64,000 nt of DNA from an uncultured Pelagibacteraceae bacterium (GTDB taxonomy: Bacteria; Pseudomonadota; Alphaproteobacteria; Pelagibacterales; Pelagibacteraceae), in NCBI GenBank assembly GCA_902581445.1, contig CACHOG010000003.1, positions 62,001-126,000 of the forward strand. Direction: 5' to 3'. This document shows, one piece after another, positions 1 through 64,000 of this stretch. The notes beneath the pieces were generated by a model. It was not told the DNA's origin. It did no database searches and worked only from the letters and a program-made list of their open reading frames with translations. The translations under genes and the position numbers were made by a program. Each line of letters opens with the position of its first letter. Within the stretch, counting starts at the first letter, position 1.

Positions 1-615
1 TACTAATCTATCGTTTAGATTTATAATTTCAGAAACTTTTTCTTTTAACTCATCTACAGCCTTTTTTACGCCATATTCAACTTGGTCATAATCATCACAA
101 ATAATTATTTTATTTTTCTTTAATTTTGATGTTATTATTTTTAAATCATTACTAACAGTTTCGTATGAATGGCCTCCGTCTAAAAAAACAAAATCAATAT
201 TTTGCAAGTCTACTCTTGGCAACTGAACATCGCTCGAACCTTTTAGAAGTTTAACACATGTTCCAAATTTTTTTAATAATCCTTCTACAGACTTTAATGA
301 ATTTAAGTCTTTGTTGAGTATTAAGTTAAAGAATATATGTTTAAACGGATTAGATAACCTGTTATGTTTAACTGTCATTTCTTTATGATCTAAGTCTATG
401 TTTCTATCTTCAAAAAAGTCTATGCCGACAAATTTAAAATTATTTTTATGAATTTTTTTTAGGATTTCACATACATTCCTCGAAGTAACACCTTGGTAAA
501 CTCCTACTTCTAAAAAATTAACTGGTTTATATTTTTCAATTTCTAATAACAAAAGTCTTGCAGAATCTAAATCCTTTTTAAAACTAGTTTTTCTAAAATA
601 AAATTTAAATTTCAT
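1..615 (-). CDS. Class I SAM-dependent methyltransferase-like protein, 3' end beyond window
   Basis: Open from an ATG at 613-615 to the left edge without a stop, so the C-terminus is missing. The visible 205 residues contain a Rossmann-type SAM-binding start (FLEVGVYQGVTSRNVCEIL, around residue 35), a second strand ending in an acidic residue (KFVGIDFFED), and FVFLDGGHSYETVSNDLK, which resembles the Asp-Gly-His block of the Methyltransf_24 family. The target is unknown. The next gene upstream on the same strand ends 3 bases before this start, so the two are probably co-transcribed. Glycosyltransferases nearby make sugar or lipid methylation plausible, but that is inference. Confidence 0.65.
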   Translation of the reverse strand, partial: MKFKFYFRKTSFKKDLDSARLLLLEIEKYKPVNFLEVGVYQGVTSRNVCEILKKIHKNNFKFVGIDFFEDRNIDLDHKEMTVKHNRLSNPFKHIFFNLILNKDLNSLKSVEGLLKKFGTCVKLLKGSSDVQLPRVDLQNIDFVFLDGGHSYETVSNDLKIITSKLKKNKIIICDDYDQVEYGVKKAVDELKEKVSEIINLNDRLV

Positions 616-618
616 AAA

Positions 619-1131
619 TTAAAATATTGATTTTGAATATTTTTTCCAATTATCCTGATAATGTTTTGTATTTTCAGATACAGCTTTTTTTTCTTCTTCT
701 GTGACCTCTCTCACTACTTTGCCAGGCGACCCAATTACAAGTGAATTGTCAGGGATAACTTTATTTTCAGTGATTAATGCTTTTGCACCAATTATACAAT
801 TTTTTCCAATTTTTGCGTTGTTTAAGATTACGGCACCAATACCAATTAGACTGTTTTCTCCAATTGTACATCCATGAAGCATAACAAGATGACCCACGGT
901 AACATTTTTTCCTATTTTTAATGGATAACCAGGATCAGTATGAAGCACACATCCATCTTGAATATTTGACCCTTCACCTACATGAATATTTTCTAAATCA
1001 CCTCTCAAAGTTGCATTAAACCATACACTTGTATTTTTTTCTAAAGTTACATCACCTATCACAACCGCATTGGGTGCTACCCAATTTTCGCCAGAGTTTT
1101 TTGGTTTTTTATCTTTTAAATCATAAAACAT
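619..1131 (-). CDS. Gamma-carbonic anhydrase-like hexapeptide-repeat protein (YrdA/PaaY type)
   Basis: A 170-residue left-handed beta-helix protein with repeated hexapeptides (for example [32 protein letters not shown]). Three histidines in the family's metal positions are visible: His64 in VLHTD, and His81 and His86 in GHLVMLHGC, so a trimer with interfacial metal sites is expected. The length is normal for the YrdA/CaiE/PaaY branch of the gamma-carbonic anhydrases, whose members are often of uncertain activity. Cytoplasmic, no signal peptide. It lies 20 bases from the divergent redoxin gene and 3 bases before the methyltransferase. Carbonic anhydrase activity is possible but not shown by the sequence. 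Confidence 0.85.
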
Positions 1132-1151
1132 AAATTATATATTGTTGTATC

Positions 1152-1706
1152 ATGTCTCTTACAAAAACTCCAATTTGCGATTTTGGAAAAAAAGCTGAAA
1201 GTTTCAAACTTAAATCTACAGATAATAAAATAATTTCTTTAAATGATTTAAAAGGCGAAAAAGGAACTTTGATTATGTTTATTTGTAATCACTGTCCATA
1301 TGTTAAAGCAATAATTAAATATTTAGTTGAAGATTGTAAAAATATAAAAAAATTTGGAATTAATTCAGTTGCTATATGCTCTAACGATGTAAAAAATTAT
1401 CCAGAGGATTCTTTTGAAAACATGACTATCTTTTCAAAAGAAAATAATTTTTCTTTTCCATACCTTCACGATGAAACACAGGAAGTAGCTAAGATATATG
1501 ATGCTGTTTGTACACCAGACTTTTTTGCTTATAATAGTGACTTAGAACTTCAGTACAGAGGGAGAATTAAACAGTTAAAAGATTTAAAACCTATAGATGA
1601 AGGTGACAGTGAGTTATTTAAAGCTTTAACATTAATTTCAAAAACAGGTCAAGGCCCTGTAAAACAATACCCAAGTATGGGCTGTAATATAAAGTGGATT
1701 AAATAA
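1152..1706 (+). CDS. Thioredoxin-fold redoxin (PRX_like1 type)
   Basis: A 184-residue thioredoxin-fold protein with the motif FICNHCPYVKA, giving a CxxC pair at Cys45 and Cys48 after the first beta strand. The CNHCPYV form is typical of the PRX_like1 subgroup of AhpC/TSA-related proteins, not classical thioredoxins. A later block ending YPSMGCNIKW also matches this subgroup. No signal peptide, so cytosolic. The role is inferred as thiol-disulfide exchange or peroxide handling; the substrate is unknown. The GT4 gene follows 5 bases later on the same strand. Confidence 0.85.
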   Translation: MSLTKTPICDFGKKAESFKLKSTDNKIISLNDLKGEKGTLIMFICNHCPYVKAIIKYLVEDCKNIKKFGINSVAICSNDVKNYPEDSFENMTIFSKENNFSFPYLHDETQEVAKIYDAVCTPDFFAYNSDLELQYRGRIKQLKDLKPIDEGDSELFKALTLISKTGQGPVKQYPSMGCNIKWIK

Positions 1707-1711
1707 AATAA

Positions 1712-2794
1712 ATGTTTTTAATTTTAACTAGAAATTTCCCTCCTGAAATTGGCGGTATGCAAAATCTAATGTATGGTTTAACTAAATCTTTATCTAAATT
1801 AAATATTGTAAAAGTTTTTGCCGATTATCATGAAAATTATTTGAATTTTGATAATAATGTTAATTTTTCTATTGAGAGAATTGGGGGGCCAAAATTACTT
1901 AGAAAGTATAGAAAATCTTATTTAATTAACGAATTTATAAAAAATAACAAAAATATTAGTTGTATAATTGCTGATCATTGGAAGAGTTTAGAGCTCATAA
2001 ATACTAGTAAAAAAAAAATATGTTTAATTCATTCGAAAGAAATTAATCATGAAAAAGGCTCAAGACAAAATAAACGATTAACAAATATTTTAAATAATGT
2101 TGACCATGTAATATCAAACTCATTTTTTACAAAAAATTTAGCAATAAGTATGGGAGTAAATGAAAATAAAATAGGTGTAATTAATCCAGGTGTTGATGCG
2201 GTAAAAGCGATTTCTAAAAAAGATTTAGATCAAGCTGAAAAAATTTTTAATGGAAAATCAAGTAGATTAATTACTGTTTCTAGATTCGACAAAAGAAAAA
2301 ATCATGAAAAAGTAATTATGGCAATTAGAAATTTAAAAGAACTGTATCCAAATATTATCTATGTTTGCATTGGTTATGGAGATGAAGAAGAAAATTTGAA
2401 AAAATTAGTTAATGAACTTAACCTAAATAATCATGTTATTTTTCTAAAGAATGTTGAAACAGAACTTAAGAATGCCTTAATATGCAAATCAAATATTTTT
2501 GTAATGCCCTCTATAATTCATAATAAATCAGTCGAGGGTTTTGGAATTTCTTATATTGAGGCTGCGCAATATGGAATTCCTTCTATTGGGGGAAAAGACG
2601 GTGGAGCTGCAGATGCAATACTACATGAAAAGACAGGATTAATTTGTGATGGAAATAATCTTGAAGAAATTTATTCCTCAATAGATAAAATGCTCAAAGA
2701 TCATAAGTATAAAGAATATGGAAAAGAGGCAAAAAAATTTTCAGAAAACTTTAATTGGGATAAAATAATTAAAAGTTATCAAAAAATTTTATAG
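1712..2794 (+). CDS. Glycosyltransferase family 4 (GT-B fold)
   Basis: 360 residues with the GT4 layout. The N-terminus has the glycine-rich acceptor-side loop (NFPPEIGGMQNLMYGL). The middle has ITVSRFDKRKNHEKVI. The C-terminal donor-binding block EGFGISYIEAAQYGIPSIGG, around residues 274-295, carries the paired glutamates of the retaining GT4 E-x7-E motif. It probably transfers a nucleotide-activated sugar in LPS or polysaccharide synthesis on the cytoplasmic face of the inner membrane. Donor and acceptor are not predictable. Its last 6 bases overlap the convergent GT9 gene. Confidence 0.85.
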   Translation: MFLILTRNFPPEIGGMQNLMYGLTKSLSKLNIVKVFADYHENYLNFDNNVNFSIERIGGPKLLRKYRKSYLINEFIKNNKNISCIIADHWKSLELINTSKKKICLIHSKEINHEKGSRQNKRLTNILNNVDHVISNSFFTKNLAISMGVNENKIGVINPGVDAVKAISKKDLDQAEKIFNGKSSRLITVSRFDKRKNHEKVIMAIRNLKELYPNIIYVCIGYGDEEENLKKLVNELNLNNHVIFLKNVETELKNALICKSNIFVMPSIIHNKSVEGFGISYIEAAQYGIPSIGGKDGGAADAILHEKTGLICDGNNLEEIYSSIDKMLKDHKYKEYGKEAKKFSENFNWDKIIKSYQKIL

Positions 2795-3721
2795 AATTAT
2801 TTTTTCAAAAACTTTTCTTGCACTTAATTTTTTTAAATCAGAAACTTGAATTGCTTTAAATTTTTCCCTTTCAATACTTACCTTGTAAGCGGTTGTATGA
2901 GATCCAAAAAGAGCAATACCTTTAACTCCAAGATGAGCCGACATATGCGCTGGTCCAGTATCATTAGCTACTACAAAAGAACTACTTTTAATTAGAGATG
3001 ATAATTGAGGAATTTTTAGTGCTTTACCCTTATCTAAAATACATTCGGCATTAAAATTTTGTGCCTCTTGAAGTTCATTGGGCCCTGGTGCAATTACAAC
3101 TTTATATTCATTTTTTAACTCATCTTTAATTAATTTTATAAGTTCATTGTAATGGGGCCATTTTTTTAAATTAAGGTGCGGTGAACAAAATGGGAATAAA
3201 ATAATATATTTTCCTAATTTAAATTTAGAATTAATTTCTGATATTTCTGAACAAGACCAATCAAAATTTGGTTTAAGTGTATGTTTAGTATTTAATCCAG
3301 AGGTTTTTAATTGATGGTCAAATCTCTCCAAAACTGAAAGTTTATCAAATTCTTCCTTTGTAGTATTTGAGGGTAAGGTTGTTTCTGACGATGACCAAGA
3401 ATTATTATTTGAATTTGGGAATAATACTTTTTTATAAAATGAAGTTCTTGATGAATTTTGTAAATCAAATACTTTTACAAATTTAAGTTTTTTAATTTTT
3501 CTCATTAAAAGATATAGGTAAATAAGGTTAAATCTAGATAATCTCTTATCCATGATTACATCTTTGATGAAGGGGCTTTTTTTATACAATTCTACGTAAG
3601 GTTTGGAGGTCATTATATATAAGTTGTGATCTTTATGATTTTCATAAATATCTTGAATTGCACCACTTGCCTGAGCTATATCACCTAAAGATCCGTGTTT
3701 AATAATTAAAATATTAGACAT
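2789..3721 (-). CDS. Glycosyltransferase family 9 (LPS heptosyltransferase-like)
   Basis: 310 residues with the GT9 hallmarks. The start ILIIKHGSLGDIAQASGAI matches the heptosyltransferase N-terminal loop. The C-terminal donor site reads VVANDTGPAHMSAHLGVKGI followed by ALFGSH. FPFCSPHLNLKKWP precedes it as the second GT-B domain opens. Members (WaaC, WaaF and relatives) add heptose or another sugar to the LPS core. The exact sugar is not predictable, and no heptose-synthesis genes are in this window. It is divergent from the DUF6165-like gene with 32 bases between the starts. Confidence 0.85.
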   Translation of the reverse strand: MSNILIIKHGSLGDIAQASGAIQDIYENHKDHNLYIMTSKPYVELYKKSPFIKDVIMDKRLSRFNLIYLYLLMRKIKKLKFVKVFDLQNSSRTSFYKKVLFPNSNNNSWSSSETTLPSNTTKEEFDKLSVLERFDHQLKTSGLNTKHTLKPNFDWSCSEISEINSKFKLGKYIILFPFCSPHLNLKKWPHYNELIKLIKDELKNEYKVVIAPGPNELQEAQNFNAECILDKGKALKIPQLSSLIKSSSFVVANDTGPAHMSAHLGVKGIALFGSHTTAYKVSIEREKFKAIQVSDLKKLSARKVFEKIIL

Positions 3722-3753
3722 ATTTTAAACAATTTAACATAATATAAAATTTT

Positions 3754-4143
3754 ATGAATAAAATACTTGTCGAAGTTTCAATAGGTGAATTATTAGACAA
3801 AATTTCTATCTTAGAAATTAAAAAAGAAAAAATAAAAGATCAAAATAAACTTAAATTTATTAATGAAGAGCTTGAATTATTAATAGAGCAATTTAAAAAA
3901 AATATAAAAACAGACAATAAACTTGATAAGCTTTTTCAGTCACTAAAAGAAATAAACAATAAACTATGGGATATTGAGAATGAAAAAAGATTATGTGAAA
4001 AAAATTTAGACTTTGGTGAAGTTTTTGTTAAAACATCAAGAGATATACATTTTCTAAATGACAAAAGAGGAAAAATTAAGCTCGAAATGAATAATCATAC
4101 TGGATCTAAGATCAGAGAAATTAAAGAGTACACATCATATTAA
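3754..4143 (+). CDS. DUF6165-like protein
   Basis: 129 residues, mostly charged and helical, with a distinctive start (ILVEVSIGELLDKISILEIK) that I recognise from the DUF6165 family. Members are often found beside LPS or capsule glycosyltransferases. No catalytic motif, signal peptide or membrane segment is visible. The Lys/Glu-rich heptad-like stretch through residues 20-75 suggests a coiled coil. The divergent GT9 gene fits the surface-sugar context. Its stop shares bases with the stop of the convergent permease gene (4-bp overlap). Function unknown. Confidence 0.7.
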   Translation: MNKILVEVSIGELLDKISILEIKKEKIKDQNKLKFINEELELLIEQFKKNIKTDNKLDKLFQSLKEINNKLWDIENEKRLCEKNLDFGEVFVKTSRDIHFLNDKRGKIKLEMNNHTGSKIREIKEYTSY

Positions 4144-4811
4144 TAACTATATTTTCTCTCTAAAAACTTTATGACATTATGAATTATGAAGGTCATAAAA
4201 AGATAAATTCCACCAGCAACTATAAAAACTTCAATTGGCTTGAATGTTGTGGATATTATGTATTTGGCTACACCAGTAAGATCCATCAAAGTTACAGTGC
4301 TTGCCAATGAGGTACCTTTCATCATTAAAATTATTTCATTACCGTAAGCTGGCAAAGATTGTCTTATGGCAATTGGAATTTGAATTTTAAAAAAAATAAT
4401 TTTACTCGAAATTCCTAAACTCTGACCCGCTTCAATAATTCCAGGTTTGATTGTTTGAAATGCAGATCGTAATATTTCAGATGTGTAAGCTCCTGTATTC
4501 AATGAAAAAGCAATTATTGCACACCAATAAGGTTCTTTTAAAATAACCCATAACACAGTTGATCTTAAATATTCTATCTGACCTAAGCCAAAATAAATAA
4601 TGAATATTTGTACTAAAAGTGGAGTACCTCTAAATATATAAGAATATCCGTAAGCAAATTTATTTATTATTAGATTTTTATTTACTCTTAAAATTGCAAA
4701 AAAAAGTCCGATAAATAGTCCAAAAATTAATGAAGCAGTTAATAATTTGAGAGTTATTAGAGAAGCATTAAGCAATTTAGGTAAACTACTTATCATTAAT
4801 TCAAAATCCAT
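4140..4811 (-). CDS. Amino-acid ABC transporter permease (HisM/HisQ family, second of pair)
   Basis: 223 residues with about five hydrophobic segments and the cytoplasmic coupling loop (EAGQSLGISSKIIFFKIQIP) of the polar amino-acid permease family. It begins with the His/Glu/Gln/Arg/opine permease N-terminal pattern (LLNASLITLKLLTASLIFGL). The start overlaps the stop of the preceding permease by one base, so the two are translationally coupled and should form a heterodimer. The binding protein lies upstream. Polar or basic amino acids are the likely cargo, from family membership only. No ATPase gene is adjacent. Confidence 0.88.
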   Translation of the reverse strand: MDFELMISSLPKLLNASLITLKLLTASLIFGLFIGLFFAILRVNKNLIINKFAYGYSYIFRGTPLLVQIFIIYFGLGQIEYLRSTVLWVILKEPYWCAIIAFSLNTGAYTSEILRSAFQTIKPGIIEAGQSLGISSKIIFFKIQIPIAIRQSLPAYGNEIILMMKGTSLASTVTLMDLTGVAKYIISTTFKPIEVFIVAGGIYLFMTFIIHNVIKFLERKYSY

Positions 4812-5503
4812 TAATACCCCCTACTGTATCTAATTTCTAATTTATTGATTAACTTCATGCTCAAGTATGTTAGTAGCAGATATAAAACTGCCGCAAATGA
4901 GTAAAAAAATAAAGGATCTCTAGTTGATCCAGCAGCAATGTAAGATTGTCTCATTATTTCGACTAAACCAGTCACAGAGATAAGAGAAGTATCTTTCAAT
5001 GTTATTTGCCAAACGTTGCTCAAGTTAGGAATAGCTAGCCTTAACATTTGAGGCATAATAACTTTAAAAAAATGAATAGGTTTATTTAAGCCTAAAACTT
5101 TTGATGCCTCAAATTGTCCTTTGTCAATTGATTGAATTGCACCTCTGAAAACTTCAGTTGAGTACGCCCCTGAAATAATACCAATAGCAAATGACCCTGT
5201 TATAAATGCGTTAATTTCAATGTATTCATTATATCCAAATATAGATGCTACATACATAACAGCACCACTTCCTCCAAAAAAAAATAAATAGATAACTAAT
5301 AATTCAGGAACTCCTCTTATTACTGTTGTGTAACAATTTCCAATAAGATTTAAAAATTTACTTTTTGATAGTTTAAGTGGAGTAAATATTAAAGCAAAAA
5401 GAAAACCTATAAGCATAGCCGTAATAGATACAGCGATTGTCATCATTGTAGCGATTAGTAGTTCATCGCCCCAACCAGTTTTTCCGAATGAAAGAAGTTC
5501 CAT
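4811..5503 (-). CDS. Amino-acid ABC transporter permease (HisQ/HisM family, first of pair)
   Basis: 230 residues, a polytopic permease with the coupling loop FEASKVLGLNKPIHFFKVIM and the conserved SAYSTEVFRGAIQSI-type segment (here ISGAYSTEVFRGAIQS). It pairs with the downstream permease. Its ATG lies 7 bases after a 10-bp hairpin in the mRNA, with no obvious Shine-Dalgarno between them, so expression may depend on coupling to the upstream binding-protein gene or on local structure. Confidence 0.88.
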   Translation of the reverse strand: MELLSFGKTGWGDELLIATMMTIAVSITAMLIGFLFALIFTPLKLSKSKFLNLIGNCYTTVIRGVPELLVIYLFFFGGSGAVMYVASIFGYNEYIEINAFITGSFAIGIISGAYSTEVFRGAIQSIDKGQFEASKVLGLNKPIHFFKVIMPQMLRLAIPNLSNVWQITLKDTSLISVTGLVEIMRQSYIAAGSTRDPLFFYSFAAVLYLLLTYLSMKLINKLEIRYSRGY

Positions 5504-5504
5504 A

Positions 5505-5540
5505 AAGATTGGCGACTATATATTATAGTCGCCAAATCTT
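5505..5540 (-). other. Intercistronic hairpin between binding-protein and permease genes
   Basis: GGCGACTATA (5511-5520) is perfectly complementary to TATAGTCGCC (5524-5533) with a 3-base loop, and AAGATT/AATCTT extends the stem with one bulge. No U-tract follows on the minus strand. It therefore looks like a processing or mRNA-stability hairpin between a highly expressed binding protein and its permeases, not a full terminator. Confidence 0.7.
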
Positions 5541-5547
5541 AAATTAT

Positions 5548-6375
5548 TTACATAGATGCATCAAAGCCGAACCACTTAGTAGCAATTCTACTAATGTCGC
5601 CGTTCTTTCTTGCTTTGTCGATTGCTTTATTAAAAGCGTTGAGTAACTCTGTGTCGTCTTTTCTTATACCGACACCTACGCCATTACCAAAAGCACCACC
5701 TGAAAATGTTGGTCCAACTAGCACAACTGGTTTACCTGATTTTTCTGCATAATCACTAAAAGCTACAGCTGCAGCTAATGCAGCATCGCATCTTCCTGAT
5801 GCTAAATCTAAGTTTACTTCGTCTTGAGTTTTGTATGTTCTAACATTTACTTTTCCAACATCACCTGAATCTAAGAAGTTTTGATGAATTGTTGCAGTTT
5901 GTACACAAACTGTTTTACCTGCCAAAGCATTTGTAAGCGTTTTAAGTGCTTTTTTTGCGGCAGCATTTGGTTTAGTTAAATTAATTCCAGCTGGTGTATC
6001 CATGCCCTCTAAACTTGAACCTTTCATTACAGCCAATGAAGCAACTTCATCAGCATATCCTTGAGAAAAACTAATTGCTTTTTGTCTTTCAGCAGTAATA
6101 GACATTCCAGCCATTATTGCATCAAATTTTCTCATGATAAGAGCCGGTATCATTCCATCCCAATCTTGCTCAACTATCTCACATTGCTGACCTATATATC
6201 TACAAAGTGTCCAAGCAAGCTCAACCTCAAATCCAATTAGTTTGCCTGAAGCATCTTTTGAATTCCATGGCGGGTATGCACCTTCTGTTCCAATTTTAAT
6301 TTTATCAGCGTTAGCAGAAAATGATAAAAATAAAGTAATCAAAACTCCTAAGCTAAATTTTTTAATAATATTCAT
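5548..6375 (-). CDS. Amino-acid ABC transporter periplasmic binding protein (SBP family 3)
   Basis: 275 residues with a Sec signal peptide (residues 1-23, probable cleavage after SANA). The mature part starts KIKIGTEGAYPPWNSKDASG, the standard opening of cluster-3 binding proteins such as HisJ and ArgT. GFEVELAWTLCRYIGQQCEI and WDGMIPALIMRKFDAIMAGM are the conserved ligand-lobe blocks. Basic or polar amino acids are the most likely ligands. It is preceded by a strong ribosome site (GGAGG, 5 bases before the ATG). A hairpin separates it from the permease pair. Confidence 0.9.
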   Translation of the reverse strand: MNIIKKFSLGVLITLFLSFSANADKIKIGTEGAYPPWNSKDASGKLIGFEVELAWTLCRYIGQQCEIVEQDWDGMIPALIMRKFDAIMAGMSITAERQKAISFSQGYADEVASLAVMKGSSLEGMDTPAGINLTKPNAAAKKALKTLTNALAGKTVCVQTATIHQNFLDSGDVGKVNVRTYKTQDEVNLDLASGRCDAALAAAVAFSDYAEKSGKPVVLVGPTFSGGAFGNGVGVGIRKDDTELLNAFNKAIDKARKNGDISRIATKWFGFDASM

Positions 6376-6432
6376 ATCGCCTCCAATATTTTTTTTTGAA
6401 GTATTTCACAAATTAAAAGATTTAAAAAGAAA

Positions 6433-7473
6433 TTATTTATTTAATGAAGATGCAAAATTCCAGGAACAATCAAAACTAGGTATATAAATTCTATCTAAAG
6501 ATGTATTGCCAAAGCTCTTTTCAAATAAATTAAGCCATTTTTTTACCTGTTTAGGTTTTTTATCCTGACTTCCAACTTGTGCTGTTATTGTACCATTGGG
6601 CTTCAAAATTCTTTTAAGTGAATTTATATTTTTTGCTGCAAGATCAATACAATATTGGTCGTCGTTAAGATCTACAAATATTTTATCGTATTTATTATCC
6701 TCAACTTTTTTAATACTTTCAAAAGCATCACCCCAAACGCACTTAACTGAATTTTTTGTTGTAGCTTTTTTGCCAATTTTGGATAAATGTTTTTCACAAA
6801 CTTCGACTACCTCTGGATCAAGTTCAAACCAATCTATATAGTTAAATCCTTGTGATATACATTCTCTTGCCACACCACCGTCTCCACCACCAATGATTGC
6901 AGATTTATCTTTGTGTGGATTTAGTTTAATACCAGAATTAACAAAAGTTGAACTATACAAATGTTCATCACTTTCAGCAACTTGAAGTTCGTTATCAATA
7001 AATAAAGATTTTCCAAATTGTTCAAGGTTTAAAATTTCGATATGTTGACCAACTTTAGAATTGAAATCTTCTAAAACGTCTTTAACTAAATAATATTTCT
7101 TAAGTCCTGGTGAACTATAAATATCATCGTAGTAAATAATGTTATCTCTATTAAATTCTTTTTTAACAATTTTCTTATGTTTAATATCTTTTTTAACAAT
7201 ATCTAAAGCTACAATGGGGTTAACTTTTCCACACGTAAAAAAATCAAAACTTATAATACCTTTTTCAGGAAAAGTATGAAAACTTATATGACTTTCAGCT
7301 AAAAGTGCAACTAAAGTAAAGCCTTGAGGTTCAAATTTGTACTTTGATATTTCTAAAACTGTTACTTTAGCTTTTTTTGCAATTTTGTAGACTAGTTTTT
7401 CAAAGAATTTTGGATCATATTCTTTAATTGTACCTATAATATCTAACGTTATATGTTCACCAACTTTAGTCAT
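6433..7473 (-). CDS. Fused S-adenosylmethionine decarboxylase - spermidine synthase
   Basis: 346 residues joining two polyamine enzymes. Residues 1-115 are a class 1b AdoMet decarboxylase. AESHISFHTFPEKG carries the Glu60-Ser61 self-cleavage site that makes the pyruvoyl cofactor, with His66 and Cys81 at the same offsets (+5, +20) as His68 and Cys83 from Ser63 in the Thermotoga enzyme. Residues ~130-346 are a spermidine synthase: QHIEILNLEQFGKSLFIDNE, the GGGDGGVARE motif, and an acidic strand end (IDWFELDPEVVEVC). It should make decarboxylated AdoMet, transfer aminopropyl to putrescine, and release MTA. Nine bases downstream of the class II aldolase gene, in the MTA-salvage operon. Confidence 0.9.
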   Translation of the reverse strand: MTKVGEHITLDIIGTIKEYDPKFFEKLVYKIAKKAKVTVLEISKYKFEPQGFTLVALLAESHISFHTFPEKGIISFDFFTCGKVNPIVALDIVKKDIKHKKIVKKEFNRDNIIYYDDIYSSPGLKKYYLVKDVLEDFNSKVGQHIEILNLEQFGKSLFIDNELQVAESDEHLYSSTFVNSGIKLNPHKDKSAIIGGGDGGVARECISQGFNYIDWFELDPEVVEVCEKHLSKIGKKATTKNSVKCVWGDAFESIKKVEDNKYDKIFVDLNDDQYCIDLAAKNINSLKRILKPNGTITAQVGSQDKKPKQVKKWLNLFEKSFGNTSLDRIYIPSFDCSWNFASSLNK

Positions 7474-7482
7474 AAAAAAGTT

Positions 7483-8142
7483 TTAGCTTTTTTTATAGTC
7501 CTTTGTTTTGTCTAAAATTTTTCTCATTTCTTCATCCGAAAGAATTTTAGGTTGACCTAACTTTATTGTATTTATGTATTGATGACAAATATTTTCGATC
7601 TCTTCTGCAAGTTCAAATGCCTCACTAAGAGATTTGCCAAATGCAACCTGACCATGATTAGACATAAGGCATGCTTTTCTCTCCTCTAACGCCTTAATAA
7701 TATTTTGAGATAATTCTTTTGTTCCAAATGTTGCGTATTCTGCACATTTAATGTTATTACCACCTGCTAAAGCGACCATATAATGAAATGCAGGGATATT
7801 CTTTCCATGGGCTGAAACCGCTGTGGCATGAGTTGAATGAGCATGAACTATCGCATGAGCATCCCTTTTTTCAATATAAATATCTTGATGAAACCGCCAT
7901 TCTGAAGATGGATTTATAATTTCATCAGAAATTTTTTTTAAATTATTAATTTCGTTCAATTCCAAAAAAACTATATTGTCTGTAGTTATATCATCGTATT
8001 TTACTCCAGAAGGTGTAATAAAGAACCCATCTACTCCTTCATTGATACCTCTAATCGAAATATTCCCAGATCTCAAAGGTGAGAGATTTTTAGTATTAAG
8101 TTTTTTTGCATACTCAATTACTTCCTGCTTTTTATCTAACAT
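7483..8142 (-). CDS. Class II aldolase, FucA-like; candidate 5-methylthioribulose-1-phosphate aldolase
   Basis: 219 residues of the class II aldolase/adducin fold. Catalytic residues are intact: Glu81 in PSSEWRFH, zinc ligands His100 and His102 in VHAHSTHA, and His163 in SNHGQVAFG. The sequence is closer to fuculose-phosphate aldolase than to dehydratase MtnB as I know them. Its place after mtnP and mtnA suggests the DHAP-shunt enzyme (Ald2 of Rhodospirillum), which splits 5-methylthioribulose-1-phosphate into DHAP and 2-methylthioacetaldehyde. MtnB-type dehydration is the main alternative. Its ATG overlaps the previous stop by one base. Confidence 0.8.
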   Translation of the reverse strand: MLDKKQEVIEYAKKLNTKNLSPLRSGNISIRGINEGVDGFFITPSGVKYDDITTDNIVFLELNEINNLKKISDEIINPSSEWRFHQDIYIEKRDAHAIVHAHSTHATAVSAHGKNIPAFHYMVALAGGNNIKCAEYATFGTKELSQNIIKALEERKACLMSNHGQVAFGKSLSEAFELAEEIENICHQYINTIKLGQPKILSDEEMRKILDKTKDYKKS

Positions 8143-8345
8143 TATTTTTTAAGTTTTTTGTTTATTTCTCTCTCACAAAAAGATTTAATGTCATCGATAT
8201 TTTTATTCTTATCTAACTTTTTTTGTGCAATTATGCATCCTTTCATTGATTTATCTAAACTATGAGAACCATATTCAATTCTTGATATATATAACATAAC
8301 AAAAGCAATAATCAGAAATAATATAAAGTATAAATTTTTTTTCAT
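8142..8345 (-). CDS. Small single-pass membrane protein of the MTA-salvage operon
   Basis: 67 residues: a Lys-rich start, one hydrophobic helix (LYFILFLIIAFVMLYI, residues 5-20), then a charged tail with two cysteines (KGCIIAQ and KSFCERE). I do not recognise the family. It overlaps mtnA by 4 bases (ATGA) and the aldolase start by one base, so it is translated as part of the operon. The tail could be periplasmic with a disulfide, or the helix could be an uncleaved signal anchor. Its role in MTA salvage, if any, is unknown. Confidence 0.6.
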   Translation of the reverse strand: MKKNLYFILFLIIAFVMLYISRIEYGSHSLDKSMKGCIIAQKKLDKNKNIDDIKSFCEREINKKLKK

Positions 8346-9412
8346 TTAAATAAATTTTTTAGTCCTGCAGTTGATGCTTCACAAATTCCTTTTTCTGTAA
8401 TTAAACCAGTAATATATTTTGCAGGAGTAACATCAAAAGCTAAATTCATTGCTTTACTTTTTTTTGGATAAATTCGAATTTTTTTAAAATTACCATCATC
8501 ATCTAATCCTTCGATATGAGATAATTCATCAGAATTTCTCTCCTCAATGGGAATATCTTTATGGTCTTTAATTTTCCAGTCAATTGTAGAACTGGGTAAT
8601 GCTACATAAAAAGGAATATTATTATCTTTTGCTGCCAAAGCTTTTAGATAAGTGCCAATTTTATTACATACATCTCCGTTTGATAAAGTTCTGTCTGTTC
8701 CAACAATACACATATCGACTTTTCCTCGTTGCATTAATAATCCTCCTGTATTATCTGCAATTACTGTATTTGGTACATGTTCTTCATTAAGCTCAAATGA
8801 TGTAAGGTTTGCTCCTTGATTTCTTGGTCTTGTTTCATCCACCCATACATGCAGGGGAATTCCTTTCTTGTGTGCCTGATATATAGGAGAGGTTGCTGTT
8901 CCCCAATTTATTGTAGCAAGCCATCCAGCATTACAATGTGTTAAAATATTAACAGTATTTTTTTTTTTATTGTGAATTTCCTCAATTATTTTAAGACCAT
9001 TTAATCCAATGTTTTCACAAAATTTTACATCTTCCTCACAAATTTCTTTTGCTTCATTTAAAGCGATTTCAAAAATTTTATCACTATTAACCCCTGATAT
9101 TTTTTTCATCATTCTATCAACAGCCCATTTTAAATTTATTGCTGTGGGTCTTGATTTAATTAAATTATTTGCTGAGTTTTTCAAAAAAGATTGATCCTTA
9201 TTTTCTAAAATAGATAGTACAAGTCCATAAGCAGCTGTAGCGCCTATCAAAGGTGCACCTCTCACCTCCATTGTTTTAATCGCATTTATTGCATCCTCTA
9301 TAGTTTTGAGATCCTTGATTAAGAATCTATGTGGAAGTTTTGTTTGATCAATTATTTTTACAATATTATTTTCAAACCAGATTGTACGATATTCCTTTGA
9401 CTCAATTTTCAT
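8342..9412 (-). CDS. mtnA: Methylthioribose-1-phosphate isomerase
   Basis: 356 residues, full length for MtnA. The catalytic Cys160 (ILTHCNAGWLAT) and Asp240 (IVGTDRTLSNGDVCNKIGTY) fall at the same numbers as in the Bacillus enzyme. RGAPLIGATAAYGL and DETRPRNQGANLTSFEL are further MtnA blocks that separate it from eIF2B-type ribose-1,5-bisphosphate isomerases. It converts 5-methylthioribose-1-phosphate to 5-methylthioribulose-1-phosphate, linking MtnP upstream to the class II aldolase downstream. It overlaps the GFA-family gene by 11 bases. Confidence 0.95.
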   Translation of the reverse strand: MKIESKEYRTIWFENNIVKIIDQTKLPHRFLIKDLKTIEDAINAIKTMEVRGAPLIGATAAYGLVLSILENKDQSFLKNSANNLIKSRPTAINLKWAVDRMMKKISGVNSDKIFEIALNEAKEICEEDVKFCENIGLNGLKIIEEIHNKKKNTVNILTHCNAGWLATINWGTATSPIYQAHKKGIPLHVWVDETRPRNQGANLTSFELNEEHVPNTVIADNTGGLLMQRGKVDMCIVGTDRTLSNGDVCNKIGTYLKALAAKDNNIPFYVALPSSTIDWKIKDHKDIPIEERNSDELSHIEGLDDDGNFKKIRIYPKKSKAMNLAFDVTPAKYITGLITEKGICEASTAGLKNLFK

Positions 9413-9863
9413 TTTTAATTCTATCTAAGCTTTTTTTAGGCCAAATTTTATCTCTGTTGTAGAATTTATCATAACAGATTTTTTTATCTGCTATTTCTAT
9501 CCATGGATCTTTATCTTTTATAAAGATATGTGCTTGTGGTGTAATTGGATTTACTAGAGTTTGAGTTCTGATAGCAATTCTACCTTCAGAAATGTTATAT
9601 TTACAGTAAACATAAACACCACAAATAATACAAAAATACGCATTTACGCCCTTTCCACTTCCTGTCGGTAATTCTATAGAGGCGACATCCCCTTTGACTT
9701 CTAAATCTTTATCTAAGACCATAGTGTGAATAACGAAAGATGATCCTGTAGAAATTTTACAATCTTTACAATGACAGGCTTGAGTAAATAACGGTTCATC
9801 TTTAACGATGTACTTTACATTTCCACACCCACATTGACCTTTCAATTCTTTTTTATTTGTCAT
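9402..9863 (-). CDS. GFA-family (glutathione-dependent formaldehyde-activating-like) protein
   Basis: 153 residues with the zinc-binding cysteine pattern of the GFA/CENP-V family: GQCGCGNVKY (residues 9-18), ACHCKDCKISTGSSF (29-43) and AYFCIICGVY near residue 80. Gfa binds glutathione and forms S-hydroxymethylglutathione, though many relatives have no tested activity. Here it sits between mtnP and mtnA with 4- and 11-base overlaps, which is unusual. I infer it might handle an aldehyde such as 2-methylthioacetaldehyde; nothing in the sequence proves this. Confidence 0.85.
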   Translation of the reverse strand: MTNKKELKGQCGCGNVKYIVKDEPLFTQACHCKDCKISTGSSFVIHTMVLDKDLEVKGDVASIELPTGSGKGVNAYFCIICGVYVYCKYNISEGRIAIRTQTLVNPITPQAHIFIKDKDPWIEIADKKICYDKFYNRDKIWPKKSLDRIKNEN

Positions 9864-10729
9864 TTACCCAAAACTCTTCCCGCTATAAATTTAAGTTTAT
9901 TTTTAGTTTTTTCGGTCCTTTTTTCTGGAGCGGTTATGATTGCAACATCTAAACAATTATTAGTTGGATCATTACGCTCAATGCTGCTTTCATAACAATC
10001 TATTAAATTTTTAATCATGTCTTTTGCCTTAGCAGCGTTTTCTAAGAGGACTTTAATCACTTTCTGAACATCAACATTTTCATGATCTGGATGCCAACAA
10101 TCATAATCTGTAACCATTGATACTGATGCATATCTAATTTCTGCCTCTCTTGCTAATTTTGCTTCTGGCATGTTTGTCATTCCAATAACATCGGCTTTCC
10201 AGCTTCTGTATAAATTAGATTCGGCTAGTGTTGAAAATTGTGGCCCTTCCATAACTACGTAGGTTCCACCTCTTTGATAATCTATGCCAGATTTTTTGAT
10301 AGACTCTTCGCAAGCATTCATAAGACCATTTGAAGTAGGATGAGCCATTGAGACATGAGCAACTATCTCGTCGTCAAAAAAGGTTTTATTTCTAGCAAAT
10401 GTACAATCAATAAATTGATCTACAATTACAAATTTTCCTGGCGGTAAATTTTCTTTTAGAGATCCTACTGCAGAAATTGATACAATATCTGATACACCGA
10501 GTTGTTTAAGGGCGTCAATGTTTGCCCTAAAATTAATTTTTGAAGGTGAAATATAATGTCCTCTTCCATGTCTTGGTAAGAAATAAATCTCTTTATCATT
10601 ATATTTAGTTTTTAATATTTTATCAGATGGGCTTCCCCAAGAAGTTCTTATGTCTAAAAATTCTTTATCTTGAAATTCCTCTATGTCATACAAACCACTT
10701 CCACCGATAATTGCTAATTTATTTGTCAT
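9860..10729 (-). CDS. mtnP: S-methyl-5'-thioadenosine phosphorylase
   Basis: 289 residues of the PNP/MTAP phosphorylase family: IIGGSGLYDIEEF at the start, the phosphate-site block PRHGRGHYISPSKINFRANI, and VVMEGPQFSTLAES before IGMTNMPEAKLAREAE, typical of MTA phosphorylase. It converts MTA, the spermidine synthase by-product, to adenine and 5-methylthioribose-1-phosphate. The purine site reads VTDYDCWHP (Asp-x-Asp), as expected for 6-amino purines. First gene of the coupled operon. Apt, which reuses adenine, starts 40 bases away on the other strand. Confidence 0.95.
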   Translation of the reverse strand: MTNKLAIIGGSGLYDIEEFQDKEFLDIRTSWGSPSDKILKTKYNDKEIYFLPRHGRGHYISPSKINFRANIDALKQLGVSDIVSISAVGSLKENLPPGKFVIVDQFIDCTFARNKTFFDDEIVAHVSMAHPTSNGLMNACEESIKKSGIDYQRGGTYVVMEGPQFSTLAESNLYRSWKADVIGMTNMPEAKLAREAEIRYASVSMVTDYDCWHPDHENVDVQKVIKVLLENAAKAKDMIKNLIDCYESSIERNDPTNNCLDVAIITAPEKRTEKTKNKLKFIAGRVLGK

Positions 10730-10769
10730 ATTATTTAAAATGCTTTATTTATTTATAACTTAAAAATTT

Positions 10770-11297
10770 ATGGATTTAAAAGATTATATAAGGTCAATCC
10801 CCGATTATCCAAAAAAGGGAATTTTATTTAGAGATATCACGACCTTAATTGAAGATGAAAAAGCATTTGCACATTGTATAAATTTAATATTTCAAAAATC
10901 TCAAAGTTTTAGGTTTGATAAAATTGCAGCAATAGAGTCTAGAGGATTTGTATTTGCATCTGCCGTATCATATTTAGCTAAGAAACCTTTTGTGATGCTT
11001 AGAAAAAAGAATAAACTACCTTCCGAAACACACTCTGTTGACTTTGAACTTGAGTATGGAAAAGCAACAATTGAAGTGCATAAAGACTCCATAAAAAAAA
11101 ATGACAAAGTATTAATTATCGATGATTTGATTGCAACTGGTGGGACTGCTGAAGCAGCGGCAAAACTTGTAAATATATCTAATGGAAGTGTTGCGGGATT
11201 TATTTTTGTAATAAATTTATTTGATTTAGGTGGATGTGATAATTTGAAGAAACATAATTACAAAGTTGAAAATTTAATTGAATTTCCTGGGCACTAA
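10770..11297 (+). CDS. apt: Adenine phosphoribosyltransferase
   Basis: 175 residues, normal for bacterial Apt. It has the opening IRSIPDYPKKGILFRDIT, the base-side motif AAIESRGFVFASAVSYLA, and the PRPP-binding loop VLIIDDLIATGGTAEAA (about residues 113-129). It makes AMP from adenine and PRPP. It is divergent from mtnP and would reclaim the adenine MtnP releases, which fits the neighbourhood. Its 3' end overlaps the convergent GT2 gene by 4 bases. Confidence 0.95.
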   Translation: MDLKDYIRSIPDYPKKGILFRDITTLIEDEKAFAHCINLIFQKSQSFRFDKIAAIESRGFVFASAVSYLAKKPFVMLRKKNKLPSETHSVDFELEYGKATIEVHKDSIKKNDKVLIIDDLIATGGTAEAAAKLVNISNGSVAGFIFVINLFDLGGCDNLKKHNYKVENLIEFPGH

Positions 11298-12136
11298 TTA
11301 TCTACTCTAAAACTAGATTTTTTTCCAAATACTGATGCAATTATTCCACAAAGTCTCATTTTGTAAATTTGTTTTTTATGAGAGTTTAAAAGAAAAAAAT
11401 AAATTAAATATTTAAAACATGCTGTACTAAGATTTGTAGATATTTTTGCAATAGCATTTAAGAAACCATAATGTTTTTTATTAAAATAAAACTTTGACCA
11501 CATCCAATGCCAATTTCTTAAATATTCAAACTGTAAACTCCTATTAATGCCACCTTTGTGGTTAATAAGAGAGTCTGTCACAACGTAAATGTGCTCATTT
11601 TTTTTTCTAATTCTTAAGCATAGATCATCATTTTCTAAATACAAAAAAAAGTTTTCATCAAAAAAATTTTGATCTTTAAACTTTCTTAGATTAAACAACA
11701 TCGAGAATCCATCAATGCTTTCAACTGATAAAATATTCTTATTTATAGAAGAGTTTACTTTTTTATAATTTGGAAAATCTTTATTATCATTTAAGGGTGA
11801 AGCTAATGTAAATTCAGAAACATTATCTAATGCCCTAATAAAATTGCTAAGTGTTTTGTTGTATAATTTTGTATCTGGATTTAAAACAAAAGCGTAATTA
11901 GTTTTACAAGCTTTAAGACCTAAATTATTTCCTGCTCCCATACCTACGTTTTTAGAGACAATTACCTCAATATTGTCATATTTTAATTTTAAATCTTTTT
12001 CTAGATTAATGTTATTTGAGTTTTCGACAATTATTTTTTTGGAATTTTTCGGAAGTGAGTCTAAACAATTTTGAATAATATTTTCACTTTTATAGGTTAC
12101 AATTATAAATGTTATATCGTCTAAATTTAATTTCAT
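11294..12136 (-). CDS. Glycosyltransferase family 2 (rhamnosyltransferase-like)
   Basis: 280 residues of GT-A fold. ITFIIVTYKSENIIQNCLDS opens the nucleotide-binding domain, GMGAGNNLGLKACKTNYAFV follows, and NPDTKL supplies the metal-binding DxD-type site. ENDDLCLRIRKK fits the family's catalytic-base block. The C-terminus (WHWMWSKFYFNKKHYG) resembles O-antigen rhamnosyltransferases. The divergent rfbBA genes fit a deoxysugar donor, but donor and acceptor are inferred only. Probably peripheral at the inner membrane. Confidence 0.82.
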   Translation of the reverse strand: MKLNLDDITFIIVTYKSENIIQNCLDSLPKNSKKIIVENSNNINLEKDLKLKYDNIEVIVSKNVGMGAGNNLGLKACKTNYAFVLNPDTKLYNKTLSNFIRALDNVSEFTLASPLNDNKDFPNYKKVNSSINKNILSVESIDGFSMLFNLRKFKDQNFFDENFFLYLENDDLCLRIRKKNEHIYVVTDSLINHKGGINRSLQFEYLRNWHWMWSKFYFNKKHYGFLNAIAKISTNLSTACFKYLIYFFLLNSHKKQIYKMRLCGIIASVFGKKSSFRVDN

Positions 12137-12184
12137 TAAGATTAAAAAAGTATACTTAAATTGACAATTGTTGTAAAAAAAAAT

Positions 12185-13210
12185 ATGAAAAAAGTTATAG
12201 TTACAGGTGGTCTAGGCTTTATTGGAAGTAATTTAATTAAAATTCTACTAAAAAAGAAATATTTTGTTATTAATTTAGATAAGGTCACTTATTCTTCAAA
12301 TTTTTATAACGTTAAAAAAATATCAAAAAATAAAAACTATAAATTTATTAAACTAGACATCAACAATGGTAAAAAAATTTTTCAAGTCCTTAAAAAATAT
12401 AAGCCAAATGCAATTTTTAATCTTGCTGCTGAGACGCATGTTGATAGGTCTATTGATGGTCCCGAAAGTTTTATTAGAAGTAACATTTTAGGTGTATTTA
12501 ATTTATTACAGGCTTTTAGAAAATTTAATCAAATAAATAATAATTCTAAATTGATTCATATTTCTACTGACGAAGTTTATGGAGATATTTTAAAAGGAAG
12601 ATCAAAAGAAAATGACGCATATAAACCAAGCTCACCTTATGCTGCTTCAAAAGCTTCCTCTGACCATTTGGTAAATTCTTACATCAGAACTTTTAAAATC
12701 CCAGCAATTATAACTAATTGTTCAAATAATTACGGCCCTAGGCAACATCCAGAAAAACTTATACCAAAATTAATCTATAACATTTTAAATAATAAAAATT
12801 TACCACTATATGGTAGAGGGTTAAATTCAAGAGAATGGATTTACGTTGATGATCATTGTGAAGCCTTGATCAAAATTTTTGAAAAAGGAAAAATCGGTAA
12901 TTTTTATAATATTGGATCCAATTTAAATCTTAACAATGTTAAAATTTCAAAACTTCTAATGAAAATTGCAAAATCAAGGTTAAGATTGGGAAAAAATGTA
13001 AAAATTAAATTTGTCAAAGATAGGCCAGGACATGACATTAGATATGCTTTAAACAGTGATAAAATTATAAAAAATTTAAAGTGGAAACCAAAAATGAATA
13101 TCATAAAAGGTTTAAATAAAACTTTTGATTGGTATTTAAAAAATCCTGGATATTTTTCAAACATTAAAAAAAAAGATATAATTAAAAGGTTAGGAAATAA
13201 ATTAAAATGA
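12185..13210 (+). CDS. rfbB: dTDP-glucose 4,6-dehydratase
   Basis: About 341 residues of the extended SDR family. The NAD-binding GGLGFIGSN loop sits at the N-terminus, followed by NLAAETHVDRSIDGP, STDEVYGD with the Thr-Asp-Glu dehydratase triad, and the YxxxK pair in SPYAASKASSDHLV. These are diagnostic for RfbB/RmlB, which makes dTDP-4-keto-6-deoxyglucose. I start it at the ATG at 12185, giving MKKVIVTGG, rather than an in-frame TTG eight codons upstream. It overlaps rfbA by 4 bases. No rfbC or rfbD is in the window. Confidence 0.92.
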   Translation: MKKVIVTGGLGFIGSNLIKILLKKKYFVINLDKVTYSSNFYNVKKISKNKNYKFIKLDINNGKKIFQVLKKYKPNAIFNLAAETHVDRSIDGPESFIRSNILGVFNLLQAFRKFNQINNNSKLIHISTDEVYGDILKGRSKENDAYKPSSPYAASKASSDHLVNSYIRTFKIPAIITNCSNNYGPRQHPEKLIPKLIYNILNNKNLPLYGRGLNSREWIYVDDHCEALIKIFEKGKIGNFYNIGSNLNLNNVKISKLLMKIAKSRLRLGKNVKIKFVKDRPGHDIRYALNSDKIIKNLKWKPKMNIIKGLNKTFDWYLKNPGYFSNIKKKDIIKRLGNKLK

Positions 13211-14070
13211 TTAAAAAAGGAATTATATTGTCAGGTGGAATGGGAACAAGAATGAGCCCTCTCACAAAGGCAGTAAATAAACAATTACTTCCTGTATATG
13301 ACAAACCTTTGATTTTTTATCCATTATCAATATTAATGTTAGCAAAAATCAAAGATATATTGATTATTGTTAACAAAGGTCAGCTTAACCAATATAAAAA
13401 AATTATTCCTAATGGAAATAACTTTGGCATAAGTATCACTTATAAAGAACAATCCTCACCAAGAGGTTTGCCAGATGCATTCTTGCTAGGAGAAAAATTT
13501 ATTGGTAATGATAATGTTGCATTAATACTTGGTGATAACTTTTTTTATGGACAAAATTTAACTAAGCAACTTTTAAATTCTGTCAAATTAAAAAAAGGTG
13601 CGAAAATTATTTTACATAAGGTAAATAAGCCAGAACTTTATGGTGTAGCAAAAATAGATAAAAAAAATAAAGTAATTAATATAAAAGAAAAACCAAAAAA
13701 ATTTTTATCAGACTTAGCCATAACAGGCTTATACTTCTTTGATAATAATGTTGTAAAATACGCAAAACAGCTCAAACCTTCAAAAAGGAAAGAACTTGAA
13801 ATAGTTGATCTGATAAATAAATATAAAAAAAATAAAAAGTTAACCGCTGACTTAATTGGTAGAGGTGGAGCATGGTTGGACTCTGGTTCAATTGAAGACT
13901 TTTACAAAACAAGTTCTTTTGTATCAGCTATAGAAAATAGACAAGGATTTAAGATCGCGTGTTTAGAGGAAATAGCCCTAAATAATGGCTGGATAAGTAA
14001 ATCAAAATTAAATGATGCAATAAAATTTTATGGTAATTGTGAATATTCAAATTATCTTAAAAAACTATAA
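13207..14070 (+). CDS. rfbA: Glucose-1-phosphate thymidylyltransferase
   Basis: 287 residues with the nucleotidyltransferase signature (ILSGGMGTRMSPLTKAVNKQ) followed by LLPVYDKPLIFYPLS. EQSSPRGLPDAFLLGEKFIG, LGDNFFYG and RGGAWLDSG are all standard for RfbA/RmlA. It makes dTDP-glucose for RfbB. The ATGA overlap with rfbB shows co-translation. The usual GGxGTRLxPxT motif is kept with Met in place of Leu. Confidence 0.93.
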   Translation: MIKKGIILSGGMGTRMSPLTKAVNKQLLPVYDKPLIFYPLSILMLAKIKDILIIVNKGQLNQYKKIIPNGNNFGISITYKEQSSPRGLPDAFLLGEKFIGNDNVALILGDNFFYGQNLTKQLLNSVKLKKGAKIILHKVNKPELYGVAKIDKKNKVINIKEKPKKFLSDLAITGLYFFDNNVVKYAKQLKPSKRKELEIVDLINKYKKNKKLTADLIGRGGAWLDSGSIEDFYKTSSFVSAIENRQGFKIACLEEIALNNGWISKSKLNDAIKFYGNCEYSNYLKKL

Positions 14071-14093
14071 ACTATAAGATCTATTTTTTGTAT

Positions 14094-14170
14094 TGGTAGC
14101 GGGAAGTGGGATCGAACCACTGACCTCGGGCTTATGAGTCCCGCGCTCTAACCAACTGAGCTACCCCGCC
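14094..14170 (-). tRNA. tRNA-Met (CAT), probably elongator
   Basis: A complete cloverleaf can be folded on the minus strand: acceptor GGCGGGG against TCCCGCT (G-U pairs at both ends), a D arm from TAGCTCAGTTGG, an anticodon loop CTCATAA, a T arm AGTGG-TTCGATC-CCACT, then A73 and an encoded CCA at 14094-14096. The anticodon is CAT. The stem lacks the three consecutive G-C pairs directly beside the loop and the 1-72 mismatch of initiators, so elongator Met is favoured; Ile2 (lysidine) cannot be fully excluded. Confidence 0.9.
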
Positions 14171-14224
14171 ATTAAATAGTTGTTGATATATACTACTTAT
14201 TTTTTTTCTTTCAAACAAGAAATT

Positions 14225-14632
14225 CTAAAAATTAATATTAAATTTAGAAGGTTTCCAATCTTTTGGTGCCAACTCCAAATCATCGAATTCAAAGGCAGGA
14301 GCAACAGTGCAACCAATTAAACTGAATGAACCTGCTGGCTTCATAGCGAACCAAGTATTTTTTTCTATACAAAGTATAAATTTATTTTTAGATCCAATTT
14401 CATTAGTTTGAAATTCCTCTCCGTCTTTAGAGGTATATATTATTAATGGACTGCCTAAATAAAAATGTAATATTTCATTTTTAGTTATTCTATGCCAATG
14501 AGAATATTGATGACCCTCTAATAGAAAATAAATTTGGCTTACATCTTTATTTTTAAATACTTCTGCATAATATCCGCCCTCGGGATGAGGTGCCATTTTA
14601 TGAAGTTTAATAATAGATTTTACAACACTCAT
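14225..14632 (-). CDS. DUF985-family cupin (cupin_5)
   Basis: About 135 residues with a cupin barrel: PHPEGGYYAEVF near the start, IYFLLEG, then SHWHRITKNEILHFYLG, which carries the His-rich first cupin motif of DUF985 proteins. The C-terminus GCTVAPAFEFDDLELA is also typical. Function unknown; structures of relatives suggest metal or sugar binding. An in-frame TTG lies three codons upstream, but the ATG at 14632 fits better. It is the last gene of a minus-strand run with the aldo/keto reductase and BASS transporter. Confidence 0.85.
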   Translation of the reverse strand: MSVVKSIIKLHKMAPHPEGGYYAEVFKNKDVSQIYFLLEGHQYSHWHRITKNEILHFYLGSPLIIYTSKDGEEFQTNEIGSKNKFILCIEKNTWFAMKPAGSFSLIGCTVAPAFEFDDLELAPKDWKPSKFNINF

Positions 14633-14650
14633 TAATAACAATTATATATT

Positions 14651-15571
14651 TTAAATTGAACTTAACCATTTTTTTTCTTCCTCAGATAGAACTATATTTA
14701 GAGAATTCATTGAAAATCTTAGTTCTGATTTATTTTTTGGACCAATTATTGCATAGGATGGAAAATTTTGATTAATAACCCAAGACAAGGCTATATCATT
14801 TGATGAGCAATTATGCTTCTTTGCTAATTTCTCAGATCTTTTTCTTTTTTCAATATTATCTATACTGTAAAAACAACTTTTTAAATGTTTATGAAGCCTC
14901 CTTCTAAAAATTTTTTTAAAGATTTTATCTTTTATAAAAAATCCTCTAGCTTGGCTTGACCATCCAAAATGAGAAATATTATTATTTTCCAAATAGTTAA
15001 TATAATTTTTGTCAGATATGCTTAGACAATCTGGCCAAAGTGGCTTCTCCATTTTTGCTAATGAAAATTGGTTGTTGATTATTGAAAAAGGAATTTTTTT
15101 ATTTTTCTTTGACCATTTTAAGGACTCATCAAACCTTTCTTTATTTATATTTGAAATTCCAAATACTTTAATTTTTCCTGAAAGTTTAATTTCATTTAAC
15201 GCATCTACGTATTCACTAATTGGAATCTGCTTGTTATGATGATGTAAAATTAATATATCAACTGTATTTAATTGCAATCTTTCTAAAGAAATTTGTAATA
15301 AACTTGATATTTCTGAGGGATCTGAGCTTTCTTCTCCAACTTTTGAAATTATAACAACATTATTCTCTATATCTCTTGATTTTATCCACTTTCCTAAAAA
15401 TTTTTCACTTTCTCCATTTCTATAATAAATTGAATTGTCAAATACATTTCCACCGTTTTCATAAAAGCAGTCCCATAACTTTGCTGCTGAGCTATATTTT
15501 TTCTGTTTGTCGTTACCAAGAATTAATTTTGAAATCTTTTTATCCAGTCCATTAATTGATCCAAATTGCAT
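14651..15571 (-). CDS. Aldo/keto reductase family oxidoreductase
   Basis: 306 residues of TIM-barrel AKR type. The catalytic tetrad is visible: Asp and Tyr in FDNSIYYRNGESE, Lys in VVIISKVG, and His in ILILHHHNK. Later blocks (GKIKVFGISNINKERF, ALSWVINQNFPSYAIIGPKN) match the NADPH-binding end. Substrate unknown, probably a carbonyl sugar or small aldehyde. It lies 8 bases after the BASS transporter gene. Confidence 0.85.
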   Translation of the reverse strand: MQFGSINGLDKKISKLILGNDKQKKYSSAAKLWDCFYENGGNVFDNSIYYRNGESEKFLGKWIKSRDIENNVVIISKVGEESSDPSEISSLLQISLERLQLNTVDILILHHHNKQIPISEYVDALNEIKLSGKIKVFGISNINKERFDESLKWSKKNKKIPFSIINNQFSLAKMEKPLWPDCLSISDKNYINYLENNNISHFGWSSQARGFFIKDKIFKKIFRRRLHKHLKSCFYSIDNIEKRKRSEKLAKKHNCSSNDIALSWVINQNFPSYAIIGPKNKSELRFSMNSLNIVLSEEEKKWLSSI

Positions 15572-15579
15572 TCTTTAGT

Positions 15580-16422
15580 TTATTTTTTTAATTTCATATT
15601 TCCTAAATAAAATAAAAGAAAACAGTATTGTAAAAGTGCATAAATAGTTATTGGGACTAGATATTTAATTTCAGAAAAAATTAATGCCCCAACCACAAAT
15701 CCCATAGCACCATTTTGTAATAATGCCTCTATTCTAATTGCCCTTTTAGATGAAATATCATCAACAAATACTTGAGTAATAATAAAAGATGACAAAAATA
15801 CTAATACTAAAATTAAACTCATAGTAACACCCACATCATCAAAATAGCTTATTAAATTATTTTTTTCAGTATATATAGCTATAAAGACAATAATTAAAAA
15901 AATTATAAATGCTGCTCTATCAAGAGTGAATGTGTATTTTGTAAAAAAACTTGGAAATTTTTTTCTAAAATAAATTCCTGTAAAAACAGGCATTGTTATA
16001 AATAAAAAAGTCTTAACTGAAAATGATAACAATCGTAAATCGAAGCTCTCTTCATAAAAAAAGTTAGAAAAAAAATTCAAATATAGTGGCACAGTTATAA
16101 AAGCAAATAATGCACATATTGACGTTAAACAAATTGATAACGGAACATTTCCATTTGCTATCCTTGTTGCATAATTTGACATAGCAGCTGAAGGCATAAT
16201 CAAAAGAAGAAAAACTCCTATTTGAAATTCTTTCTCCATTGGTAAATAGTGTATCACTATTAATCCAATGATTGGGAGGACAATTATTTGACATAACATC
16301 CCAACTATAAAATTTTTTGGTTTTCTGAATACGTTCAGAAATCTTGTAATTTTTAGGTTTAGACCTAATGCAAACATTATGAAAAAAACACCAAAAGGTC
16401 CGAAAAATTTAACAAATTCCAT
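15580..16422 (-). CDS. BASS-family (bile acid:sodium symporter-like) transporter
   Basis: 280 residues, strongly hydrophobic, with about nine membrane segments. FALGLNLKITRFLNVFRKPK and the helix-break region MPSAAMSNYATRIANGNVPLS are characteristic of the SBF/BASS superfamily, where broken helices form the sodium and substrate sites. RIEALLQNGAMGFVVGALIF matches the second crossing region. Cargo may be a carboxylate or sulfonate; marine relatives import varied organic acids. A second BASS protein is at 39868-40716. Confidence 0.82.
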   Translation of the reverse strand: MEFVKFFGPFGVFFIMFALGLNLKITRFLNVFRKPKNFIVGMLCQIIVLPIIGLIVIHYLPMEKEFQIGVFLLLIMPSAAMSNYATRIANGNVPLSICLTSICALFAFITVPLYLNFFSNFFYEESFDLRLLSFSVKTFLFITMPVFTGIYFRKKFPSFFTKYTFTLDRAAFIIFLIIVFIAIYTEKNNLISYFDDVGVTMSLILVLVFLSSFIITQVFVDDISSKRAIRIEALLQNGAMGFVVGALIFSEIKYLVPITIYALLQYCFLLFYLGNMKLKK

Positions 16423-16477
16423 AAAATAATTTACATATTTTTAAATTATTTTAAATTAAATATTTAAAAAAAATTAA

Positions 16478-17473
16478 ATGTCAAAAGAAAACAGGTTAAA
16501 ATTCTCTACAGAGGTACAAGTATCAGATATTTATAACACACTTACTAAAAACTATATTGAAGTAATCACAGATTATTTTGAGCTTCAGCGAATTTGGTTA
16601 AACAACGCTTATATAACATTCAAAGATTTAGATAAATATTTTATATTAATGAGTTTGGTGAGTAAGACTTTTGATAGTTATGGTGAATATTTTATAAGAT
16701 ATAACTTTGATCAATTCTATAACGTTGATCAATATGAATTAAAAAAATTTAATATTGTAAGTATAGCTAAAGAACTATCAATATCTAAAGAAACAGCGCG
16801 AAGAAAAATATTAGAATTAGAAAAAATTGGAATTATTAAAAAAAACAAAAAGGCTGTAATAATAAATAGAAATGCATATAATTTACAAAAACCAGTTACA
16901 TCAATACATATGATTTCTAAATTCTTATCAAATCTTTCAAAATTATTGAAAAAATCTAATATTATAAATCAAGAAATTTCATCTTTAGATTTTGAACTAT
17001 TAATTAAAAATAATTATACACATTGTTGGAATTATTTTTTGAAATTTCAAATACAGATGTTAACCACTTTTAAAAAAATGTTTTTTAAGGATTATGAGAC
17101 AGTTCAAATTTGGGCAATGATTGTCTATAATCAAAATTTATCACTTACAAAAAAGATTAAATCTTCAGACAAATATCCAGAAAAAGTTAAAGATAGTTAT
17201 TTGTCAGAACTTTTATCATTAACTGATACACTCGGATTAAATGCTATGACTATTGCAGATTTAACTGGAATACCAAGACCGACAGTTATACGTAAATTGA
17301 ATTTTTTAATAAGAAATAAGTTTGTAGATAAGAGTAAATCAGGCCTTTATACTGTTTCTAATTCCAATAAAGTTAAAGAGGTTGATAAATTTAGACTTGA
17401 AAATGTAAATAATATTTCTGATATGTCTTGTAAATTATTTAATGCAGCCAGAATTTTAGATAAAAACGTTTGA
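16478..17473 (+). CDS. Putative DNA-binding regulator with two helix-turn-helix motifs
   Basis: 331 residues. Two winged-HTH-like segments are visible: NIVSIAKELSISKETARRKI (about residues 92-111) followed by LELEKIGII, and MTIADLTGIPRPTVIRKLNF (about 254-273) followed by LIRNKFVDKS. The rest is mostly helical with no ligand-binding domain I recognise and no membrane segment. The duplicated arrangement suggests a pseudo-symmetric DNA-binding protein. It is one of very few regulators in the window. It is divergent from the BASS transporter gene by 55 bases, which may be a target. Family unassigned. Confidence 0.65.
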   Translation: MSKENRLKFSTEVQVSDIYNTLTKNYIEVITDYFELQRIWLNNAYITFKDLDKYFILMSLVSKTFDSYGEYFIRYNFDQFYNVDQYELKKFNIVSIAKELSISKETARRKILELEKIGIIKKNKKAVIINRNAYNLQKPVTSIHMISKFLSNLSKLLKKSNIINQEISSLDFELLIKNNYTHCWNYFLKFQIQMLTTFKKMFFKDYETVQIWAMIVYNQNLSLTKKIKSSDKYPEKVKDSYLSELLSLTDTLGLNAMTIADLTGIPRPTVIRKLNFLIRNKFVDKSKSGLYTVSNSNKVKEVDKFRLENVNNISDMSCKLFNAARILDKNV

Positions 17474-17476
17474 TTA

Positions 17477-17704
17477 TTAAAAAGATGCTATAGCACCAGT
17501 AATTAAAATTACAAATGCAATTAGACTTACAAAAATAAGGTTTTCTTTTTTTTCTTTTTTTTTTTCTTCTCTAACCTTGTCCATAAGTAAATTTATATCA
17601 ACTTTGGTACTTTTTTTCTTCTGAGGAACGGCTTCTAATTCAATATCTTCGTTGTCGATTATAAACGTTTGAGTTGATTTTTCTGTTACTTGTTCTGATG
17701 ACAT
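17477..17704 (-). CDS. Small C-terminally membrane-anchored protein
   Basis: 75 residues from the ATG at 17704: an acidic N-terminus (MSSEQVTEKS), a Lys/Glu-rich middle (VREEKKKEKKE) and a hydrophobic C-terminal helix (LIFVSLIAFVILITGAIASF). This is a tail-anchored layout with the bulk in the cytoplasm. A longer frame with 21 extra residues exists, but the extension does not look like protein sequence of the same kind. The gene is convergent with the HTH regulator, 3 bases apart. Function unknown. Confidence 0.55.
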   Translation of the reverse strand: MSSEQVTEKSTQTFIIDNEDIELEAVPQKKKSTKVDINLLMDKVREEKKKEKKENLIFVSLIAFVILITGAIASF

Positions 17705-17800
17705 TCTTAAGTAAATCATGCAAAATAAAATTTTACAATCTAGAGGTTGTTCAATTTGAGGTTTCAAATAATTATTGGAGACCAGAATGGGAATTCTAGT

Positions 17801-20245
17801 CTAAATTGTTTTAAAATTATTTTGGTTCAAGCTTTTTGTCTGAAGCTCGGTCGCATACTTTTTTTTTGCAACTTCTACAAATATTTCAGCATTTTGTAAT
17901 GTCTCCTTTGATATTTCTCCGTTTACATATCCAAATAATAAATTTTTATTGAAACAAAAGGAATAATTTCCAGATGTTGTTCTTCCAATAATTTTATTAT
18001 TTAAATAAATTGGCTCTTCATGAAGCAAAAGCGGTTCTCCAGGTTTATTTTGTTTAAGTGTTAGCATTATAAATTGCTTAGATGGAGTTTTGTCTTTAAT
18101 TTTTAATAGTGCATCTCTTCCAACAAAATCTACATTTTTTTTATAACTTATGGCAAAACTCAATCCTGCTTGATATTGGTTTTCCTCGGGTGAAATATCA
18201 TGACCCCAATGTAAGAAACCACTCTCCATACGCATTATATCCATTGCATGCATACCACAGTGAGACAATTCAAAGTTTTTACCCTCTAAAACAATAATGT
18301 TGTACAATCTTTTAGCATCTTCGCTTTTCACATAAAGTTCGTATCCTAGTTCACCAACATAAGATAATCGCTGTGCCCATGTTTCTATATCATTTATTTT
18401 TATTGATTTTGCTGAGCCAAATTTAAAATTCTCATTTGAAAAATCATCTGAACTCAATTTGCTAATCATATCCCTGCTTCTTGGTCCGAACAAACCAAAA
18501 CAACAATAATCATCTGTAACATCATTAATTTCACTTTTATTAGATAAATATTTTTCAATATGTATTTTGTCATGCTCTCTAGTGGCTGCAGAACTCACAA
18601 CTCGAAAATAATTTTTATTAATACATACAATGCTTAAATCTGTTTCAATACCTCCATCATCATTTAACATTTGAGTATAAGTAGTTTTACCAGGTGTATT
18701 TTTTATATTTGCAGTGCTAATTTTTTGTAATTCATCATGAATACTTTGACCTTTCAAATCAAATTTTGAGAAAGAAGATAAATCAAAAAGTCCAACATTC
18801 TTTCTTGCATTTATTGTTTCATGTTTTGCTGAAGGGTACCAATTTTGAAAACCAAAACTGTACTCATATTTTGGTTGCTTTCCATTCAACGAGTACCACA
18901 TAGGTCTTTCATAACCTGATGAGGTGCCAAAACAAGCACCTGCTTTTTTTAACTCTTCATGATAAGGAAGTAATTTTTGATTTCTTGAGGTAGTGTGTTG
19001 CTTATAAGGCCAATGCATTCCATATAAATCTCCCAGAGTTTCTTTAACCCTTTCCATAATAAATTTTTTTGAGGAATGAAATTTTTGAAATCTTTTAATA
19101 TCTAGAGAAAATAAATCTTCGTTCATATGTCCATTGATCATCCATTCTGCGGTTACTTTTCCAGCACCTCCTGCACTAGCAATTCCAATACTATTGAAGC
19201 CACAGCAGGTATATAATTTTTTTACTTCTGCTGTTTCACCTAAAAGATATTGAGTATCAGGTGTAAAAGACTCAGGACCAGAAAAAAACTTTCTAATTCC
19301 AACATCTTTAAGCATTGGAAGCCTGTGAAAAGATTTTTTTAAATATGGTTCAAAGTGATCAAAATCATCTGGAAATTCTCCAAAAGAAAAATCATCTGGC
19401 ACTCTTCCAGTTTCTTTAAAAGCAGGTTTTGCATTTGGTTCAAATATTCCTACTAGCATTTTGCCTGCGTCCTCTTTTAAGTATAAACAAGCATTATAAT
19501 CTCTTAAAACAGGTAAATTTTTCGGTAGATTTTTCATTGGTTCTGTTATTACATAAAAATGTTCATTAGGATAAAGAGGTACACTTACATTTATATCTTC
19601 TGCTATTTGTCTTGACCACATTCCGGTAGCAAGCACCACATACTCGCAATTTATTTTGCCATAAGAAGTATCAACTCCTACGATTTTACCTTTATTAACT
19701 AAAATTTTTTTTACTGGAGTTTTCTCAAAAATTTTTACACCTTTCATCCTTGCTGCTTTAGCTAAAACATTTGTAACTCCAACAGGATCGGCCTGACCAT
19801 CTTTAGGCATGAATACACTACCTTCAATATCTGCGTCCTCAATTACTGGATATAATTCTTTAGTTTTTTTTTTGTCTAGAATTTGAACTTCTACATTAGA
19901 TAGTTGCGCAGTTGTTGCTTGCCTTAAAAGTTCCTGCATTCTATCTTTTGTTGAAGCAACGGTAATAGCGCCATTTTGTTTTAGACCAGTGGACAACCCT
20001 GTTGTTTTTTCAAGTTCTTTATATAAATCAAGAGAGTACTTTCTTAGTTTTGTGATAGTTTGAGATGCTCCAAGCTGACCTACAAGACCTGCTGCATGCC
20101 AGGTAGTTCCAGATGTGAGCTGATCTCTCTCTAAAAGAATAGTATCTTTCCAGCCAAATTTTGCTAAATGATATGCACATGAGGTACCAGCTACTCCTCC
20201 GCCAATTACCACTACTTTTGTGCTTTTTGGGAGATCTTTTTTCAT
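17801..20245 (-). CDS. Dimethylglycine/sarcosine dehydrogenase-like FAD enzyme with GcvT domain
   Basis: 814 residues with the full DMGDH layout. Residues ~10-380 are a DAO-type FAD domain starting VVVIGGGVAGTSCAYHLA. His50 in GTTWHAAGLVG is the position of covalent FAD attachment in this family. Residues ~430-800 are a GcvT/aminomethyltransferase-type folate domain (NVGLFDLSSFSKFDLKG, VGELGYELYV, GMHAMDIMRMESGFLHWGHD). It should oxidatively demethylate dimethylglycine or sarcosine and pass the one-carbon unit to tetrahydrofolate. In marine SAR11 such genes serve glycine-betaine catabolism. Divergent from galE with 24 bases between. Confidence 0.88.
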   Translation of the reverse strand: MKKDLPKSTKVVVIGGGVAGTSCAYHLAKFGWKDTILLERDQLTSGTTWHAAGLVGQLGASQTITKLRKYSLDLYKELEKTTGLSTGLKQNGAITVASTKDRMQELLRQATTAQLSNVEVQILDKKKTKELYPVIEDADIEGSVFMPKDGQADPVGVTNVLAKAARMKGVKIFEKTPVKKILVNKGKIVGVDTSYGKINCEYVVLATGMWSRQIAEDINVSVPLYPNEHFYVITEPMKNLPKNLPVLRDYNACLYLKEDAGKMLVGIFEPNAKPAFKETGRVPDDFSFGEFPDDFDHFEPYLKKSFHRLPMLKDVGIRKFFSGPESFTPDTQYLLGETAEVKKLYTCCGFNSIGIASAGGAGKVTAEWMINGHMNEDLFSLDIKRFQKFHSSKKFIMERVKETLGDLYGMHWPYKQHTTSRNQKLLPYHEELKKAGACFGTSSGYERPMWYSLNGKQPKYEYSFGFQNWYPSAKHETINARKNVGLFDLSSFSKFDLKGQSIHDELQKISTANIKNTPGKTTYTQMLNDDGGIETDLSIVCINKNYFRVVSSAATREHDKIHIEKYLSNKSEINDVTDDYCCFGLFGPRSRDMISKLSSDDFSNENFKFGSAKSIKINDIETWAQRLSYVGELGYELYVKSEDAKRLYNIIVLEGKNFELSHCGMHAMDIMRMESGFLHWGHDISPEENQYQAGLSFAISYKKNVDFVGRDALLKIKDKTPSKQFIMLTLKQNKPGEPLLLHEEPIYLNNKIIGRTTSGNYSFCFNKNLLFGYVNGEISKETLQNAEIFVEVAKKKYATELQTKSLNQNNFKTI

Positions 20246-20269
20246 TATTAATATATTTATACCAAATTA

Positions 20270-21259
20270 ATGATCAATAAAGTTAATAAAATTTTAATTA
20301 CAGGTGGTGCAGGATATATAGGAAGTCATGTCGCTGAAAAATTAGTCAAGACTAAATGCAAAATAGTAATTGTAGATAATTTGCAGCGTGGTAGCAGAAA
20401 ACTCGTTAATAAAAAAACTAATTTTATAAAGGCTGATATCAATAATACAAAAAAACTGCGACAAATTATTTTAAAAAAAAAAATAGATACAATTATTCAT
20501 TTAGCTAGTTTTGCTAGTGTAGCAGAATCTCAAAAGTTTAAGAAAAAATATTACTTAAATAATGTAATTGGAACTCAAAAGCTTCTTCAGGCATGTAAAA
20601 ATACAAATATTAAAAATTTCATTTATTCATCATCTTGCTCGATTTATGGAAATGTGAAAGGAAAAGTCAGCGAAACAAAAAAACCAAATCCAAAAAGTTA
20701 TTATGCTTTTACAAAATATAAATCTGAAAATTTAATCAAAAATTTTTCTAAAAAATATAAATTTAAATATGTTATTTTAAGATATTTTAATGTTGCGGGT
20801 GCAAGTAACTCAGGAAAAATAGGTGAAATTGGTAATAGAAATGATCGTTTAATAAAAAATTTAGCGATTCAGTTTTTTAGAAGTGTGGCAAGAATAAACA
20901 TACATGGAACAAATTATAAAACTAAAGATGGTACCTGCATAAGAGATTACATTCATGTTTCAGATATAGCAGATATTCATAATATGTGTATTGGTTATCT
21001 TAATAAAAATTTTAAATCAAATACTTTTAATTGTGGTTATGAAAAAGGTTATTCAGTTTTAGAAATATCAAAAATTTTCAAAAAGTTAAAAAAAAATACT
21101 ATTATAAAATTTTGTAAGAGACGGCCAGGTGATGTTGGGCAGGTTTTCGCAAATTCAAGTAAATTTAAAAAAACCTTTAAATGGAAACCAAAATATAATG
21201 ATATCAAAAAAATTTTAAATAGTTCAATTAAATGGGAAAAAAAATTAAATCATTTGTAA
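20270..21259 (+). CDS. galE: UDP-glucose 4-epimerase-like extended SDR
   Basis: 329 residues. The NAD loop GGAGYIGSHV and IVDNLQRGSRKLV open the domain. SSSCSIYG and the YxxxK pair in SYYAFTKYKSE are the catalytic block. LRYFNVAGAS and CIRDYIHVSDIADIH are classic GalE motifs. It interconverts UDP-glucose and UDP-galactose for surface glycans. The sequence is Lys-rich but otherwise intact. It overlaps the convergent SET-domain gene by 15 bases. Confidence 0.85.
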   Translation: MINKVNKILITGGAGYIGSHVAEKLVKTKCKIVIVDNLQRGSRKLVNKKTNFIKADINNTKKLRQIILKKKIDTIIHLASFASVAESQKFKKKYYLNNVIGTQKLLQACKNTNIKNFIYSSSCSIYGNVKGKVSETKKPNPKSYYAFTKYKSENLIKNFSKKYKFKYVILRYFNVAGASNSGKIGEIGNRNDRLIKNLAIQFFRSVARINIHGTNYKTKDGTCIRDYIHVSDIADIHNMCIGYLNKNFKSNTFNCGYEKGYSVLEISKIFKKLKKNTIIKFCKRRPGDVGQVFANSSKFKKTFKWKPKYNDIKKILNSSIKWEKKLNHL

Positions 21260-21685
21260 ACCTACGCCTGTTTTTGGGTAAGTATAAAGATTGTAATTTG
21301 CAGTTAATTCATTTCCAGCTTTTATATCCTTTGCTGCAACCATAAAAAAATATTTTGCATCTGGTTTTTCTTGTAAGTTAAAAAACACATTTTCACCGTC
21401 ATTATCATTTCCTGGAAATTTTTTTGTTGTGGCGTCAATATCTAGTTTGTCTCCGAATTTAAGTTTAGGTAAAGTATCAGTTACCATTCTCACCACTGTA
21501 GGGTCATCAGAGTGATTATAAAATCCACCTAAAGGTGTTCTGATATATTTATTTTCAAATTGTTCGTCTCTTATATGGGTTACTCCGATAAATGTATTTT
21601 TTTTTATATCAACATTAGTAAATAATCCAAGTCCCTCTATTGGCGAATTTTTGATTGTTAGTCCATCTGGCAAAGGCCTATACAT
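21245..21685 (-). CDS. SET-domain protein (putative protein lysine methyltransferase)
   Basis: 146 residues, almost entirely a SET fold. The N-terminal block SPIEGLGLFTNVDIKKNTFI provides the GxG(x)F SAM-binding turn, LGGFYNHSDDPTVVR the Asn-His-Ser knot motif, and AAKDIKAGNELTANYNLY the C-terminal Tyr-containing motif. Small bacterial SET proteins exist, but their substrates are rarely known. It lies 18 bases after alanine dehydrogenase on the same strand and overlaps galE. Target (ribosomal protein, enzyme or other) unknown. Confidence 0.82.
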   Translation of the reverse strand: MYRPLPDGLTIKNSPIEGLGLFTNVDIKKNTFIGVTHIRDEQFENKYIRTPLGGFYNHSDDPTVVRMVTDTLPKLKFGDKLDIDATTKKFPGNDNDGENVFFNLQEKPDAKYFFMVAAKDIKAGNELTANYNLYTYPKTGVGLQMI

Positions 21686-21703
21686 ATTACCCCTTATAAA
21701 TCC

Positions 21704-22819
21704 TCAATTTATTGCTTTATCAGCTGAAACATAACTATGTCCAAAAATATCTGCCACTGCCTTATATGTCACATCACCTTTGCATACATTTAGTCCAGCA
21801 AGAAAATTTTTGTCTTCACTAAGAGCTTTTTTATATCCATCTTTTGCAAGTTTATTAAGAAATGGCAATGTTGCTTTATTTAATGCAAATGTTGAAGTTC
21901 TAGGAACTCCACCAGGCATATTTGCAACACAGTAATGAACAATGTCATCAACTATATATGTAGGATTTGCATGTGTTGTTGGTTTACTTGTTTCTACACA
22001 TCCACCTTGATCGATTGCAACATCAACAATAACTGAGCCACGCTTCATGTTTTTTAACATTTTTTTTGTAACTAATTTTGGCGCTTCTGCTCCAGGTATT
22101 AAAACCCCTCCAACTAATAAATCGCATTCTGCAATAAGTTTGTTTAAATCACATTTTTCACTTAGTTCAGGTATAACTTTATCACCAAACATATTCACAA
22201 GTTGATTAAGTCGTGCCTCTGATTTATCAACAACATGAACCTTTGCTCTCATTCCTGTAGCAATTATTGCAGCATTTTCACCAACTACACCCCCACCAAG
22301 AATAACAACATTAGCTGGTTCGCCGCCTGGTGCACCACCTAAAAGAACACCTCTTCCCTTTTGATTTTTTTCTAAACAATGTGCTCCTGCTTGAACAGAC
22401 ATTCGACCTGCAACAGCACTCATAGGTGCTAATAGAGGAAGTCTGCCATTATTATCTGTAACGGTTTCATATGCAATACAAACACCCTTGGATTTAATTA
22501 ATCCATCAGTAAGTTCTTTTGCAGCTGCAAGGTGTAAATAAGTAAAAATAATTTGATCTTCTCTTATCATTTTAACCTCGTTTGAAAGAGGTTCTTTAAC
22601 TTTTACAATTATTTCAGAATCATTAAATATATCTTCAGCTTTGTATACGATCTTAGCGCCAGCATCTTCATATTGCTTATTTTCAAAACCTGCTTCGTAA
22701 CCACCATTATTTTCAACTAATACTTCATGACCATTTTTAATAAGATCTTTCACACTTTCGGGTGTGAGACCAATTCTATTTTCTTGTGGTTTTATTTCCT
22801 TAGGAACACCAATTTTCAT
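21704..22819 (-). CDS. ald: Alanine dehydrogenase
   Basis: 371 residues, full length. MKIGVPKEIKPQENRIGLTP is the signature start, and Lys75 and His96 (TYLHLAAAKEL) fall exactly at the catalytic positions of the Mycobacterium enzyme. VVILGGGVVGENAAIIATGM is the NAD-binding loop. It oxidises L-alanine to pyruvate and ammonium. Downstream of the omega-aminotransferase by 17 bases, it would regenerate the pyruvate acceptor consumed by that enzyme, a usual arrangement in taurine catabolism. Confidence 0.95.
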   Translation of the reverse strand: MKIGVPKEIKPQENRIGLTPESVKDLIKNGHEVLVENNGGYEAGFENKQYEDAGAKIVYKAEDIFNDSEIIVKVKEPLSNEVKMIREDQIIFTYLHLAAAKELTDGLIKSKGVCIAYETVTDNNGRLPLLAPMSAVAGRMSVQAGAHCLEKNQKGRGVLLGGAPGGEPANVVILGGGVVGENAAIIATGMRAKVHVVDKSEARLNQLVNMFGDKVIPELSEKCDLNKLIAECDLLVGGVLIPGAEAPKLVTKKMLKNMKRGSVIVDVAIDQGGCVETSKPTTHANPTYIVDDIVHYCVANMPGGVPRTSTFALNKATLPFLNKLAKDGYKKALSEDKNFLAGLNVCKGDVTYKAVADIFGHSYVSADKAIN

Positions 22820-22836
22820 ATCCCTCCAAATGAAAA

Positions 22837-24183
22837 TTAATTTTTTTTACTTTTTGAATAGTTTGTTATCCCTGTTCTTAATTTTTCTATGATTTCATCA
22901 ATATGTTTTTTTTCTGAAATAAACATTGGTGCTATTATCAAGCAGTCTCCAGTAGCTTTAAAGTTTACTCCAGCTTCATAACAATGTTTAAAGGTCGTAA
23001 GACCTGCAACACCAGGTTTTTTATCCATTTTAATATCAATTCCACCCATCATTCCATATCCTCTAATATTGTCTACAACGTCAATATCTTTTAATGAAAA
23101 CAAACCTTCTTGGAAATAAGGAGACATTTCTTTTGCTCTTTTAAAAATATCATCTTTTTCAATAATTTCTTGAACTGCAAGTGCCGCTGCAACAGATATG
23201 GGAATACCAGAGTAGGTATAACCATGAAATAATTCTATTGTTCCTTTAGGTGCGTTGTCCACTATCCCATCATAAATTTCATCTTTACAAGCAACTACAC
23301 CCATTGGACTTATTCCATTTGTTGTAGCTTTTGCCATTGTCATTATATCTGGAGTTACACCGAACTCCTGTGATCCAAACGCTGAACCCATTCTTCCCCA
23401 GCCAGTAATTACTTCATCAAAAATTAAAAGTATTCCATGCTTATCACATATCTCTCTTAATCTTTGTAAATATCCCTTAGGTGGAACCAATGTACCAGTA
23501 GATCCTGCAACTGGTTCAACAATACATGCAGCAATATTCTCTGCACCAAAATTTATACAAATTCTCTCTAAATCATCTGCCATCTCTGCACCCGTTTCAG
23601 GTTGACCACTTACAAATTTATGTTCTGGCAGATGAGTATGTCTCATATGAAGTACGCCTGGCATTAAAACGCTTGCAAAAGTTTTTACGTTATTAATCAT
23701 TCCACCTACAGAAGTAGCTCCAATATTCATACCGTGGTAAGCTCTTTCTCTACCAACAAATCTATATCTATGTCCTTCTCCTCTTGCCTTGTGGTATGCA
23801 ATTGCAATTTTTATTGCAGTCTCAACTGCAGTTGAGCCACAAATTGTATAAAATATTTTATTTAAATTCCCTGGTGTGTGTTTAGAAATTTTAGTTGCTA
23901 AGTCAAATGAACCACCAAACCCCTGTTGGAATGGTTGACAATAGTCTAACACATTTAACTGATTTGTAATTGCATCAATTATCTCTTTTCTTCCATGACC
24001 CAAAGGATTACAGAACAAGCCTGAGCTGGCATCTATCATCGTTTTACCTTCATGATTTTTTAAATAACACCCTTTAGCTTCTGTTATTAATCTTGGTCTT
24101 TCTTTAAAATCCTTATTTGATGTAAATGGCATCCAATGTTCATTTAAAGAATTTGGAATTTTTGTTTTATTATCTGCGCTCAT
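22837..24183 (-). CDS. Class III omega-amino acid:pyruvate aminotransferase, candidate taurine aminotransferase
   Basis: 448 residues of PLP-dependent class III type. NEHWMPFTSNKDFKERPRLI resembles the opening of omega-amino acid:pyruvate aminotransferases. FDEVITGWGRMGSAFG supplies the cofactor Asp, and Lys285 in MTMAKATTNG is the Schiff-base lysine. Context decides the substrate: ald follows on the same strand and tauABC is divergent, so taurine (giving sulfoacetaldehyde and alanine) is the best guess. Beta-alanine or putrescine-type amines are alternatives. No xsc gene is in the window to finish the route. Confidence 0.85.
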   Translation of the reverse strand: MSADNKTKIPNSLNEHWMPFTSNKDFKERPRLITEAKGCYLKNHEGKTMIDASSGLFCNPLGHGRKEIIDAITNQLNVLDYCQPFQQGFGGSFDLATKISKHTPGNLNKIFYTICGSTAVETAIKIAIAYHKARGEGHRYRFVGRERAYHGMNIGATSVGGMINNVKTFASVLMPGVLHMRHTHLPEHKFVSGQPETGAEMADDLERICINFGAENIAACIVEPVAGSTGTLVPPKGYLQRLREICDKHGILLIFDEVITGWGRMGSAFGSQEFGVTPDIMTMAKATTNGISPMGVVACKDEIYDGIVDNAPKGTIELFHGYTYSGIPISVAAALAVQEIIEKDDIFKRAKEMSPYFQEGLFSLKDIDVVDNIRGYGMMGGIDIKMDKKPGVAGLTTFKHCYEAGVNFKATGDCLIIAPMFISEKKHIDEIIEKLRTGITNYSKSKKN

Positions 24184-24303
24184 AAAATTTTGTTGATATT
24201 TAGTTTCTAGACTAATTATTAATTTTTAACTAGAAAATTTTTTTAGTTTAACACTTGGATAAAATTATACAACCTTAGATTGTTTAATCAAATTCTGAAG
24301 CTT

Positions 24304-24340
24304 AAATTAAACTAAATGATCATTTACATCAGTTTAATTT
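24304..24340. promoter_or_regulatory. Nested palindromes in the divergent aminotransferase/tauA control region
   Basis: AAATTAAACT (24304-24313) and AGTTTAATTT (24331-24340) are a perfect 10-bp inverted repeat. Directly inside the left arm lies a perfect 12-bp palindrome, AAATGATCATTT (24314-24325). They sit in the 200-base region between the two divergent transcription units, 44 bases before the tauA start. The arrangement suggests an operator for a dimeric regulator; which one is unknown. Confidence 0.55.
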
Positions 24341-24383
24341 TGAATTTAAATATACTTATAAATAATAATGAAAAAGGGGAAAA

Positions 24384-25325
24384 ATGAAAAAAATAATTAG
24401 TTTTCTTCTAGGTTGTTTTGTTGCTCTTAACTTAACTATTTCGACTGCAAATTCTGCAGCAAATGAAGTTAGAGTGGCTTACTTTCTAGAATGGCCAAGT
24501 CCAAATTTAGAGGACATGATGAAAAAAAACTTTGCAAAAGCGCTAGGTGTGCCAGTTAAATGGACTAACTTCACAAATGGTGGAGCTATGACTGATGCTA
24601 TGCTAGCAGGAGACATTGATATTTCTTATTCTCAAGGATTAGTACCTTTTATAAACGCTGTTAAATCTAAAGCACCTATTAAGCTAGTAGATATAGCAAT
24701 GGAATATGGAATGGGTGGAACAACTTGTGTAACATCTAATGCTTCTGGTATTACAAAAGCAAATGCCACTGAATTAGAAGGTAAAAAAGTTGCTGTTCCT
24801 TTAGGAACAATGGCTGAGTATGTTTTCGATGAAAGTATGAAAGTAGTAGGTGCTGACAGAAAAAAAATGGATATCATCCAAATGGATCCTGAAGAAGGTG
24901 CTGCTGCTTTAGTAAGTGGTGATGTTGTTATGGCATGTTTATTTGGTGGTAATTCTATTAAAGCTGCAACTGCAGTTGGATCTAGATTACTTACTGTACA
25001 AGAAGCAAGAGATGCAGGTATCTTAGGAATAGATATTACTTCAGTAACTACAAAGTTTATGAAGGAAAATCCTGGAATGCTTAGAACTTTTATTGAAGTA
25101 ACTCACGAAGCAAATGCAAGATATAGAGCTGGAAAAAGCGATATGAATTCTATGTCAAAAGCTTCAGAAATGAAAGTTGCCGATATGAAAGAAACTTTAA
25201 GTGGTTTCAAATTTCTAACACCTGAGGAAACTAAACAGTCTATGGAAAGTGGAAATCTTGATGCATTCCTTAAAGGAATGGGAACACCAAGAGGAAACGT
25301 AGATACTAGTTTCTTACCTCTATAA
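24384..25325 (+). CDS. tauA: Taurine-type ABC transporter substrate-binding protein
   Basis: 313 residues with a Sec signal peptide (residues 1 to about 25, ending NSA). The mature protein begins VRVAYFLEWPSPNLEDMM and contains NGGAMTDAMLAGDIDISYSQ and LEGKKVAVPLGTMAEYVF, typical of the SsuA/TauA nitrate-sulfonate-taurine binding family. A good Shine-Dalgarno (AAGGGG) lies 4 bases before the ATG. First gene of tauABC; the aminotransferase-ald pair is divergent. Taurine is the best-supported ligand; other small sulfonates or amines are possible. Confidence 0.85.
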   Translation: MKKIISFLLGCFVALNLTISTANSAANEVRVAYFLEWPSPNLEDMMKKNFAKALGVPVKWTNFTNGGAMTDAMLAGDIDISYSQGLVPFINAVKSKAPIKLVDIAMEYGMGGTTCVTSNASGITKANATELEGKKVAVPLGTMAEYVFDESMKVVGADRKKMDIIQMDPEEGAAALVSGDVVMACLFGGNSIKAATAVGSRLLTVQEARDAGILGIDITSVTTKFMKENPGMLRTFIEVTHEANARYRAGKSDMNSMSKASEMKVADMKETLSGFKFLTPEETKQSMESGNLDAFLKGMGTPRGNVDTSFLPL

Positions 25326-25348
25326 TTTGAAGGTAAATTAAAATTTAA

Positions 25349-25386
25349 TAGGCGCCAATTTTTTAAATTGGTGCCTATTTTTTTTA
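25349..25386 (+). terminator. Rho-independent terminator/attenuator between tauA and tauB
   Basis: A 13-bp stem (TAGGCGCCAATTT at 25349-25361 against AAATTGGTGCCTA at 25365-25377, one G-U pair) with a 3-base loop is followed by eight T residues. Placed inside an operon after the binding-protein gene, it should give excess TauA over the membrane components by partial termination. Confidence 0.85.
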
Positions 25387-25410
25387 TTTAAATTTTTATA
25401 TAAAGCATTT

Positions 25411-26208
25411 ATGAGCGATCTTGTTTCTCAAAATTTAAATATGATTTTCAAATCTCCAAAAGGAGAAACTGTTCACGCATTAAAAGATTTAAACTTCACA
25501 ATAAAAAAGGGAGAGCTTTTAACTGTTTTAGGTCCTTCAGGTTGTGGAAAAACTACACTTTTAAATATTGCAGCAGGCTTCATAAGACCAACATCTGGAA
25601 CTATTACATTGGGTAGAAATGAAATTAATGGACCAGGAGTTGATAGAGGTATGGTGTTTCAACAAGGCGCGTTATTCGAATGGTTAACAGTTGCTGAAAA
25701 CGTAAACTTTGGACTTAGAATGAAAAAAGAAGATCCTGTTTCAACTGCTAAAAAAGTTGAAGAGTGGTTAGAAATAGTGGGTCTTAAAGGTTTTGGTAAT
25801 ACTCCTACTTATCAATTATCGGGTGGAATGCAACAAAGAGTGGCTCTTGCAAGATGTTTAATTAACGATCCAGATTTAATTTTGATGGATGAACCCTTGG
25901 GAGCACTTGATGCTTTAACAAGAGAAAAAATGCAGTCCCTGGTTTTAAAAATTTGGAAAGAAACTGGAAAAACAATTATTTTAATTACTCACTCAGTTGA
26001 AGAAGCATTGTTACTTGGTGAAAGATTATATGTAATGGCTCCAAGACCAGGAAGAATTCATAAAGAATACAATCTTCCTTTTGCAGAAATGGGTTTGAAA
26101 GAAGATTTAAGAGAAATAAAAAAAAATAAAGAATTTTCACAAAAAAGAGAAGAGATCCTTGAAATGATCTGGAACATGGAAGAAGAAATTATGGGGAAGG
26201 ATAATTAA
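25411..26208 (+). CDS. tauB: Taurine-type ABC transporter ATP-binding protein
   Basis: 265 residues with Walker A (GPSGCGKTT, residues 41-49), Q-loop (VFQQGALFEWLTVAENVNFG), ABC signature LSGGMQQR, Walker B (LILMDEPLGALDAL) and H-loop (ITHSVEEA). The Q-loop sequence is that of the TauB/SsuB/NrtD group. It powers import through the downstream permease, whose gene starts immediately at the next base. Confidence 0.9.
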   Translation: MSDLVSQNLNMIFKSPKGETVHALKDLNFTIKKGELLTVLGPSGCGKTTLLNIAAGFIRPTSGTITLGRNEINGPGVDRGMVFQQGALFEWLTVAENVNFGLRMKKEDPVSTAKKVEEWLEIVGLKGFGNTPTYQLSGGMQQRVALARCLINDPDLILMDEPLGALDALTREKMQSLVLKIWKETGKTIILITHSVEEALLLGERLYVMAPRPGRIHKEYNLPFAEMGLKEDLREIKKNKEFSQKREEILEMIWNMEEEIMGKDN

Positions 26209-28134
26209 ATGTTAACTCAAATATTAACATTTCTAATATTCTTCGCTGTAGTTGGCTGTATTCTTTATGGACGAAGATTAATAAGAACTGAAAAAGTAGA
26301 TGCGGTGTTTGGAAATCCAGAAAGAGCTTTAGGTGGTACTCACTGGGTAATTGTTGGAAGTAGCTTTTTACTTTTAATTTGGCTCTATTATTCTTGGGAT
26401 ATTGCTAAAGGATTTTATCCAAAATCTGCAAATGAGCTGTGCCAAGTTGCAAAAGTGAATGACTCTCTTCTCGGATTGAAATATCAATTTCCAATTGAGG
26501 AAAGAGAGTTCAAGAGCACTTCACAAATCAAAAAAGAGAACAAAAATTTAAAATTAATTCAAAATGAAATTCAAAATTCCGATGAACTTAATAGCAAACA
26601 AAAAACAATACTAATTAGTTACATAAGTAAAACTAATCAACTCATCCCATTACTTACAAATGAAGATTTATTAGAAATTGAGACCCAACAAAAAATAGAT
26701 GATATCACTGGAAAAATTAATCTATTAACTGAAAATTTCCAAAAACCTGATTACCCTTTTGAAACTGAGCAACAGCTTAATGAAAGAATGAAAGCTGTAG
26801 ATGAAGAGGGTGGTTGGGGTATTACTAAAGTAGATGCAGGGTCAGGATCTATTGAAAATACGTTAGAGGTACCTTTGGTGCCTGCAACATATAGGGGTTT
26901 AAAGTTTCACACCGCCGCCCAAGAATTAAATTTAATAAGTGATGAATTTTTTAAGTTAAGAAATCATAACCCTCAATTTAAAAGTAGGATTAAAGAACTA
27001 AAAGAGGAAATTAAATCTTATAGAAAAGATTTAAGCGATAGTGAGGAAGTGGCTTCAACATACGCAAAGAATATTGTTAAGATTGCTAGAAGAATTGAAT
27101 TTGCAAGTATCTATCCTCCAAATTCACTAGATAAGATGCAGTCAGCAATTGTCAAATTTGATAATGCTCAAAAAAAAGAACAAGGTGGATTAAGATTAAT
27201 CGATATTTTGTTATTTCCTGCAGGAACTATCGTTGCTAGTGGTCCTAGTTGTTCAGAACAAGGATCAGGTAGATGGCTACCTAAACCATCCGATACTTTC
27301 AATAAATTTATATTAATGTCAAAACCAAGTGTGGGTTACAAAGATATTCCTCTATTGTGGATACAAATGGTTGATGTGAGCAAAATGATTGGCTTTATTT
27401 TGCCAGACTGGATTGCAGATGTTATACCGGGTGAATATCCTGTTCACACTAAAGATGGAATAGTAAAGCAGAACTTCAAAGGTGGTGTTCTAAAAATTGT
27501 AACTGGTGATTTTAATTTGTTTAAAGTACCTGTACCTTATGGACATATTTGGGATTCTTTTTTAAGAGTTTTTCTCGGATTAGTTTTTGGAATATTAATT
27601 GGTGTACCTCTTGGTCTATTTATGGGATTAAATAGATTTGCAAAAGGATTTTTTGATCCTTTGATTGAACTTTACAGACCTGTTCCTCCACTAGCATGGG
27701 CCCCACTTATTATTTCAGTTTTAGGAATTGATAATACAGGAAAAGTTTTTTTATTATTTATGGTATCATTATCAATAATGATAATTTCAGCAAGAGCGGG
27801 AGCATCTGGGACGCAATTGTCTAAGATACATGCTGCTCACTCATTAGGCGCTTCAAAAAAACAAATATTAAGACATGTAATATTTCCTAATTCCTTACCT
27901 GAAATACTTACAGGTATAAGAGTAGCAGTTGGTATGTGCTGGGGAACGTTGGTAGCTGCTGAATTTTTAGCAGGGACAACAGGTATAGGGTTTGTTGAAA
28001 ATGTTGCTAAGAAATACTTCCAATATGAAGTAATTTGGATAACAATATTTATCATGGGAATGCTAGGGCTTTTGTTTGATATAACACTTCGTAAAATAAT
28101 AGATAAGACTATTCCGTGGCGAGGTAAAGGTTAA
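26209..28134 (+). CDS. tauC: Taurine-type ABC permease with long extra N-terminal region
   Basis: 641 residues, more than twice a usual TauC (~250-280). Residues 1-22 and about 46-66 are hydrophobic helices. Residues ~70-410 are a soluble, partly coiled-coil region rich in Lys/Glu with no motif I know (for example RIKELKEEIKSYRKDLSD). Residues ~430-641 are a normal BPD_transp_1 domain with the coupling loop GASKKQILRHVIFPNSLPEI. The extra region probably faces the periplasm between membrane segments and may be accessory to the binding protein. No frameshift is visible, so this is a real fused or expanded permease. Confidence 0.85.
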   Translation: MLTQILTFLIFFAVVGCILYGRRLIRTEKVDAVFGNPERALGGTHWVIVGSSFLLLIWLYYSWDIAKGFYPKSANELCQVAKVNDSLLGLKYQFPIEEREFKSTSQIKKENKNLKLIQNEIQNSDELNSKQKTILISYISKTNQLIPLLTNEDLLEIETQQKIDDITGKINLLTENFQKPDYPFETEQQLNERMKAVDEEGGWGITKVDAGSGSIENTLEVPLVPATYRGLKFHTAAQELNLISDEFFKLRNHNPQFKSRIKELKEEIKSYRKDLSDSEEVASTYAKNIVKIARRIEFASIYPPNSLDKMQSAIVKFDNAQKKEQGGLRLIDILLFPAGTIVASGPSCSEQGSGRWLPKPSDTFNKFILMSKPSVGYKDIPLLWIQMVDVSKMIGFILPDWIADVIPGEYPVHTKDGIVKQNFKGGVLKIVTGDFNLFKVPVPYGHIWDSFLRVFLGLVFGILIGVPLGLFMGLNRFAKGFFDPLIELYRPVPPLAWAPLIISVLGIDNTGKVFLLFMVSLSIMIISARAGASGTQLSKIHAAHSLGASKKQILRHVIFPNSLPEILTGIRVAVGMCWGTLVAAEFLAGTTGIGFVENVAKKYFQYEVIWITIFIMGMLGLLFDITLRKIIDKTIPWRGKG

Positions 28135-28150
28135 TTGATTTTTGCTTCTT

Positions 28151-29035
28151 ATGAAAATTTTTGATTGCACAACTTTTTTTGAAGAGCATTTGATGATGGA
28201 TTTAAGATTTAATATCTTAAATGAATATGTTGAAAAATTTATTGTGGTAGAGTCAAGATTTTCTCATAGCGGAAAGGAAAAAAAACTTAATTTTAATTTA
28301 AATAACCATAAAAAGTTCAGAGATAAAATAATTTATTTAGTAATAGATAAAGAACCAGAAGGTATTATAAAATTAAAAAATGGTGACGCAAGCTCATCAG
28401 TACAAAGGCTTAATAGTATCAAAAGAATAGAGCAATCATATGAATATATTAAATTTGGTCTTAAAGATGCAACTGACAATGATATAATTATATTTGGTGA
28501 TAATGATGAAATACCTGATTTAAAAAAATGTAATTTGAAAAATATAGGAAAAAAAATTTACATATTTGAACAAAAAATTTTAAATTATAAATTTAATTTA
28601 TTATACGATTTGATACCCTGGTATGGATCAAGAGCTTGCAAGTTAAAAAATATTAAATCGTTTCCGTGGCTTAAAAACTTAAAAAATAAAAAATATGCTT
28701 TTTGGAGATTGGATGTTTTATTTAATAAATTGAAATCTATGAATGTTGAAATAATTAGAAATGGTGGATGGCATTTTAATAACTTAAAAACTGCTGAAGA
28801 ACTTTATAATAAATTGGTTAATCTTGGTCATCATAATGAATTTGACAAATCAAAACTAACTGTGAAAGAGTTACAAAGCAAAATCGACAATAAACTAGCA
28901 TTTTATAATCATAAGGCTGATAAAACCTCAAATAATAAATACGAGTTTGAGTATAAATTAAAAAAAATTGACGATAGTCAACTACCAAGATACTTAATAG
29001 ACAATAAAGAAAATTACATTGAGTGGTTTGACTAA
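28151..29035 (+). CDS. Glycosyltransferase family 17-like protein
   Basis: About 294 residues. KIFDCTTFFEEHLMMDLRFN, then VEKFIVVESRFSHSGKEK, is the signature opening of GT17 (beta-1,4-N-acetylglucosaminyltransferase family). IFGDNDEIPDL supplies the DxD-type metal site, and RNGGWHFNNLKTAEEL the C-terminal block. I use the ATG at 28151, not the TTG three codons earlier. It follows tauC by 16 bases but is functionally unrelated. It is convergent with the large membrane protein gene, 1 base apart. Bacterial GT17 acceptors are unknown. Confidence 0.8.
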   Translation: MKIFDCTTFFEEHLMMDLRFNILNEYVEKFIVVESRFSHSGKEKKLNFNLNNHKKFRDKIIYLVIDKEPEGIIKLKNGDASSSVQRLNSIKRIEQSYEYIKFGLKDATDNDIIIFGDNDEIPDLKKCNLKNIGKKIYIFEQKILNYKFNLLYDLIPWYGSRACKLKNIKSFPWLKNLKNKKYAFWRLDVLFNKLKSMNVEIIRNGGWHFNNLKTAEELYNKLVNLGHHNEFDKSKLTVKELQSKIDNKLAFYNHKADKTSNNKYEFEYKLKKIDDSQLPRYLIDNKENYIEWFD

Positions 29036-29036
29036 A

Positions 29037-30866
29037 TTAATTTTTTTTTTGAAGTATTCGGTAATTATTAACCTTAGCCAATAATTCGTAATTATCATTT
29101 ATATATTCACTTAGGATTGGAAGTTTTTCATCTATGTCTAGATCCCAACTATAACTTGGTCCACCTGAAATAATCAAATTATTTTGATTTAGCTGAGATA
29201 TTACCTTTCTTTGGTTTTCAAATGTTCCTATGCTCCATGTAAAATAAAATTTAGAACAACTTTTTTTTCTTAGTAGATATAACAGAGCAACATCATTTGA
29301 AAATAATTGTATACAATTTTTATCATTTAATTCTGAAGATATTTTTTGAATTAACTCTAATTCATTTTCCTGTAAAAAATTCTTATCCTCTAATTTAACA
29401 AAATTTTTAATTCTTGAATTATATGTTTTTAAATTCTCTAAACTATAATTAAAATTCAAACTAATAAAAATCAGCAATAAAAAAATAATTATGTTCTTTC
29501 TTTTATTTAAAATATTTGAGATACTTTTACCAATAAGAATAAAAATCAGATTTAGTAACAAAAGAGTTTGGAAGATTAATGGATAAGCAAAAGTTTCCTT
29601 AATGTGTGGGCCATCAGATCTTCCCAATGCATAAAGGTAAGTTAATAAGGAAACAACTGAAATGTAGAACAATACAAATTTAAAATTATTTGAAATTTTA
29701 AAATTTGAGTTAAAAAATAACTTTATGGATATTACGAGATTAATGATTAATAGAATTAACGTTTTAGTGGATCTGGTTGAGTTTAAATCGTCGCTGAATG
29801 GTTGAGGATGAATAATTCCATGTATATAATTCATTTGAAAAATGATATTTTTTGAATTTTCTAAAAAATAATAGAATTCATCACCTAAAATTAAAAAAGA
29901 AATATACCAAGATGTAGTTATAAAAATAAAGGAATAAATCAAATTCTTATAATCTTTTTTAATCAAAATTAAAAAAATTAAAGAGATTAGAATTATGTTA
30001 TAAACTATTCCTCTGTCTAAACTCCACATCAAAACTGGAAAGCTTAGAAAAAATAAAATAGGAATTACAAAAGTTTTATTTTTATTATTATTAAAAAAAT
30101 CCACAATAAGTATCAGTGAAATCAGGATTGGTATTTCTCTATAACTTATGTGATTTGAGGTAAAAGTATCATAATCTAAAAAGTTGATAAATATAAAAGA
30201 ATTTATCAAAAAAAAGATAGGTTTTAAATTTGTTTCTAAATTTAAAATATTTGTAATTTTAAAAACAAATATTAAAAAAAGCACTTTTAAGATAAATATA
30301 TAAACTAATATTGATATTCGAAAACTTCCAATACTTATATCATTAAAAAAGTTCCATGATAATTTAGCATTAATTGTTTCAAAAAAAATTCCAACTATCA
30401 CATAGGAGTTGGACCATAAAGAACTATCTAATGAACTTCTGAATGCAGAGCTAAGTTGTTGGCCTTCGTGGACCAAATCTAATTTTTGAGTTGGTAAATT
30501 TAGAGAAAGAAAATCTAAAAATAAAAAAAAAAATATTAAAAAAAAACTTAAATAAAGATTTAAATTAGGTTTATCATTTATAAAATCTGTATTTCTAAAA
30601 TTGTAAATGAATTTATTTATTTTTTTTTTATTTAAAATAAGAAAAGTTACTAGCCACGATAAAACAGGTAATGAAATAAAGATTAAATACCTTAAAATAT
30701 CATTCAGAGAATTATGATTATTTTTTGAATAAATTCCAATTATATCAACATCAGGAAAGGAAATTTCAATTTTGTCCCAAATATAAGTAGTGAAAAAAAC
30801 AAAAAAAATTAAAAAAACATATGGTAATAATTTTGTTTGTTTGAGTTTCATTTTTTTAAATGACAC
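29037..30866 (-). CDS. Large polytopic membrane protein, possible GT-C-type glycosyltransferase
   Basis: 609 residues with roughly ten or more hydrophobic helices spread from residue 12 to about 470, then a hydrophilic C-terminal domain (about residues 480-609). I do not recognise a named family. The loop after the early helices contains DLVHEGQQLSSAFRSSLDSS, an acidic periplasmic-loop pattern like those in lipid-linked-sugar GT-C enzymes, and YREIPILISL follows later. The divergent operon with a polyprenyl-phosphate sugar transferase and DprE1/DprE2-like genes, 53 bases away, makes use of a polyprenyl-linked pentose plausible. That is inference. Confidence 0.5.
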   Translation of the reverse strand: MSFKKMKLKQTKLLPYVFLIFFVFFTTYIWDKIEISFPDVDIIGIYSKNNHNSLNDILRYLIFISLPVLSWLVTFLILNKKKINKFIYNFRNTDFINDKPNLNLYLSFFLIFFFLFLDFLSLNLPTQKLDLVHEGQQLSSAFRSSLDSSLWSNSYVIVGIFFETINAKLSWNFFNDISIGSFRISILVYIFILKVLFLIFVFKITNILNLETNLKPIFFLINSFIFINFLDYDTFTSNHISYREIPILISLILIVDFFNNNKNKTFVIPILFFLSFPVLMWSLDRGIVYNIILISLIFLILIKKDYKNLIYSFIFITTSWYISFLILGDEFYYFLENSKNIIFQMNYIHGIIHPQPFSDDLNSTRSTKTLILLIINLVISIKLFFNSNFKISNNFKFVLFYISVVSLLTYLYALGRSDGPHIKETFAYPLIFQTLLLLNLIFILIGKSISNILNKRKNIIIFLLLIFISLNFNYSLENLKTYNSRIKNFVKLEDKNFLQENELELIQKISSELNDKNCIQLFSNDVALLYLLRKKSCSKFYFTWSIGTFENQRKVISQLNQNNLIISGGPSYSWDLDIDEKLPILSEYINDNYELLAKVNNYRILQKKN

Positions 30867-30919
30867 TTTTGATTTAATTAAATAATATAAATTGAATTAA
30901 CAATATAATTATATTTTCT

Positions 30920-31621
30920 ATGAAAGCAAAGCTACAGAATAAGTCCGTCACGCTTATGTTTCCTTTGTATAAAGATAAAAAAACAGTAAGAAAAATGATT
31001 TTAAATAGTTTGAAAATATTAAAAAAAGTGACAAAAAAATATGAAATAATTGCTGTAGACGACGGTTGTCCTGAAAAATCTGGAGAAATAGTAAAGGAAT
31101 TTTCAAAAAAAAATAAAAAGATTAAAGTTTTTTTTCACAAAAAAAATATTGGTTATGGGGCTGCTATTAAAACAGGATTTAAAAAAAGTAAATGCGATTG
31201 CATTTTTGCAATTGATGGAGATGGGGAATATGATGTAAATATTTTACCAGAGTTATTAAAAAAGCTAGAAAAATCTGATTTAGTAATTACAAGAAGATAT
31301 AAAAAAAGATATAATACTTGGAGACATATTGTTTCGTGGACTTACAACGCGATATTAAGATTTCTTTTCAATACTCCGTATAGAGATATCTCAAGTGGTT
31401 CGAGATTAGTAAGTAAAAAATTGATCAAAAAAATAGAAATAGATACTAATAGTCCTTTTTTAGGAGCGGAGCTGACAATAAAGGCTAACCATAAAGGTTA
31501 TAGGGTAAGTGAACATGGAATTTTTTACTACCCGACTGGATTTAGATCTGGCTCATCTGTCAGCTTTATGAATATAGTATTAACTATTCGTGATATGATT
31601 AATTTATATTTTAAATTATGA
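30920..31621 (+). CDS. Glycosyltransferase family 2, polyprenyl-phosphate sugar transferase-like (DPM1 type)
   Basis: 233 residues of GT-A fold. VTLMFPLYKDKKTV opens the domain, YEIIAVDDGCPEKSGEIV carries the nucleotide site, and FAIDGDGEYD the DxD metal motif. RDISSGSRLVSKKLIKKI matches the conserved C-terminal block of dolichol/polyprenyl-phosphate mannosyl or glucosyl transferases. It lacks the two C-terminal helices of GtrB types. It probably loads a sugar onto a polyprenyl phosphate. ATGA overlap with the DprE1-like gene. Confidence 0.8.
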   Translation: MKAKLQNKSVTLMFPLYKDKKTVRKMILNSLKILKKVTKKYEIIAVDDGCPEKSGEIVKEFSKKNKKIKVFFHKKNIGYGAAIKTGFKKSKCDCIFAIDGDGEYDVNILPELLKKLEKSDLVITRRYKKRYNTWRHIVSWTYNAILRFLFNTPYRDISSGSRLVSKKLIKKIEIDTNSPFLGAELTIKANHKGYRVSEHGIFYYPTGFRSGSSVSFMNIVLTIRDMINLYFKL

Positions 31622-32940
31622 CTAAAAAGAAAATTTACTCATTAGATAAAAATTATTCAGCAGATATTTTTTTTAAGAGACCAGATAAATATAAAGAAAT
31701 CGAGATAGTGAGTTCAAAATTTGACAATATTATTACAATGGGATCTTGCAACTCATATACCCCTGCAAGTTTTAGAAAAAATGCTTTAAGTATTCAGTTA
31801 ACCAAATTTAATAGAATTATTGAATTTGATAAAAATCAAAAATTGATAACTGTTGAGGCCGGTATTATTTTATCGGATCTTTTTAACTTTACGCTCGCTC
31901 GAGGTTTGTGGGTTCCACAAATTCCAGGCTACCCAACAATCACAATCGGAGGCGCAGTTGCCTCAAACTCGCATGGAAAATCATGTGGTTTCCATGGAAC
32001 TATTAAAAAACAGATCAAGAGGATTAAAATTTTTCACAAGTTACATGGTTGGTTAAATTTATCAAATGAGGAAAATAGAGATATTTTTGATCTAACAATC
32101 GGTGGACTCGGCTTAACAGGATCAATAGTTGAAGTGCAATTAAGGTTAGAGGAGTTATCAGGGAATAATTTTGTTACAAAAATTATTGAGACCGACTCGT
32201 CAAATGATGCTGTAAAAAAAATTAACTTTGATGTTAAAAAAGAAACCTATTGTTACTCATGGAATAGAAGTGATAGTTTTAAAAATTTTGGAAAAGGATT
32301 TGTTTTCCAAAATGAATTAAATGTTAGTTCTGATAATAAATTAACTAAAAATATAAAATTAAATAACTCAGATATTAATAAAAATTTTATAATAAACTTT
32401 TGGAATAAATATTCTGTTTTTTTTGCTCAATCTATATACCAAAATTACTTTAAATTTTTTAAATCTAAACAACATGAAGAAAGTTTTCAGAAAGCAATAT
32501 TTCCTTTTATTGGTAAAGAGTTTTATTTTAAATTATTTGGTAAAAAAGGATTTTTAGAGAGTCAAATAATTGTGCCTTTTGACAAAACAGAGGTTTTTAT
32601 TGATGAAGTTGAGACAATTTTTAAGAAACATGAACCACTTATAACATTATACTCTTTAAAAAATTTTAAGGGCGATCAAAAGAACTTACGGTTTGAAAAT
32701 GATGGTATCTGTTTTACGTTCGATTTTGTGAAAAATTCTAAAAATCTATTTTTTATGAATGAGTTAGACAAAATTTGTGAAAAGTATCATCTAACGCCAT
32801 CTATCATTAAAGACTCCAGACTTAAATTAGAGACAATAGAAAAATGTTATAAAGATTTTAATAGATTTAAGGAAGAGATAAATAAATTTGACAATAAAAG
32901 AATATATAAATCAACTCTTACTGATAAATTGATGATATGA
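31618..32940 (+). CDS. FAD-linked oxidase, DprE1-like
   Basis: 440 residues of the VAO/FAD_binding_4 superfamily. TMGSCNSYTPASFRKNAL and LITVEAGIILSDLFNFTLARG open the FAD domain. The block TITIGGAVASNSHGKSCGFH is the pattern seen in DprE1, the flavin oxidase that makes 2'-keto decaprenylphosphoryl ribose in actinobacteria. The C-terminal substrate domain (ALTO-like) follows. Overlapping 4 bases with the SDR gene downstream gives the DprE1-DprE2 order. Whether the substrate is a polyprenyl-phosphoryl ribose is inferred from the pair. Confidence 0.75.
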   Translation: MTKKKIYSLDKNYSADIFFKRPDKYKEIEIVSSKFDNIITMGSCNSYTPASFRKNALSIQLTKFNRIIEFDKNQKLITVEAGIILSDLFNFTLARGLWVPQIPGYPTITIGGAVASNSHGKSCGFHGTIKKQIKRIKIFHKLHGWLNLSNEENRDIFDLTIGGLGLTGSIVEVQLRLEELSGNNFVTKIIETDSSNDAVKKINFDVKKETYCYSWNRSDSFKNFGKGFVFQNELNVSSDNKLTKNIKLNNSDINKNFIINFWNKYSVFFAQSIYQNYFKFFKSKQHEESFQKAIFPFIGKEFYFKLFGKKGFLESQIIVPFDKTEVFIDEVETIFKKHEPLITLYSLKNFKGDQKNLRFENDGICFTFDFVKNSKNLFFMNELDKICEKYHLTPSIIKDSRLKLETIEKCYKDFNRFKEEINKFDNKRIYKSTLTDKLMI

Positions 32941-33680
32941 GCAATTTAATAATTGGAGCATCTTCAGGTCTTGGAAGAGAAATTGCATATGAATTTGCAA
33001 GAAATTCAAAAAATCTTATTTTAATTTCAAGAAATCTTAAAGATTTAGAGATTTTAAAATCTGATTTGGAAATTAAATTTAAAATTGAAGTAAATGTTTT
33101 TCAGCTAGATTTTAGTAACTTAAATGAGGTCTCTAAATTTATTTTAGATAACACAAAGGTATTAGAAAAAATAGAAGGAGTGTTATTTCCAATTGGAATG
33201 ATGAAAGAAAATGACAATGTCAAAAATTCAAATGATGATCTCATTAGTATATTTTCTGCAAATTTTTACAGTATAAATTTTTTTATCTCACATATTTTAA
33301 ATATTTTCGAAGAAAAAAAAGGTGGATTTATAGTTGGGTTTGGCTCTATTTCTGGAGCAATTGGAAGAGAGATAAATGTATCATATTCATCTGCAAAAAG
33401 AGCTCTGGAGAATTATTTTGAAAGTTTAATAATTTCAAATCTTAAAAATCATATAAAAGTACAATTCTATATTCTGGGCTATTTAGATACTAACCTATCA
33501 TTTGGAAAAAAATTATTATTACCAAAAGGCTCGCCAGTAAATTTAGCAAAAATTGTTTACAAAAACTTAAATAAAAAAGGTGTTAAAAAGTTTTTTCCTT
33601 TTTGGTGGATTTTTATTGATATGGCAATAAAAATTTTACCCTTTTCCATAACCAAAAAAATAATTAAATTTTTTAATTAA
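32937..33680 (+). CDS. Short-chain dehydrogenase, DprE2-like
   Basis: 247 residues of classical SDR fold: IIGASSGLGREIAYEF at the start, FPIGMM in place of the NAG loop, GFGSISGAIGREINVSYSSAKRALE with Ser, Tyr and Lys of the catalytic triad, and a hydrophobic C-terminal tail (PFWWIFIDMAIKILPFSI) that could touch the membrane. DprE2 reduces the keto intermediate made by DprE1; tail and position both fit. The next gene starts at the last base of the stop codon. Confidence 0.75.
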   Translation: MSNLIIGASSGLGREIAYEFARNSKNLILISRNLKDLEILKSDLEIKFKIEVNVFQLDFSNLNEVSKFILDNTKVLEKIEGVLFPIGMMKENDNVKNSNDDLISIFSANFYSINFFISHILNIFEEKKGGFIVGFGSISGAIGREINVSYSSAKRALENYFESLIISNLKNHIKVQFYILGYLDTNLSFGKKLLLPKGSPVNLAKIVYKNLNKKGVKKFFPFWWIFIDMAIKILPFSITKKIIKFFN

Positions 33681-34687
33681 TGCTGAATAAAAATAATAAA
33701 AAATTATACTTAAAAGTATTAAATATTTTTAAAAAACATAATTTAAGTCATAAAGACTCAAAAGTTTGTGCATCAGCAATTATTAATGCTGAACTTGTAG
33801 GATCTTCTTCACATGGATTATCTCGATTAAAAATGTACTGTGACAGAATTAAAAAAAAATTAATAAACCCTAAACCAAAAATTAAAATAAAGAAAATCTC
33901 ACAATCTGTAAGGCACATTGATGCAAATAATAGTATAGGTTTTGTTTGTGCAGACTTAGGGATTAAGGAAGCAATTAAAATTGCAAAAAAAACTGGTGTA
34001 GGAATTGTTGGTATTAAAAATAGTGGTCACTATGGATTGTCAAGTTTTTACGCTGAACAAGCAGTTAAGAAAGGTTTGGCAGTTTTTTGTTTTACAAATG
34101 CTCCTCCAGCACTTGCTCCATATGGTGCAAAAAAAAGTTTATTTGGTACAAATCCAATATGCTTTGGAACACCGGTGAGCAAAGGAGATCCTTTTATTCT
34201 TGACACTTCTGTTTCAGTTATAAATAGAGGAAAAATAAGACTTGCAGCAAAAATTGGAAAAAAAATTCCACCAGGTTCTGCATTAGATCAATATGGTAAA
34301 CCAACAACTGACCCAATGAAAGCTCTTAAGGGTGTACAATTGCCGATTTCTGGATTTAAGGGTTCAGGTCTAGCTTGGATGGTGGATATATTAAGTGGTG
34401 TAATGACTGGAGCAAGCCATGGAGGTAAAGTTAAAGATCCATTTGACGATTTTAGTGGACCACAAAATATTGGTCATCTCTTTATAGCTTTAAAACCAAA
34501 CCTTTTTGTTTCGAATTACACGACAAGGATAAAGGAAAATATTAAAAATGTAAAAAAACTACCTAAAGTAAAAGGTGTCGCAGAGATTTTATATCCAGGT
34601 CAAAATAGAATGAAAAGGTACAAGTTTAATATGAAAAAAAATATTAGAATTCCAAAATCTATATCCGATGATTTGAACAATCTATGA
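33680..34687 (+). CDS. Ldh_2-family malate/lactate/ureidoglycolate dehydrogenase-like protein
   Basis: 335 residues of the sulfolactate/malate/L-lactate dehydrogenase (Ldh_2) family. NAELVGSSSHGLSRLKMYCD carries the conserved His, GVGIVGIKNSGHYGLSSFYA the cofactor and active-site block, and PYGAKKSLFGTNPICFGTP is a further hallmark. INRGKIRLAAKIGKKIPPGS is the NAD(P)-binding signature of this fold. Substrate is a 2-hydroxy acid or related imine, not further defined. Overlaps both neighbours (1 and 4 bases). Confidence 0.88.
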   Translation: MLNKNNKKLYLKVLNIFKKHNLSHKDSKVCASAIINAELVGSSSHGLSRLKMYCDRIKKKLINPKPKIKIKKISQSVRHIDANNSIGFVCADLGIKEAIKIAKKTGVGIVGIKNSGHYGLSSFYAEQAVKKGLAVFCFTNAPPALAPYGAKKSLFGTNPICFGTPVSKGDPFILDTSVSVINRGKIRLAAKIGKKIPPGSALDQYGKPTTDPMKALKGVQLPISGFKGSGLAWMVDILSGVMTGASHGGKVKDPFDDFSGPQNIGHLFIALKPNLFVSNYTTRIKENIKNVKKLPKVKGVAEILYPGQNRMKRYKFNMKKNIRIPKSISDDLNNL

Positions 34688-35745
34688 TAAAGATCTTTGT
34701 TGTAATTATTATTTTTTTTTGTTCAAATCTTAATGCTACTGAGTTTAATTTAAAAAAAATTTTAAATTTAAATGAACCATGGGGATCAACATTTATTAAC
34801 GAAAATGAATTGTTGATAACCGAAAAATCTGGCAAAATAAAAATCTATAATTTAAAAAATAGTGAGATTAGAGATATAAAGCATAATCTAAATGTTTTGG
34901 ATTATGGTCAGGGTGGTCTATTAGATATTCTTTTTAAAGATAATAGTGTTTGGGTTTCGTATACCGAAAATAGAGAAAATTATAAGACTAGTACATCAAT
35001 TGCAAAAGGTATATTCAATAGAGAAAAAATAAAATTTAAAAACATTTTTCAAGCTTATCCACCAATAGACTCTCCTTATCATTTTGGATCAAGAATTGCT
35101 GTTAAAAACGATTATTTATTTGCATCTGTTGGTGAAAGAGGCCAAGGCATGATTGCACAAGATCCAAAAAAACATCCTGGTAGTATTATTAGAATTCACT
35201 TGGATGGAAGTATTCCAAAGGATAATCCTAAGTTCCTTAACAGGGAAGATTGGTTACCGGAAATATTTCAAATAGGTGTTAGAAATCCGCAAGGTCTTGC
35301 TTTATCACCTTTTGATCAAAAAATTTATATTAGCAACCATGGAGCAAAAGGTGGAGATTGGTTTGGTGAAGTTAAAAAAGGAGAAAATTACGGTTGGAAA
35401 ATTTTAGGATGGGGTGGCACAAATTATTCTGGCACAAAAATTGGACCAAAATGGAAACCAGGTTTTACAAAAGCAATTAAATATTGGGTTCCCTCTATAG
35501 CAACAAGTGCAATAACAATTTACAAAGGAGAAGAATTCAAAGAATGGAATGGATATGCTTTAATTACATCTTTAAAAGATATGTCATTGAGAAAGTTAGA
35601 TTTTAAAAATTTAGAAAATGTTAAAGAAGAGATAATTTTTCAAAGAAAAATTGGAAGAATAAGAGATATTCAAGTACATCCAAAAAATGGTAAGATTTAT
35701 TTTTTAAGCAAAGATAGTTTATGGATAATGGAAAAAAATAACTAA
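34684..35745 (+). CDS. Exported PQQ-type sugar dehydrogenase (GSDH/YliI-like)
   Basis: 353 residues with a Sec signal peptide (residues 1 to about 19, ending NLNATE). A six-bladed propeller of the glucose/sorbosone dehydrogenase family follows: LNEPWGSTFINENELLITEK, YHFGSRIAV, IFQIGVRNPQGLALSPFD, VKKGENYGWKILGWGG. Relatives such as YliI (Asd) oxidise soluble aldoses in the periplasm with PQQ. No PQQ synthesis genes are in the window, so cofactor supply is unproven. ATGA overlap upstream; the GMC gene starts at its last base. Confidence 0.85.
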   Translation: MIKIFVVIIIFFCSNLNATEFNLKKILNLNEPWGSTFINENELLITEKSGKIKIYNLKNSEIRDIKHNLNVLDYGQGGLLDILFKDNSVWVSYTENRENYKTSTSIAKGIFNREKIKFKNIFQAYPPIDSPYHFGSRIAVKNDYLFASVGERGQGMIAQDPKKHPGSIIRIHLDGSIPKDNPKFLNREDWLPEIFQIGVRNPQGLALSPFDQKIYISNHGAKGGDWFGEVKKGENYGWKILGWGGTNYSGTKIGPKWKPGFTKAIKYWVPSIATSAITIYKGEEFKEWNGYALITSLKDMSLRKLDFKNLENVKEEIIFQRKIGRIRDIQVHPKNGKIYFLSKDSLWIMEKNN

Positions 35746-37325
35746 TGAATTATGATTATTTAATTGTAGGTGCTGGATCAGCTGGTTGTGTTCTTGCTAA
35801 TAGATTATCAGAAAATAATAATAATAAAGTTGCGATTTTCGAAGCTGGTGGATCAAGTGATCTTTGGAAAGTAAAAATGCCTCTGGCTCTTTTATACACA
35901 ATGCACGATCCAAAATATAATTGGAAATATTATTCAGAGCCTGAACCTTATTTGAACAATAGAAGAATTTTTTGCCCAAGAGGAAAGATGATAGGTGGTT
36001 GCTCCTCTCATAATGGCATGGTGTTCGTTAGGGGTAATAAAGATGATTATACAAGATGGGAAAGTTTTGGTCTAAAGAACTGGTCTTATGAAAAAGTGCT
36101 ACCGTATTTTAAAAAAATTGAAACATGGTCAGAAGGTGAAAATCAATATCGAGGTTCTTTAGGCCCTCTTCCTATTAATTTATCAAAAAATCCAAACCCT
36201 TTGTTTAAAGCTTTTATAAACGCTGCTGGTCAAGCTGGTCATAAAATTAATATTGATATGAATGGTGAAGAGCAAGAAGGTTTTGGAATGTTTGATACAA
36301 CAATGCATAAAGGTGAAAGAGCAGGTGCAGGCAAATATTATTTAAGTCCAGTTAAAAATAGAAAAAATTTAAGTATTTTGAAAAATTCATTTGTAGAAAA
36401 AATATTATTTGATGGAAAAAAAGCTGTAGGCTTACAAGTAAAAATTAAAAATGAGGTAAAAAAAATTTATGCAAATAAAGAAGTTATCCTAAGTGGTGGT
36501 TCAATTAACTCACCTCAATTATTGATGGTATCTGGAGTTGGCGATGCGAATCATCTAAGGGATAAGGGTATTGAGGTTGTAAATGATCTAAAAGGAGTTG
36601 GTAAAAATTTGCAAGATCATTTAGAAACTTATATTCAACAAGAGTGTAAAACTCCAAACACATTGTATACTTATACAAAACTAATACCGAAAGTTTTAGC
36701 GGGTATTCAATGGTTTATGTTTAAATCTGGACCGTGTTCAAAATCATTTTTAGAGGCAGGTGGATTTGCAAAATCAAATCCTCAAAGAGAGGTTGCTAAT
36801 ATTCAATTTCATTTTTTTCCGTCATTTGTAATAAATCATGGTCTAGTTGATCCAGATACTCATGGATATCAATTACATGCAAGTCCTAATCATCCAAAAA
36901 GTAGAGGACAAATTACTTTAAATTCTTCTGATCCTTATGAATATCCAAAAATTTTGTTTAATTATTTGAAAGATAAAGAAGACTTAAAACAAACTAGAGA
37001 ATGTATACATGTTGCAAGAAAAATATTATCCCAACCCGCTCTTTCAGAACATGCAGGTAAAGAAGTTGGTCCTGGTATAAATGCTCAATCAGATGATGAA
37101 TTGGATGACTATATAAAATCTAAAGCAGATACTGCTTATCATCCATGTGGAACTTGTAAAATGGGAGTTGATGATATGGCTGTTGTGGATGAGAATTTAA
37201 GAGTTAAAGGTATAAAAAATTTAAGAGTGATTGATGCATCAGTTATACCAGAAATTCCTAGCGCAAATTTAAATGCACCTGTGCTTATGATTGCTGAAAA
37301 AGGCTCAGAATTAGTTCTTAATTGA
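35745..37325 (+). CDS. GMC-family oxidoreductase (choline dehydrogenase-like)
   Basis: 526 residues. GAGSAGCVLANRLSE is the FAD loop, PRGKMIGGCSSHNGMVFVRG the first GMC signature, and SGGSINSPQLLMVSGVGD the second. The active-site His/Asn pair is in YHPCGTCKMG and PSANLNAPVLMIAEKGS. It resembles BetA and alcohol dehydrogenases of the group, and the substrate is an alcohol. Position in the DprE-like operon, not beside betaine genes, argues against calling it betA. Last gene of the six-gene coupled operon. Confidence 0.85.
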   Translation: MNYDYLIVGAGSAGCVLANRLSENNNNKVAIFEAGGSSDLWKVKMPLALLYTMHDPKYNWKYYSEPEPYLNNRRIFCPRGKMIGGCSSHNGMVFVRGNKDDYTRWESFGLKNWSYEKVLPYFKKIETWSEGENQYRGSLGPLPINLSKNPNPLFKAFINAAGQAGHKINIDMNGEEQEGFGMFDTTMHKGERAGAGKYYLSPVKNRKNLSILKNSFVEKILFDGKKAVGLQVKIKNEVKKIYANKEVILSGGSINSPQLLMVSGVGDANHLRDKGIEVVNDLKGVGKNLQDHLETYIQQECKTPNTLYTYTKLIPKVLAGIQWFMFKSGPCSKSFLEAGGFAKSNPQREVANIQFHFFPSFVINHGLVDPDTHGYQLHASPNHPKSRGQITLNSSDPYEYPKILFNYLKDKEDLKQTRECIHVARKILSQPALSEHAGKEVGPGINAQSDDELDDYIKSKADTAYHPCGTCKMGVDDMAVVDENLRVKGIKNLRVIDASVIPEIPSANLNAPVLMIAEKGSELVLN

Positions 37326-37331
37326 TTTAAC

Positions 37332-37511
37332 TTAAGCTTGATTAGTGCAGATATCTTTAATTACTGGGGTATTAGCACAATCACCACACTTAGTAACTTT
37401 CACGATACATCCGTCATCAAGTTTCTTAACATCAACAACTCTATGACATTTTGAACATGTTGCCGATATTGTTAAACCACATTTTCTACAGTTGTGAGTT
37501 TCTAGTTCCAT
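37332..37511 (-). CDS. Small Cys-rich protein, zinc-ribbon-like
   Basis: A 59-residue frame with ATG at 37509-37511 and stop at 37332-37334. It has eight cysteines: CxxC pairs at 8/11 (NCRKCG), 19/22 (TCSKC) and 42/45 (KCGDC), plus Cys35 and Cys55. Two or more CxxC knuckles suggest a zinc ribbon or iron-binding fold. The family is not recognised. It is convergent with the GMC gene (6 bases) and divergent from the 37666 gene, sharing the region with two Fur-box-like sites. I see no clear ribosome site, so reality rests on composition and fit in the gap. Confidence 0.6.
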   Translation of the reverse strand: MELETHNCRKCGLTISATCSKCHRVVDVKKLDDGCIVKVTKCGDCANTPVIKDICTNQA

Positions 37512-37577
37512 ATGGATAAAATAAGAAAAAAAAATTATTTTTCAACTTTTTTTAAATTTTTGATAATAAATCTCAAA

Positions 37578-37598
37578 ACTAATGATAATCATTATCAT
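37578..37598. promoter_or_regulatory. Fur-box-like site 1
   Basis: TAATGATAATCATTATC at 37580-37596 matches 17 consecutive positions of the 19-bp classical Fur box; the two preceding bases are AC instead of GA. It lies in the divergent region between the Cys-rich gene and the 37666 gene. Iron-responsive control is inferred from the match. Confidence 0.65.
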
Positions 37599-37638
37599 AA
37601 AAAAAATGCATAAAATTAATAAAAAAAAATTTAGTTAG

Positions 37639-37653
37639 TAATGATTATCATTA
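37639..37653. promoter_or_regulatory. Fur-box-like site 2 (inverted copy)
   Basis: TAATGATTATCATTA is the exact reverse complement of the 15-mer core of site 1 (37580-37594). It is 59 bases away centre to centre and 12 bases before the 37666 start, where bound protein would block transcription or initiation. Confidence 0.65.
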
Positions 37654-37665
37654 ACAAAAAATAAA

Positions 37666-38109
37666 ATGAAAAAAAAAGACACCTCAAAACCTTTAATGCT
37701 CTATTTAGCAGAATCTATTTATTTTCAATTAATTAAAATTAAAGAATCAGATCCACAAATAACAAACATTGAACTTGTAGAAAGATTTTTGGCGACAAAA
37801 GAATTTAATGAAATTAAAAAAGGGAATTTTCATGATAATCTTTTTGCCAAAATAAAAGAGAATAATTTTATTAATTTTGAAACTGGAAACAAAATTCCAA
37901 AAGAAACGATAGATTTGCTTAACTTGCAAAAGAATACAGTTATAAAGCAATTTAAAAAAAATAATGAATCTTATTTTGCAAAAAGTTCTTTTCCATTATC
38001 AAATTCACAAAACGCATTTGGACTAGTTTGGAGAATGTGTGAAACTTATGAGCTTTGGTGTAAAGAAATAAAAAAAGAAAAATTAATTAAGCTTAATTTT
38101 ATAGATTAA
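37666..38109 (+). CDS. Unknown protein downstream of paired Fur-box-like sites
   Basis: 147 residues, soluble, no signal peptide or membrane segment, Lys-rich. I do not recognise a family. It has a helical N-terminal half (LMLYLAESIYFQLIKIKESD) and a C-terminal segment with FGLVWRMCETYELWCKEIK carrying two cysteines eight apart. The two inverted Fur-like sites immediately upstream suggest expression under iron limitation. It overlaps the convergent msrB by 4 bases. A role in metal stress is inferred only from the operator. Confidence 0.65.
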   Translation: MKKKDTSKPLMLYLAESIYFQLIKIKESDPQITNIELVERFLATKEFNEIKKGNFHDNLFAKIKENNFINFETGNKIPKETIDLLNLQKNTVIKQFKKNNESYFAKSSFPLSNSQNAFGLVWRMCETYELWCKEIKKEKLIKLNFID

Positions 38110-38567
38110 TTAGATGGAACAAAAATTAAACAAAGACCGTTATTACAAAATCTTTTTCCTGTTTCTGAAGGTCCATCATCAAATACATGGCCATGGTGTG
38201 CTCCACAATTAGCACAATGATATTCAATACGTTTCATTCCAAATGAATAATCAACTTTTGTTTTAAATGCACCTGGCAGAGCTTCAGAAAACGATGGCCA
38301 CCCTGTTCCACTGTCAAACTTTGCGCTTGAAGAAAAAAGTTTAGCATTACAATTTGCACAGTGATAAAAGCCTTCTCTAGTTTCATAATTTAAACTGCTT
38401 GTAAAAGGCTTTTCTGTTCCCTCTTTAAACATTATTTTTTTTTGTTCGTCAGTAAGTGAATTGTTTATAATTTTCTTTTCTATTTTTGCGTATAAAGAAC
38501 TGATGGGGGGAAGAAAAAATGATGAAAAAGTTAAAAATAGAAATTTAATGAATTTTCTTTTTTTCAT
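38106..38567 (-). CDS. msrB: Exported peptide methionine (R)-S-oxide reductase
   Basis: 153 residues: a positively charged hydrophobic N-terminus (residues 1-27, KFIKFLFLTFSSFFLPP) that looks like a signal peptide or anchor, then MsrB. Zinc ligands Cys70/Cys73 (HCANC) and Cys118/Cys121 (HCANCGAHHGHVF) and the catalytic Cys141 (GKRFCNNG) are present. The usual NS after the catalytic Cys is NN here, and an extra Cys146 could act as resolving thiol. It reduces methionine-R-sulfoxide in proteins, probably in the periplasm. Two tiny membrane ORFs lie just upstream on the same strand. Confidence 0.9.
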   Translation of the reverse strand: MKKRKFIKFLFLTFSSFFLPPISSLYAKIEKKIINNSLTDEQKKIMFKEGTEKPFTSSLNYETREGFYHCANCNAKLFSSSAKFDSGTGWPSFSEALPGAFKTKVDYSFGMKRIEYHCANCGAHHGHVFDDGPSETGKRFCNNGLCLIFVPSN

Positions 38568-38572
38568 TATAC

Positions 38573-38674
38573 TTAAATTAAACTTATTCCATTGACATAA
38601 AATATTACTGCTAAAATTAATATAAGAATTATATAAACCGCAAAATAAATTAAATATTTTATTTTCTTCTTCAC
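38573..38674 (-). CDS. Possible 33-residue membrane microprotein, GTG start
   Basis: GTG at 38672-38674 to TAA at 38573-38575 gives a Lys-rich start (KKKIKY) and one hydrophobic helix (LIYFAVYIILILILAVIF). It starts 4 bases after the previous small ORF and ends 5 bases before the msrB ATG. Layout is plausible for a coupled microprotein, but AT-rich DNA yields hydrophobic frames by chance. Confidence 0.3.
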   Translation of the reverse strand: MKKKIKYLIYFAVYIILILILAVIFYVNGISLI

Positions 38675-38678
38675 AAGG

Positions 38679-38822
38679 TTAGAATCCTAACTTAGACCAA
38701 CTACTTTTTTCCTGTGTTTTATTAACAAATTTAGTTATTTCTTTTTTTGAAGGTTTTCTAAACATAAACGCGATAAATAAAATTACTGTAACAACAGTCA
38801 AAGAAAATATAACAGGTACCAT
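38679..38822 (-). CDS. Possible 47-residue single-pass membrane protein upstream of msrB
   Basis: ATG at 38820-38822 to TAA at 38679-38681. A hydrophobic helix (VIFSLTVVTVILFIAFMF, residues 4-21) is followed by a basic cytoplasmic tail (RKPSKKEITKFVNKTQEKSS), which obeys the positive-inside rule. With the 33-residue ORF it accounts for the otherwise empty 315 bases between msrB and the histidine phosphatase. Family not recognised; possible first gene of the msrB transcript. Confidence 0.45.
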   Translation of the reverse strand: MVPVIFSLTVVTVILFIAFMFRKPSKKEITKFVNKTQEKSSWSKLGF

Positions 38823-38882
38823 AAGCTCAAATTAATAAATTTATTTTTATTATATAATGGGTACAATTGTCCTAGCTTATAT

Positions 38883-39443
38883 TTAAAAAGTCTCCATTCT
38901 ACCTTGGATCTTAAGGTCTTTATTAACTACAATAATTTCTCCAGATGATGAGCCGGTATTTAACAAAGATGAAATTACTACGAAATGAGTAACAAGAATC
39001 AAATTTTTATCACTTTCCCAACTTTCAATTAGTTTTTTGATATTAGCAATTTGTAAATCCTCATTTTTTGAAAATTTTGGATCATAGAAAGAGTTCAAAG
39101 CGTCAAAAGTAATAAAGTTTTCAAAAGCATGAAAAGCGGTATCTTTACATCTACACCACTCACTACTTAAAACTGCATCTATTTTGATTTTATTTTCTCT
39201 AAAAAAATTGCCTATATTTTTTGATTGCTCTATACCCTTTTGACTAAGGTTTCTTTGTGTAGAACAGTCATTGATAACAAAATTATCAGGGTCCCCATTA
39301 CCTGGCGCAAGAGCATGTCTTATAAATATTATTTTATTACCTTCTTTAAGAGAATTTAATATTTCATCGTTTGCAAATACATTGTTAAAAAAAAAAGATA
39401 ATAAGATGAAAAAAGAAATAGAAAATTTCTTAAACCAAAACAT
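38883..39443 (-). CDS. Exported histidine phosphatase-family protein
   Basis: 186 residues with a signal peptide (residues 1-24, ending NVFA). The RHG-type motif is present as IIFIRHALAPGNGDPD. NLSQKGIEQSKNIGNFF and LSSEWCRCKDTAFHAF follow, and the second catalytic His is in LILVTHFVVISSLL. This is the phosphoglycerate mutase/SixA-like fold, here probably a periplasmic phosphatase of unknown substrate. It overlaps the membrane-protein gene upstream by 14 bases. Confidence 0.85.
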   Translation of the reverse strand: MFWFKKFSISFFILLSFFFNNVFANDEILNSLKEGNKIIFIRHALAPGNGDPDNFVINDCSTQRNLSQKGIEQSKNIGNFFRENKIKIDAVLSSEWCRCKDTAFHAFENFITFDALNSFYDPKFSKNEDLQIANIKKLIESWESDKNLILVTHFVVISSLLNTGSSSGEIIVVNKDLKIQGRMETF

Positions 39444-39813
39444 AAATTAGAATAATAATTTGTAGAAAATTAATTATTACCGAAAAGGCATGCAAGTACT
39501 TAAACTTTTTCTCTTTTCCTTGATCCCTTGCATTATTAATCATTGGCATCAAAATAAATAGTGAAATAGCAAACATTATTGCCACAATTGCTAACAGGTA
39601 AAAATCAAAACTGATAAAATTTTTATAAAATAAAAATATACAAATTAATAAAATTAATATTAGGTTTATTAAATAATAATACGGAAAAATTGTTCTTACA
39701 AATTTTCTTGCATCATTTTCTTTAAGGACTTTAAAAATTATAGGCGCAACCGCAAAAGAAAAAAACAACATTATGCCTAAAACGATTGACGGTAAAATTA
39801 TTTCAATTTGCAT
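39430..39813 (-). CDS. DUF4149-like small membrane protein
   Basis: 127 residues with four hydrophobic segments. LFFSFAVAPIIFKVLKENDA then RKFVRTIFPYYYLIN is the TMEM205/DUF4149 pattern: a short gap after helix 1 and a Pro-Tyr before helix 2. The loop MPMINNARDQGKEKKFKYLH also fits. Function unknown. Coupled to the histidine phosphatase gene by a 14-base overlap. Confidence 0.75.
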   Translation of the reverse strand: MQIEIILPSIVLGIMLFFSFAVAPIIFKVLKENDARKFVRTIFPYYYLINLILILLICIFLFYKNFISFDFYLLAIVAIMFAISLFILMPMINNARDQGKEKKFKYLHAFSVIINFLQIIILIYVLV

Positions 39814-39867
39814 ATTGGTGTATATACCAATTTTTTTTCAATCAAATAGATGCAAAATGTCCTGAAT

Positions 39868-40716
39868 TTAATTTTTGTTTCTGATAAAAAGAACAAAAAA
39901 TATTGATGTGATGAACATTATTAGTGCATATGATGCTGTTGGAACTAGGTAAATCACATCATTAAAAATTTGAGATGCAACAAATACAGCCAATGTTCCA
40001 TTTTGTAATCCACATTCAAGTGAAATACATCTTCTTTGTTCAATACCTGATGCAAACAACTTTGCTATAAAATATCCAATAGTCATCATAACTATATTAA
40101 GTACTAATGTAATAATCCCTGCCTGTTTAAGATAAGTTGTAATATTTTCCCACTCTTCAACCCAAATTGCCAAAAAAACAATAACAAATAATAAAAGTGA
40201 AATCCTTTGAATTAATTTTTCATTTGATGAAATAAATATTGTAGCAAATTTTCTAATTACCATACCAATAATTACAGGTAAGGTTACAACCAAAAACATT
40301 TTAATTGAAATTCCAATCATTGAAATTTCTTTAGTTGAATAATTTACTTGTAAGAGATCTGCTGATTTAAAAACTATAAATGGAACTGAAATAATACTTA
40401 CTAAACTAATAATTGCTGTTAATGAAACTGATAACGCAACATCACCATTGGCAAATTTAGTTAGTACATTTGAGGTTACTCCACCTGGGGCAGCTGCTAT
40501 AATCATCACACCTAACGCTAGTTCTAAAGGTGTTTTAAATATTTTGATTAATATAAAAGCAACAATTGGAAGAATAATTAATTGACAAATGACACCTAAA
40601 AGAAAATCCTTTGGTTGACTAATAACTCTTGTAAAATCTTTGATTGTTAGTCCTAATCCTAGAGTTAACATTATCAAAGCTAATGCAATTGGTGCAATTT
40701 TAGTTACAATTTCCAT
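39868..40716 (-). CDS. BASS-family sodium/organic anion symporter
   Basis: 282 residues from the ATG at 40716. About nine hydrophobic segments, with LTLGLGLTIKDFTRVISQPK and the broken-helix motif AAPGGVTSNVLTKFANGDVA typical of BASS, and SLECGLQNGTLAVFVASQIF the second crossing. A longer frame upstream would run into the divergent Pta-like gene and lacks membrane character, so I reject it. Cargo unknown; the adjacent Pta-like and HisD-family genes could be functionally linked to organic-acid or sulfonate use. Confidence 0.85.
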   Translation of the reverse strand: MEIVTKIAPIALALIMLTLGLGLTIKDFTRVISQPKDFLLGVICQLIILPIVAFILIKIFKTPLELALGVMIIAAAPGGVTSNVLTKFANGDVALSVSLTAIISLVSIISVPFIVFKSADLLQVNYSTKEISMIGISIKMFLVVTLPVIIGMVIRKFATIFISSNEKLIQRISLLLFVIVFLAIWVEEWENITTYLKQAGIITLVLNIVMMTIGYFIAKLFASGIEQRRCISLECGLQNGTLAVFVASQIFNDVIYLVPTASYALIMFITSIFFVLFIRNKN

Positions 40717-40771
40717 TTTATGCCATATTAACTTATTATATAGACATCGTAAATATATGTAGAAATAACTT

Positions 40772-41683
40772 ATGCTTTCAAATAAAGAAATAATTTGCCC
40801 AATTAACCTTCTAGATGTTGCGCATAAAAAAAAAGATATTCCTGCAGGAATTGTAAATGCTGGAAAAATGCTTCCCATGCTATCAGTAATAGATGCTGTC
40901 AAAGAGAATTTGATAAATCCTATTTTAATTGGTGATAAAGATGAAATTCAAAAATGTGCCGAGGAATTACAATTTGATATTTCAAAATATGAAATTATTC
41001 ATGAACCCAAAGAAAACTCAACAGCTAAAATAGCTGCAAAACTAGCTTCTCAAGGAAAAATAAAAATTATAGTTAAAGGTCATATTCATACAGATGTTTT
41101 AATGAAGGAGGTAATTAAGAAAGAATATAATTTGTTAGGAAAGACTAGACTAAGCCATATTTGGCACATGACATTAGAAAAGAATGATCGGCCAATAATA
41201 ATAACTGATGGCGCTTTAAATGTTTCACCAAATGTAAAAACAAAAATGCATATTTTAAAAAACGTAATAAATTTTTGTCACAGAATTGGTATTGAAAAAC
41301 CAAAAGTTTCTGTTCTTTCTGCAACAGAAGAAGTTTTAGACAGTGTTCAAAGTTCTATTGATGCTAAAGAAATAACAGAGCTTGCCAAAAAAGAAAATCT
41401 TAAAGCAGATGTATTTGGCCCATTAGCTTTTGACAATAGTGTGTCTAAAAAATCATCTGGAATTAAAGGTATTAAAAATTCAGTCGCTGGCCAGGCCGAT
41501 GTTTTGTTGGTTCCTAATGTTGAGGCTGGTAATGCATTAGTAAAAATGATGATATATTTTATGGGTGCATGTGCAGCCGGAGTTGTGGTTGGTGGAAAAG
41601 TTCCAGTAGTAATAACAAGTAGATCTGATGAGGCAACTGCTAGGATGGCATCTATAGCAGCTGCAGTAGTTGCATTAGATTAA
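40772..41683 (+). CDS. Phosphate acetyl/butyryltransferase-like protein
   Basis: 303 residues of the PTA_PTB fold. NPILIGDKDEIQKCAEEL, KGHIHTDVLMKEVI, ITDGALNVSPNVKTKMHILK, GQADVLLVPNVEAGNALVKM and SRSDEATARMASIA are the family's ordered blocks. The length matches single-domain Ptb or short Pta. It would interconvert acyl-CoA and acyl-phosphate. The HisD-family gene follows 24 bases later on the same strand. In sulfonate degraders a Pta handles acetyl phosphate from Xsc, which could connect to the taurine genes at 22-28 kb, but no Xsc is seen. Confidence 0.82.
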   Translation: MLSNKEIICPINLLDVAHKKKDIPAGIVNAGKMLPMLSVIDAVKENLINPILIGDKDEIQKCAEELQFDISKYEIIHEPKENSTAKIAAKLASQGKIKIIVKGHIHTDVLMKEVIKKEYNLLGKTRLSHIWHMTLEKNDRPIIITDGALNVSPNVKTKMHILKNVINFCHRIGIEKPKVSVLSATEEVLDSVQSSIDAKEITELAKKENLKADVFGPLAFDNSVSKKSSGIKGIKNSVAGQADVLLVPNVEAGNALVKMMIYFMGACAAGVVVGGKVPVVITSRSDEATARMASIAAAVVALD

Positions 41684-41707
41684 TAATCAAAATATAAATA
41701 TTGCCAA

Positions 41708-42994
41708 ATGGGAATTCAATATTTAAAAAAAGCTGTCAAAACTGCCTCAACAGATGATACAAAAACTAGAGATATTGTTCAAAAATTATTATCTGAATTA
41801 GAAAAATCTAAAGAGGATGGTTGTAAAGAACTTACAAAAAAATTTGATAAATTTGACGGAGAGATAGTTGTTTCTAAAGAAAAAATAAATGAAATAAATA
41901 AGTCGCTAGATCAAAAAACTAAGGATGATATTCAATTCTCATATGAAAGAGTAAGAAAATTTGCAGAAGCACAACTGAAAAATTATGGACAAGATTTTGA
42001 GGTAGAGCTTTCAAAAGGACTTTATGCTGGTCAAAAATTAGTTCCCGTCAATACTGCAGGATGTTACATACCTGGTGGAAGGTATGCCCATATAGCGTCA
42101 GCTGTTATGAGTGTAACAACTGCAAAAGTTGCCGGTGTAAAAAATATAATTGCTTGCAGTCCTCCAAAAGAAAAAATGGGCGCGCATCCAGCTATTATAT
42201 ATACTGCAAATCTTTGTGGAGCAGATGTAATTTTAAATCTTGGTGGAGTTCCAGCTATTGCTGCAATGACTTATGGATTATTTGGAAATGAACCTGCAGA
42301 TATATTAGTTGGACCTGGTAATCAATTTGTTGCTGAAGCTAAAAGAATTTTATTTGGAAAAGTTGGTATTGATTTGTTTGCTGGACCAACAGAAATTGCA
42401 ATTATAGCAGACGAAAGTGCTGACCCAGAAATTGTTGCTGTGGATTTAGTTGGACAAGCAGAACATGGATATAATTCACCAGCTTGGCTTTACACGACAA
42501 GTAAAAAACTTGCTGAGCAAGTTATGAAAAGAGTTCCCGAATTAATTTCTGAACTTCCAGAATTACCAAGAACAAGTGCCGAAGCAGCTTGGAAAGATTA
42601 TGGTGAAGTAATTCTTTGTGACAATGATGAAGAAATGGCAAAAATAAGTGATGAATATGCTCCAGAACACTTAGAAGTACAAACAAAAAATCTAAAATGG
42701 TTTCATGATCGTCTAAAAAACTACGGATCATTATTTATTGGTGAAGAAACTACTGTTGCTTACGGAGATAAGTGTTCAGGTACAAATCATATTTTACCAA
42801 CGAAAGGTGCTGGAAAATATACTGGTGGTTTATTTGTAGGAAAATTTATTAAAACATTGAGCTTCCAAAGAATGACCAAAGAGTCTACCAAAGAAGTTGG
42901 TGCCGCAGCCGCTAGAATATCAAGATATGAAGGAATGGAAGCACATGCAAGAACTGGTGATGTTCGATTGAGAAAATACGGATACTCAAATTAA
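41708..42994 (+). CDS. Histidinol dehydrogenase-family enzyme, possibly HpsN-like
   Basis: 428 residues of the HisD fold. Zinc and catalytic residues align with E. coli HisD: Gln/His in LVGQAEHGYNSPA, Glu/His in YAPEHLEVQ, Asp in YGDKCSGTNHILPT and the late His in YEGMEAHARTGDV. No other his gene is adjacent, and the C-terminus (SFQRMTKESTKEVGAAAARI) differs from biosynthetic HisD as I know it. The family includes HpsN, which oxidises dihydroxypropanesulfonate to sulfolactate, a plausible role given other sulfonate genes. Biosynthetic HisD remains an alternative. Confidence 0.75.
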   Translation: MGIQYLKKAVKTASTDDTKTRDIVQKLLSELEKSKEDGCKELTKKFDKFDGEIVVSKEKINEINKSLDQKTKDDIQFSYERVRKFAEAQLKNYGQDFEVELSKGLYAGQKLVPVNTAGCYIPGGRYAHIASAVMSVTTAKVAGVKNIIACSPPKEKMGAHPAIIYTANLCGADVILNLGGVPAIAAMTYGLFGNEPADILVGPGNQFVAEAKRILFGKVGIDLFAGPTEIAIIADESADPEIVAVDLVGQAEHGYNSPAWLYTTSKKLAEQVMKRVPELISELPELPRTSAEAAWKDYGEVILCDNDEEMAKISDEYAPEHLEVQTKNLKWFHDRLKNYGSLFIGEETTVAYGDKCSGTNHILPTKGAGKYTGGLFVGKFIKTLSFQRMTKESTKEVGAAAARISRYEGMEAHARTGDVRLRKYGYSN

Positions 42995-43006
42995 GTCTAG
43001 TATATA

Positions 43007-43135
43007 TTGAAAAATCAAATTAAAAAAATTATCAAATATCTTATTACAGGGAGTTTTTTATTTTTTTTAATAAAAGGTTTACTTTGGTTAGCAGTGTTTA
43101 TTTTAGCTTGGCTTGGATTTATTAACTTTTCTTAA
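43007..43135 (+). CDS. Possible 42-residue membrane protein, TTG start
   Basis: A frame from TTG at 43007 to TAA at 43133-43135: basic start (KNQIKKIIKYL) then one long hydrophobic stretch (FLFFLIKGLLWLAVFILAWL). It fills the gap after the HisD-family gene and overlaps the convergent LysE gene by 4 bases, as real convergent pairs here often do. The non-ATG start lowers confidence. Confidence 0.35.
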   Translation: MKNQIKKIIKYLITGSFLFFLIKGLLWLAVFILAWLGFINFS

Positions 43136-43749
43136 ACAAAAAAATCATACAAATCACTCAAAATATATATACATAAACAGCTCATAAAAATAATTATAAA
43201 GTTATTTATATATTTCCAAATTTTTTCACCTTTTAAATAATTTGAAAAAAATTTTGACATATATCCTAATGAAAAGAAGAAGATAAATGATGAAATAACT
43301 GCTCCTAAACCAAAATAATACTTATTAAAAATTTCAAAATTTTTTGAAAAATTTCCAAGAAAAAAAACAGTATCTGAATAAACATGTGGATTCAAATAGG
43401 TAAATCCAAGTGTTTTAATTATAACACTTTTAAGTGATAAGGCTGTTTTTTGTTTTTCAAAACTTACATTTTGATAATTTGATTTTATTTTTTCAAATAT
43501 AAAAAAAATTAAAAATATCAATAATAAAATATTTAAAATAAATTCAACCAATCCTGATAGATAATTTTCAAAAAAATTAAAAAGGAAGATTCCTAAAAAT
43601 ATTAAAATTAGGTCTGATAGAGAGCATATTAAACAAACAATAAATACATAATTTTTTTTAAGGCCTTGCTCTATAACAAAAATATTTTGGGCACCCAAAG
43701 CTAAAATTAAACTAAGTCCTGTAAAAAAACCTAAAAACAAAAAACTCAT
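43132..43749 (-). CDS. LysE/ArgO-family amino acid exporter
   Basis: 205 residues with about six hydrophobic segments. GLSLILALGAQNIFVIEQGL, then CLICSLSDLILIFLGI, is the characteristic LysE/ArgO opening, where the Gly-Ala-Gln-Asn block lies in helix 1. FTYLNPHVYSDTVFFLGNFS is the conserved central block with Asn-Pro-His. Likely exports basic or other amino acids. Divergent from the racemase gene with an imperfect palindrome between. Confidence 0.88.
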   Translation of the reverse strand: MSFLFLGFFTGLSLILALGAQNIFVIEQGLKKNYVFIVCLICSLSDLILIFLGIFLFNFFENYLSGLVEFILNILLLIFLIFFIFEKIKSNYQNVSFEKQKTALSLKSVIIKTLGFTYLNPHVYSDTVFFLGNFSKNFEIFNKYYFGLGAVISSFIFFFSLGYMSKFFSNYLKGEKIWKYINNFIIIFMSCLCIYILSDLYDFFV

Positions 43750-43773
43750 AAATAATAATTCTATTTGGTACCT

Positions 43774-43791
43774 TTTATCTTAATTGAGATA
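43774..43791. promoter_or_regulatory. Imperfect 18-bp palindrome between lysE-like and racemase genes
   Basis: TTATCTTAATTGAGATAA is symmetric at 16 of 18 positions. It lies in the 83-base divergent gap, 42 bases before the racemase start and 25 from the exporter start. Candidate operator only; AT-rich DNA gives such symmetry by chance fairly often. Confidence 0.3.
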
Positions 43792-43832
43792 AATATCTTG
43801 CAATATTTTTAAAAATAATATCAACATTACTT

Positions 43833-44525
43833 ATGATTGGAATTCTAGGTGGAATGGGTACTCGAGCAGGGTTAGACTTTTGTAACAAGCTTGCAGTGAT
43901 CAATAGAGGAAAAATTGATCAAAAATATCCTATGTTCATGCTCTATAATAAATCAAAAATTCCGAACAGAATAAAAAATTTAAAAAAATATAAAAATGTT
44001 CTTAAAAGCTTAATTGCAGGCTGCAAACTACTTCAAAAAAATAAATGTAAATTTATTGTTATGCCTTGTAATACAGCGCACTATTGGCACAAAGATATTC
44101 AAAAAAATATTAAAATTCCGATATTAAGTATGCCTAAAGAAGTTTTTTTACATACAAAAAAGACTTGTAAAAATAATTCTAAAATTGGAATACTTTGTAC
44201 AGAGGCAACGCTTGAAACAAAGGTTTATAATAAATACTTTGATAAAAATTTTAGTTTAATAAGTCCAAGTAAATCAATTCAGAAAAAAAGTGTAAATAAA
44301 GCTATCAACCTTGTGAAAATGGGAAAAGTAAAAGATGCTGAAAGAGCACTGAAACCTGCGGTTAACTATCTTCTTAAAAAAAATTGTATGAAAATAATAT
44401 TAGGGTGTACTGAAATACCAATTGCGATATTTGCGTATAAATCTTTCAAAAAAGTAAAAGAGTCTAAAATATTTATTGACCCTAATTTACTCCTAGCTGA
44501 AGTATCTATGAAAAGATATAGATAA
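43833..44525 (+). CDS. Aspartate/glutamate racemase-family protein
   Basis: 230 residues. MIGILGGMGTRAGLDFCNKL opens the fold. The two catalytic cysteines are in KFIVMPCNTAHYW and KIILGCTEIPIAI, the standard two-Cys mechanism. It may racemise aspartate, glutamate or a related amino acid. Divergent from an amino-acid exporter, which may indicate D-amino-acid handling. A bidirectional terminator follows. Confidence 0.85.
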   Translation: MIGILGGMGTRAGLDFCNKLAVINRGKIDQKYPMFMLYNKSKIPNRIKNLKKYKNVLKSLIAGCKLLQKNKCKFIVMPCNTAHYWHKDIQKNIKIPILSMPKEVFLHTKKTCKNNSKIGILCTEATLETKVYNKYFDKNFSLISPSKSIQKKSVNKAINLVKMGKVKDAERALKPAVNYLLKKNCMKIILGCTEIPIAIFAYKSFKKVKESKIFIDPNLLLAEVSMKRYR

Positions 44526-44559
44526 AACCAACAACCTTATTTCAAAGATTGTTGGTTTT
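44524..44559. terminator. Bidirectional terminator between racemase and peroxiredoxin genes
   Basis: AAAACCAACAA (44524-44534) pairs perfectly with TTGTTGGTTTT (44549-44559). The inner bases can extend the stem with CTT/AAG. T-rich sequence on one side and A-rich on the other suit termination of both convergent genes. Confidence 0.7.
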
Positions 44560-44567
44560 AATTTAAT

Positions 44568-45230
44568 TTACTTATTTGGATCTGGAACTTTTCTTAAGTA
44601 TGGTTTTACAGTTTCCCATCCATCAGGATATATTTTTTTTGCTTCCTCGTTAGTTACTTTAGGAACAATAATAACATCCTCACCAGGTTTCCAATCAGCA
44701 GGAGTAGCTATTTTATGTTTAGCTGTTCTCTGCATTGAGTCTATTGCTCTTAGTATTTCTGCAAAGTTTCTTCCTGTTGTCATTGGATATGTTAAAAATA
44801 AACCAATTCTCTTATCCGGTCTAATTATGTAAACAGTTCTTACTGTTTCATTGTCTACGGCTGTTCTTCCCATTGAAGTAACGCCTGCATCACCTTCTAA
44901 CATATTGTAAAGTTTTGCCACTTCCAATTTTTCATCTGCAATGATTGGATAAGTTGGTTTCATTCCACAAACATCTTTAATGTCTTCTAACCATTTTACG
45001 TGGTCAGAAACTGGATCTACACTAAGTCCTAAAACTTTTACGTTTCTTGCGTCAAACTCTGGTTTCATTTTTGCTAATGAACCTAATTCAGTTGTGCAAA
45101 CTGGTGTAAAATCTTTTGGATGTGAAAACAAAACACCCCAACTATCACCAAGCCACTCATGAAACGATATGTCGCCTTCTTGAGTTTTTGCTTTAAAATC
45201 AGGAGCTAAGCTATTTATTTTAAGTGTCAT
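44568..45230 (-). CDS. 1-Cys peroxiredoxin (Prx6 type)
   Basis: 220 residues, the usual Prx6 length. The peroxidatic Cys45 is in HPKDFTPVCTTELGSLAK, and the second half (PTYPIIADEKLEVAKLYNML, RTVYIIRPDKRIGLFLTYPM, TGRNFAEILRAIDSMQ) is diagnostic for the Prx6 branch. The C-terminus NEEAKKIYPDGWETVKPYLR is also typical. It reduces peroxides in the cytosol. Divergent from the persulfide dioxygenase-like gene. Confidence 0.93.
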   Translation of the reverse strand: MTLKINSLAPDFKAKTQEGDISFHEWLGDSWGVLFSHPKDFTPVCTTELGSLAKMKPEFDARNVKVLGLSVDPVSDHVKWLEDIKDVCGMKPTYPIIADEKLEVAKLYNMLEGDAGVTSMGRTAVDNETVRTVYIIRPDKRIGLFLTYPMTTGRNFAEILRAIDSMQRTAKHKIATPADWKPGEDVIIVPKVTNEEAKKIYPDGWETVKPYLRKVPDPNK

Positions 45231-45268
45231 AATAATTACCCTCGATTAGTTTTTATAATTAAATTATA

Positions 45269-45290
45269 TGCAAGATTGATTTGCCTTGCA
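45269..45290. promoter_or_regulatory. Inverted repeat in the peroxiredoxin/PDO divergent region
   Basis: TGCAAG (45269-45274) and CTTGCA (45285-45290) are 6-bp inverted arms 10 bases apart in the 83-base gap between two thiol/peroxide genes, followed by a T-run. It could be a small operator or a weak hairpin. No known redox-regulator motif is claimed. Confidence 0.25.
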
Positions 45291-45313
45291 ATTTTTTATA
45301 ATATTAGGAAATC

Positions 45314-46006
45314 ATGATCTTTGAGCAGTTATTTGATACTAAATCTTCAACTTACACTTACATTATATCAAGCGGTGAAGGGCGAGAGGCATTAATTATT
45401 GATCCAGTTATTGAACACACTAATGAATATTTAAAAATTTTGGAAAAGCTAAAATTAAAATTAGTTAAAGTAATAGATACACATATTCACGCTGATCATA
45501 TTACTGCTCTTAACGAATTAAATAAAAGAACTAGCTGTACACGAATAATGGGAGAAAATTCTAAATCAGAAGTGATAGATATTAAAGTTAAAGATAATGA
45601 AAAAATTAATATTGAGAACATAGAATTAAAAGCTATGTACACACCTGGTCATACGGATTGTTCCTACAGTTATTTTATGAAGGATAGAGTTTTTACTGGA
45701 GATACTTTGTTAATAAATGGCACAGGAAGAACAGATTTTCAAAATGGCAGTTCATTTGATGCTTACGACTCACTGTTTAATAAATTATTAAAACTTCCTG
45801 AAAAAACTCTAGTTTATCCAGCACATGATTATAATGGTAAAAAGTTTTCAACGATTGAAACAGAGAGAAATAATAACCCAAGATTACAAGTGAGTTCAAA
45901 AGAAGAGTATGCTGAGATAATGGAGAATCTAAAACTAGCAAATCCTAAGATGATGGATGTTGCAGTCCCTGCTAATGTTAAAGGGCTTACTTTAGAACAG
46001 TTATAA
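45314..46006 (+). CDS. Metallo-beta-lactamase-fold protein, ETHE1/persulfide dioxygenase-like
   Basis: 230 residues. The metal motif is His57-x-His59-x-Asp61-His62 (DTHIHADHI). Further ligands are in YTPGHTDCSYS, VFTGDTLLINGTGRTDF and YPAHDYNGK. The NGTGRTDFQNG loop distinguishes ETHE1-type persulfide dioxygenases from glyoxalase II. It would oxidise glutathione persulfide to sulfite with O2. Neighbours (cysE, cysK, Cys-rich peptide) support a thiol/sulfur role. Confidence 0.85.
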   Translation: MIFEQLFDTKSSTYTYIISSGEGREALIIDPVIEHTNEYLKILEKLKLKLVKVIDTHIHADHITALNELNKRTSCTRIMGENSKSEVIDIKVKDNEKINIENIELKAMYTPGHTDCSYSYFMKDRVFTGDTLLINGTGRTDFQNGSSFDAYDSLFNKLLKLPEKTLVYPAHDYNGKKFSTIETERNNNPRLQVSSKEEYAEIMENLKLANPKMMDVAVPANVKGLTLEQL

Positions 46007-46059
46007 TTTGCGGTAAATAAAAGTATTGTAATTAGCCAATTAATATTTATATCTTAATC

Positions 46060-46173
46060 ATGGCATGCGAAAACCCAAAATGCATTTGTACCAATTGCAC
46101 TAATGACACTTGTGCTTGTGAAAACGGCAAAGAGTGTTTGTGCAATCCAGAAAACACTTGTTGCTGTTGTTAA
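46060..46173 (+). CDS. Metallothionein-like Cys-rich peptide (37 aa)
   Basis: ATG at 46060-46062 to TAA at 46171-46173 encodes 37 residues with 12 cysteines: single Cys3, pairs spaced CxC at 8/10, 18/20 and 26/28, Cys13, and a terminal run of four (34-37). Mixed CxC and clustered Cys with few hydrophobics is the hallmark of metallothioneins. No established bacterial MT subfamily is assigned. It lies 53 bases after the persulfide dioxygenase-like gene and 36 before cysE, so co-transcription with cysteine synthesis is likely. It should bind Zn, Cd or Cu(I). No strong ribosome site seen. Confidence 0.75.
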   Translation: MACENPKCICTNCTNDTCACENGKECLCNPENTCCCC

Positions 46174-46209
46174 AAGTAGTTTTTAGTTAATCCTAAAAAA
46201 TAAAAAATT

Positions 46210-46794
46210 ATGAATGAATTTTTAGAATCAATTATAAAAAGAGATCCTGCAGCAAAATCAAAGCTGTCCGTGATTTTAACATATCCAGGAGTGAAAGCTG
46301 TATTTATGCATAGGATCGCAAATTTTTTTGCAATTGCAAAATTTGATTTAGTTGCAAGAATAATTTCACAGTTTTCAAGATTTATGACTGGCATTGAAAT
46401 TCATCCAAAAGCAAAAATTGGAAAAAATTTATTTATTGATCATGGTATGGGAGTTGTAATAGGTGAAACATCAGATATAGGAAACAACGTTACAATTTAT
46501 CATATGGCGACACTTGGTGGTATCTCACCAAGTATAAATTCTGATAAACAAAGAGAAATTAAAAGACACCCTACCCTACAGGATAATGTTGTAGTCGGAT
46601 CAGGTGCACAAGTTTTAGGACCAATAACCATTGGAAAGAATGCAAAAATTGGAGCTAACGCCGTAGTGACAAAAGATGTTCCTGAAAATGGTGTTATGGT
46701 AGGGATACCAGCTAAAAATGTTGGAACTGCAACGGAAGAATTTAAACCTTATGGTATAAGTAACGAAGAAAAAAATGAAGAACACTCAGAATAA
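46210..46794 (+). CDS. cysE: Serine O-acetyltransferase
   Basis: 194 residues, the short (EpsC-like) form. The N-terminal helical part ([20 protein letters not shown] region) is followed by a left-handed beta-helix: [46 protein letters not shown], and [20 protein letters not shown]. Catalytic His and Asp are in the IDHG block. It makes O-acetylserine for CysK, whose gene overlaps its 3' end by 20 bases. Confidence 0.93.
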
Positions 46795-47776
46795 CTTTAT
46801 CTCTGGTATTGGAAATACTCCATTAGTAAAACTAAAAGCAGCTTCAGAAATCACTGGCTGTAATATTTATGGTAAAGCAGAGTATTTAAACCCAGGTGGA
46901 TCTGTAAAAGATAGAGCAGCCTTAGCTTTAATTAAAGACGCAGAAGAAAAAAAACTAATATCAAAAGGCGGAACCATAGTTGAAGGCACTGCTGGAAATA
47001 CAGGTATTGGTCTATGTTTGATAGGAAATTCAGTTGGCTATAAAACTGTAATTGTAATGAACGATAATCAAACACAAGAAAAAAAAGATATGCTAAAAAA
47101 TATTGGTGCAGATTTAAGACTTGTCCCGCCAAAACCATATAAAGATGATGGAAATTACGTTAAAGTTGCAGGAAGACTTGCTGATGAGTTAAAAAGTTCA
47201 AACAATCATGGTGTAGTTTGGGCAAATCAATTTGATAATACTGCTAATTCAAAAGGCCATTATGAAACAACTGGACCTGAAATTTGGGATCAAACAGATG
47301 GAAAGGTAGATGCATTTGTTTGCGCTTCTGGAACTGGGGGAACAATTGCAGGTGTGAGCAGTTATTTAAAAGAAAAAAGTAAAGATGTAAAAATTTATTT
47401 ATCTGATCCTGCAGGATCTTCTTTATACAATTATATAGAAAATGGAGAACTTAAAGGAGAAGGAAATTCAATAACTGAAGGTATTGGATCAAGTAGAGTA
47501 ACAGCTAATTTTGCAGAAGCTAAAATTGACGGAGCTTTTTCAATTGAAGATAAAGAATCGTTACCAATTTTATATGATCTAATTCAAAATGAAGGTTTAA
47601 GTCTAGGAACAAGTTGTGGGGTAAATATTGCAGGAGCAATTAGATTGGGTAAAAAGCTTGGACCAGGAAAAACTATTGTAACAATACTCTGTGATAGATC
47701 AGATAAATACAACTCAAAGCTGTTTAATAAAAAATTTCTTCAAGAAAAGGGCCTTCCTTTTCCCAACTGGATATAA
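46775..47776 (+). CDS. cysK: Cysteine synthase A
   Basis: 333 residues of PLP fold type [14 protein letters not shown] has the cofactor Lys45, [20 protein letters not shown] is the substrate loop, and [20 protein letters not shown] the phosphate-binding loop. It forms cysteine from O-acetylserine and sulfide. The 20-base overlap with cysE indicates tight coupling. The loop has TAGNTG rather than the TSGNTG of classical CysK, so a related O-phosphoserine or cystathionine-type activity is a minor alternative. Confidence 0.88.
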
Positions 47777-47855
47777 GACCGCATACCTGTATTGTAATAA
47801 AATCTATACATTCCTACATTACTTTAAGATTAAATGTAAGTTGAAAGGATTTATT

Positions 47856-48140
47856 ATGAAAGACTATTTAGCAACACACGTATTCAAATCTGAAGAAATG
47901 AAGAAGAAATTTCATGATGTTGTAGGGTCTACTTCTCCTGAGGATTTAAAAAAGGGAGTAAACGGTGAAAAAGCTGTATGCCATATGACTATGATGGGTG
48001 CAGGTAACTCAATGAAAATGTACTGCAAATGGCAAGCAGAAAGTCCAGAAGCAATCATAGACCAATTGGGCGATATGAATAACTTTTTTGATACTACTTC
48101 AGAAGAATGTTCACAGGTTATGGACTTTTCTAAAATGTAA
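47856..48140 (+). CDS. Small unknown protein, first gene of a 13-gene small-protein cluster
   Basis: 94 residues from the ATG at 47856, with a ribosome site (AAAGGA) upstream. A longer frame reaching back into cysK is rejected. Soluble, with AVCHMTMMGAGNSMKMYCKW in the centre and a Met-rich composition. The alternating pattern resembles a small alpha+beta-barrel domain, but no family is recognised. Three cysteines. The gap from cysK is 79 bases, so it probably starts a separate transcript running to 52225. Confidence 0.65.
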   Translation: MKDYLATHVFKSEEMKKKFHDVVGSTSPEDLKKGVNGEKAVCHMTMMGAGNSMKMYCKWQAESPEAIIDQLGDMNNFFDTTSEECSQVMDFSKM

Positions 48141-48177
48141 ATCAAACAATGTAAAAATATAAACAAAAGGAGGAAAA

Positions 48178-48561
48178 ATGGATGTAAAAGAACAAACTAG
48201 AAAAGCATATGAGCTTTTTGGCAAAGGTGATATGGAAACTTTTTTTAATGATATGATTGATGACAATATTGTATGGACATTTCCTGGTAAAGAAGGTGTT
48301 CACCCATTATCAGGAGTTCACAAAGGTAAACAAGCAATGATGGCTGCAATGTCAAAAATTCCAGCTGCATGGCCAAATTTTCATTTAAAAATTTTAGATA
48401 TGATCAGTGAAGGTAATAAAGTATTTGTTAGAGTACATGCAACTGCTGATAACATGGATACGATGTTTGGTCATTATTTTGAAGTAAGTGATGAAGGAAA
48501 AACTAAAATTATGATGACTTTTGATGATACTCTAAGCATGTTTAATGCGATGAAAAAATAA
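48178..48561 (+). CDS. NTF2/SnoaL-like protein
   Basis: 127 residues. The start EQTRKAYELFGKGDMETFFN and then NIVWTFPGKEGVHPLSGVHK is the SnoaL-like pattern: a helical lip, a Trp strand and the G-x-H-x-G turn. KIPAAWPNFHLKILDMISEG and DNMDTMFGHYFEVSDEGKTK complete the cone-shaped barrel. Such proteins are small-molecule isomerases, hydrolases or binding proteins. Strong ribosome site (AAAGGAGG) 6 bases before the ATG. Confidence 0.8.
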   Translation: MDVKEQTRKAYELFGKGDMETFFNDMIDDNIVWTFPGKEGVHPLSGVHKGKQAMMAAMSKIPAAWPNFHLKILDMISEGNKVFVRVHATADNMDTMFGHYFEVSDEGKTKIMMTFDDTLSMFNAMKK

Positions 48562-48590
48562 TTCAGTTACAAAAAGAAAGGAGAAATAAA

Positions 48591-48875
48591 ATGGAAAAAG
48601 AAATGTTAGCTTTAGTTAATCTTAAAGAAGGTAAACTAGAAACTTTTATGGGATGGATGCAGTCTGATGAAGGTATGGAAGTAAGGAAAAGTGTTGCTTA
48701 TCCAGAAAAAACTATTGGAGGAATGAAACCTGACAAAAGCGGTATTCTGTTTAAGGTTTCAGTTCATAATGAGGCAGGAATGAAAGAATTTGCTGCTGGA
48801 AATAATCCAAAAGCAAAAGCAATTTATGCAGAATGTGTAGAAAACGTACAATTATGGGAATTATCTAAAGTATAG
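48591..48875 (+). CDS. Small unknown protein (dimeric alpha/beta-barrel-like)
   Basis: 94 residues, no signal or membrane segment. It has a beta-alpha-beta pattern (MLALVNLKEGKLETFMGWMQ, then ILFKVSVHNEAGMKEFAAGN, ending VENVQLWELSKV) that looks like a ferredoxin-like alpha/beta-barrel domain, as in the GYD and DUF1330 proteins downstream. Family not assigned. Preceded by AAAGGAGA, a good ribosome site. Confidence 0.65.
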   Translation: MEKEMLALVNLKEGKLETFMGWMQSDEGMEVRKSVAYPEKTIGGMKPDKSGILFKVSVHNEAGMKEFAAGNNPKAKAIYAECVENVQLWELSKV

Positions 48876-48883
48876 GTTTAAAT

Positions 48884-49261
48884 ATGAAAAAATTATTTTT
48901 AGTTTTATTTAGCATCGTTTTTATTAACTCTGCTAACGCAGGAGATTTAAGCAAAAAAGATATGGAAAAAGCATGGGATTGTGTTGGTATATATATGGCT
49001 AACTACTTTTTGCCTTCAGGAGAGACATTTGAGTACAGTATGAAAGAAAAGTCTATTTCATCAGTTAAAGTATGGAAAGCATATGCTTTAGAGATCGGTA
49101 TTAAAGAGAAAGATTGGGATGAAGGAACTAATAAAGCTGTAGATAAACATTATGGTTCTAAATATAATAAAGAGTTAACTGATGGTTGCCATGCATTTTT
49201 AGAAAAAACCATTCCAGATGGAAAAGGAAGAGTAGAAAAAGTTGTGCAAACTTTATACTAA
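48884..49261 (+). CDS. Exported small unknown protein
   Basis: 125 residues with a signal peptide (residues 1-19, MKKLFLVLFSIVFINSANAG). The mature part is helical and charged, with two cysteines (KAWDCVGIYMANYF near the start, DGCHAFLEKTIPDG near the end) that could form a disulfide. No family recognised. It starts 8 bases after the previous gene. Confidence 0.65.
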   Translation: MKKLFLVLFSIVFINSANAGDLSKKDMEKAWDCVGIYMANYFLPSGETFEYSMKEKSISSVKVWKAYALEIGIKEKDWDEGTNKAVDKHYGSKYNKELTDGCHAFLEKTIPDGKGRVEKVVQTLY

Positions 49262-49273
49262 AAAAGAGGATAA

Positions 49274-49597
49274 ATGGCTAAGTTTTATCTAATCGGTAAA
49301 ATAAGTGAAGAGTTAATGAAAAGAATGCAGAATGATCCATCGGCTGATAGATATGCCTCTACAAAAAAAGTAACTGAAGCCGCAGGATTAAAACTGATTA
49401 GTTATGAGTGGGTTAGAGGAAGATTTGATGTAATATCGTGCGTAGAAGGTGAATACGAGCAAGCCGTTGCCTTAAAAATAGTTTTTAAAAATTCTGGTCT
49501 AATGGATGATTTAATGGTGCATGAAGTTATTGATTATAATAAAGCTTTTCAAAATGCTGCCAATGCTGCAAATACGGTTATTAAACCTGGCAAGTAA
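49274..49597 (+). CDS. GYD-domain protein
   Basis: 107 residues. MAKFYLIGKISEELMKRMQN, the following RYASTKKVTEAAGLKLISYE and WVRGRFDVISCVEGEYEQAV match the GYD domain (the Gly-Tyr-Asp stretch reads G-R-F-D here). Fold is a dimeric alpha/beta barrel; function unknown. It ends at 49597, where the next gene begins (TAATG overlap). Confidence 0.75.
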   Translation: MAKFYLIGKISEELMKRMQNDPSADRYASTKKVTEAAGLKLISYEWVRGRFDVISCVEGEYEQAVALKIVFKNSGLMDDLMVHEVIDYNKAFQNAANAANTVIKPGK

Positions 49598-49893
49598 TGG
49601 CAGGTTATGTAATTGCACAGATTAATTTAAAAAACAAAGAAGGTTATAAAGAATACGCAGAAAAAGTTCCTAAATCTGTTGCTTCATTTGGAGGAAAGTA
49701 TCTTGTCAGAGCTGGAGAATTTAAGCATTTAGAGGGAAAATGGGATTACTCAAGAAATGTGGTAATTAAGTTTCCAACTTATGAAAAAGCTTTGGACTGG
49801 TACAATTCAGAAGAGTATGAGTTAATAAAGCATTTGCGCTTAAATAATTCTGAAGGTAACCTAATTATAATAAAGGGAGATTCTCATGATTGA
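49597..49893 (+). CDS. DUF1330-domain protein
   Basis: 98 residues. MAGYVIAQINLKNKEGYKEY, then VPKSVASFGGKYLVRAGEFK and WDYSRNVVIKFPTYEKALDW are the standard DUF1330 blocks (dimeric alpha/beta barrel). Function unknown. It overlaps the upstream stop by one base and the next gene by 8 bases. Confidence 0.85.
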   Translation: MAGYVIAQINLKNKEGYKEYAEKVPKSVASFGGKYLVRAGEFKHLEGKWDYSRNVVIKFPTYEKALDWYNSEEYELIKHLRLNNSEGNLIIIKGDSHD

Positions 49894-50302
49894 AAAATTC
49901 AATAATATTTTTTATTTAATTATTTACTTAGTTCATTTTGGAATAGTGGGAGCTTATGCTTACCAATTAGTATTTGATACTAAGAACTTTCTTAAAGGAA
50001 GAGGAGTAGATAAATCTGCAACTTTGTTAACTCGATTTGGTGGTTCATTTATGGTTGCAACAGTGATTATGGCTATCTACGTGGCTTTTGTCAGATCGGG
50101 TGGTTTGCAAGCGACTTGGGCTTTCTTCAATTTAATTTTTATTATCAACGCATCAATCTTAGTTATAAATTTCTACTCGCTTAAAATTGATAAGACAGGC
50201 ATAAACAAAAAAACACGTGATGATGGAATATATGCGCCATTAGTTTTAACAATTCTGAGTGCAATTTTATGCTATGGTTTAGCCGATAAAATTTACGTTT
50301 AA
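49886..50302 (+). CDS. Small membrane protein, four predicted helices
   Basis: 138 residues with hydrophobic segments near residues 7-28, 50-67, 75-95 and 115-133. The loop FDTKNFLKGRGVDKSATLLT has no recognised motif. Resembles small inner-membrane proteins of unknown family. It overlaps the DUF1330 gene by 8 bases. Confidence 0.65.
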   Translation: MIEKFNNIFYLIIYLVHFGIVGAYAYQLVFDTKNFLKGRGVDKSATLLTRFGGSFMVATVIMAIYVAFVRSGGLQATWAFFNLIFIINASILVINFYSLKIDKTGINKKTRDDGIYAPLVLTILSAILCYGLADKIYV

Positions 50303-50322
50303 CAATTAATAAAGGAGATAAA

Positions 50323-50643
50323 ATGTCTATATTAGAAAACTACAGCAATGCTATTAAAAATAAAGATGAAGCATTAATGAATCAACTTCTGCATGATGAA
50401 TTTAAATTTACTATGCATAAATCTGGAAATACACTAGGAAAAGCAGATGTAATTAAATGGGCTATGAGTGGTGATATCAAGCAAGATAAGTCAAGAATAG
50501 TTTATGAAAATAATGAAGTTGGTGTACACCACGCAATTGTGACTTTTGATGATGGAAATGTTGAAGCAGTAATGGCAGTTTACAAATATAAAGATGGAAA
50601 AATTATAAGCTTAGAGACTGGCGCTACCCCTATGTCGAAATAA
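50323..50643 (+). CDS. Second NTF2/SnoaL-like protein
   Basis: 106 residues. SILENYSNAIKNKDEALMNQ then LLHDEFKFTMHKSGNTLGKA is the SnoaL helix-strand opening. HHAIVTFDDGNVEAVMAVYK and DGKIISLETGATPM form the back strands. Related in fold to the protein at 48178 but clearly different in sequence. Ribosome site AAAGGAGA upstream. Confidence 0.75.
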   Translation: MSILENYSNAIKNKDEALMNQLLHDEFKFTMHKSGNTLGKADVIKWAMSGDIKQDKSRIVYENNEVGVHHAIVTFDDGNVEAVMAVYKYKDGKIISLETGATPMSK

Positions 50644-51195
50644 GTGAAAAAAATATTTTTAATATTTATTATATTTTTATTTTCCTCTGGCACATTTGCC
50701 CAAGATGAAACTGCTGCGGAATTGGATGAGTTATTTAATCAGTTAAAAAAAACAAATAATCCAATGTCAGCAAGAAAAATTGAGGGAAAAATTTGGAAAC
50801 TTTGGACTACTCATCCAACTCAGGATAGCTTGACGAGTCTATTAGCAAAAGGTTCTGAGTATATGGCGCAAAACGAATTAACTAGCGCACATAATGTTTT
50901 TTCAAAAGCAATCGAATTAGATCCTAATTGGGCTGAAGCTTGGAATAAACGAGCTACAGTACTTTATTTAATGGGAAATCTTGAATTATCACAAAGTGAC
51001 ATAGATATGGTTTTAAAATTAGAAAAAAGACACTTCGGAGCTTTATCTGGACAAGGACTTGTTCAAACTGCGATGAAAAATTATCAAAAAGCTATCGATA
51101 GTTATATAGAGGCTCATAAAGTATATCCTGCTATGGAAACGCCTCTAATGATGATTGAAAGATTAAAAGACATAATCAAAAAAGAAAGTATATGA
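50644..51195 (+). CDS. Exported TPR-repeat protein, GTG start
   Basis: 183 residues beginning with GTG directly after the previous stop. Signal peptide residues 1-19 (KKIFLIFIIFLFSSGTFAQ). Tetratricopeptide repeats follow: SEYMAQNELTSAHNVFSKAI then ELDPNWAEAWNKRATVLYLM and YQKAIDSYIEAHKVYP. Probably a periplasmic protein-interaction module. The signal peptide and no-gap placement support the GTG start. Confidence 0.75.
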   Translation: MKKIFLIFIIFLFSSGTFAQDETAAELDELFNQLKKTNNPMSARKIEGKIWKLWTTHPTQDSLTSLLAKGSEYMAQNELTSAHNVFSKAIELDPNWAEAWNKRATVLYLMGNLELSQSDIDMVLKLEKRHFGALSGQGLVQTAMKNYQKAIDSYIEAHKVYPAMETPLMMIERLKDIIKKESI

Positions 51196-51201
51196 TAAGA
51201 A

Positions 51202-51420
51202 ATGGATCAATTGCTTTTTCTTTGTATAATAATTACTGCTCTTGATATTTTTTTAATAATTTACGCATTTACAATTCCTTTATATCCAACAAAATGGAGA
51301 AACCAGGTTAATAAAAAATATAAAAATGAAACTACTACAGGCATTACTATAATTTTCGTAACAATGGCAGCTTGTTTCTTGTGGATAATTTATTTTTATT
51401 TTTTAATATTTCATTTATAG
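51202..51420 (+). CDS. Small membrane protein, two predicted helices
   Basis: 72 residues: helices near residues 3-25 (LLFLCIIITALDIFLIIYAF) and 47-70 (ITIIFVTMAACFLWIIYFYF), with a basic loop (YPTKWRNQVNKKYKN) expected in the cytoplasm. Family unknown. It starts 6 bases after the TPR gene. Confidence 0.6.
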   Translation: MDQLLFLCIIITALDIFLIIYAFTIPLYPTKWRNQVNKKYKNETTTGITIIFVTMAACFLWIIYFYFLIFHL

Positions 51421-51427
51421 TTCATAA

Positions 51428-51766
51428 ATGAGTAACATTTTACCTTATATAATTCTTATTATTGCTGTAGGGCTAGGAACTGCTGCAAATGGTTTTGCTA
51501 AAAGTGCACAAGGTTTCACGTTGCTTATTCCAAGTTTAATGACTGCAATCACTATTGTAGGGTGTATGTATACATTGTCTTTAGTAATGAAAACTATTCC
51601 TGTTGGTGTAACTTATGCTTCATTTGCTGGTCTGTGTATTATTGCTACAATCGTAATTGGAATTCTTAAATTTAATCAGTTACCTGATCTTTATACAATT
51701 TTAGGAATGGTATTAATTATCTCAGGTGTTTTGATTGTAAATTTACTTGGCAAAACTTCTTCATGA
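51428..51766 (+). CDS. SMR-like membrane protein lacking the essential Glu
   Basis: 112 residues with four helices, aligned by eye to EmrE: KSAQGFTLLIPS corresponds to KFSEGFTRLWPS, and IPVGVTYASFAGLCI to IPTGIAYAIWSGVGI. The membrane Glu14 of EmrE is Gly in this alignment, and Trp63 is Phe. Both are required for proton-coupled drug export in EmrE. So it is SMR in fold but likely different in function, or a partner subunit. Overlaps the next gene by 4 bases. Confidence 0.75.
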   Translation: MSNILPYIILIIAVGLGTAANGFAKSAQGFTLLIPSLMTAITIVGCMYTLSLVMKTIPVGVTYASFAGLCIIATIVIGILKFNQLPDLYTILGMVLIISGVLIVNLLGKTSS

Positions 51767-51984
51767 TTCCCAAAAAATACTCAAATTTAATTTATATTTT
51801 AATTATGGGCTTTGGAATGAGTCTTTTAATGACATTAATTATTACTTTCATTAATACTGGCTATGATAATGAGTATTTTAAGAGGTTTTTAAAGGCATGG
51901 TCCGTGGGTTTGCCTATTGCAATTATTGTCTCATTAGTTGTAGGACCTATTGCAAAACGATTTGTAGATAATATAAGCAAGTGA
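51763..51984 (+). CDS. DUF2798-like membrane protein
   Basis: 73 residues with two helices. LIMGFGMSLLMTLIITFINT then FLKAWSVGLPIAIIVSLVVG and IAKRFVDNI are the DUF2798 pattern. Function unknown. It is coupled to the SMR-like gene by an ATGA overlap and followed after 1 base by another membrane gene. Confidence 0.8.
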   Translation: MIPKKYSNLIYILIMGFGMSLLMTLIITFINTGYDNEYFKRFLKAWSVGLPIAIIVSLVVGPIAKRFVDNISK

Positions 51985-51985
51985 A

Positions 51986-52225
51986 ATGTATAAAGTTATA
52001 ATTACCTATGAACTAATATTTTTAGCGTTTTGGAATGTATTATATTTATCTAACTCTGATGTTGAAAATTGGTTTACCGAAAAATTTCTAACAGCGATAT
52101 TTGTATTTTTTTCAACAATGGCTCTTGGTTTAACATTGGTCTATATAGTTTATATTAGTATAAAATTGTCAGGGCTCGCTGGTGTACTTCAAAATCTTAA
52201 AGATCCCAGAAAAAAGGGAAATTAA
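51986..52225 (+). CDS. Small membrane protein, unknown
   Basis: 79 residues with two hydrophobic segments (IITYELIFLAFWNVLYLS and LTAIFVFFSTMALGLTLVYI) and a basic C-terminus (LKDPRKKGN). No family recognised. Last of the small-gene run; the photolyase-like gene starts 24 bases later in the same direction. Confidence 0.6.
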   Translation: MYKVIITYELIFLAFWNVLYLSNSDVENWFTEKFLTAIFVFFSTMALGLTLVYIVYISIKLSGLAGVLQNLKDPRKKGN

Positions 52226-52249
52226 TAATTTCTAAAACCACAACTGAAA

Positions 52250-53392
52250 ATGTTTGAACCTAATAGAGATTTTGCTAGTAAAAAATTAATAGATTTTATT
52301 GAAAATAAGTTGGTTGAATATTCTAAGCTCAGAAACTTCGATTATGGTCCAGATAAAAGAACTAATATTTCTTGTCTGTCACCATACATAACACATGGAG
52401 TTTTAACTGAACAAGAGGTGATGAAGCTTTCTTTAAAAAAACATTCTTTTATAAAAATAGAAAAATTTATTCAGGAAGTTTTGTGGCGTGTTTACTGGAA
52501 GGGCTGGTTGGAGCTTAGGCCTAAGGTATGGACAGATTACATAATAGATTTAAATAAACTTAAGCAAAAATTTAAAGATAATAAAGATTACTTGAATGCA
52601 ATTGAAGGCAAGACTAACATTGAATGCTTTAACACTTGGGTTAATGAATTAAAAAATCACAACTATCTTCATAATCATGCAAGAATGTGGTTTGCAAGTA
52701 TCTGGATTTTTACTCTTGGATTACCTTGGCAGTTGGGTGCTGAGTTTTTCATGAAATACCTTTTTGATGGTGATAGTGCCTCAAATACTTTGGGATGGAG
52801 ATGGGTAGCTGGTGTCCAAACTAAAGGTAAAAATTATGTTGCATCTGAATGGAATATCAAAAAATTTACTAATAATAGATTTAGCAATATAAAACTTAAT
52901 GCAAACCCTGTTCCAATAACTGATGATAAAAATTATTCAATTGTAAATAATAGTTTTCAAAACATAAATATATCAAATGATCAAGATTTATTAATATTTG
53001 AAAACAATTTATCCTTCGATCAAACAGATTTTAAAGATCAATCTTTTAAATATATTTATTTTGTATTTAATGGAAATGAAACAAGACAAATTAAATTTGA
53101 TGAAAAAGTTTTAGAATTTAAGAAATCTTTGATAAATAATCAAATAGAAAATTTAAAAAATAAATCTTTGAACTGTAAAATGATCACTATCGATAATTTA
53201 AAAGATATGAAAGGAAATTTATTAGCTTTATATCCTTCTGTTGGTGAAAATCTCGACTACATAAACTCAAATAATTTAAAGAATATCGATTTTTTATACA
53301 GAAAAATTGATCAGTATTCTTGGAAATATTGTAATAAAGGCTTTTTTAATTTTAAAAATTATATACCAAAGATAGTTCAAGAATTTATTTAG
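52250..53392 (+). CDS. Photolyase-like FAD protein with apparently permuted domains
   Basis: 380 residues. Residues 1-210 match the FAD-binding half of photolyase/cryptochrome: [59 protein letters not shown] and the flavin-pocket block [20 protein letters not shown]. The normal N-terminal antenna domain is absent. Instead residues ~220-380 form an alpha/beta-like region ([36 protein letters not shown]) ending [20 protein letters not shown]. This may be the antenna-type domain moved to the C-terminus. DNA repair or light sensing is plausible, unproven. Convergent 8-bp overlap with the DUF2256 gene. Confidence 0.75.
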
Positions 53393-53510
53393 AAGAACAT
53401 CTTTTAGAGCAATACTTTACCCGATCCCAGTTCAGCCTCCACTTTTTTCTCCAAACAAAAGGTCTTTTACAAACTGGACAAGTTTTAGAAGGCAAATTTT
53501 GTTTTTTCAT
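53385..53510 (-). CDS. DUF2256 zinc-finger-like small protein
   Basis: ATG at 53508-53510 to TAA at 53385-53387 gives 41 residues with the DUF2256 signature: [20 protein letters not shown] followed by [11 protein letters not shown]. Four Cys (11, 14, 34, 38) should bind zinc. DUF2256 proteins are often encoded beside photolyases, as here. It overlaps the DCC gene by 4 bases (ATGA), the third gene of that operon. Confidence 0.88.
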
Positions 53511-53857
53511 TTAAGTTGATTTTTATTTTTCAAAAATAAAAAATAGGCAACTATTTCATAACCGTAATGAAATAAAATATATAACGGCTTAATTGAAAAT
53601 ATTTTTGCAAGAAAATTATATTTTGGGATTTTTGACCAAATTATAATAAATGCTTTTGCTCCTCCTATTACTTTTCCATCTTCAATTACATGAAGTCTTC
53701 TTAATAATTCTGCTTGAGATTTAGATGTTAATTTTAATGCTTCATCATTATTGGTAATATCAATCCACTCAAGATTGCTATCTGCAATTTTTTTGTAGTG
53801 GTTTATCTCCAATCTACAAACATTGCATGAATCGTTAAAAAATACTTTAATTGCCAT
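53507..53857 (-). CDS. DCC-family thiol-disulfide oxidoreductase-like protein (DUF393)
   Basis: 116 residues. [20 protein letters not shown] carries the CxxC (C12/C15) of the DCC family, and [20 protein letters not shown] its second conserved block. The C-terminus (residues 95-112) is hydrophobic. Likely a thioredoxin-fold protein; partner unknown. It overlaps the photolyase-related gene by 11 bases and DUF2256 by 4. Confidence 0.85.
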
Positions 53858-55343
53858 ATGTGTTCTTATTTATAAATTTTTCAGCTTCTGACAATATTAA
53901 TTTTTTTCTTTCTGGTTTCATTTTATCAAATATTCTTACCATCATTGAAAGTCTTGGATTTTTTAAAAAGAAAGATCTATTTCTGTTAATGAACCTCCAG
54001 TATAAACCATCCATGGTATTACACCATTCACCTTTTTTGAAATCCATCATTTTCATAAAATAACTTGATCCACAAATATAAGGCTTGGTTGCAAAAATTC
54101 CTCCATCGCTGAATAAACCCATACCATAAACATTGGGTACCATTACCCAATCGGATGAGTCGACAAACATTTCCATAAACCATTTATAAACGATTTTAGG
54201 TTTAAGTTCGCACAAGTTCATAATATTTGAAAGTATCATTAGTCTTTCAATATGATGGGACCATCCATGATTTAATGCGTTTTTAATTGCGTGGTCCAAA
54301 GGTGGTAAACCTGTTGTACCTTCATACCATGAGTCTGTCATTTTTCTATTTTGTTTAAAGAAATTTCTTGTTTCCATTTCATTACTATACCTTTGATAAA
54401 CGCCTCGCATGAATTCTCGCCAACCAATAACCTGTCTTACATAACCCTCTAGAGAATTAAGTCTAATTTTATTTTTTTTATGGAACTCTAAAGTTTTAGA
54501 AATAATAAATTCAGGAGTTATAAGTCCTAAGTTTATATATGGGCTTAAAGCACTATGAAATAAAATATTATTACTTTGATCAACTGCGTCTTCATAATCA
54601 CCAAATAAATTTGACTTTTCTTTTAGGAAAAAACTTAAAAGCTTTAAGACATCATTATACTTTGTTGCAAACCAAAAATTTTGTGTACTACCAGGATGAT
54701 CTTTAAATATTTTTTCAATAATAGGTTTTAAAATTTTTGTATGTTTTGTTTCAGTAATGTTTGGAAATTTTGGAATTTTTGTATTTTTAGGAAGTTTCTT
54801 TCTATTATCTTCATCAAAACTCCATTTTCCACCCTCGGGCTTTCCATCTTTCTTCATCAAGATGTTAAGCTTTTGTCTAGTATCTTTGTAAAAAGTTGCC
54901 ATAAATGGTCTTTTGTTTTTTGACAAATAATTGTTGAATTCTTCTCTGGAATTTAAAAACATTGGTGATTTAATTTGATTCCAAACTAAATTATTTTTTT
55001 TTACAAAGCTTTGTACTTTTTTTTCAAAAAATTTATCTTCAATTTCAAAAGTTGTGATCTCTTTAATTTTTTTAGATTTAACAACTTTTTTAACTTTTTC
55101 CAAATAATCCTTTTTAAAATCACTTGAATCGATCTTTGTATATTCAACTTTAAATTTATTTTTTTTAAGATGATCTGCATGAGATCTCATAGCTGACAAA
55201 AATAGTAGAATCTTTAACTTATGATGCTTTTCATATGTACATAATTCGTAGTCTTCTGACATAAAAAACAGGTGATCATCTTTGAAGCGGTCTAGATATT
55301 TTGGTGGAAATAATTGATTTCCAAGTATAAAAAATAACTTCAT
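53847..55343 (-). CDS. Photolyase-related protein of the PhrB/FeS-BCP group
   Basis: 498 residues. LFFILGNQLFPPKYL and the HHKLKILLFLSAMRSHADHL block mark the N-terminal domain. HSALSPYINLGLITPEFII, EGYVRQVIGWREFMRGVY and SDWVMVPNVYGMGLFSDGGI mark the FAD domain of prokaryotic (6-4) photolyases. The C-terminal cysteines seen are NLCEL, YICGSS and GEWCN. PhrB uses four cysteines for a [4Fe-4S] cluster, and the position two after YIC-G appears to be Ser, so cluster binding is uncertain. First gene of the operon with DCC and DUF2256 genes. Confidence 0.85.
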   Translation of the reverse strand: MKLFFILGNQLFPPKYLDRFKDDHLFFMSEDYELCTYEKHHKLKILLFLSAMRSHADHLKKNKFKVEYTKIDSSDFKKDYLEKVKKVVKSKKIKEITTFEIEDKFFEKKVQSFVKKNNLVWNQIKSPMFLNSREEFNNYLSKNKRPFMATFYKDTRQKLNILMKKDGKPEGGKWSFDEDNRKKLPKNTKIPKFPNITETKHTKILKPIIEKIFKDHPGSTQNFWFATKYNDVLKLLSFFLKEKSNLFGDYEDAVDQSNNILFHSALSPYINLGLITPEFIISKTLEFHKKNKIRLNSLEGYVRQVIGWREFMRGVYQRYSNEMETRNFFKQNRKMTDSWYEGTTGLPPLDHAIKNALNHGWSHHIERLMILSNIMNLCELKPKIVYKWFMEMFVDSSDWVMVPNVYGMGLFSDGGIFATKPYICGSSYFMKMMDFKKGEWCNTMDGLYWRFINRNRSFFLKNPRLSMMVRIFDKMKPERKKLILSEAEKFINKNTYGN

Positions 55344-55371
55344 AAAGATAATATAGCTTTAAAAAAAATAT

Positions 55372-56082
55372 ATGTCAGAAAAATATTTAATTTTTGGTGC
55401 GACAGGTTCGATCGGTTCAAGTTTATCTAAACAACTAAAAGACTCTGGTAAAGAAGTTCATTTAGTTGCAAGAAATGAAAGTGAAGTTAAAAAACTTTCA
55501 GATGAACTAAGTTGTTCTTTTACTGTTGCAGATGTTCTCGAAAATGGATTTATAGATAAAGTTAAAGCAGATGCACCGGATGTAAAAGGTATCGCATATT
55601 GTGTTGGTTCAATAGTTTTAAAACCACTTAGAATGATAAAAGAGGATGAATTTAATCAATGTATGAAGTTAAATTGTTATTCTGCTTTAGAAGTAATTAG
55701 AGGATACCAAGATACTTTGAAAAAAAGTAAAGGGTCAGTCGTTTTATTTTCAACCGTTGCGGTGAGAAGAGGTTTTAGCAATCATGGAATAATTGCATCT
55801 GCCAAAGCTGCTGTTGAGGGATTAACAGTAAGTTTAGCTTCTGAGCTTGCGCCGAATGTAAGAGTAAACTGTATTGCACCGAGTTTATCTAAATCCAAAA
55901 TTGCAGAACCAATGTTAAAAAACACAGCTCTTGCTGAGGGTATTGCAAAGGCTCATCCACTTAGAAGAGTTGGTGAAGGTGCTGATAGTGCTTCACTTGC
56001 AAAATTTTTAATAACTGATGAAAGTTCATGGGTAACAGGGCAAGTTATTGGTGTTGATGGTGGTAGATCAACATTATCGTAA
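55372..56082 (+). CDS. SDR-family oxidoreductase with atypical active site
   Basis: 236 residues of SDR fold. IFGATGSIGSSLSKQL is the cofactor loop, GIAYCVGSIVLKPLRM the NAG-like region, LFSTVAVRRGFSNHG the Ser strand, and ITDESSWVTGQVIGVDGG the C-terminal SDR block. The YxxxK motif reads IIASAKAAVEG: the Lys is kept, but Tyr is replaced by Ile. So either catalysis differs or the protein binds a ligand only. Divergent by 28 bases from the photolyase-related gene. Confidence 0.8.
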   Translation: MSEKYLIFGATGSIGSSLSKQLKDSGKEVHLVARNESEVKKLSDELSCSFTVADVLENGFIDKVKADAPDVKGIAYCVGSIVLKPLRMIKEDEFNQCMKLNCYSALEVIRGYQDTLKKSKGSVVLFSTVAVRRGFSNHGIIASAKAAVEGLTVSLASELAPNVRVNCIAPSLSKSKIAEPMLKNTALAEGIAKAHPLRRVGEGADSASLAKFLITDESSWVTGQVIGVDGGRSTLS

Positions 56083-56098
56083 ATTTAAATCTTAAAAA

Positions 56099-56491
56099 TT
56101 ATTTATAAATTTTATCTACCTGTACTTGGTAAGATTCAACCAACTTGTTATTTTGATTTGCTATACCAACAACGTCAATCATCTCTTTAATCATTTGATC
56201 TGATGCTCCCTTTTTTTTAGCTGCAGCTGTGTGAGATCTAATACAATACTCACAACTATTTGTAATTGAAACTGCAACATAGATTAATTCTTTAGTGACT
56301 GGGTCGAGTGCACCATTCCTCATAATTTGTTTTAAATTATTCCAGGTTCTTTCCAATGTTTCAGGATTGTTTGCTATTGCTCGCCAAAAATTTGGAATTT
56401 TTTTTATATTTCTCGTTTTTTTAATATCATTAAATATCTTTTTAACTTTTCCCTTAGCTTTTGTTTCATTGATAAGTTTAAATACTGACAT
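56099..56491 (-). CDS. Carboxymuconolactone decarboxylase/AhpD-like protein
   Basis: 130 residues. The core is LIYVAVSITNSCEYCIRSH then TAAAKKKGASDQMIKEM, with the CxxC-x2-His redox motif of AhpD-like peroxidases. IPNFWRAIANNPETLERTWN precedes it. A thiol-dependent peroxidase activity is possible. Strong ribosome site AAGGAGG upstream. Follows the glutamine amidotransferase by 11 bases. Confidence 0.85.
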   Translation of the reverse strand: MSVFKLINETKAKGKVKKIFNDIKKTRNIKKIPNFWRAIANNPETLERTWNNLKQIMRNGALDPVTKELIYVAVSITNSCEYCIRSHTAAAKKKGASDQMIKEMIDVVGIANQNNKLVESYQVQVDKIYK

Positions 56492-56502
56492 ATATCCTCC
56501 TT

Positions 56503-57231
56503 TTATAATTTTAGAATATCATTCTTAAATTTTGAATACAAAATATTAGAGTAATTATTCATATCTTTCATATTTGCTTTTGCATCACTATCAAATTTTT
56601 CTAAAGCATTGGCTCCCAATTGTTTTTCTAGAGCAGATTTATATTCTGGTACACAGCCCCATTCATTAACCGTTGTATCTTTAACTTCTATATGAAATTG
56701 AATTCCATATGCATGATTTTGGTATTTGAAAATCTGGTATTTAGTTTCAGGCGACGATGCCAATAAAGTTACGTTTTTATTATCTTCTAAGCCTTGAACT
56801 TCATATGAATGCCATTGCAATGATGTGATTTGATTTGGAAATTTGGAGAATAAAGGATCTATATCTTTATTTTTAGAAAAATCGATATTTAACATTCCTA
56901 TTTCAGGATTATTGGATTTTACTACTTTTCCTCCAACTACCTCACCTAACAGCTGACACCCAAGACAAAAACCTAAGTAAGGTTTCTTTAAATCAACAAC
57001 GTATTCTTTTATTCTTTTTTTTTCCTCAACTAACCAAGGATAATCCTTTTCCATCCAGGTATCCATTGGTCCTCCCATACAAAACATTGCATCAAATTTT
57101 GTAAGATCGTTTGGAATTTTTTCACCTTCATCTAATTCTATTGTTGTTAAATTAGCCCCATCTTTAATCATTAAATCTTTTATGAAACCAGGATCTTCTA
57201 TTTTGATATGTTGAAGAATTAATACTCTCAT
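56503..57231 (-). CDS. Class I glutamine amidotransferase-like protein
   Basis: 242 residues. The nucleophile is in KPYLGFCLGCQLLGEVVGGK, and the His-x-Glu of the triad in YGIQFHIEVKDTT. FCMGGPMDTWMEKDYPWL resembles stand-alone GuaA-N-type proteins such as YfeJ. Without a synthetase domain it may act on gamma-glutamyl compounds. Substrate unknown. Confidence 0.85.
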   Translation of the reverse strand: MRVLILQHIKIEDPGFIKDLMIKDGANLTTIELDEGEKIPNDLTKFDAMFCMGGPMDTWMEKDYPWLVEEKKRIKEYVVDLKKPYLGFCLGCQLLGEVVGGKVVKSNNPEIGMLNIDFSKNKDIDPLFSKFPNQITSLQWHSYEVQGLEDNKNVTLLASSPETKYQIFKYQNHAYGIQFHIEVKDTTVNEWGCVPEYKSALEKQLGANALEKFDSDAKANMKDMNNYSNILYSKFKNDILKL

Positions 57232-57247
57232 TTATTTAAAGAATATA

Positions 57248-59584
57248 CTAAAACGTGCTTGAAACTTCTACGTTTGTATCGTACTCGAGCGAGTTATCAA
57301 ATATATGATTGTGATTAATTGAAAAATCAAAACCATTGATATTTTTACTATAACTTAAACTAGATTCGTGGGAATTTACAGGATTGTAATTAAATGCAAA
57401 CTCACCATCCTCTTCTTTTGATCTACTAAATTTCAATATAAATATTTCTCTAGATCTATTGGGACCTTTTCTATCATTCCAACTGATAATTTTTTCAAAA
57501 CTCGAAGAAATAGTAAAGCCATTCAAATAAATAGCCTCAAAACCAATATTATACTTTAGATCCTGGTTTGAATATTTTCGAATTGTATCTGTCACAACAT
57601 TAGTTTCACCATGATAAATATATTTATAATCAATGTCCTCACTTAAGTCGTAAAGAATTTCTAATCCTCCCATTGGTTGAATTGTTCCCATGTCGGTAAC
57701 ATACTTGTCCATTTCAAATAAAAATCCTGCAGCTAGTTCACCGGTTGCAAAATCAGTATCCTTGTAAATTAAATTTCTTATTAAAGGATCACTTGGATTA
57801 TTTATATAATCTGTAAATTCTGATAAGTGAGTAATTCCATATGTCAGTTTTGCAGTTGGAGTCATATTAAATCTACCTGCTTTACTTCTAGTTCGATAAT
57901 TTAAAGTTCCAAAAATTTGTCCCCCATGTCTCTCACCTGATAACTTAGATTGATAAATATGATCAAAACTTAAATAACTTAGGCCTAAAACTGCGTTGAC
58001 ATATTGATTATGTTGGGTTGGAGCAATTCCATAAAGATTTAAAGTAAGCGACTCCATTGTTACGTCTTGTTTAGAATTTTTAATTTCGCTACTGCTATCT
58101 CCATATCTAAGAGCCAAACCAAAAAACTTATCATCACCATATTTTCTATCTGCCCCCAACGTTATTCCTTTTACCAGAACATCTTTTGGTTTTTCACTTC
58201 CATGCTGGCCGTACAAACCTACATATACATCTACAAGGCTCCAAGTAGACCATTTAGATTTTTTATCTTCATTTTTTGTGTTGCTAATTAATGAGGCAAT
58301 ATTTTTTCTTGCAACTGGTTCAAATTTATTTGCTAAAGTATCTATTAAAGTATTTTTATAATTAAGATTTAAATTATGAGCAGTTAGGTTCTCTTCGTCT
58401 CTATTTCTTTTAATCCACTCAAATCTTTTGAAAATAGTAGTCGTATTTAAACCTATATTTTGCTTTGCAAGTTCCACTGTTGTTCCAAAGGTGGAAGTTG
58501 TAGCAGATGCACACTCTACTACTCCATAAGGACATTCTAAATCAAAACGATTTACTTGATCTACTCCACCACCATCCTTTCTTTGCACCATAAATAACAT
58601 CATGCCATCAGGAGAAAAACTAAAACCCTTAGGAAGACCTGTCTTATCAGCAGAAGGTATATTACCAAAACCTTTTACGTTCCATCTTCCAACTTTTGTT
58701 GCGGTTGAAACATCAAAACTTTTATCTAATCTAAATTGATAAATATAAGAATAAGGCCTATTACCAGAACCAGATGGAACTTGTGTTACATTTTCAATCA
58801 ATACAAACATTCCAAAACCATCATCACTAAACTCTACATCTCTTGCATATTCACCATATGGGCTAGTTGTTCCCACATCAATACCTAAAGTGCTTAGATC
58901 CACTTGGTGAATTTGAGTTGTTGAACTAAAATCATGGGCTGCGGGTAATTCTAAAGTAGTTAAAGTAGGAGTGTCCATAGTACTAGAAAGTGTAAAAAGT
59001 TTTGTTCCTTCTTTATTAAATGCTACACTATCTATATCAGCAGCAAATGAAAGTTTGTCTTCGAATGTCATTCCATCAAGATCGAAAGCTGTAGCAGCAT
59101 TAAATTTTCCTAATTTGCCATCTTTGTCTAAAATATAAAATATTTTTCCATCATCTTTTATTACCATGTTTTCTAATTGAGTACTAAGTCCGGAAGATAA
59201 TCCGGTAACATTTTCTCCATCAATAGCATCACACGTTACATCTTCACCCTGACTATTCATTAGATCTGTTGTTACTTTAAAAGGTTCAGCTACTTTATTC
59301 ATAGCTAACGTATGACCAGTATTCATTCTACTAAGTCTATTAAAATTAGCAGTAAAAACTGTTAAACCATCATCACTCCATACAACATCATGAGGATCTT
59401 CAGTTCTATCCCTCTCAAGGGCTATCCCAGCTCTACTTGATGTGCAAGTTAAAGTTCCATGTGCTATGTTACCACCAGGAATTACTCCATCAAACCATCT
59501 CACATTTAGTTCCCGAGCTGCTACGAAATTTGAAATAAAAATCGAGATAAAATAGCAAATTATTATCAGGGCAGCTTTTTTCAT
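57248..59584 (-). CDS. Autotransporter (type V) with propeller-like passenger
   Basis: 778 residues. Signal peptide residues 1-23 (ending FVAA). Passenger residues ~24-430 contain at least four spaced repeats of the type S-D-D-G-x3-F (WSDDGLTVFTANFN, KEGTKLFTLSS, SDDGFGMFVLIEN, SPDGMMLFMVQRKD), as in beta-propellers. Residues ~440-778 are a beta-barrel translocator (WSTWSLVDVYVGLYGQHGSE, GLALRYGDSSSEI) ending in the Phe-terminal strand VEVSSTF. It would sit in the outer membrane and display or release the propeller. Function of the passenger unknown. Confidence 0.82.
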   Translation of the reverse strand: MKKAALIIICYFISIFISNFVAARELNVRWFDGVIPGGNIAHGTLTCTSSRAGIALERDRTEDPHDVVWSDDGLTVFTANFNRLSRMNTGHTLAMNKVAEPFKVTTDLMNSQGEDVTCDAIDGENVTGLSSGLSTQLENMVIKDDGKIFYILDKDGKLGKFNAATAFDLDGMTFEDKLSFAADIDSVAFNKEGTKLFTLSSTMDTPTLTTLELPAAHDFSSTTQIHQVDLSTLGIDVGTTSPYGEYARDVEFSDDGFGMFVLIENVTQVPSGSGNRPYSYIYQFRLDKSFDVSTATKVGRWNVKGFGNIPSADKTGLPKGFSFSPDGMMLFMVQRKDGGGVDQVNRFDLECPYGVVECASATTSTFGTTVELAKQNIGLNTTTIFKRFEWIKRNRDEENLTAHNLNLNYKNTLIDTLANKFEPVARKNIASLISNTKNEDKKSKWSTWSLVDVYVGLYGQHGSEKPKDVLVKGITLGADRKYGDDKFFGLALRYGDSSSEIKNSKQDVTMESLTLNLYGIAPTQHNQYVNAVLGLSYLSFDHIYQSKLSGERHGGQIFGTLNYRTRSKAGRFNMTPTAKLTYGITHLSEFTDYINNPSDPLIRNLIYKDTDFATGELAAGFLFEMDKYVTDMGTIQPMGGLEILYDLSEDIDYKYIYHGETNVVTDTIRKYSNQDLKYNIGFEAIYLNGFTISSSFEKIISWNDRKGPNRSREIFILKFSRSKEEDGEFAFNYNPVNSHESSLSYSKNINGFDFSINHNHIFDNSLEYDTNVEVSSTF

Positions 59585-59590
59585 GATTGA

Positions 59591-60397
59591 TTATTGTAGT
59601 GTAGGTTTTAAAAGCCTCAACATTTTTTTATGTATGTTTTTATTAGCAGAAATCAAAACGTTTCCAGCTTTATTTACATTTTCATTACGCCAAGTAGAAG
59701 CGATTCCACCTGAGGCTTTAATTATTGGAATAAGAGGATGTATATCCCAGATTTTATTCATACATTGAATAACAACATCTAATCTTCCTTCACAAAAATG
59801 AGCATAACTTAATGCATCAGAACAAGGAAACTGCATCATCTTTAAAATCTTTGGAATTTTCTTTTGTTTATTTAATGATAAATATCCATGAAAAGCAGCA
59901 GACACTTTCATATTTTTAAATGTTGCTTTTTTATTGATACTTAATTTTGATTTTTTTCCATTATCAACGACATATGCTGCTTTGTTAGAAACATTGTAGT
60001 AGTATTTTTTTAATTTTGGAAAATTTGCCAAACCTACAATTGGTTCTCCTTTATAATTTAATGAGATTAAGTTACTCCAAGTTGGATTTCCTATCACAAA
60101 AGATCTTGTTCCATCTATTGGATCTATAATCCAAGCGAAATCACTTTTAACCTTTTTGTGTCCAAATTCTTCTCCAATTATTTGATGATTTGGAAATTTC
60201 TTTTGTATTTTAGCTCTTATAAATTTTTCAAATGCTTTATCAGCAGATGTTACTGGATCATAACCTTTGCCTTTGAGTTTATTATTTACCTTAAAGGGCT
60301 TGTTAAGCTTTTTATAATAAAGTCTGGTTAAGTCCTTAGCTAAGCTGTTTAAAAAGCTAGAAAATACTTTAATTTTCTTTGAATTTATCTCTGGCAT
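59591..60397 (-). CDS. hisN: Inositol monophosphatase-family phosphatase, probable histidinol-phosphatase
   Basis: 268 residues. Metal motifs: IGEEFGHKK (Glu), WIIDPIDGTRSFVIGNPTW (DPxDGT), and MNKIWDIHPLIPIIKASGGI (WD). The block DPIDGTRSFVIGNPTWSNLI with Arg-Ser-Phe is typical of HisN-type histidinol phosphate phosphatases rather than SuhB. Inositol-1-phosphate is an alternative. It lies 6 bases upstream of the autotransporter on the same strand. Confidence 0.78.
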   Translation of the reverse strand: MPEINSKKIKVFSSFLNSLAKDLTRLYYKKLNKPFKVNNKLKGKGYDPVTSADKAFEKFIRAKIQKKFPNHQIIGEEFGHKKVKSDFAWIIDPIDGTRSFVIGNPTWSNLISLNYKGEPIVGLANFPKLKKYYYNVSNKAAYVVDNGKKSKLSINKKATFKNMKVSAAFHGYLSLNKQKKIPKILKMMQFPCSDALSYAHFCEGRLDVVIQCMNKIWDIHPLIPIIKASGGIASTWRNENVNKAGNVLISANKNIHKKMLRLLKPTLQ

Positions 60398-60463
60398 AAA
60401 TAGTCACTTACTATTTTATTTATCTTGATTAAAGACAAATTTTAAATAATCCTCGAACAACCT

Positions 60464-61567
60464 ATGAAAATAGAACTGAATAATAACAAGATTTTCTATA
60501 AAAATGGCTCATCTGTACAGGAGATACATCCATTTTGGTTACGTGAAAGAGCCAATGGTGAAAAATACTTAGATAAAAAAACACAACAAAGACTTTTTGA
60601 TCCGACTTCCTTAAATGTTGAAATTGCAATCAAAAGTGCTCGAATTAATAATGACTTATTAGAGATAGATTTTAATGATGGTGTTAATTCAAAACTAAAT
60701 ATTGAAAAGATTGCAGAAGAATTTTCAAAAGAAGATGAAGTAATTTATGGAATAGAAAAAGTTAAATGGAATTCGTCTTTTAAAGATTTTAAAAAATATA
60801 AATATTCTGATGATCTTTTTGAAACACAAGAAATGTATGATTTATTATTGTCTTTTTATAAATATGGATTTGTAATTATTGAAGATGTACCAACTGAAGA
60901 TAATTTCTTAGTAAAATTTGCAAATAAAGTTGGAAGTGTAAGAAGAACAAATTTTGGTGAGCATTTTAATGTTAAGTCAATTCCAAGTCCTAATGATTTA
61001 GCTTATACATCTCTTGCCTTAGCACCACATACAGATAATCCTTATAGAAATCCTGTACCATGTATTCAGTTATTACATTGTATTATCAACGAAGTTTCTG
61101 GTGGTCATTCGACGTTAGTAGATGGATATACTGTGACCGAAGATTTAAAAAAAGAAAATTCAGAATTCTTTGATATTCTTACTAAAATTAAAGTTAAATT
61201 TAAATTTATAGACAAAGATGTTGTTTTAGAGCATTGGGCTGAATTAATACAATTAGATGAAAATAAAAAATTAAAACAGGTAAGATTTAGTCCAAGATTA
61301 GACTTTGTTCCAATTTTAGAAAAAAGTGAATTAGATTTATATTATAAAGCGAGAAAGAAATTATCCGCTATGTACAATTCTGATAAATATAGAATTGAAT
61401 TTAAACTGCAACCAAAAGATCTTTTAATGATGGATAATTATAGACTATTACATGGTAGAACAGAATTTGATGCAAATGAAGGAAGTAGATTTTTACAAGG
61501 TTGTTATTTAGATTTCGATAGTACAGAGGGTAAATTAAGACACTTAAAAAGAAAATTTAATCTTTGA
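60464..61567 (+). CDS. Gamma-butyrobetaine hydroxylase-like 2-oxoglutarate dioxygenase (TauD/TfdA family)
   Basis: 367 residues. Residues ~15-95 are the DUF971-like N-terminal domain of the BBOX/TmpA group (HPFWLRERANGEKYLDKKTQ). The dioxygenase core follows, with the iron ligands HxD in LAPHTDNPYRNP (about residue 189) and the distal His in LLHGRTEFDA, plus the 2-oxoglutarate Arg in GSRFLQGCYLD. Gamma-butyrobetaine, trimethyllysine or another trimethylated amine may be the substrate. Overlaps the DMT transporter gene by 4 bases. Confidence 0.82.
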   Translation: MKIELNNNKIFYKNGSSVQEIHPFWLRERANGEKYLDKKTQQRLFDPTSLNVEIAIKSARINNDLLEIDFNDGVNSKLNIEKIAEEFSKEDEVIYGIEKVKWNSSFKDFKKYKYSDDLFETQEMYDLLLSFYKYGFVIIEDVPTEDNFLVKFANKVGSVRRTNFGEHFNVKSIPSPNDLAYTSLALAPHTDNPYRNPVPCIQLLHCIINEVSGGHSTLVDGYTVTEDLKKENSEFFDILTKIKVKFKFIDKDVVLEHWAELIQLDENKKLKQVRFSPRLDFVPILEKSELDLYYKARKKLSAMYNSDKYRIEFKLQPKDLLMMDNYRLLHGRTEFDANEGSRFLQGCYLDFDSTEGKLRHLKRKFNL

Positions 61568-62427
61568 CTTTTAAAGATACCTTAATTGCATCTCTAGTTC
61601 CAATTTTTTTAGGTTTTGGTTTTGTAATTGCTAAACCAGCAATGGAACATTTTCCACCTATACTTTTGATGGGTTTGAGATTTACTTTTGCAGCATCAAT
61701 TTTAATTTGGTGGTTCCCAATTCCAAGAGGTTATCTTAAGCAAATTTTTATAGCTTCTTTAATTGCCAATACTTTACAGTATAGCGTTACTTACACTGGT
61801 TTAAATTTGATCGATGCTTCTGCAGCCGTACTACTGGTTCAAACAGAAGTTCCATTTGGAGTTTTATTTGCTTACTTTATGCTTAAAGAAAAACCTAATA
61901 TAAGAAGTTTAATTGGAATTGCAGTTGCATTTGTTGGTGTATACATTTTAACAGGCTCTCCTAATTTAGATGGAAAATTTTTAGGTATATTTCTTACAAT
62001 ATTAGGATCTGCTATTTGGGCATTAGGGCAAGTATTAGTAAAACCCTTAAGTAAAGAAATAAACCCACTTTCACTAGTTGCATGGTTAGCTATTTTCTCT
62101 GGACCAATATTAATTTTTTTATCAGTGATCCTTGATGGTAATACGATAAATAATATTAAATCTGCAAACTTTAATAGCTGGGCAATTGCGTTTTATTTGG
62201 GATTTTTTATGCAACCAGTTACCTATGGGTGTTTTTATTACGTACTAAAAAATAACCCATTATATAAAGTATTACCCATTGTTACCATGGGAATACCTTT
62301 GACTGGCTTATTAGCTGCAATACTTCTTCTTGGAGAAAAGCCAACAAAGGAACTTTACCTTGGGGGCTTTATAATTTTAATAGGGGTGATTTTAATTCTT
62401 TATACAAAACAAAAAAAAAATAATTAA
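61564..62427 (+). CDS. EamA/DMT-family transporter, TTG start
   Basis: 287 residues with ten hydrophobic segments in two EamA repeats (FGFVIAKPAMEHFPPILLMG, then LGQVLVKPLSKEINPLSLVA). The TTG start forms a TTGA overlap with the upstream stop and includes the first helix; later ATGs would cut into that helix. Exporter or importer of a small metabolite, possibly linked to the dioxygenase substrate. Confidence 0.82.
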   Translation: MTFKDTLIASLVPIFLGFGFVIAKPAMEHFPPILLMGLRFTFAASILIWWFPIPRGYLKQIFIASLIANTLQYSVTYTGLNLIDASAAVLLVQTEVPFGVLFAYFMLKEKPNIRSLIGIAVAFVGVYILTGSPNLDGKFLGIFLTILGSAIWALGQVLVKPLSKEINPLSLVAWLAIFSGPILIFLSVILDGNTINNIKSANFNSWAIAFYLGFFMQPVTYGCFYYVLKNNPLYKVLPIVTMGIPLTGLLAAILLLGEKPTKELYLGGFIILIGVILILYTKQKKNN

Positions 62428-62441
62428 AAATATCTTAAAAT

Positions 62442-63149
62442 TTATCCAATCTTACCTAAAAAAGGAATGTATTCTAATAAATAAAAACCTATAGCTTGCA
62501 GTTGATTTGTTATTATTAATATTCCTGTAAGGAATAAGAGAACACCACCAGTTTTTGTTATAATATTCATTTTTTGCTTAATATTTTTTGAAATAAGAAG
62601 AAATTTTTGTATAGCATAACCTGCTAAAATGAATGGAATAGCTAATCCTAAGGAATAAAATGTAAGAAGCATTATTCCTTCATAAATGCTCTCAGTTGTT
62701 GATGCCAAAATTAAAATAGATCCAAGAATTGGACCTATACAAGGTGTCCAACCAAATGCAAAAGCCATACCTACTAAAAATGAACTAAATACATTACTAC
62801 TTTTCTCTGCATCTAATCTTTTTTCGTAGTTAAGAAAATTGAGATTAAACACTCCTAAAATATGAAGTGAGAAAATGATAATTATTAAACCAGCAATAAT
62901 TCTTAATGGAAATGAATTTTTTAATAAAATCTTTCCTAAAAAAGTTGCTGATGCCCCAAATATAATAAAGACAACTGAAAAGCCTAAAGTAAATAAAATT
63001 ATTGGTAATAAATTTACATTTTTACTTTTTAAAAGATTCTCTAAAGTGGAACCCGATATATAAGATATATAACCTGGTATAAGTGGTAAAACACACGGTG
63101 ATAAAAAACTTATTAATCCAGCACCGAATGCAATAAATATTTCTGTCAT
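62442..63149 (-). CDS. ccdA: CcdA-type cytochrome c biogenesis/thiol transport protein
   Basis: 235 residues with six hydrophobic segments. The two membrane cysteines are in SFLSPCVLPLIPGYISYISG and FGWTPCIGPILGSILI, the CcdA/DsbD-TM signature. It shuttles reducing equivalents from cytoplasmic thioredoxin to the periplasm for cytochrome c maturation or thiol repair. It starts 1 base after ppc ends. Confidence 0.93.
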   Translation of the reverse strand: MTEIFIAFGAGLISFLSPCVLPLIPGYISYISGSTLENLLKSKNVNLLPIILFTLGFSVVFIIFGASATFLGKILLKNSFPLRIIAGLIIIIFSLHILGVFNLNFLNYEKRLDAEKSSNVFSSFLVGMAFAFGWTPCIGPILGSILILASTTESIYEGIMLLTFYSLGLAIPFILAGYAIQKFLLISKNIKQKMNIITKTGGVLLFLTGILIITNQLQAIGFYLLEYIPFLGKIG

Positions 63150-63150
63150 T

Positions 63151-64000
63151 TTATCCTGAATTTTTCATTGCAGCAGCAATTCCTGCAATAGAAGTCATCA
63201 TTGCATCATCTAAATATTTTTTATGTTTTTTTTGTATTCCTTTTTTAGATAATTTTTTCATGACTACTGCTTGCAAAATATTAAGAACTTCAGTGTAAAT
63301 ATTTCTTACAATAACTGATGATCTAAACTTTTTCCTCTGATTAATAATTTCTGTTGGAGTTATAAATTGATTTAGTTTTTTTATATTATTAAATTGCAAT
63401 CTTAATTTATCACCAACTTTTTTAAGTTTAGAATCTGCTAATCCTTGTTCGTAAACCTCTGAAATTTCAGGATCAACTTTTGAAATAACCATATCTAAAA
63501 TATCCATTGTTGAATTAAAGAAAGGCCAATTCCTTTCCATATCAACTAATATAGATTTAAATTTTTTCACTGAAGAGTATTTTAATGCCTCACCTGTTCC
63601 AAGCCACGCAGGTAACATCAATCTTATTTGCGTCCAAGCAAAAACCCAAGGAATTGCTCTTAGTCCTTTTATATTATCAACATTTTTTCTTTTAGACGGT
63701 CTTGATCCAATCGATAATTTTCCAAGTGCAAGATGAGGTGTTACAGTTTTAAAGTATCTAATAAAATCTGTATTTTCTCGAATATTTTTTCTGTAAGATC
63801 TTGTCGATATCTGTGTCATATCCTCAATTAAATTTCTCCATCTATCTTTTGGTTTTGGTGGTGGATTAAGTGTTGCTTGCATTACCGCACCTATATAACT
63901 GCAGAGGTTATATTTTGCTATTGGTTCATAGCCATATTTTTGTTGTATCATTTCACCTTGATCCGTAATTCGAATTTTGCCATTTACGGATCCTGGAGGT
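63151..64000 (-). CDS. ppc: Phosphoenolpyruvate carboxylase, C-terminal part (5' end beyond window)
   Basis: The frame is open to the right edge (PPGSVNGKIRITDQGEMIQQ starts near the edge) and continues into the neighbour sequence. KIRITDQGEMIQQKYG, GKLSIGSRPSKRK, GLRAIPWVFAWTQIRLMLPA and WLGTGEALKY are conserved PEPC blocks, and the protein ends AAAMKNSG, close to the usual -NTG terminus. It carboxylates PEP to oxaloacetate. About the last 283 residues are seen. An ATG at 63949-63951 is internal, not the start. Confidence 0.95.
   Translation of the reverse strand, partial: PPGSVNGKIRITDQGEMIQQKYGYEPIAKYNLCSYIGAVMQATLNPPPKPKDRWRNLIEDMTQISTRSYRKNIRENTDFIRYFKTVTPHLALGKLSIGSRPSKRKNVDNIKGLRAIPWVFAWTQIRLMLPAWLGTGEALKYSSVKKFKSILVDMERNWPFFNSTMDILDMVISKVDPEISEVYEQGLADSKLKKVGDKLRLQFNNIKKLNQFITPTEIINQRKKFRSSVIVRNIYTEVLNILQAVVMKKLSKKGIQKKHKKYLDDAMMTSIAGIAAAMKNSG

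Follow-up and report, generated by a model that had tools for sequence, protein, structure and literature searches.

A conserved Pelagibacteraceae gene cluster that probably joins spermidine synthesis to disposal of its by-product through a DHAP shunt

The MtnP-type DHAP shunt, MtnP-MtnA-Ald2, was reportedly described in Rhodospirillum rubrum in PNAS (North 2017), and an AdoMetDC-spermidine synthase fusion with a broad substrate range is said to have been described by Green in 2011. SAR11 bacteria depend on reduced sulfur. Precedents for the shunt come from Rhodopseudomonas palustris in air (PMC5893883), E. coli (PMC10986504) and DrdA of Bacillus thuringiensis (PMC6079011). According to PMC8437039, SAR11 cells make up most ocean bacteria; among open-licence PubMed Central papers we found no published DHAP shunt in SAR11.

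We analysed a 64,000-nucleotide stretch of DNA (hereafter the window) from an uncultured Pelagibacteraceae bacterium. Its own genome is 84.84% complete, which bears on the absences claimed for that genome. The genes of interest are these:

4140..5503, minus strand: two ABC permease genes, 4811-5503 and 4140-4811 (PF00528).
5548..6375, minus strand: polar amino-acid-type ABC substrate-binding protein, the next gene downstream of speDE (PF00497, 129 bits).
6433..7473, minus strand: speD-speE fusion (speDE), AdoMet decarboxylase plus aminopropyltransferase (TIGR03330, 94.2 bits, cut-off 75.65, residues 4-109; PF01564, 75.1 bits, residues 170-338).
7483..8142, minus strand: ALD, class II (FucA-type) aldolase, predicted 5-methylthioribulose-1-phosphate (MTRu-1-P) aldolase (PF00596, 174.4 bits, cut-off 22.2).
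8142..8345, minus strand: 67-aa ORF, in which one hydrophobic stretch near the N-terminus is visible by eye (nothing in Pfam at E 1e-4).
8342..9412, minus strand: mtnA, 5-methylthioribose-1-phosphate isomerase (TIGR00512, 426.5 bits, cut-off 279).
9402..9863, minus strand: GFA-domain protein, 153 aa (PF04828, 86.7 bits).
9860..10729, minus strand: mtnP, S-methyl-5'-thioadenosine phosphorylase (TIGR01694, 304.6 bits, cut-off 274.85).
10770..11297, plus strand: apt, adenine phosphoribosyltransferase, divergent (TIGR01090, 198.0 bits, cut-off 185.85).

The preliminary description had placed mtnP, mtnA, the aldolase and speDE one after another. All four are present on the minus strand, but they are not directly consecutive: the order is mtnP, GFA-domain gene, mtnA, 67-aa ORF, ALD, speD-speE, each gene overlapping or nearly touching the next. 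The four junctions from mtnP to ALD, including those of the GFA gene and the ORF, overlap by 4, 11, 4 and 1 bp, and only 9 bp separate ALD from speDE; as had been proposed, the salvage genes are joined to that of an MTA-making enzyme. The divergent position of apt was likewise borne out, its start lying 40 bp from that of mtnP, and so was the fusion of AdoMetDC to spermidine synthase: SpeD and SpeE domains score above their cut-offs in a single chain, which places speDE in that fusion family, and the full-length SpeE equivalog cut-off is missed (94.4 against 249.55 bits). The minus strand showed no terminator-like site from 10729 to 6433. No riboswitch reached gathering scores, a tRNA being the sole RNA match in the window; the promoter scan was uninformative (46 sites against 47.4 expected). 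In most loci fetched from the window's genus (L082 is an exception) the ABC substrate-binding gene lies 3' of speDE; the g2 and g5 loci L102-L106 gave no match to it. The gap between mtnP and mtnA varies among genomes: it holds PhyH in one that was scanned and, in another, an ORF whose match to a hydrolase is marginal, and elsewhere it has further ORFs or is empty. Because its contents differ in this way, we rejected the GFA protein as a pathway enzyme; the GFA-domain gene turned up in close relatives alone (3 of 80 named relatives in the architecture count).

We consider it probable that the cluster combines spermidine synthesis with disposal of the toxic, sulfur-containing by-product through an MtnP-type DHAP shunt. 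From gene content, gene order, families, catalytic residues, the absence of rival routes at cut-offs and the conservation of linkage, we infer the following reactions. SpeDE would decarboxylate AdoMet and move its aminopropyl group onto a diamine, with release of MTA. MtnP would phosphorolyse MTA to 5-methylthioribose-1-phosphate and adenine, the latter recovered by the divergent Apt; MtnA would convert the sugar phosphate to MTRu-1-P; and ALD would split MTRu-1-P into DHAP and 2-methylthioacetaldehyde. The aldehyde would most likely pass through methylthioethanol to methanethiol, on which MetY would act. 5'-Deoxyadenosine, a possible second substrate, is probably handled by these enzymes as well.

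Conservation of the linkage was assessed in 147 Pelagibacterales genomes (the window's own and 146 relatives), scanned at curated cut-offs. Sixty-four have mtnA but not the fusion aldolase described below, and in 62 of these ALD is on the contig of mtnA, at a distance of 500 bp or less in 58. The other two, G141 and G144, have mtnA at contig ends; the G141 contig stops about 198 bp past mtnA, neither ALD nor the fusion was matched there, and that genome has a single weak class II aldolase match (E 5e-15). The neighbours of ALD in mapped SAR11 loci are mtnA and speDE, and in all 34 SAR11 rows speDE follows ALD at a spacing of -4 to 138 bp. Of 37 alphaproteobacterial relatives fetched from beyond the order, 30 are close to a salvage gene, 27 having mtnA and 3 having only mtnP within 1.5 kb; the remaining seven have neither gene at that distance, so this role is not the only one of the family. 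None of the 30 loci checked outside SAR11 links aldolase-type salvage genes to an MTA-making polyamine enzyme. The core pathway is already known; the conserved linkage to the polyamine enzyme in Pelagibacteraceae is an addition of the present analysis.

This linkage bears on the alternative that 5'-deoxyadenosine from radical SAM enzymes is the chief substrate, in which case MtnP and MtnA would process the deoxy analogues and aldol cleavage would yield DHAP and acetaldehyde, as in the drd pathway. Clusters of a kinase or phosphorylase, an isomerase and a FucA-like aldolase in six phyla have been read by Beaudoin et al. as serving 5-deoxyribose disposal, and 5-deoxyribulose-1-phosphate is a substrate of DrdA (both according to PMC6079011). 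Moreover, the DrdA structure 6btg (35% identity) is a near-equal fold match to ALD, with Z 30.7 compared with 31.6 for E. coli FucA (1dzz). We nevertheless regard 5'-deoxyadenosine as an unlikely chief substrate: in every one of the 34 SAR11 rows an MTA-making enzyme lies within 140 bp of ALD. The 5'-deoxyadenosine and MTA readings are also compatible, because the B. thuringiensis enzymes convert methylthioribose to DHAP as well (PMC6079011).

ALD belongs to the FucA-type class II aldolases, keeps their metal-binding His and catalytic Glu residues (E81, H100, H102 and H163, the same in each of the 21 sequences aligned) and is linked to mtnA, as expected of a DHAP shunt. Sequence identity was dropped as a discriminator between Ald2 and FucA, the E. 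coli Ald2-type protein being a FucA relative: because it shares 58% identity with E. coli FucA, sequence alone cannot separate MTRu-1-P aldolases from FucA. ALD itself shares more with E. coli FucA (42% identity) than with the Ald2-type protein (36%), and its substrate assignment therefore rests on context. That context makes it very unlikely that ALD is an ordinary L-fuculose-1-phosphate (or ribulose-1-phosphate) aldolase, present here by chance. The identity to FucA speaks for such an enzyme, as do the top NCBIfam scores of ALD, 198.8 bits on FucA models and 166.4 on ribulose-1-phosphate aldolase, but both scores fall below their cut-offs (264 and 300), ALD lies outside the FucA-containing clade of the aldolase tree, and its neighbours are mtnA and speDE. 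The fucose pathway itself was rejected, FucI fucose isomerase being above cut-off in 0 of 147 genomes. Because bootstrap was unsettled and AraD fell within the ingroup, we drew only three points from the aldolase tree: that MtnB splits off, that the Ald2-type protein of E. coli pairs with FucA, and that the SAR11 rows stand apart from the FucA clade. The tree kept 21 of 36 SAR11 rows, MtnB rows L235 and L238 were dropped, and MtnB loci L239-L241 are missing from the tree because they gave no match to ALD.

A further alternative takes MtnP and Apt as general purine salvage and sees the handling of the pentose phosphate as incidental. For Prochlorococcus, MTAP and Apt have been proposed to act broadly (PMC11698098), and apt is a divergent neighbour here; in several alphaproteobacteria it lies between mtnP and mtnA. 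General purine salvage is highly improbable as an account of this locus: it leaves mtnA, the aldolase and speDE in the cluster unexplained.

Rival salvage routes were absent at the curated cut-offs. MtnC, MtnD, the MtnK kinase and the RuBisCO-like protein of the MTA-isoprenoid shunt each scored above cut-off in 0 of 147 genomes, and MtnB in none of three (the window's own and two other Pelagibacteraceae). Weak MtnK matches in 80 of 147 genomes, including the window's own (best 35 against 275 bits; frames mostly 310-330 aa), are read as other kinases, and weak MtnC matches in 55 (best 24.5 against 128.1 bits) as HAD-type hydrolases; one genome has a weak MtnD match. The lack of a kinase, MtnC and MtnD noted earlier extends to the 146 relatives, and the search for a full mtnBCD set came back empty. 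Judged by sequence comparison, ALD is not MtnB, an identity that we rejected on score (60.5 bits on the MtnB model, cut-off 137.05), motif (the GxExxK of MtnBs is missing, with 17-23% identity to five MtnBs) and tree (MtnB split off at 100/100). That ALD is a divergent MtnB feeding oxygen-dependent universal methionine salvage is hardly credible, even though the two share a superfamily and mtnP and mtnA neighbours are common to both pathways. The DHAP-shunt reading is well supported because ALD is not MtnB and because MtnC, MtnD, MtnK, RuBisCO-like protein and FucI are below cut-off in all 147 genomes; the earlier view that it fits better than universal methionine salvage appears sound.

Nature has also exchanged the aldolase. 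A 674-677-aa fusion of a class II aldolase, only distantly related to ALD, with a short-chain dehydrogenase occupies ALD's place in 16 SAR11 genomes, all of which have mtnA and none of which has ALD. The mtnA tree forces at least five switches between ALD and the fusion, and the aldolase label is scarcely clustered on it (9 changes, where shuffling gives 10.7 on average); 16 of its inner branches are weak, L104 and L233 (<300 aa) were dropped, L225 and L231 are unlabelled, and the label of G121 comes from a second contig. This repeated replacement is an addition of the present analysis, and we found no published link between an aldolase/dehydrogenase fusion and mtnA among open-licence PubMed Central papers. 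Because PF00596 E-values fail to separate ALD from other class II aldolases, we fetched eight further aldolases of fusion-bearing genomes for comparison; with 22-30% identity and at most 61 bits, they are not ALD.

Two of the 16 fusions were scanned. Both exceed the cut-off of NF006192 (bifunctional aldolase/short-chain dehydrogenase; 904.3 and 796.2 bits, cut-off 639) and fall short of that of TIGR02632 (rhamnulose-1-phosphate aldolase/dehydrogenase; 444.1 and 458.0, cut-off 567.75). The fusion genes are linked to mtnA or speDE, not to rhamnose genes; two fetched rhamnose-linked copies form a separate clade, and related fusions on Rhizobiales plasmids lie 5-6 kb from mtnA, apart from rhamnose-linked homologues. 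We lean slightly towards the view that the mtnA-linked fusion is a bifunctional MTRu-1-P (and 5-deoxyribulose-1-phosphate) aldolase and aldehyde dehydrogenase/reductase, which has repeatedly displaced the FucA-type aldolase in SAR11 and serves an mtnK-mtnA version of the pathway in Rhizobiales. Such a protein would couple aldol cleavage to oxidation or reduction of methylthioacetaldehyde. Against this stand plasmid matches H72, H79 and H53, which have mtnA with no aldolase or fusion nearby in the stretch shown; H1, H6, H9 and H25, which have a FucA-type aldolase without mtnA; and two fusion homologues (40-42% identity) without mtnA in the 16 kb fetched. If the view is right, a single chain would cleave the sugar phosphate and clear the reactive sulfur aldehyde, and the step after the aldolase would gain a named enzyme; for the conversion of the aldehyde to methylthioethanol, PMC5893883 names only a putative alcohol dehydrogenase.

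The preliminary description had the sulfur of MTA leaving as methylthioacetaldehyde or methylthioethanol. Such a loss is not required, because MetY is above its cut-off in 128 of 147 genomes and R. palustris in air turns the same intermediate into methanethiol (PMC5893883). If the operon works as predicted, each spermidine made would release DHAP, adenine and a methylthio aldehyde, from which SAR11 could obtain methylthioethanol or methanethiol independently of DMSP. The repeated swap of aldolases would put the aldol-cleavage step to an evolutionary test and supply a candidate for the enzyme that acts on the aldehyde.

How, then, does the cluster compare with known systems? The B. thuringiensis drdK-drdI-drdA cluster has an isomerase and a FucA-like aldolase in common with it; that cluster is kinase-based and assigned to 5'-deoxyadenosine disposal (PMC6079011). 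The MtnK-type shunt of extraintestinal E. coli (mtnK-mtnA-ald2) likewise has a FucA-type aldolase, and KE47 MtnA is 58% identical to that of the cluster, but KE47 uses a kinase (TIGR01767, 522.5 bits) where SAR11 has a phosphorylase, and its aldolase is not an ortholog of ALD, because it pairs with E. coli FucA at 100/100. RhaD-ADH fusions (TIGR02632) have an architecture in common with the replacement protein of the 16 SAR11 genomes. PMC8437039, citing its reference 69, already reports the SAR11 AdoMetDC-spermidine synthase fusion and the breadth of its substrate range; the main text of that paper names MTA a single time, in the legend to a figure, and no word there starts with 'salvage' or 'phosphorylase'. 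The MtnP-type DHAP shunt of R. rubrum and R. palustris has the three activities that are predicted for the cluster and, like it, no kinase step. R. palustris has an aerobic version of that shunt and two RuBisCO-like proteins (PMC5893883), compared with none above cut-off in 147 Pelagibacterales genomes. Unlike the genes of R. rubrum and R. palustris, those of SAR11 sit together with the gene for the MTA-producing polyamine enzyme.

The window comes from contig 3 of a 1.14-Mb genome (18 contigs, 84.84% complete). Among its named relatives the closest belong to Pelagibacteraceae, and two of these bear the title Ca. Pelagibacter ubique. The preliminary description was right about mtnP, mtnA, the aldolase, speDE and the divergent apt, and overlooked a GFA-domain gene and a 67-aa open reading frame.

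Genes of the cluster (window coordinates)
10770-11297, plus strand: apt, divergent from mtnP
10729-9860, minus strand: mtnP
9863-9402, minus strand: GFA-domain gene, between mtnP and mtnA
9412-8342, minus strand: mtnA
8345-8142, minus strand: 67-aa ORF between mtnA and the aldolase gene, overlapping both
8142-7483, minus strand: class II aldolase (hereafter ALD)
7473-6433, minus strand: speD-speE fusion (speDE)
past speDE, minus strand: ABC substrate-binding protein gene, then two permease genes

No terminator-like site was found on the minus strand from mtnP to speDE, which makes a single mtnP-to-speDE transcript plausible. Between the substrate-binding-protein gene and the first permease gene is a 12-pair hairpin (5509-5535, minus strand). 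The GFA-domain gene is confined to close relatives; elsewhere the mtnP-mtnA gap holds PhyH, other ORFs or nothing. The 67-aa ORF has one hydrophobic stretch and no match in a Pfam scan, and in some other genomes its slot is taken by an unrelated-looking hydrophobic ORF of 107-113 aa.

Established family work (PMC5893883, PMC10986504 and PMC6079011), together with the catalytic residues of ALD, makes one predicted reaction sequence most likely. SpeDE would produce MTA, which MtnP would convert to adenine, recovered by Apt, and MTR-1-P; MtnA would isomerize this to MTRu-1-P, and ALD would split it into DHAP and 2-methylthioacetaldehyde. By analogy with R. palustris, which reduces the aldehyde to methylthioethanol and turns it into methanethiol in air (PMC5893883), the same fate may follow here. 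MetY scores above cut-off in 128 of 147 Pelagibacterales genomes (a set of 147 that contains the window's own, here and below), so methanethiol could be returned to methionine. In the window's own genome the MetY match is only weak (E 5e-7), for which incompleteness may be the reason.

ALD is a FucA-type aldolase whose substrate cannot be named from sequence. It falls below cut-off on the best FucA profile (198.8 bits; cut-off 264) and on the ribulose-1-phosphate aldolase profile (166.4; cut-off 300). Glu81, His100, His102 and His163 are invariant across an alignment of 21 relatives and, in a second alignment, share columns with Glu73 and the three His ligands of FucA. A structure prediction with a mean pLDDT of 89.9 finds its matches in FucA of E. 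coli (1dzz; Z 31.6, rmsd 1.4 over 205 aligned residues) and DrdA of B. thuringiensis (6btg; Z 30.7, rmsd 2.0, again over 205). In the tree, the SAR11 proteins lie outside the FucA-containing clade, amid aldolases that mostly adjoin mtnA. Of the loci compared, 27 of 37 fetched relatives from alphaproteobacteria other than Pelagibacterales have mtnA within 1.5 kb; three have only mtnP, and seven neither, within that distance.

Could ALD instead be MtnB, the comparison that the preliminary description had raised? Score, motif, tree and fold all speak against this: ALD reaches 60.5 bits on the MtnB profile (cut-off 137.05); the GxExxK stretch of all five aligned MtnB proteins is replaced in ALD and FucA by IPAxHYM; MtnB separates at 100/100 in a tree of 82 rows, its branch measuring 3.4 changes per column; and human MtnB (APIP, 4m6r; Z 22.2, rmsd 3.1, 199 aligned) ranks behind FucA and DrdA. 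A genome-wide search of 289 alphaproteobacteria put MtnB above cut-off in ten, at least four of which (G185, G244, G312, G408) also encode an ALD relative; the three Pelagibacteraceae of the set, including the window's genome, are not among the ten. Contig 1 of the window's genome carries two further class II aldolases (L261 and L262) that are no more than distant kin of ALD; their open frames give 247 and 234 aa.

The rival routes were not found: at curated cut-offs MtnC, MtnD, MtnK, RuBisCO-like protein and fucose isomerase are each found in 0 of 147 Pelagibacterales (weaker matches: MtnC 55, MtnD 1, MtnK 80), so the earlier remark that kinase, MtnC and MtnD are missing holds at these cut-offs in all 147. 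MtnA is matched in 80 of the 147, and in 77 of 105 high-quality genomes.

The predicted shunt is physically tied to polyamine synthesis. In 34 of 34 ALD-bearing SAR11 loci compared (the window, L075-L106 and L232; genera g1, g2 and g5), speDE starts -4 to 138 bp past ALD, the L081 copy being cut by a contig end. Of 33 carrying both mtnA and ALD, 29 have the two within 350 bp of each other, and in 21 they overlap. Among 80 named relatives, speDE was seen in 69; the other 11 are all ten loci not titled Pelagibacteraceae or Pelagibacter, plus one Pelagibacteraceae locus. It was seen in none of 20 alphaproteobacterial loci (L115-L134). Among the loci examined, therefore, the ALD-speDE join is confined to SAR11, and the mtnA-ALD pairing is wider. 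Most SAR11 loci have apt divergent from mtnP; several alphaproteobacteria have it placed between that gene and mtnA, and in two relatives from the order it comes first in the operon, co-directional.

A second aldolase occupies the place of ALD at the same locus. Sixteen of the 147 genomes encode a 674-677-aa protein (for example L111:5590-7623) in which a class II aldolase domain at the N-terminus is joined to a short-chain dehydrogenase domain at the C-terminus (Pfam, one protein scanned); the dehydrogenase could act on the aldehyde at once. The two such proteins scanned score 904 and 796 bits on NF006192 (cut-off 639) and fall below cut-off on the rhamnulose-1-phosphate aldolase model. mtnA is present in all 16 fusion genomes, compared with 64 of 131 others, whereas ALD is missing from all 16 and present in 62 of the 64 other mtnA genomes (Fisher p 3e-5 and 6e-15, kinship ignored). 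The fusion genomes give 24 class II aldolase matches, made up of the 16 fusions plus eight proteins 22-30% identical to ALD. In the two mtnA genomes where neither aldolase was matched, the contig stops about where ALD would start (G144) or about 198 bp past mtnA (G141); in G036, ALD and speDE stand at the start of a contig, and mtnA was not found.

The distance from the fusion to mtnA is at most 50 bp in 12 of 16 genomes and at most 3 kb in 14. The other two have it 9 kb from mtnA (G088) or on a different contig from mtnA (G121), yet in both it is 85 bp from speDE. In three genomes of the sister family it is co-directional with mtnA, overlapping by 1 to 11 bp. Pelagibacteraceae have it antisense, with a gap to speDE of -19 to 99 bp in all ten loci fetched; there it is hence outside the mtnP-mtnA transcript, which weakens the operon argument for those genomes. 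Two genome pairs, G074 (ALD) with G088 (fusion) and G131 (ALD) with G133 (fusion), are near-exact swaps, each sharing an insert between mtnA and the aldolase. On the mtnA tree (46 rows, 44 labelled) aldolase type changes at least nine times, five forced by well-supported branches, and is scarcely clustered (nine changes; shuffled mean 10.7); recombination at the locus could raise this count.

In SAR11 two junctions, mtnP-mtnA and mtnA-aldolase, appear to be hot spots for insertions. Four genomes (L094, L225, L227, L228-L229) have some 9 kb inserted at the second of these, with sulfatase, FAA hydrolase, BKACE, FAD-binding and glyoxalase-family genes (Pfam, L225 and L227 only) and, by eye, TRAP-like genes. 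Another insert recurs at this junction in L092 and L226; in L226, the one scanned, it encodes a DUF1015 protein together with an enzyme of the PALP family.

Related fusions occur on Rhizobiales plasmids. The best 20 plasmid matches are all from this order, with mtnA within about 6 kb in at least 16 (14 from comparing fusion and mtnA match lists, two from fetched fusion-tree loci); the distance is 5-6 kb in L267-L270, L278 and L279. Four annotated records chosen for matching both genes (Pararhizobium, Agrobacterium, Shinella, Mariluticola) have a sugar-type ABC transporter and mtnK in between; past mtnA, three have a transketolase-like pair and a RuBisCO-like protein. Sinorhizobium medicae has an mtnK-mtnA cluster, with no fusion found in the stretch shown. 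Two more distant homologues (41.7% and 40.1% identity) have no mtnA in the fetched stretch; a further pair, at about 30%, is rhamnose-linked. A tree of 23 rows puts the SAR11 proteins, the mtnA-linked Rhizobiales proteins, the first two homologues and the rhamnose-linked pair in one clade each, and the branch of that last pair measures 2.6 changes per column.

How does ALD compare with known shunt aldolases? Its identity is 42% with E. coli FucA and 36% with the Ald2-type protein of E. coli KE47, where we found the gene order mtnK-mtnA-aldolase reported for ATCC 25922 (PMC10986504). The KE47 protein is 58% identical to FucA and pairs with it at 100/100 in the tree rather than with ALD, which suggests that FucA-like ancestors gave rise to MTRu-1-P aldolases more than once. 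Already known are the DHAP shunt and its aldolases, as well as the SpeDE fusion, the last with broad activity in SAR11 (PMC8437039). Three points were not found in the open-licence literature searched and are apparently new: the DHAP shunt in SAR11, its tie to speDE, and a part in this shunt for the aldolase/dehydrogenase fusion.
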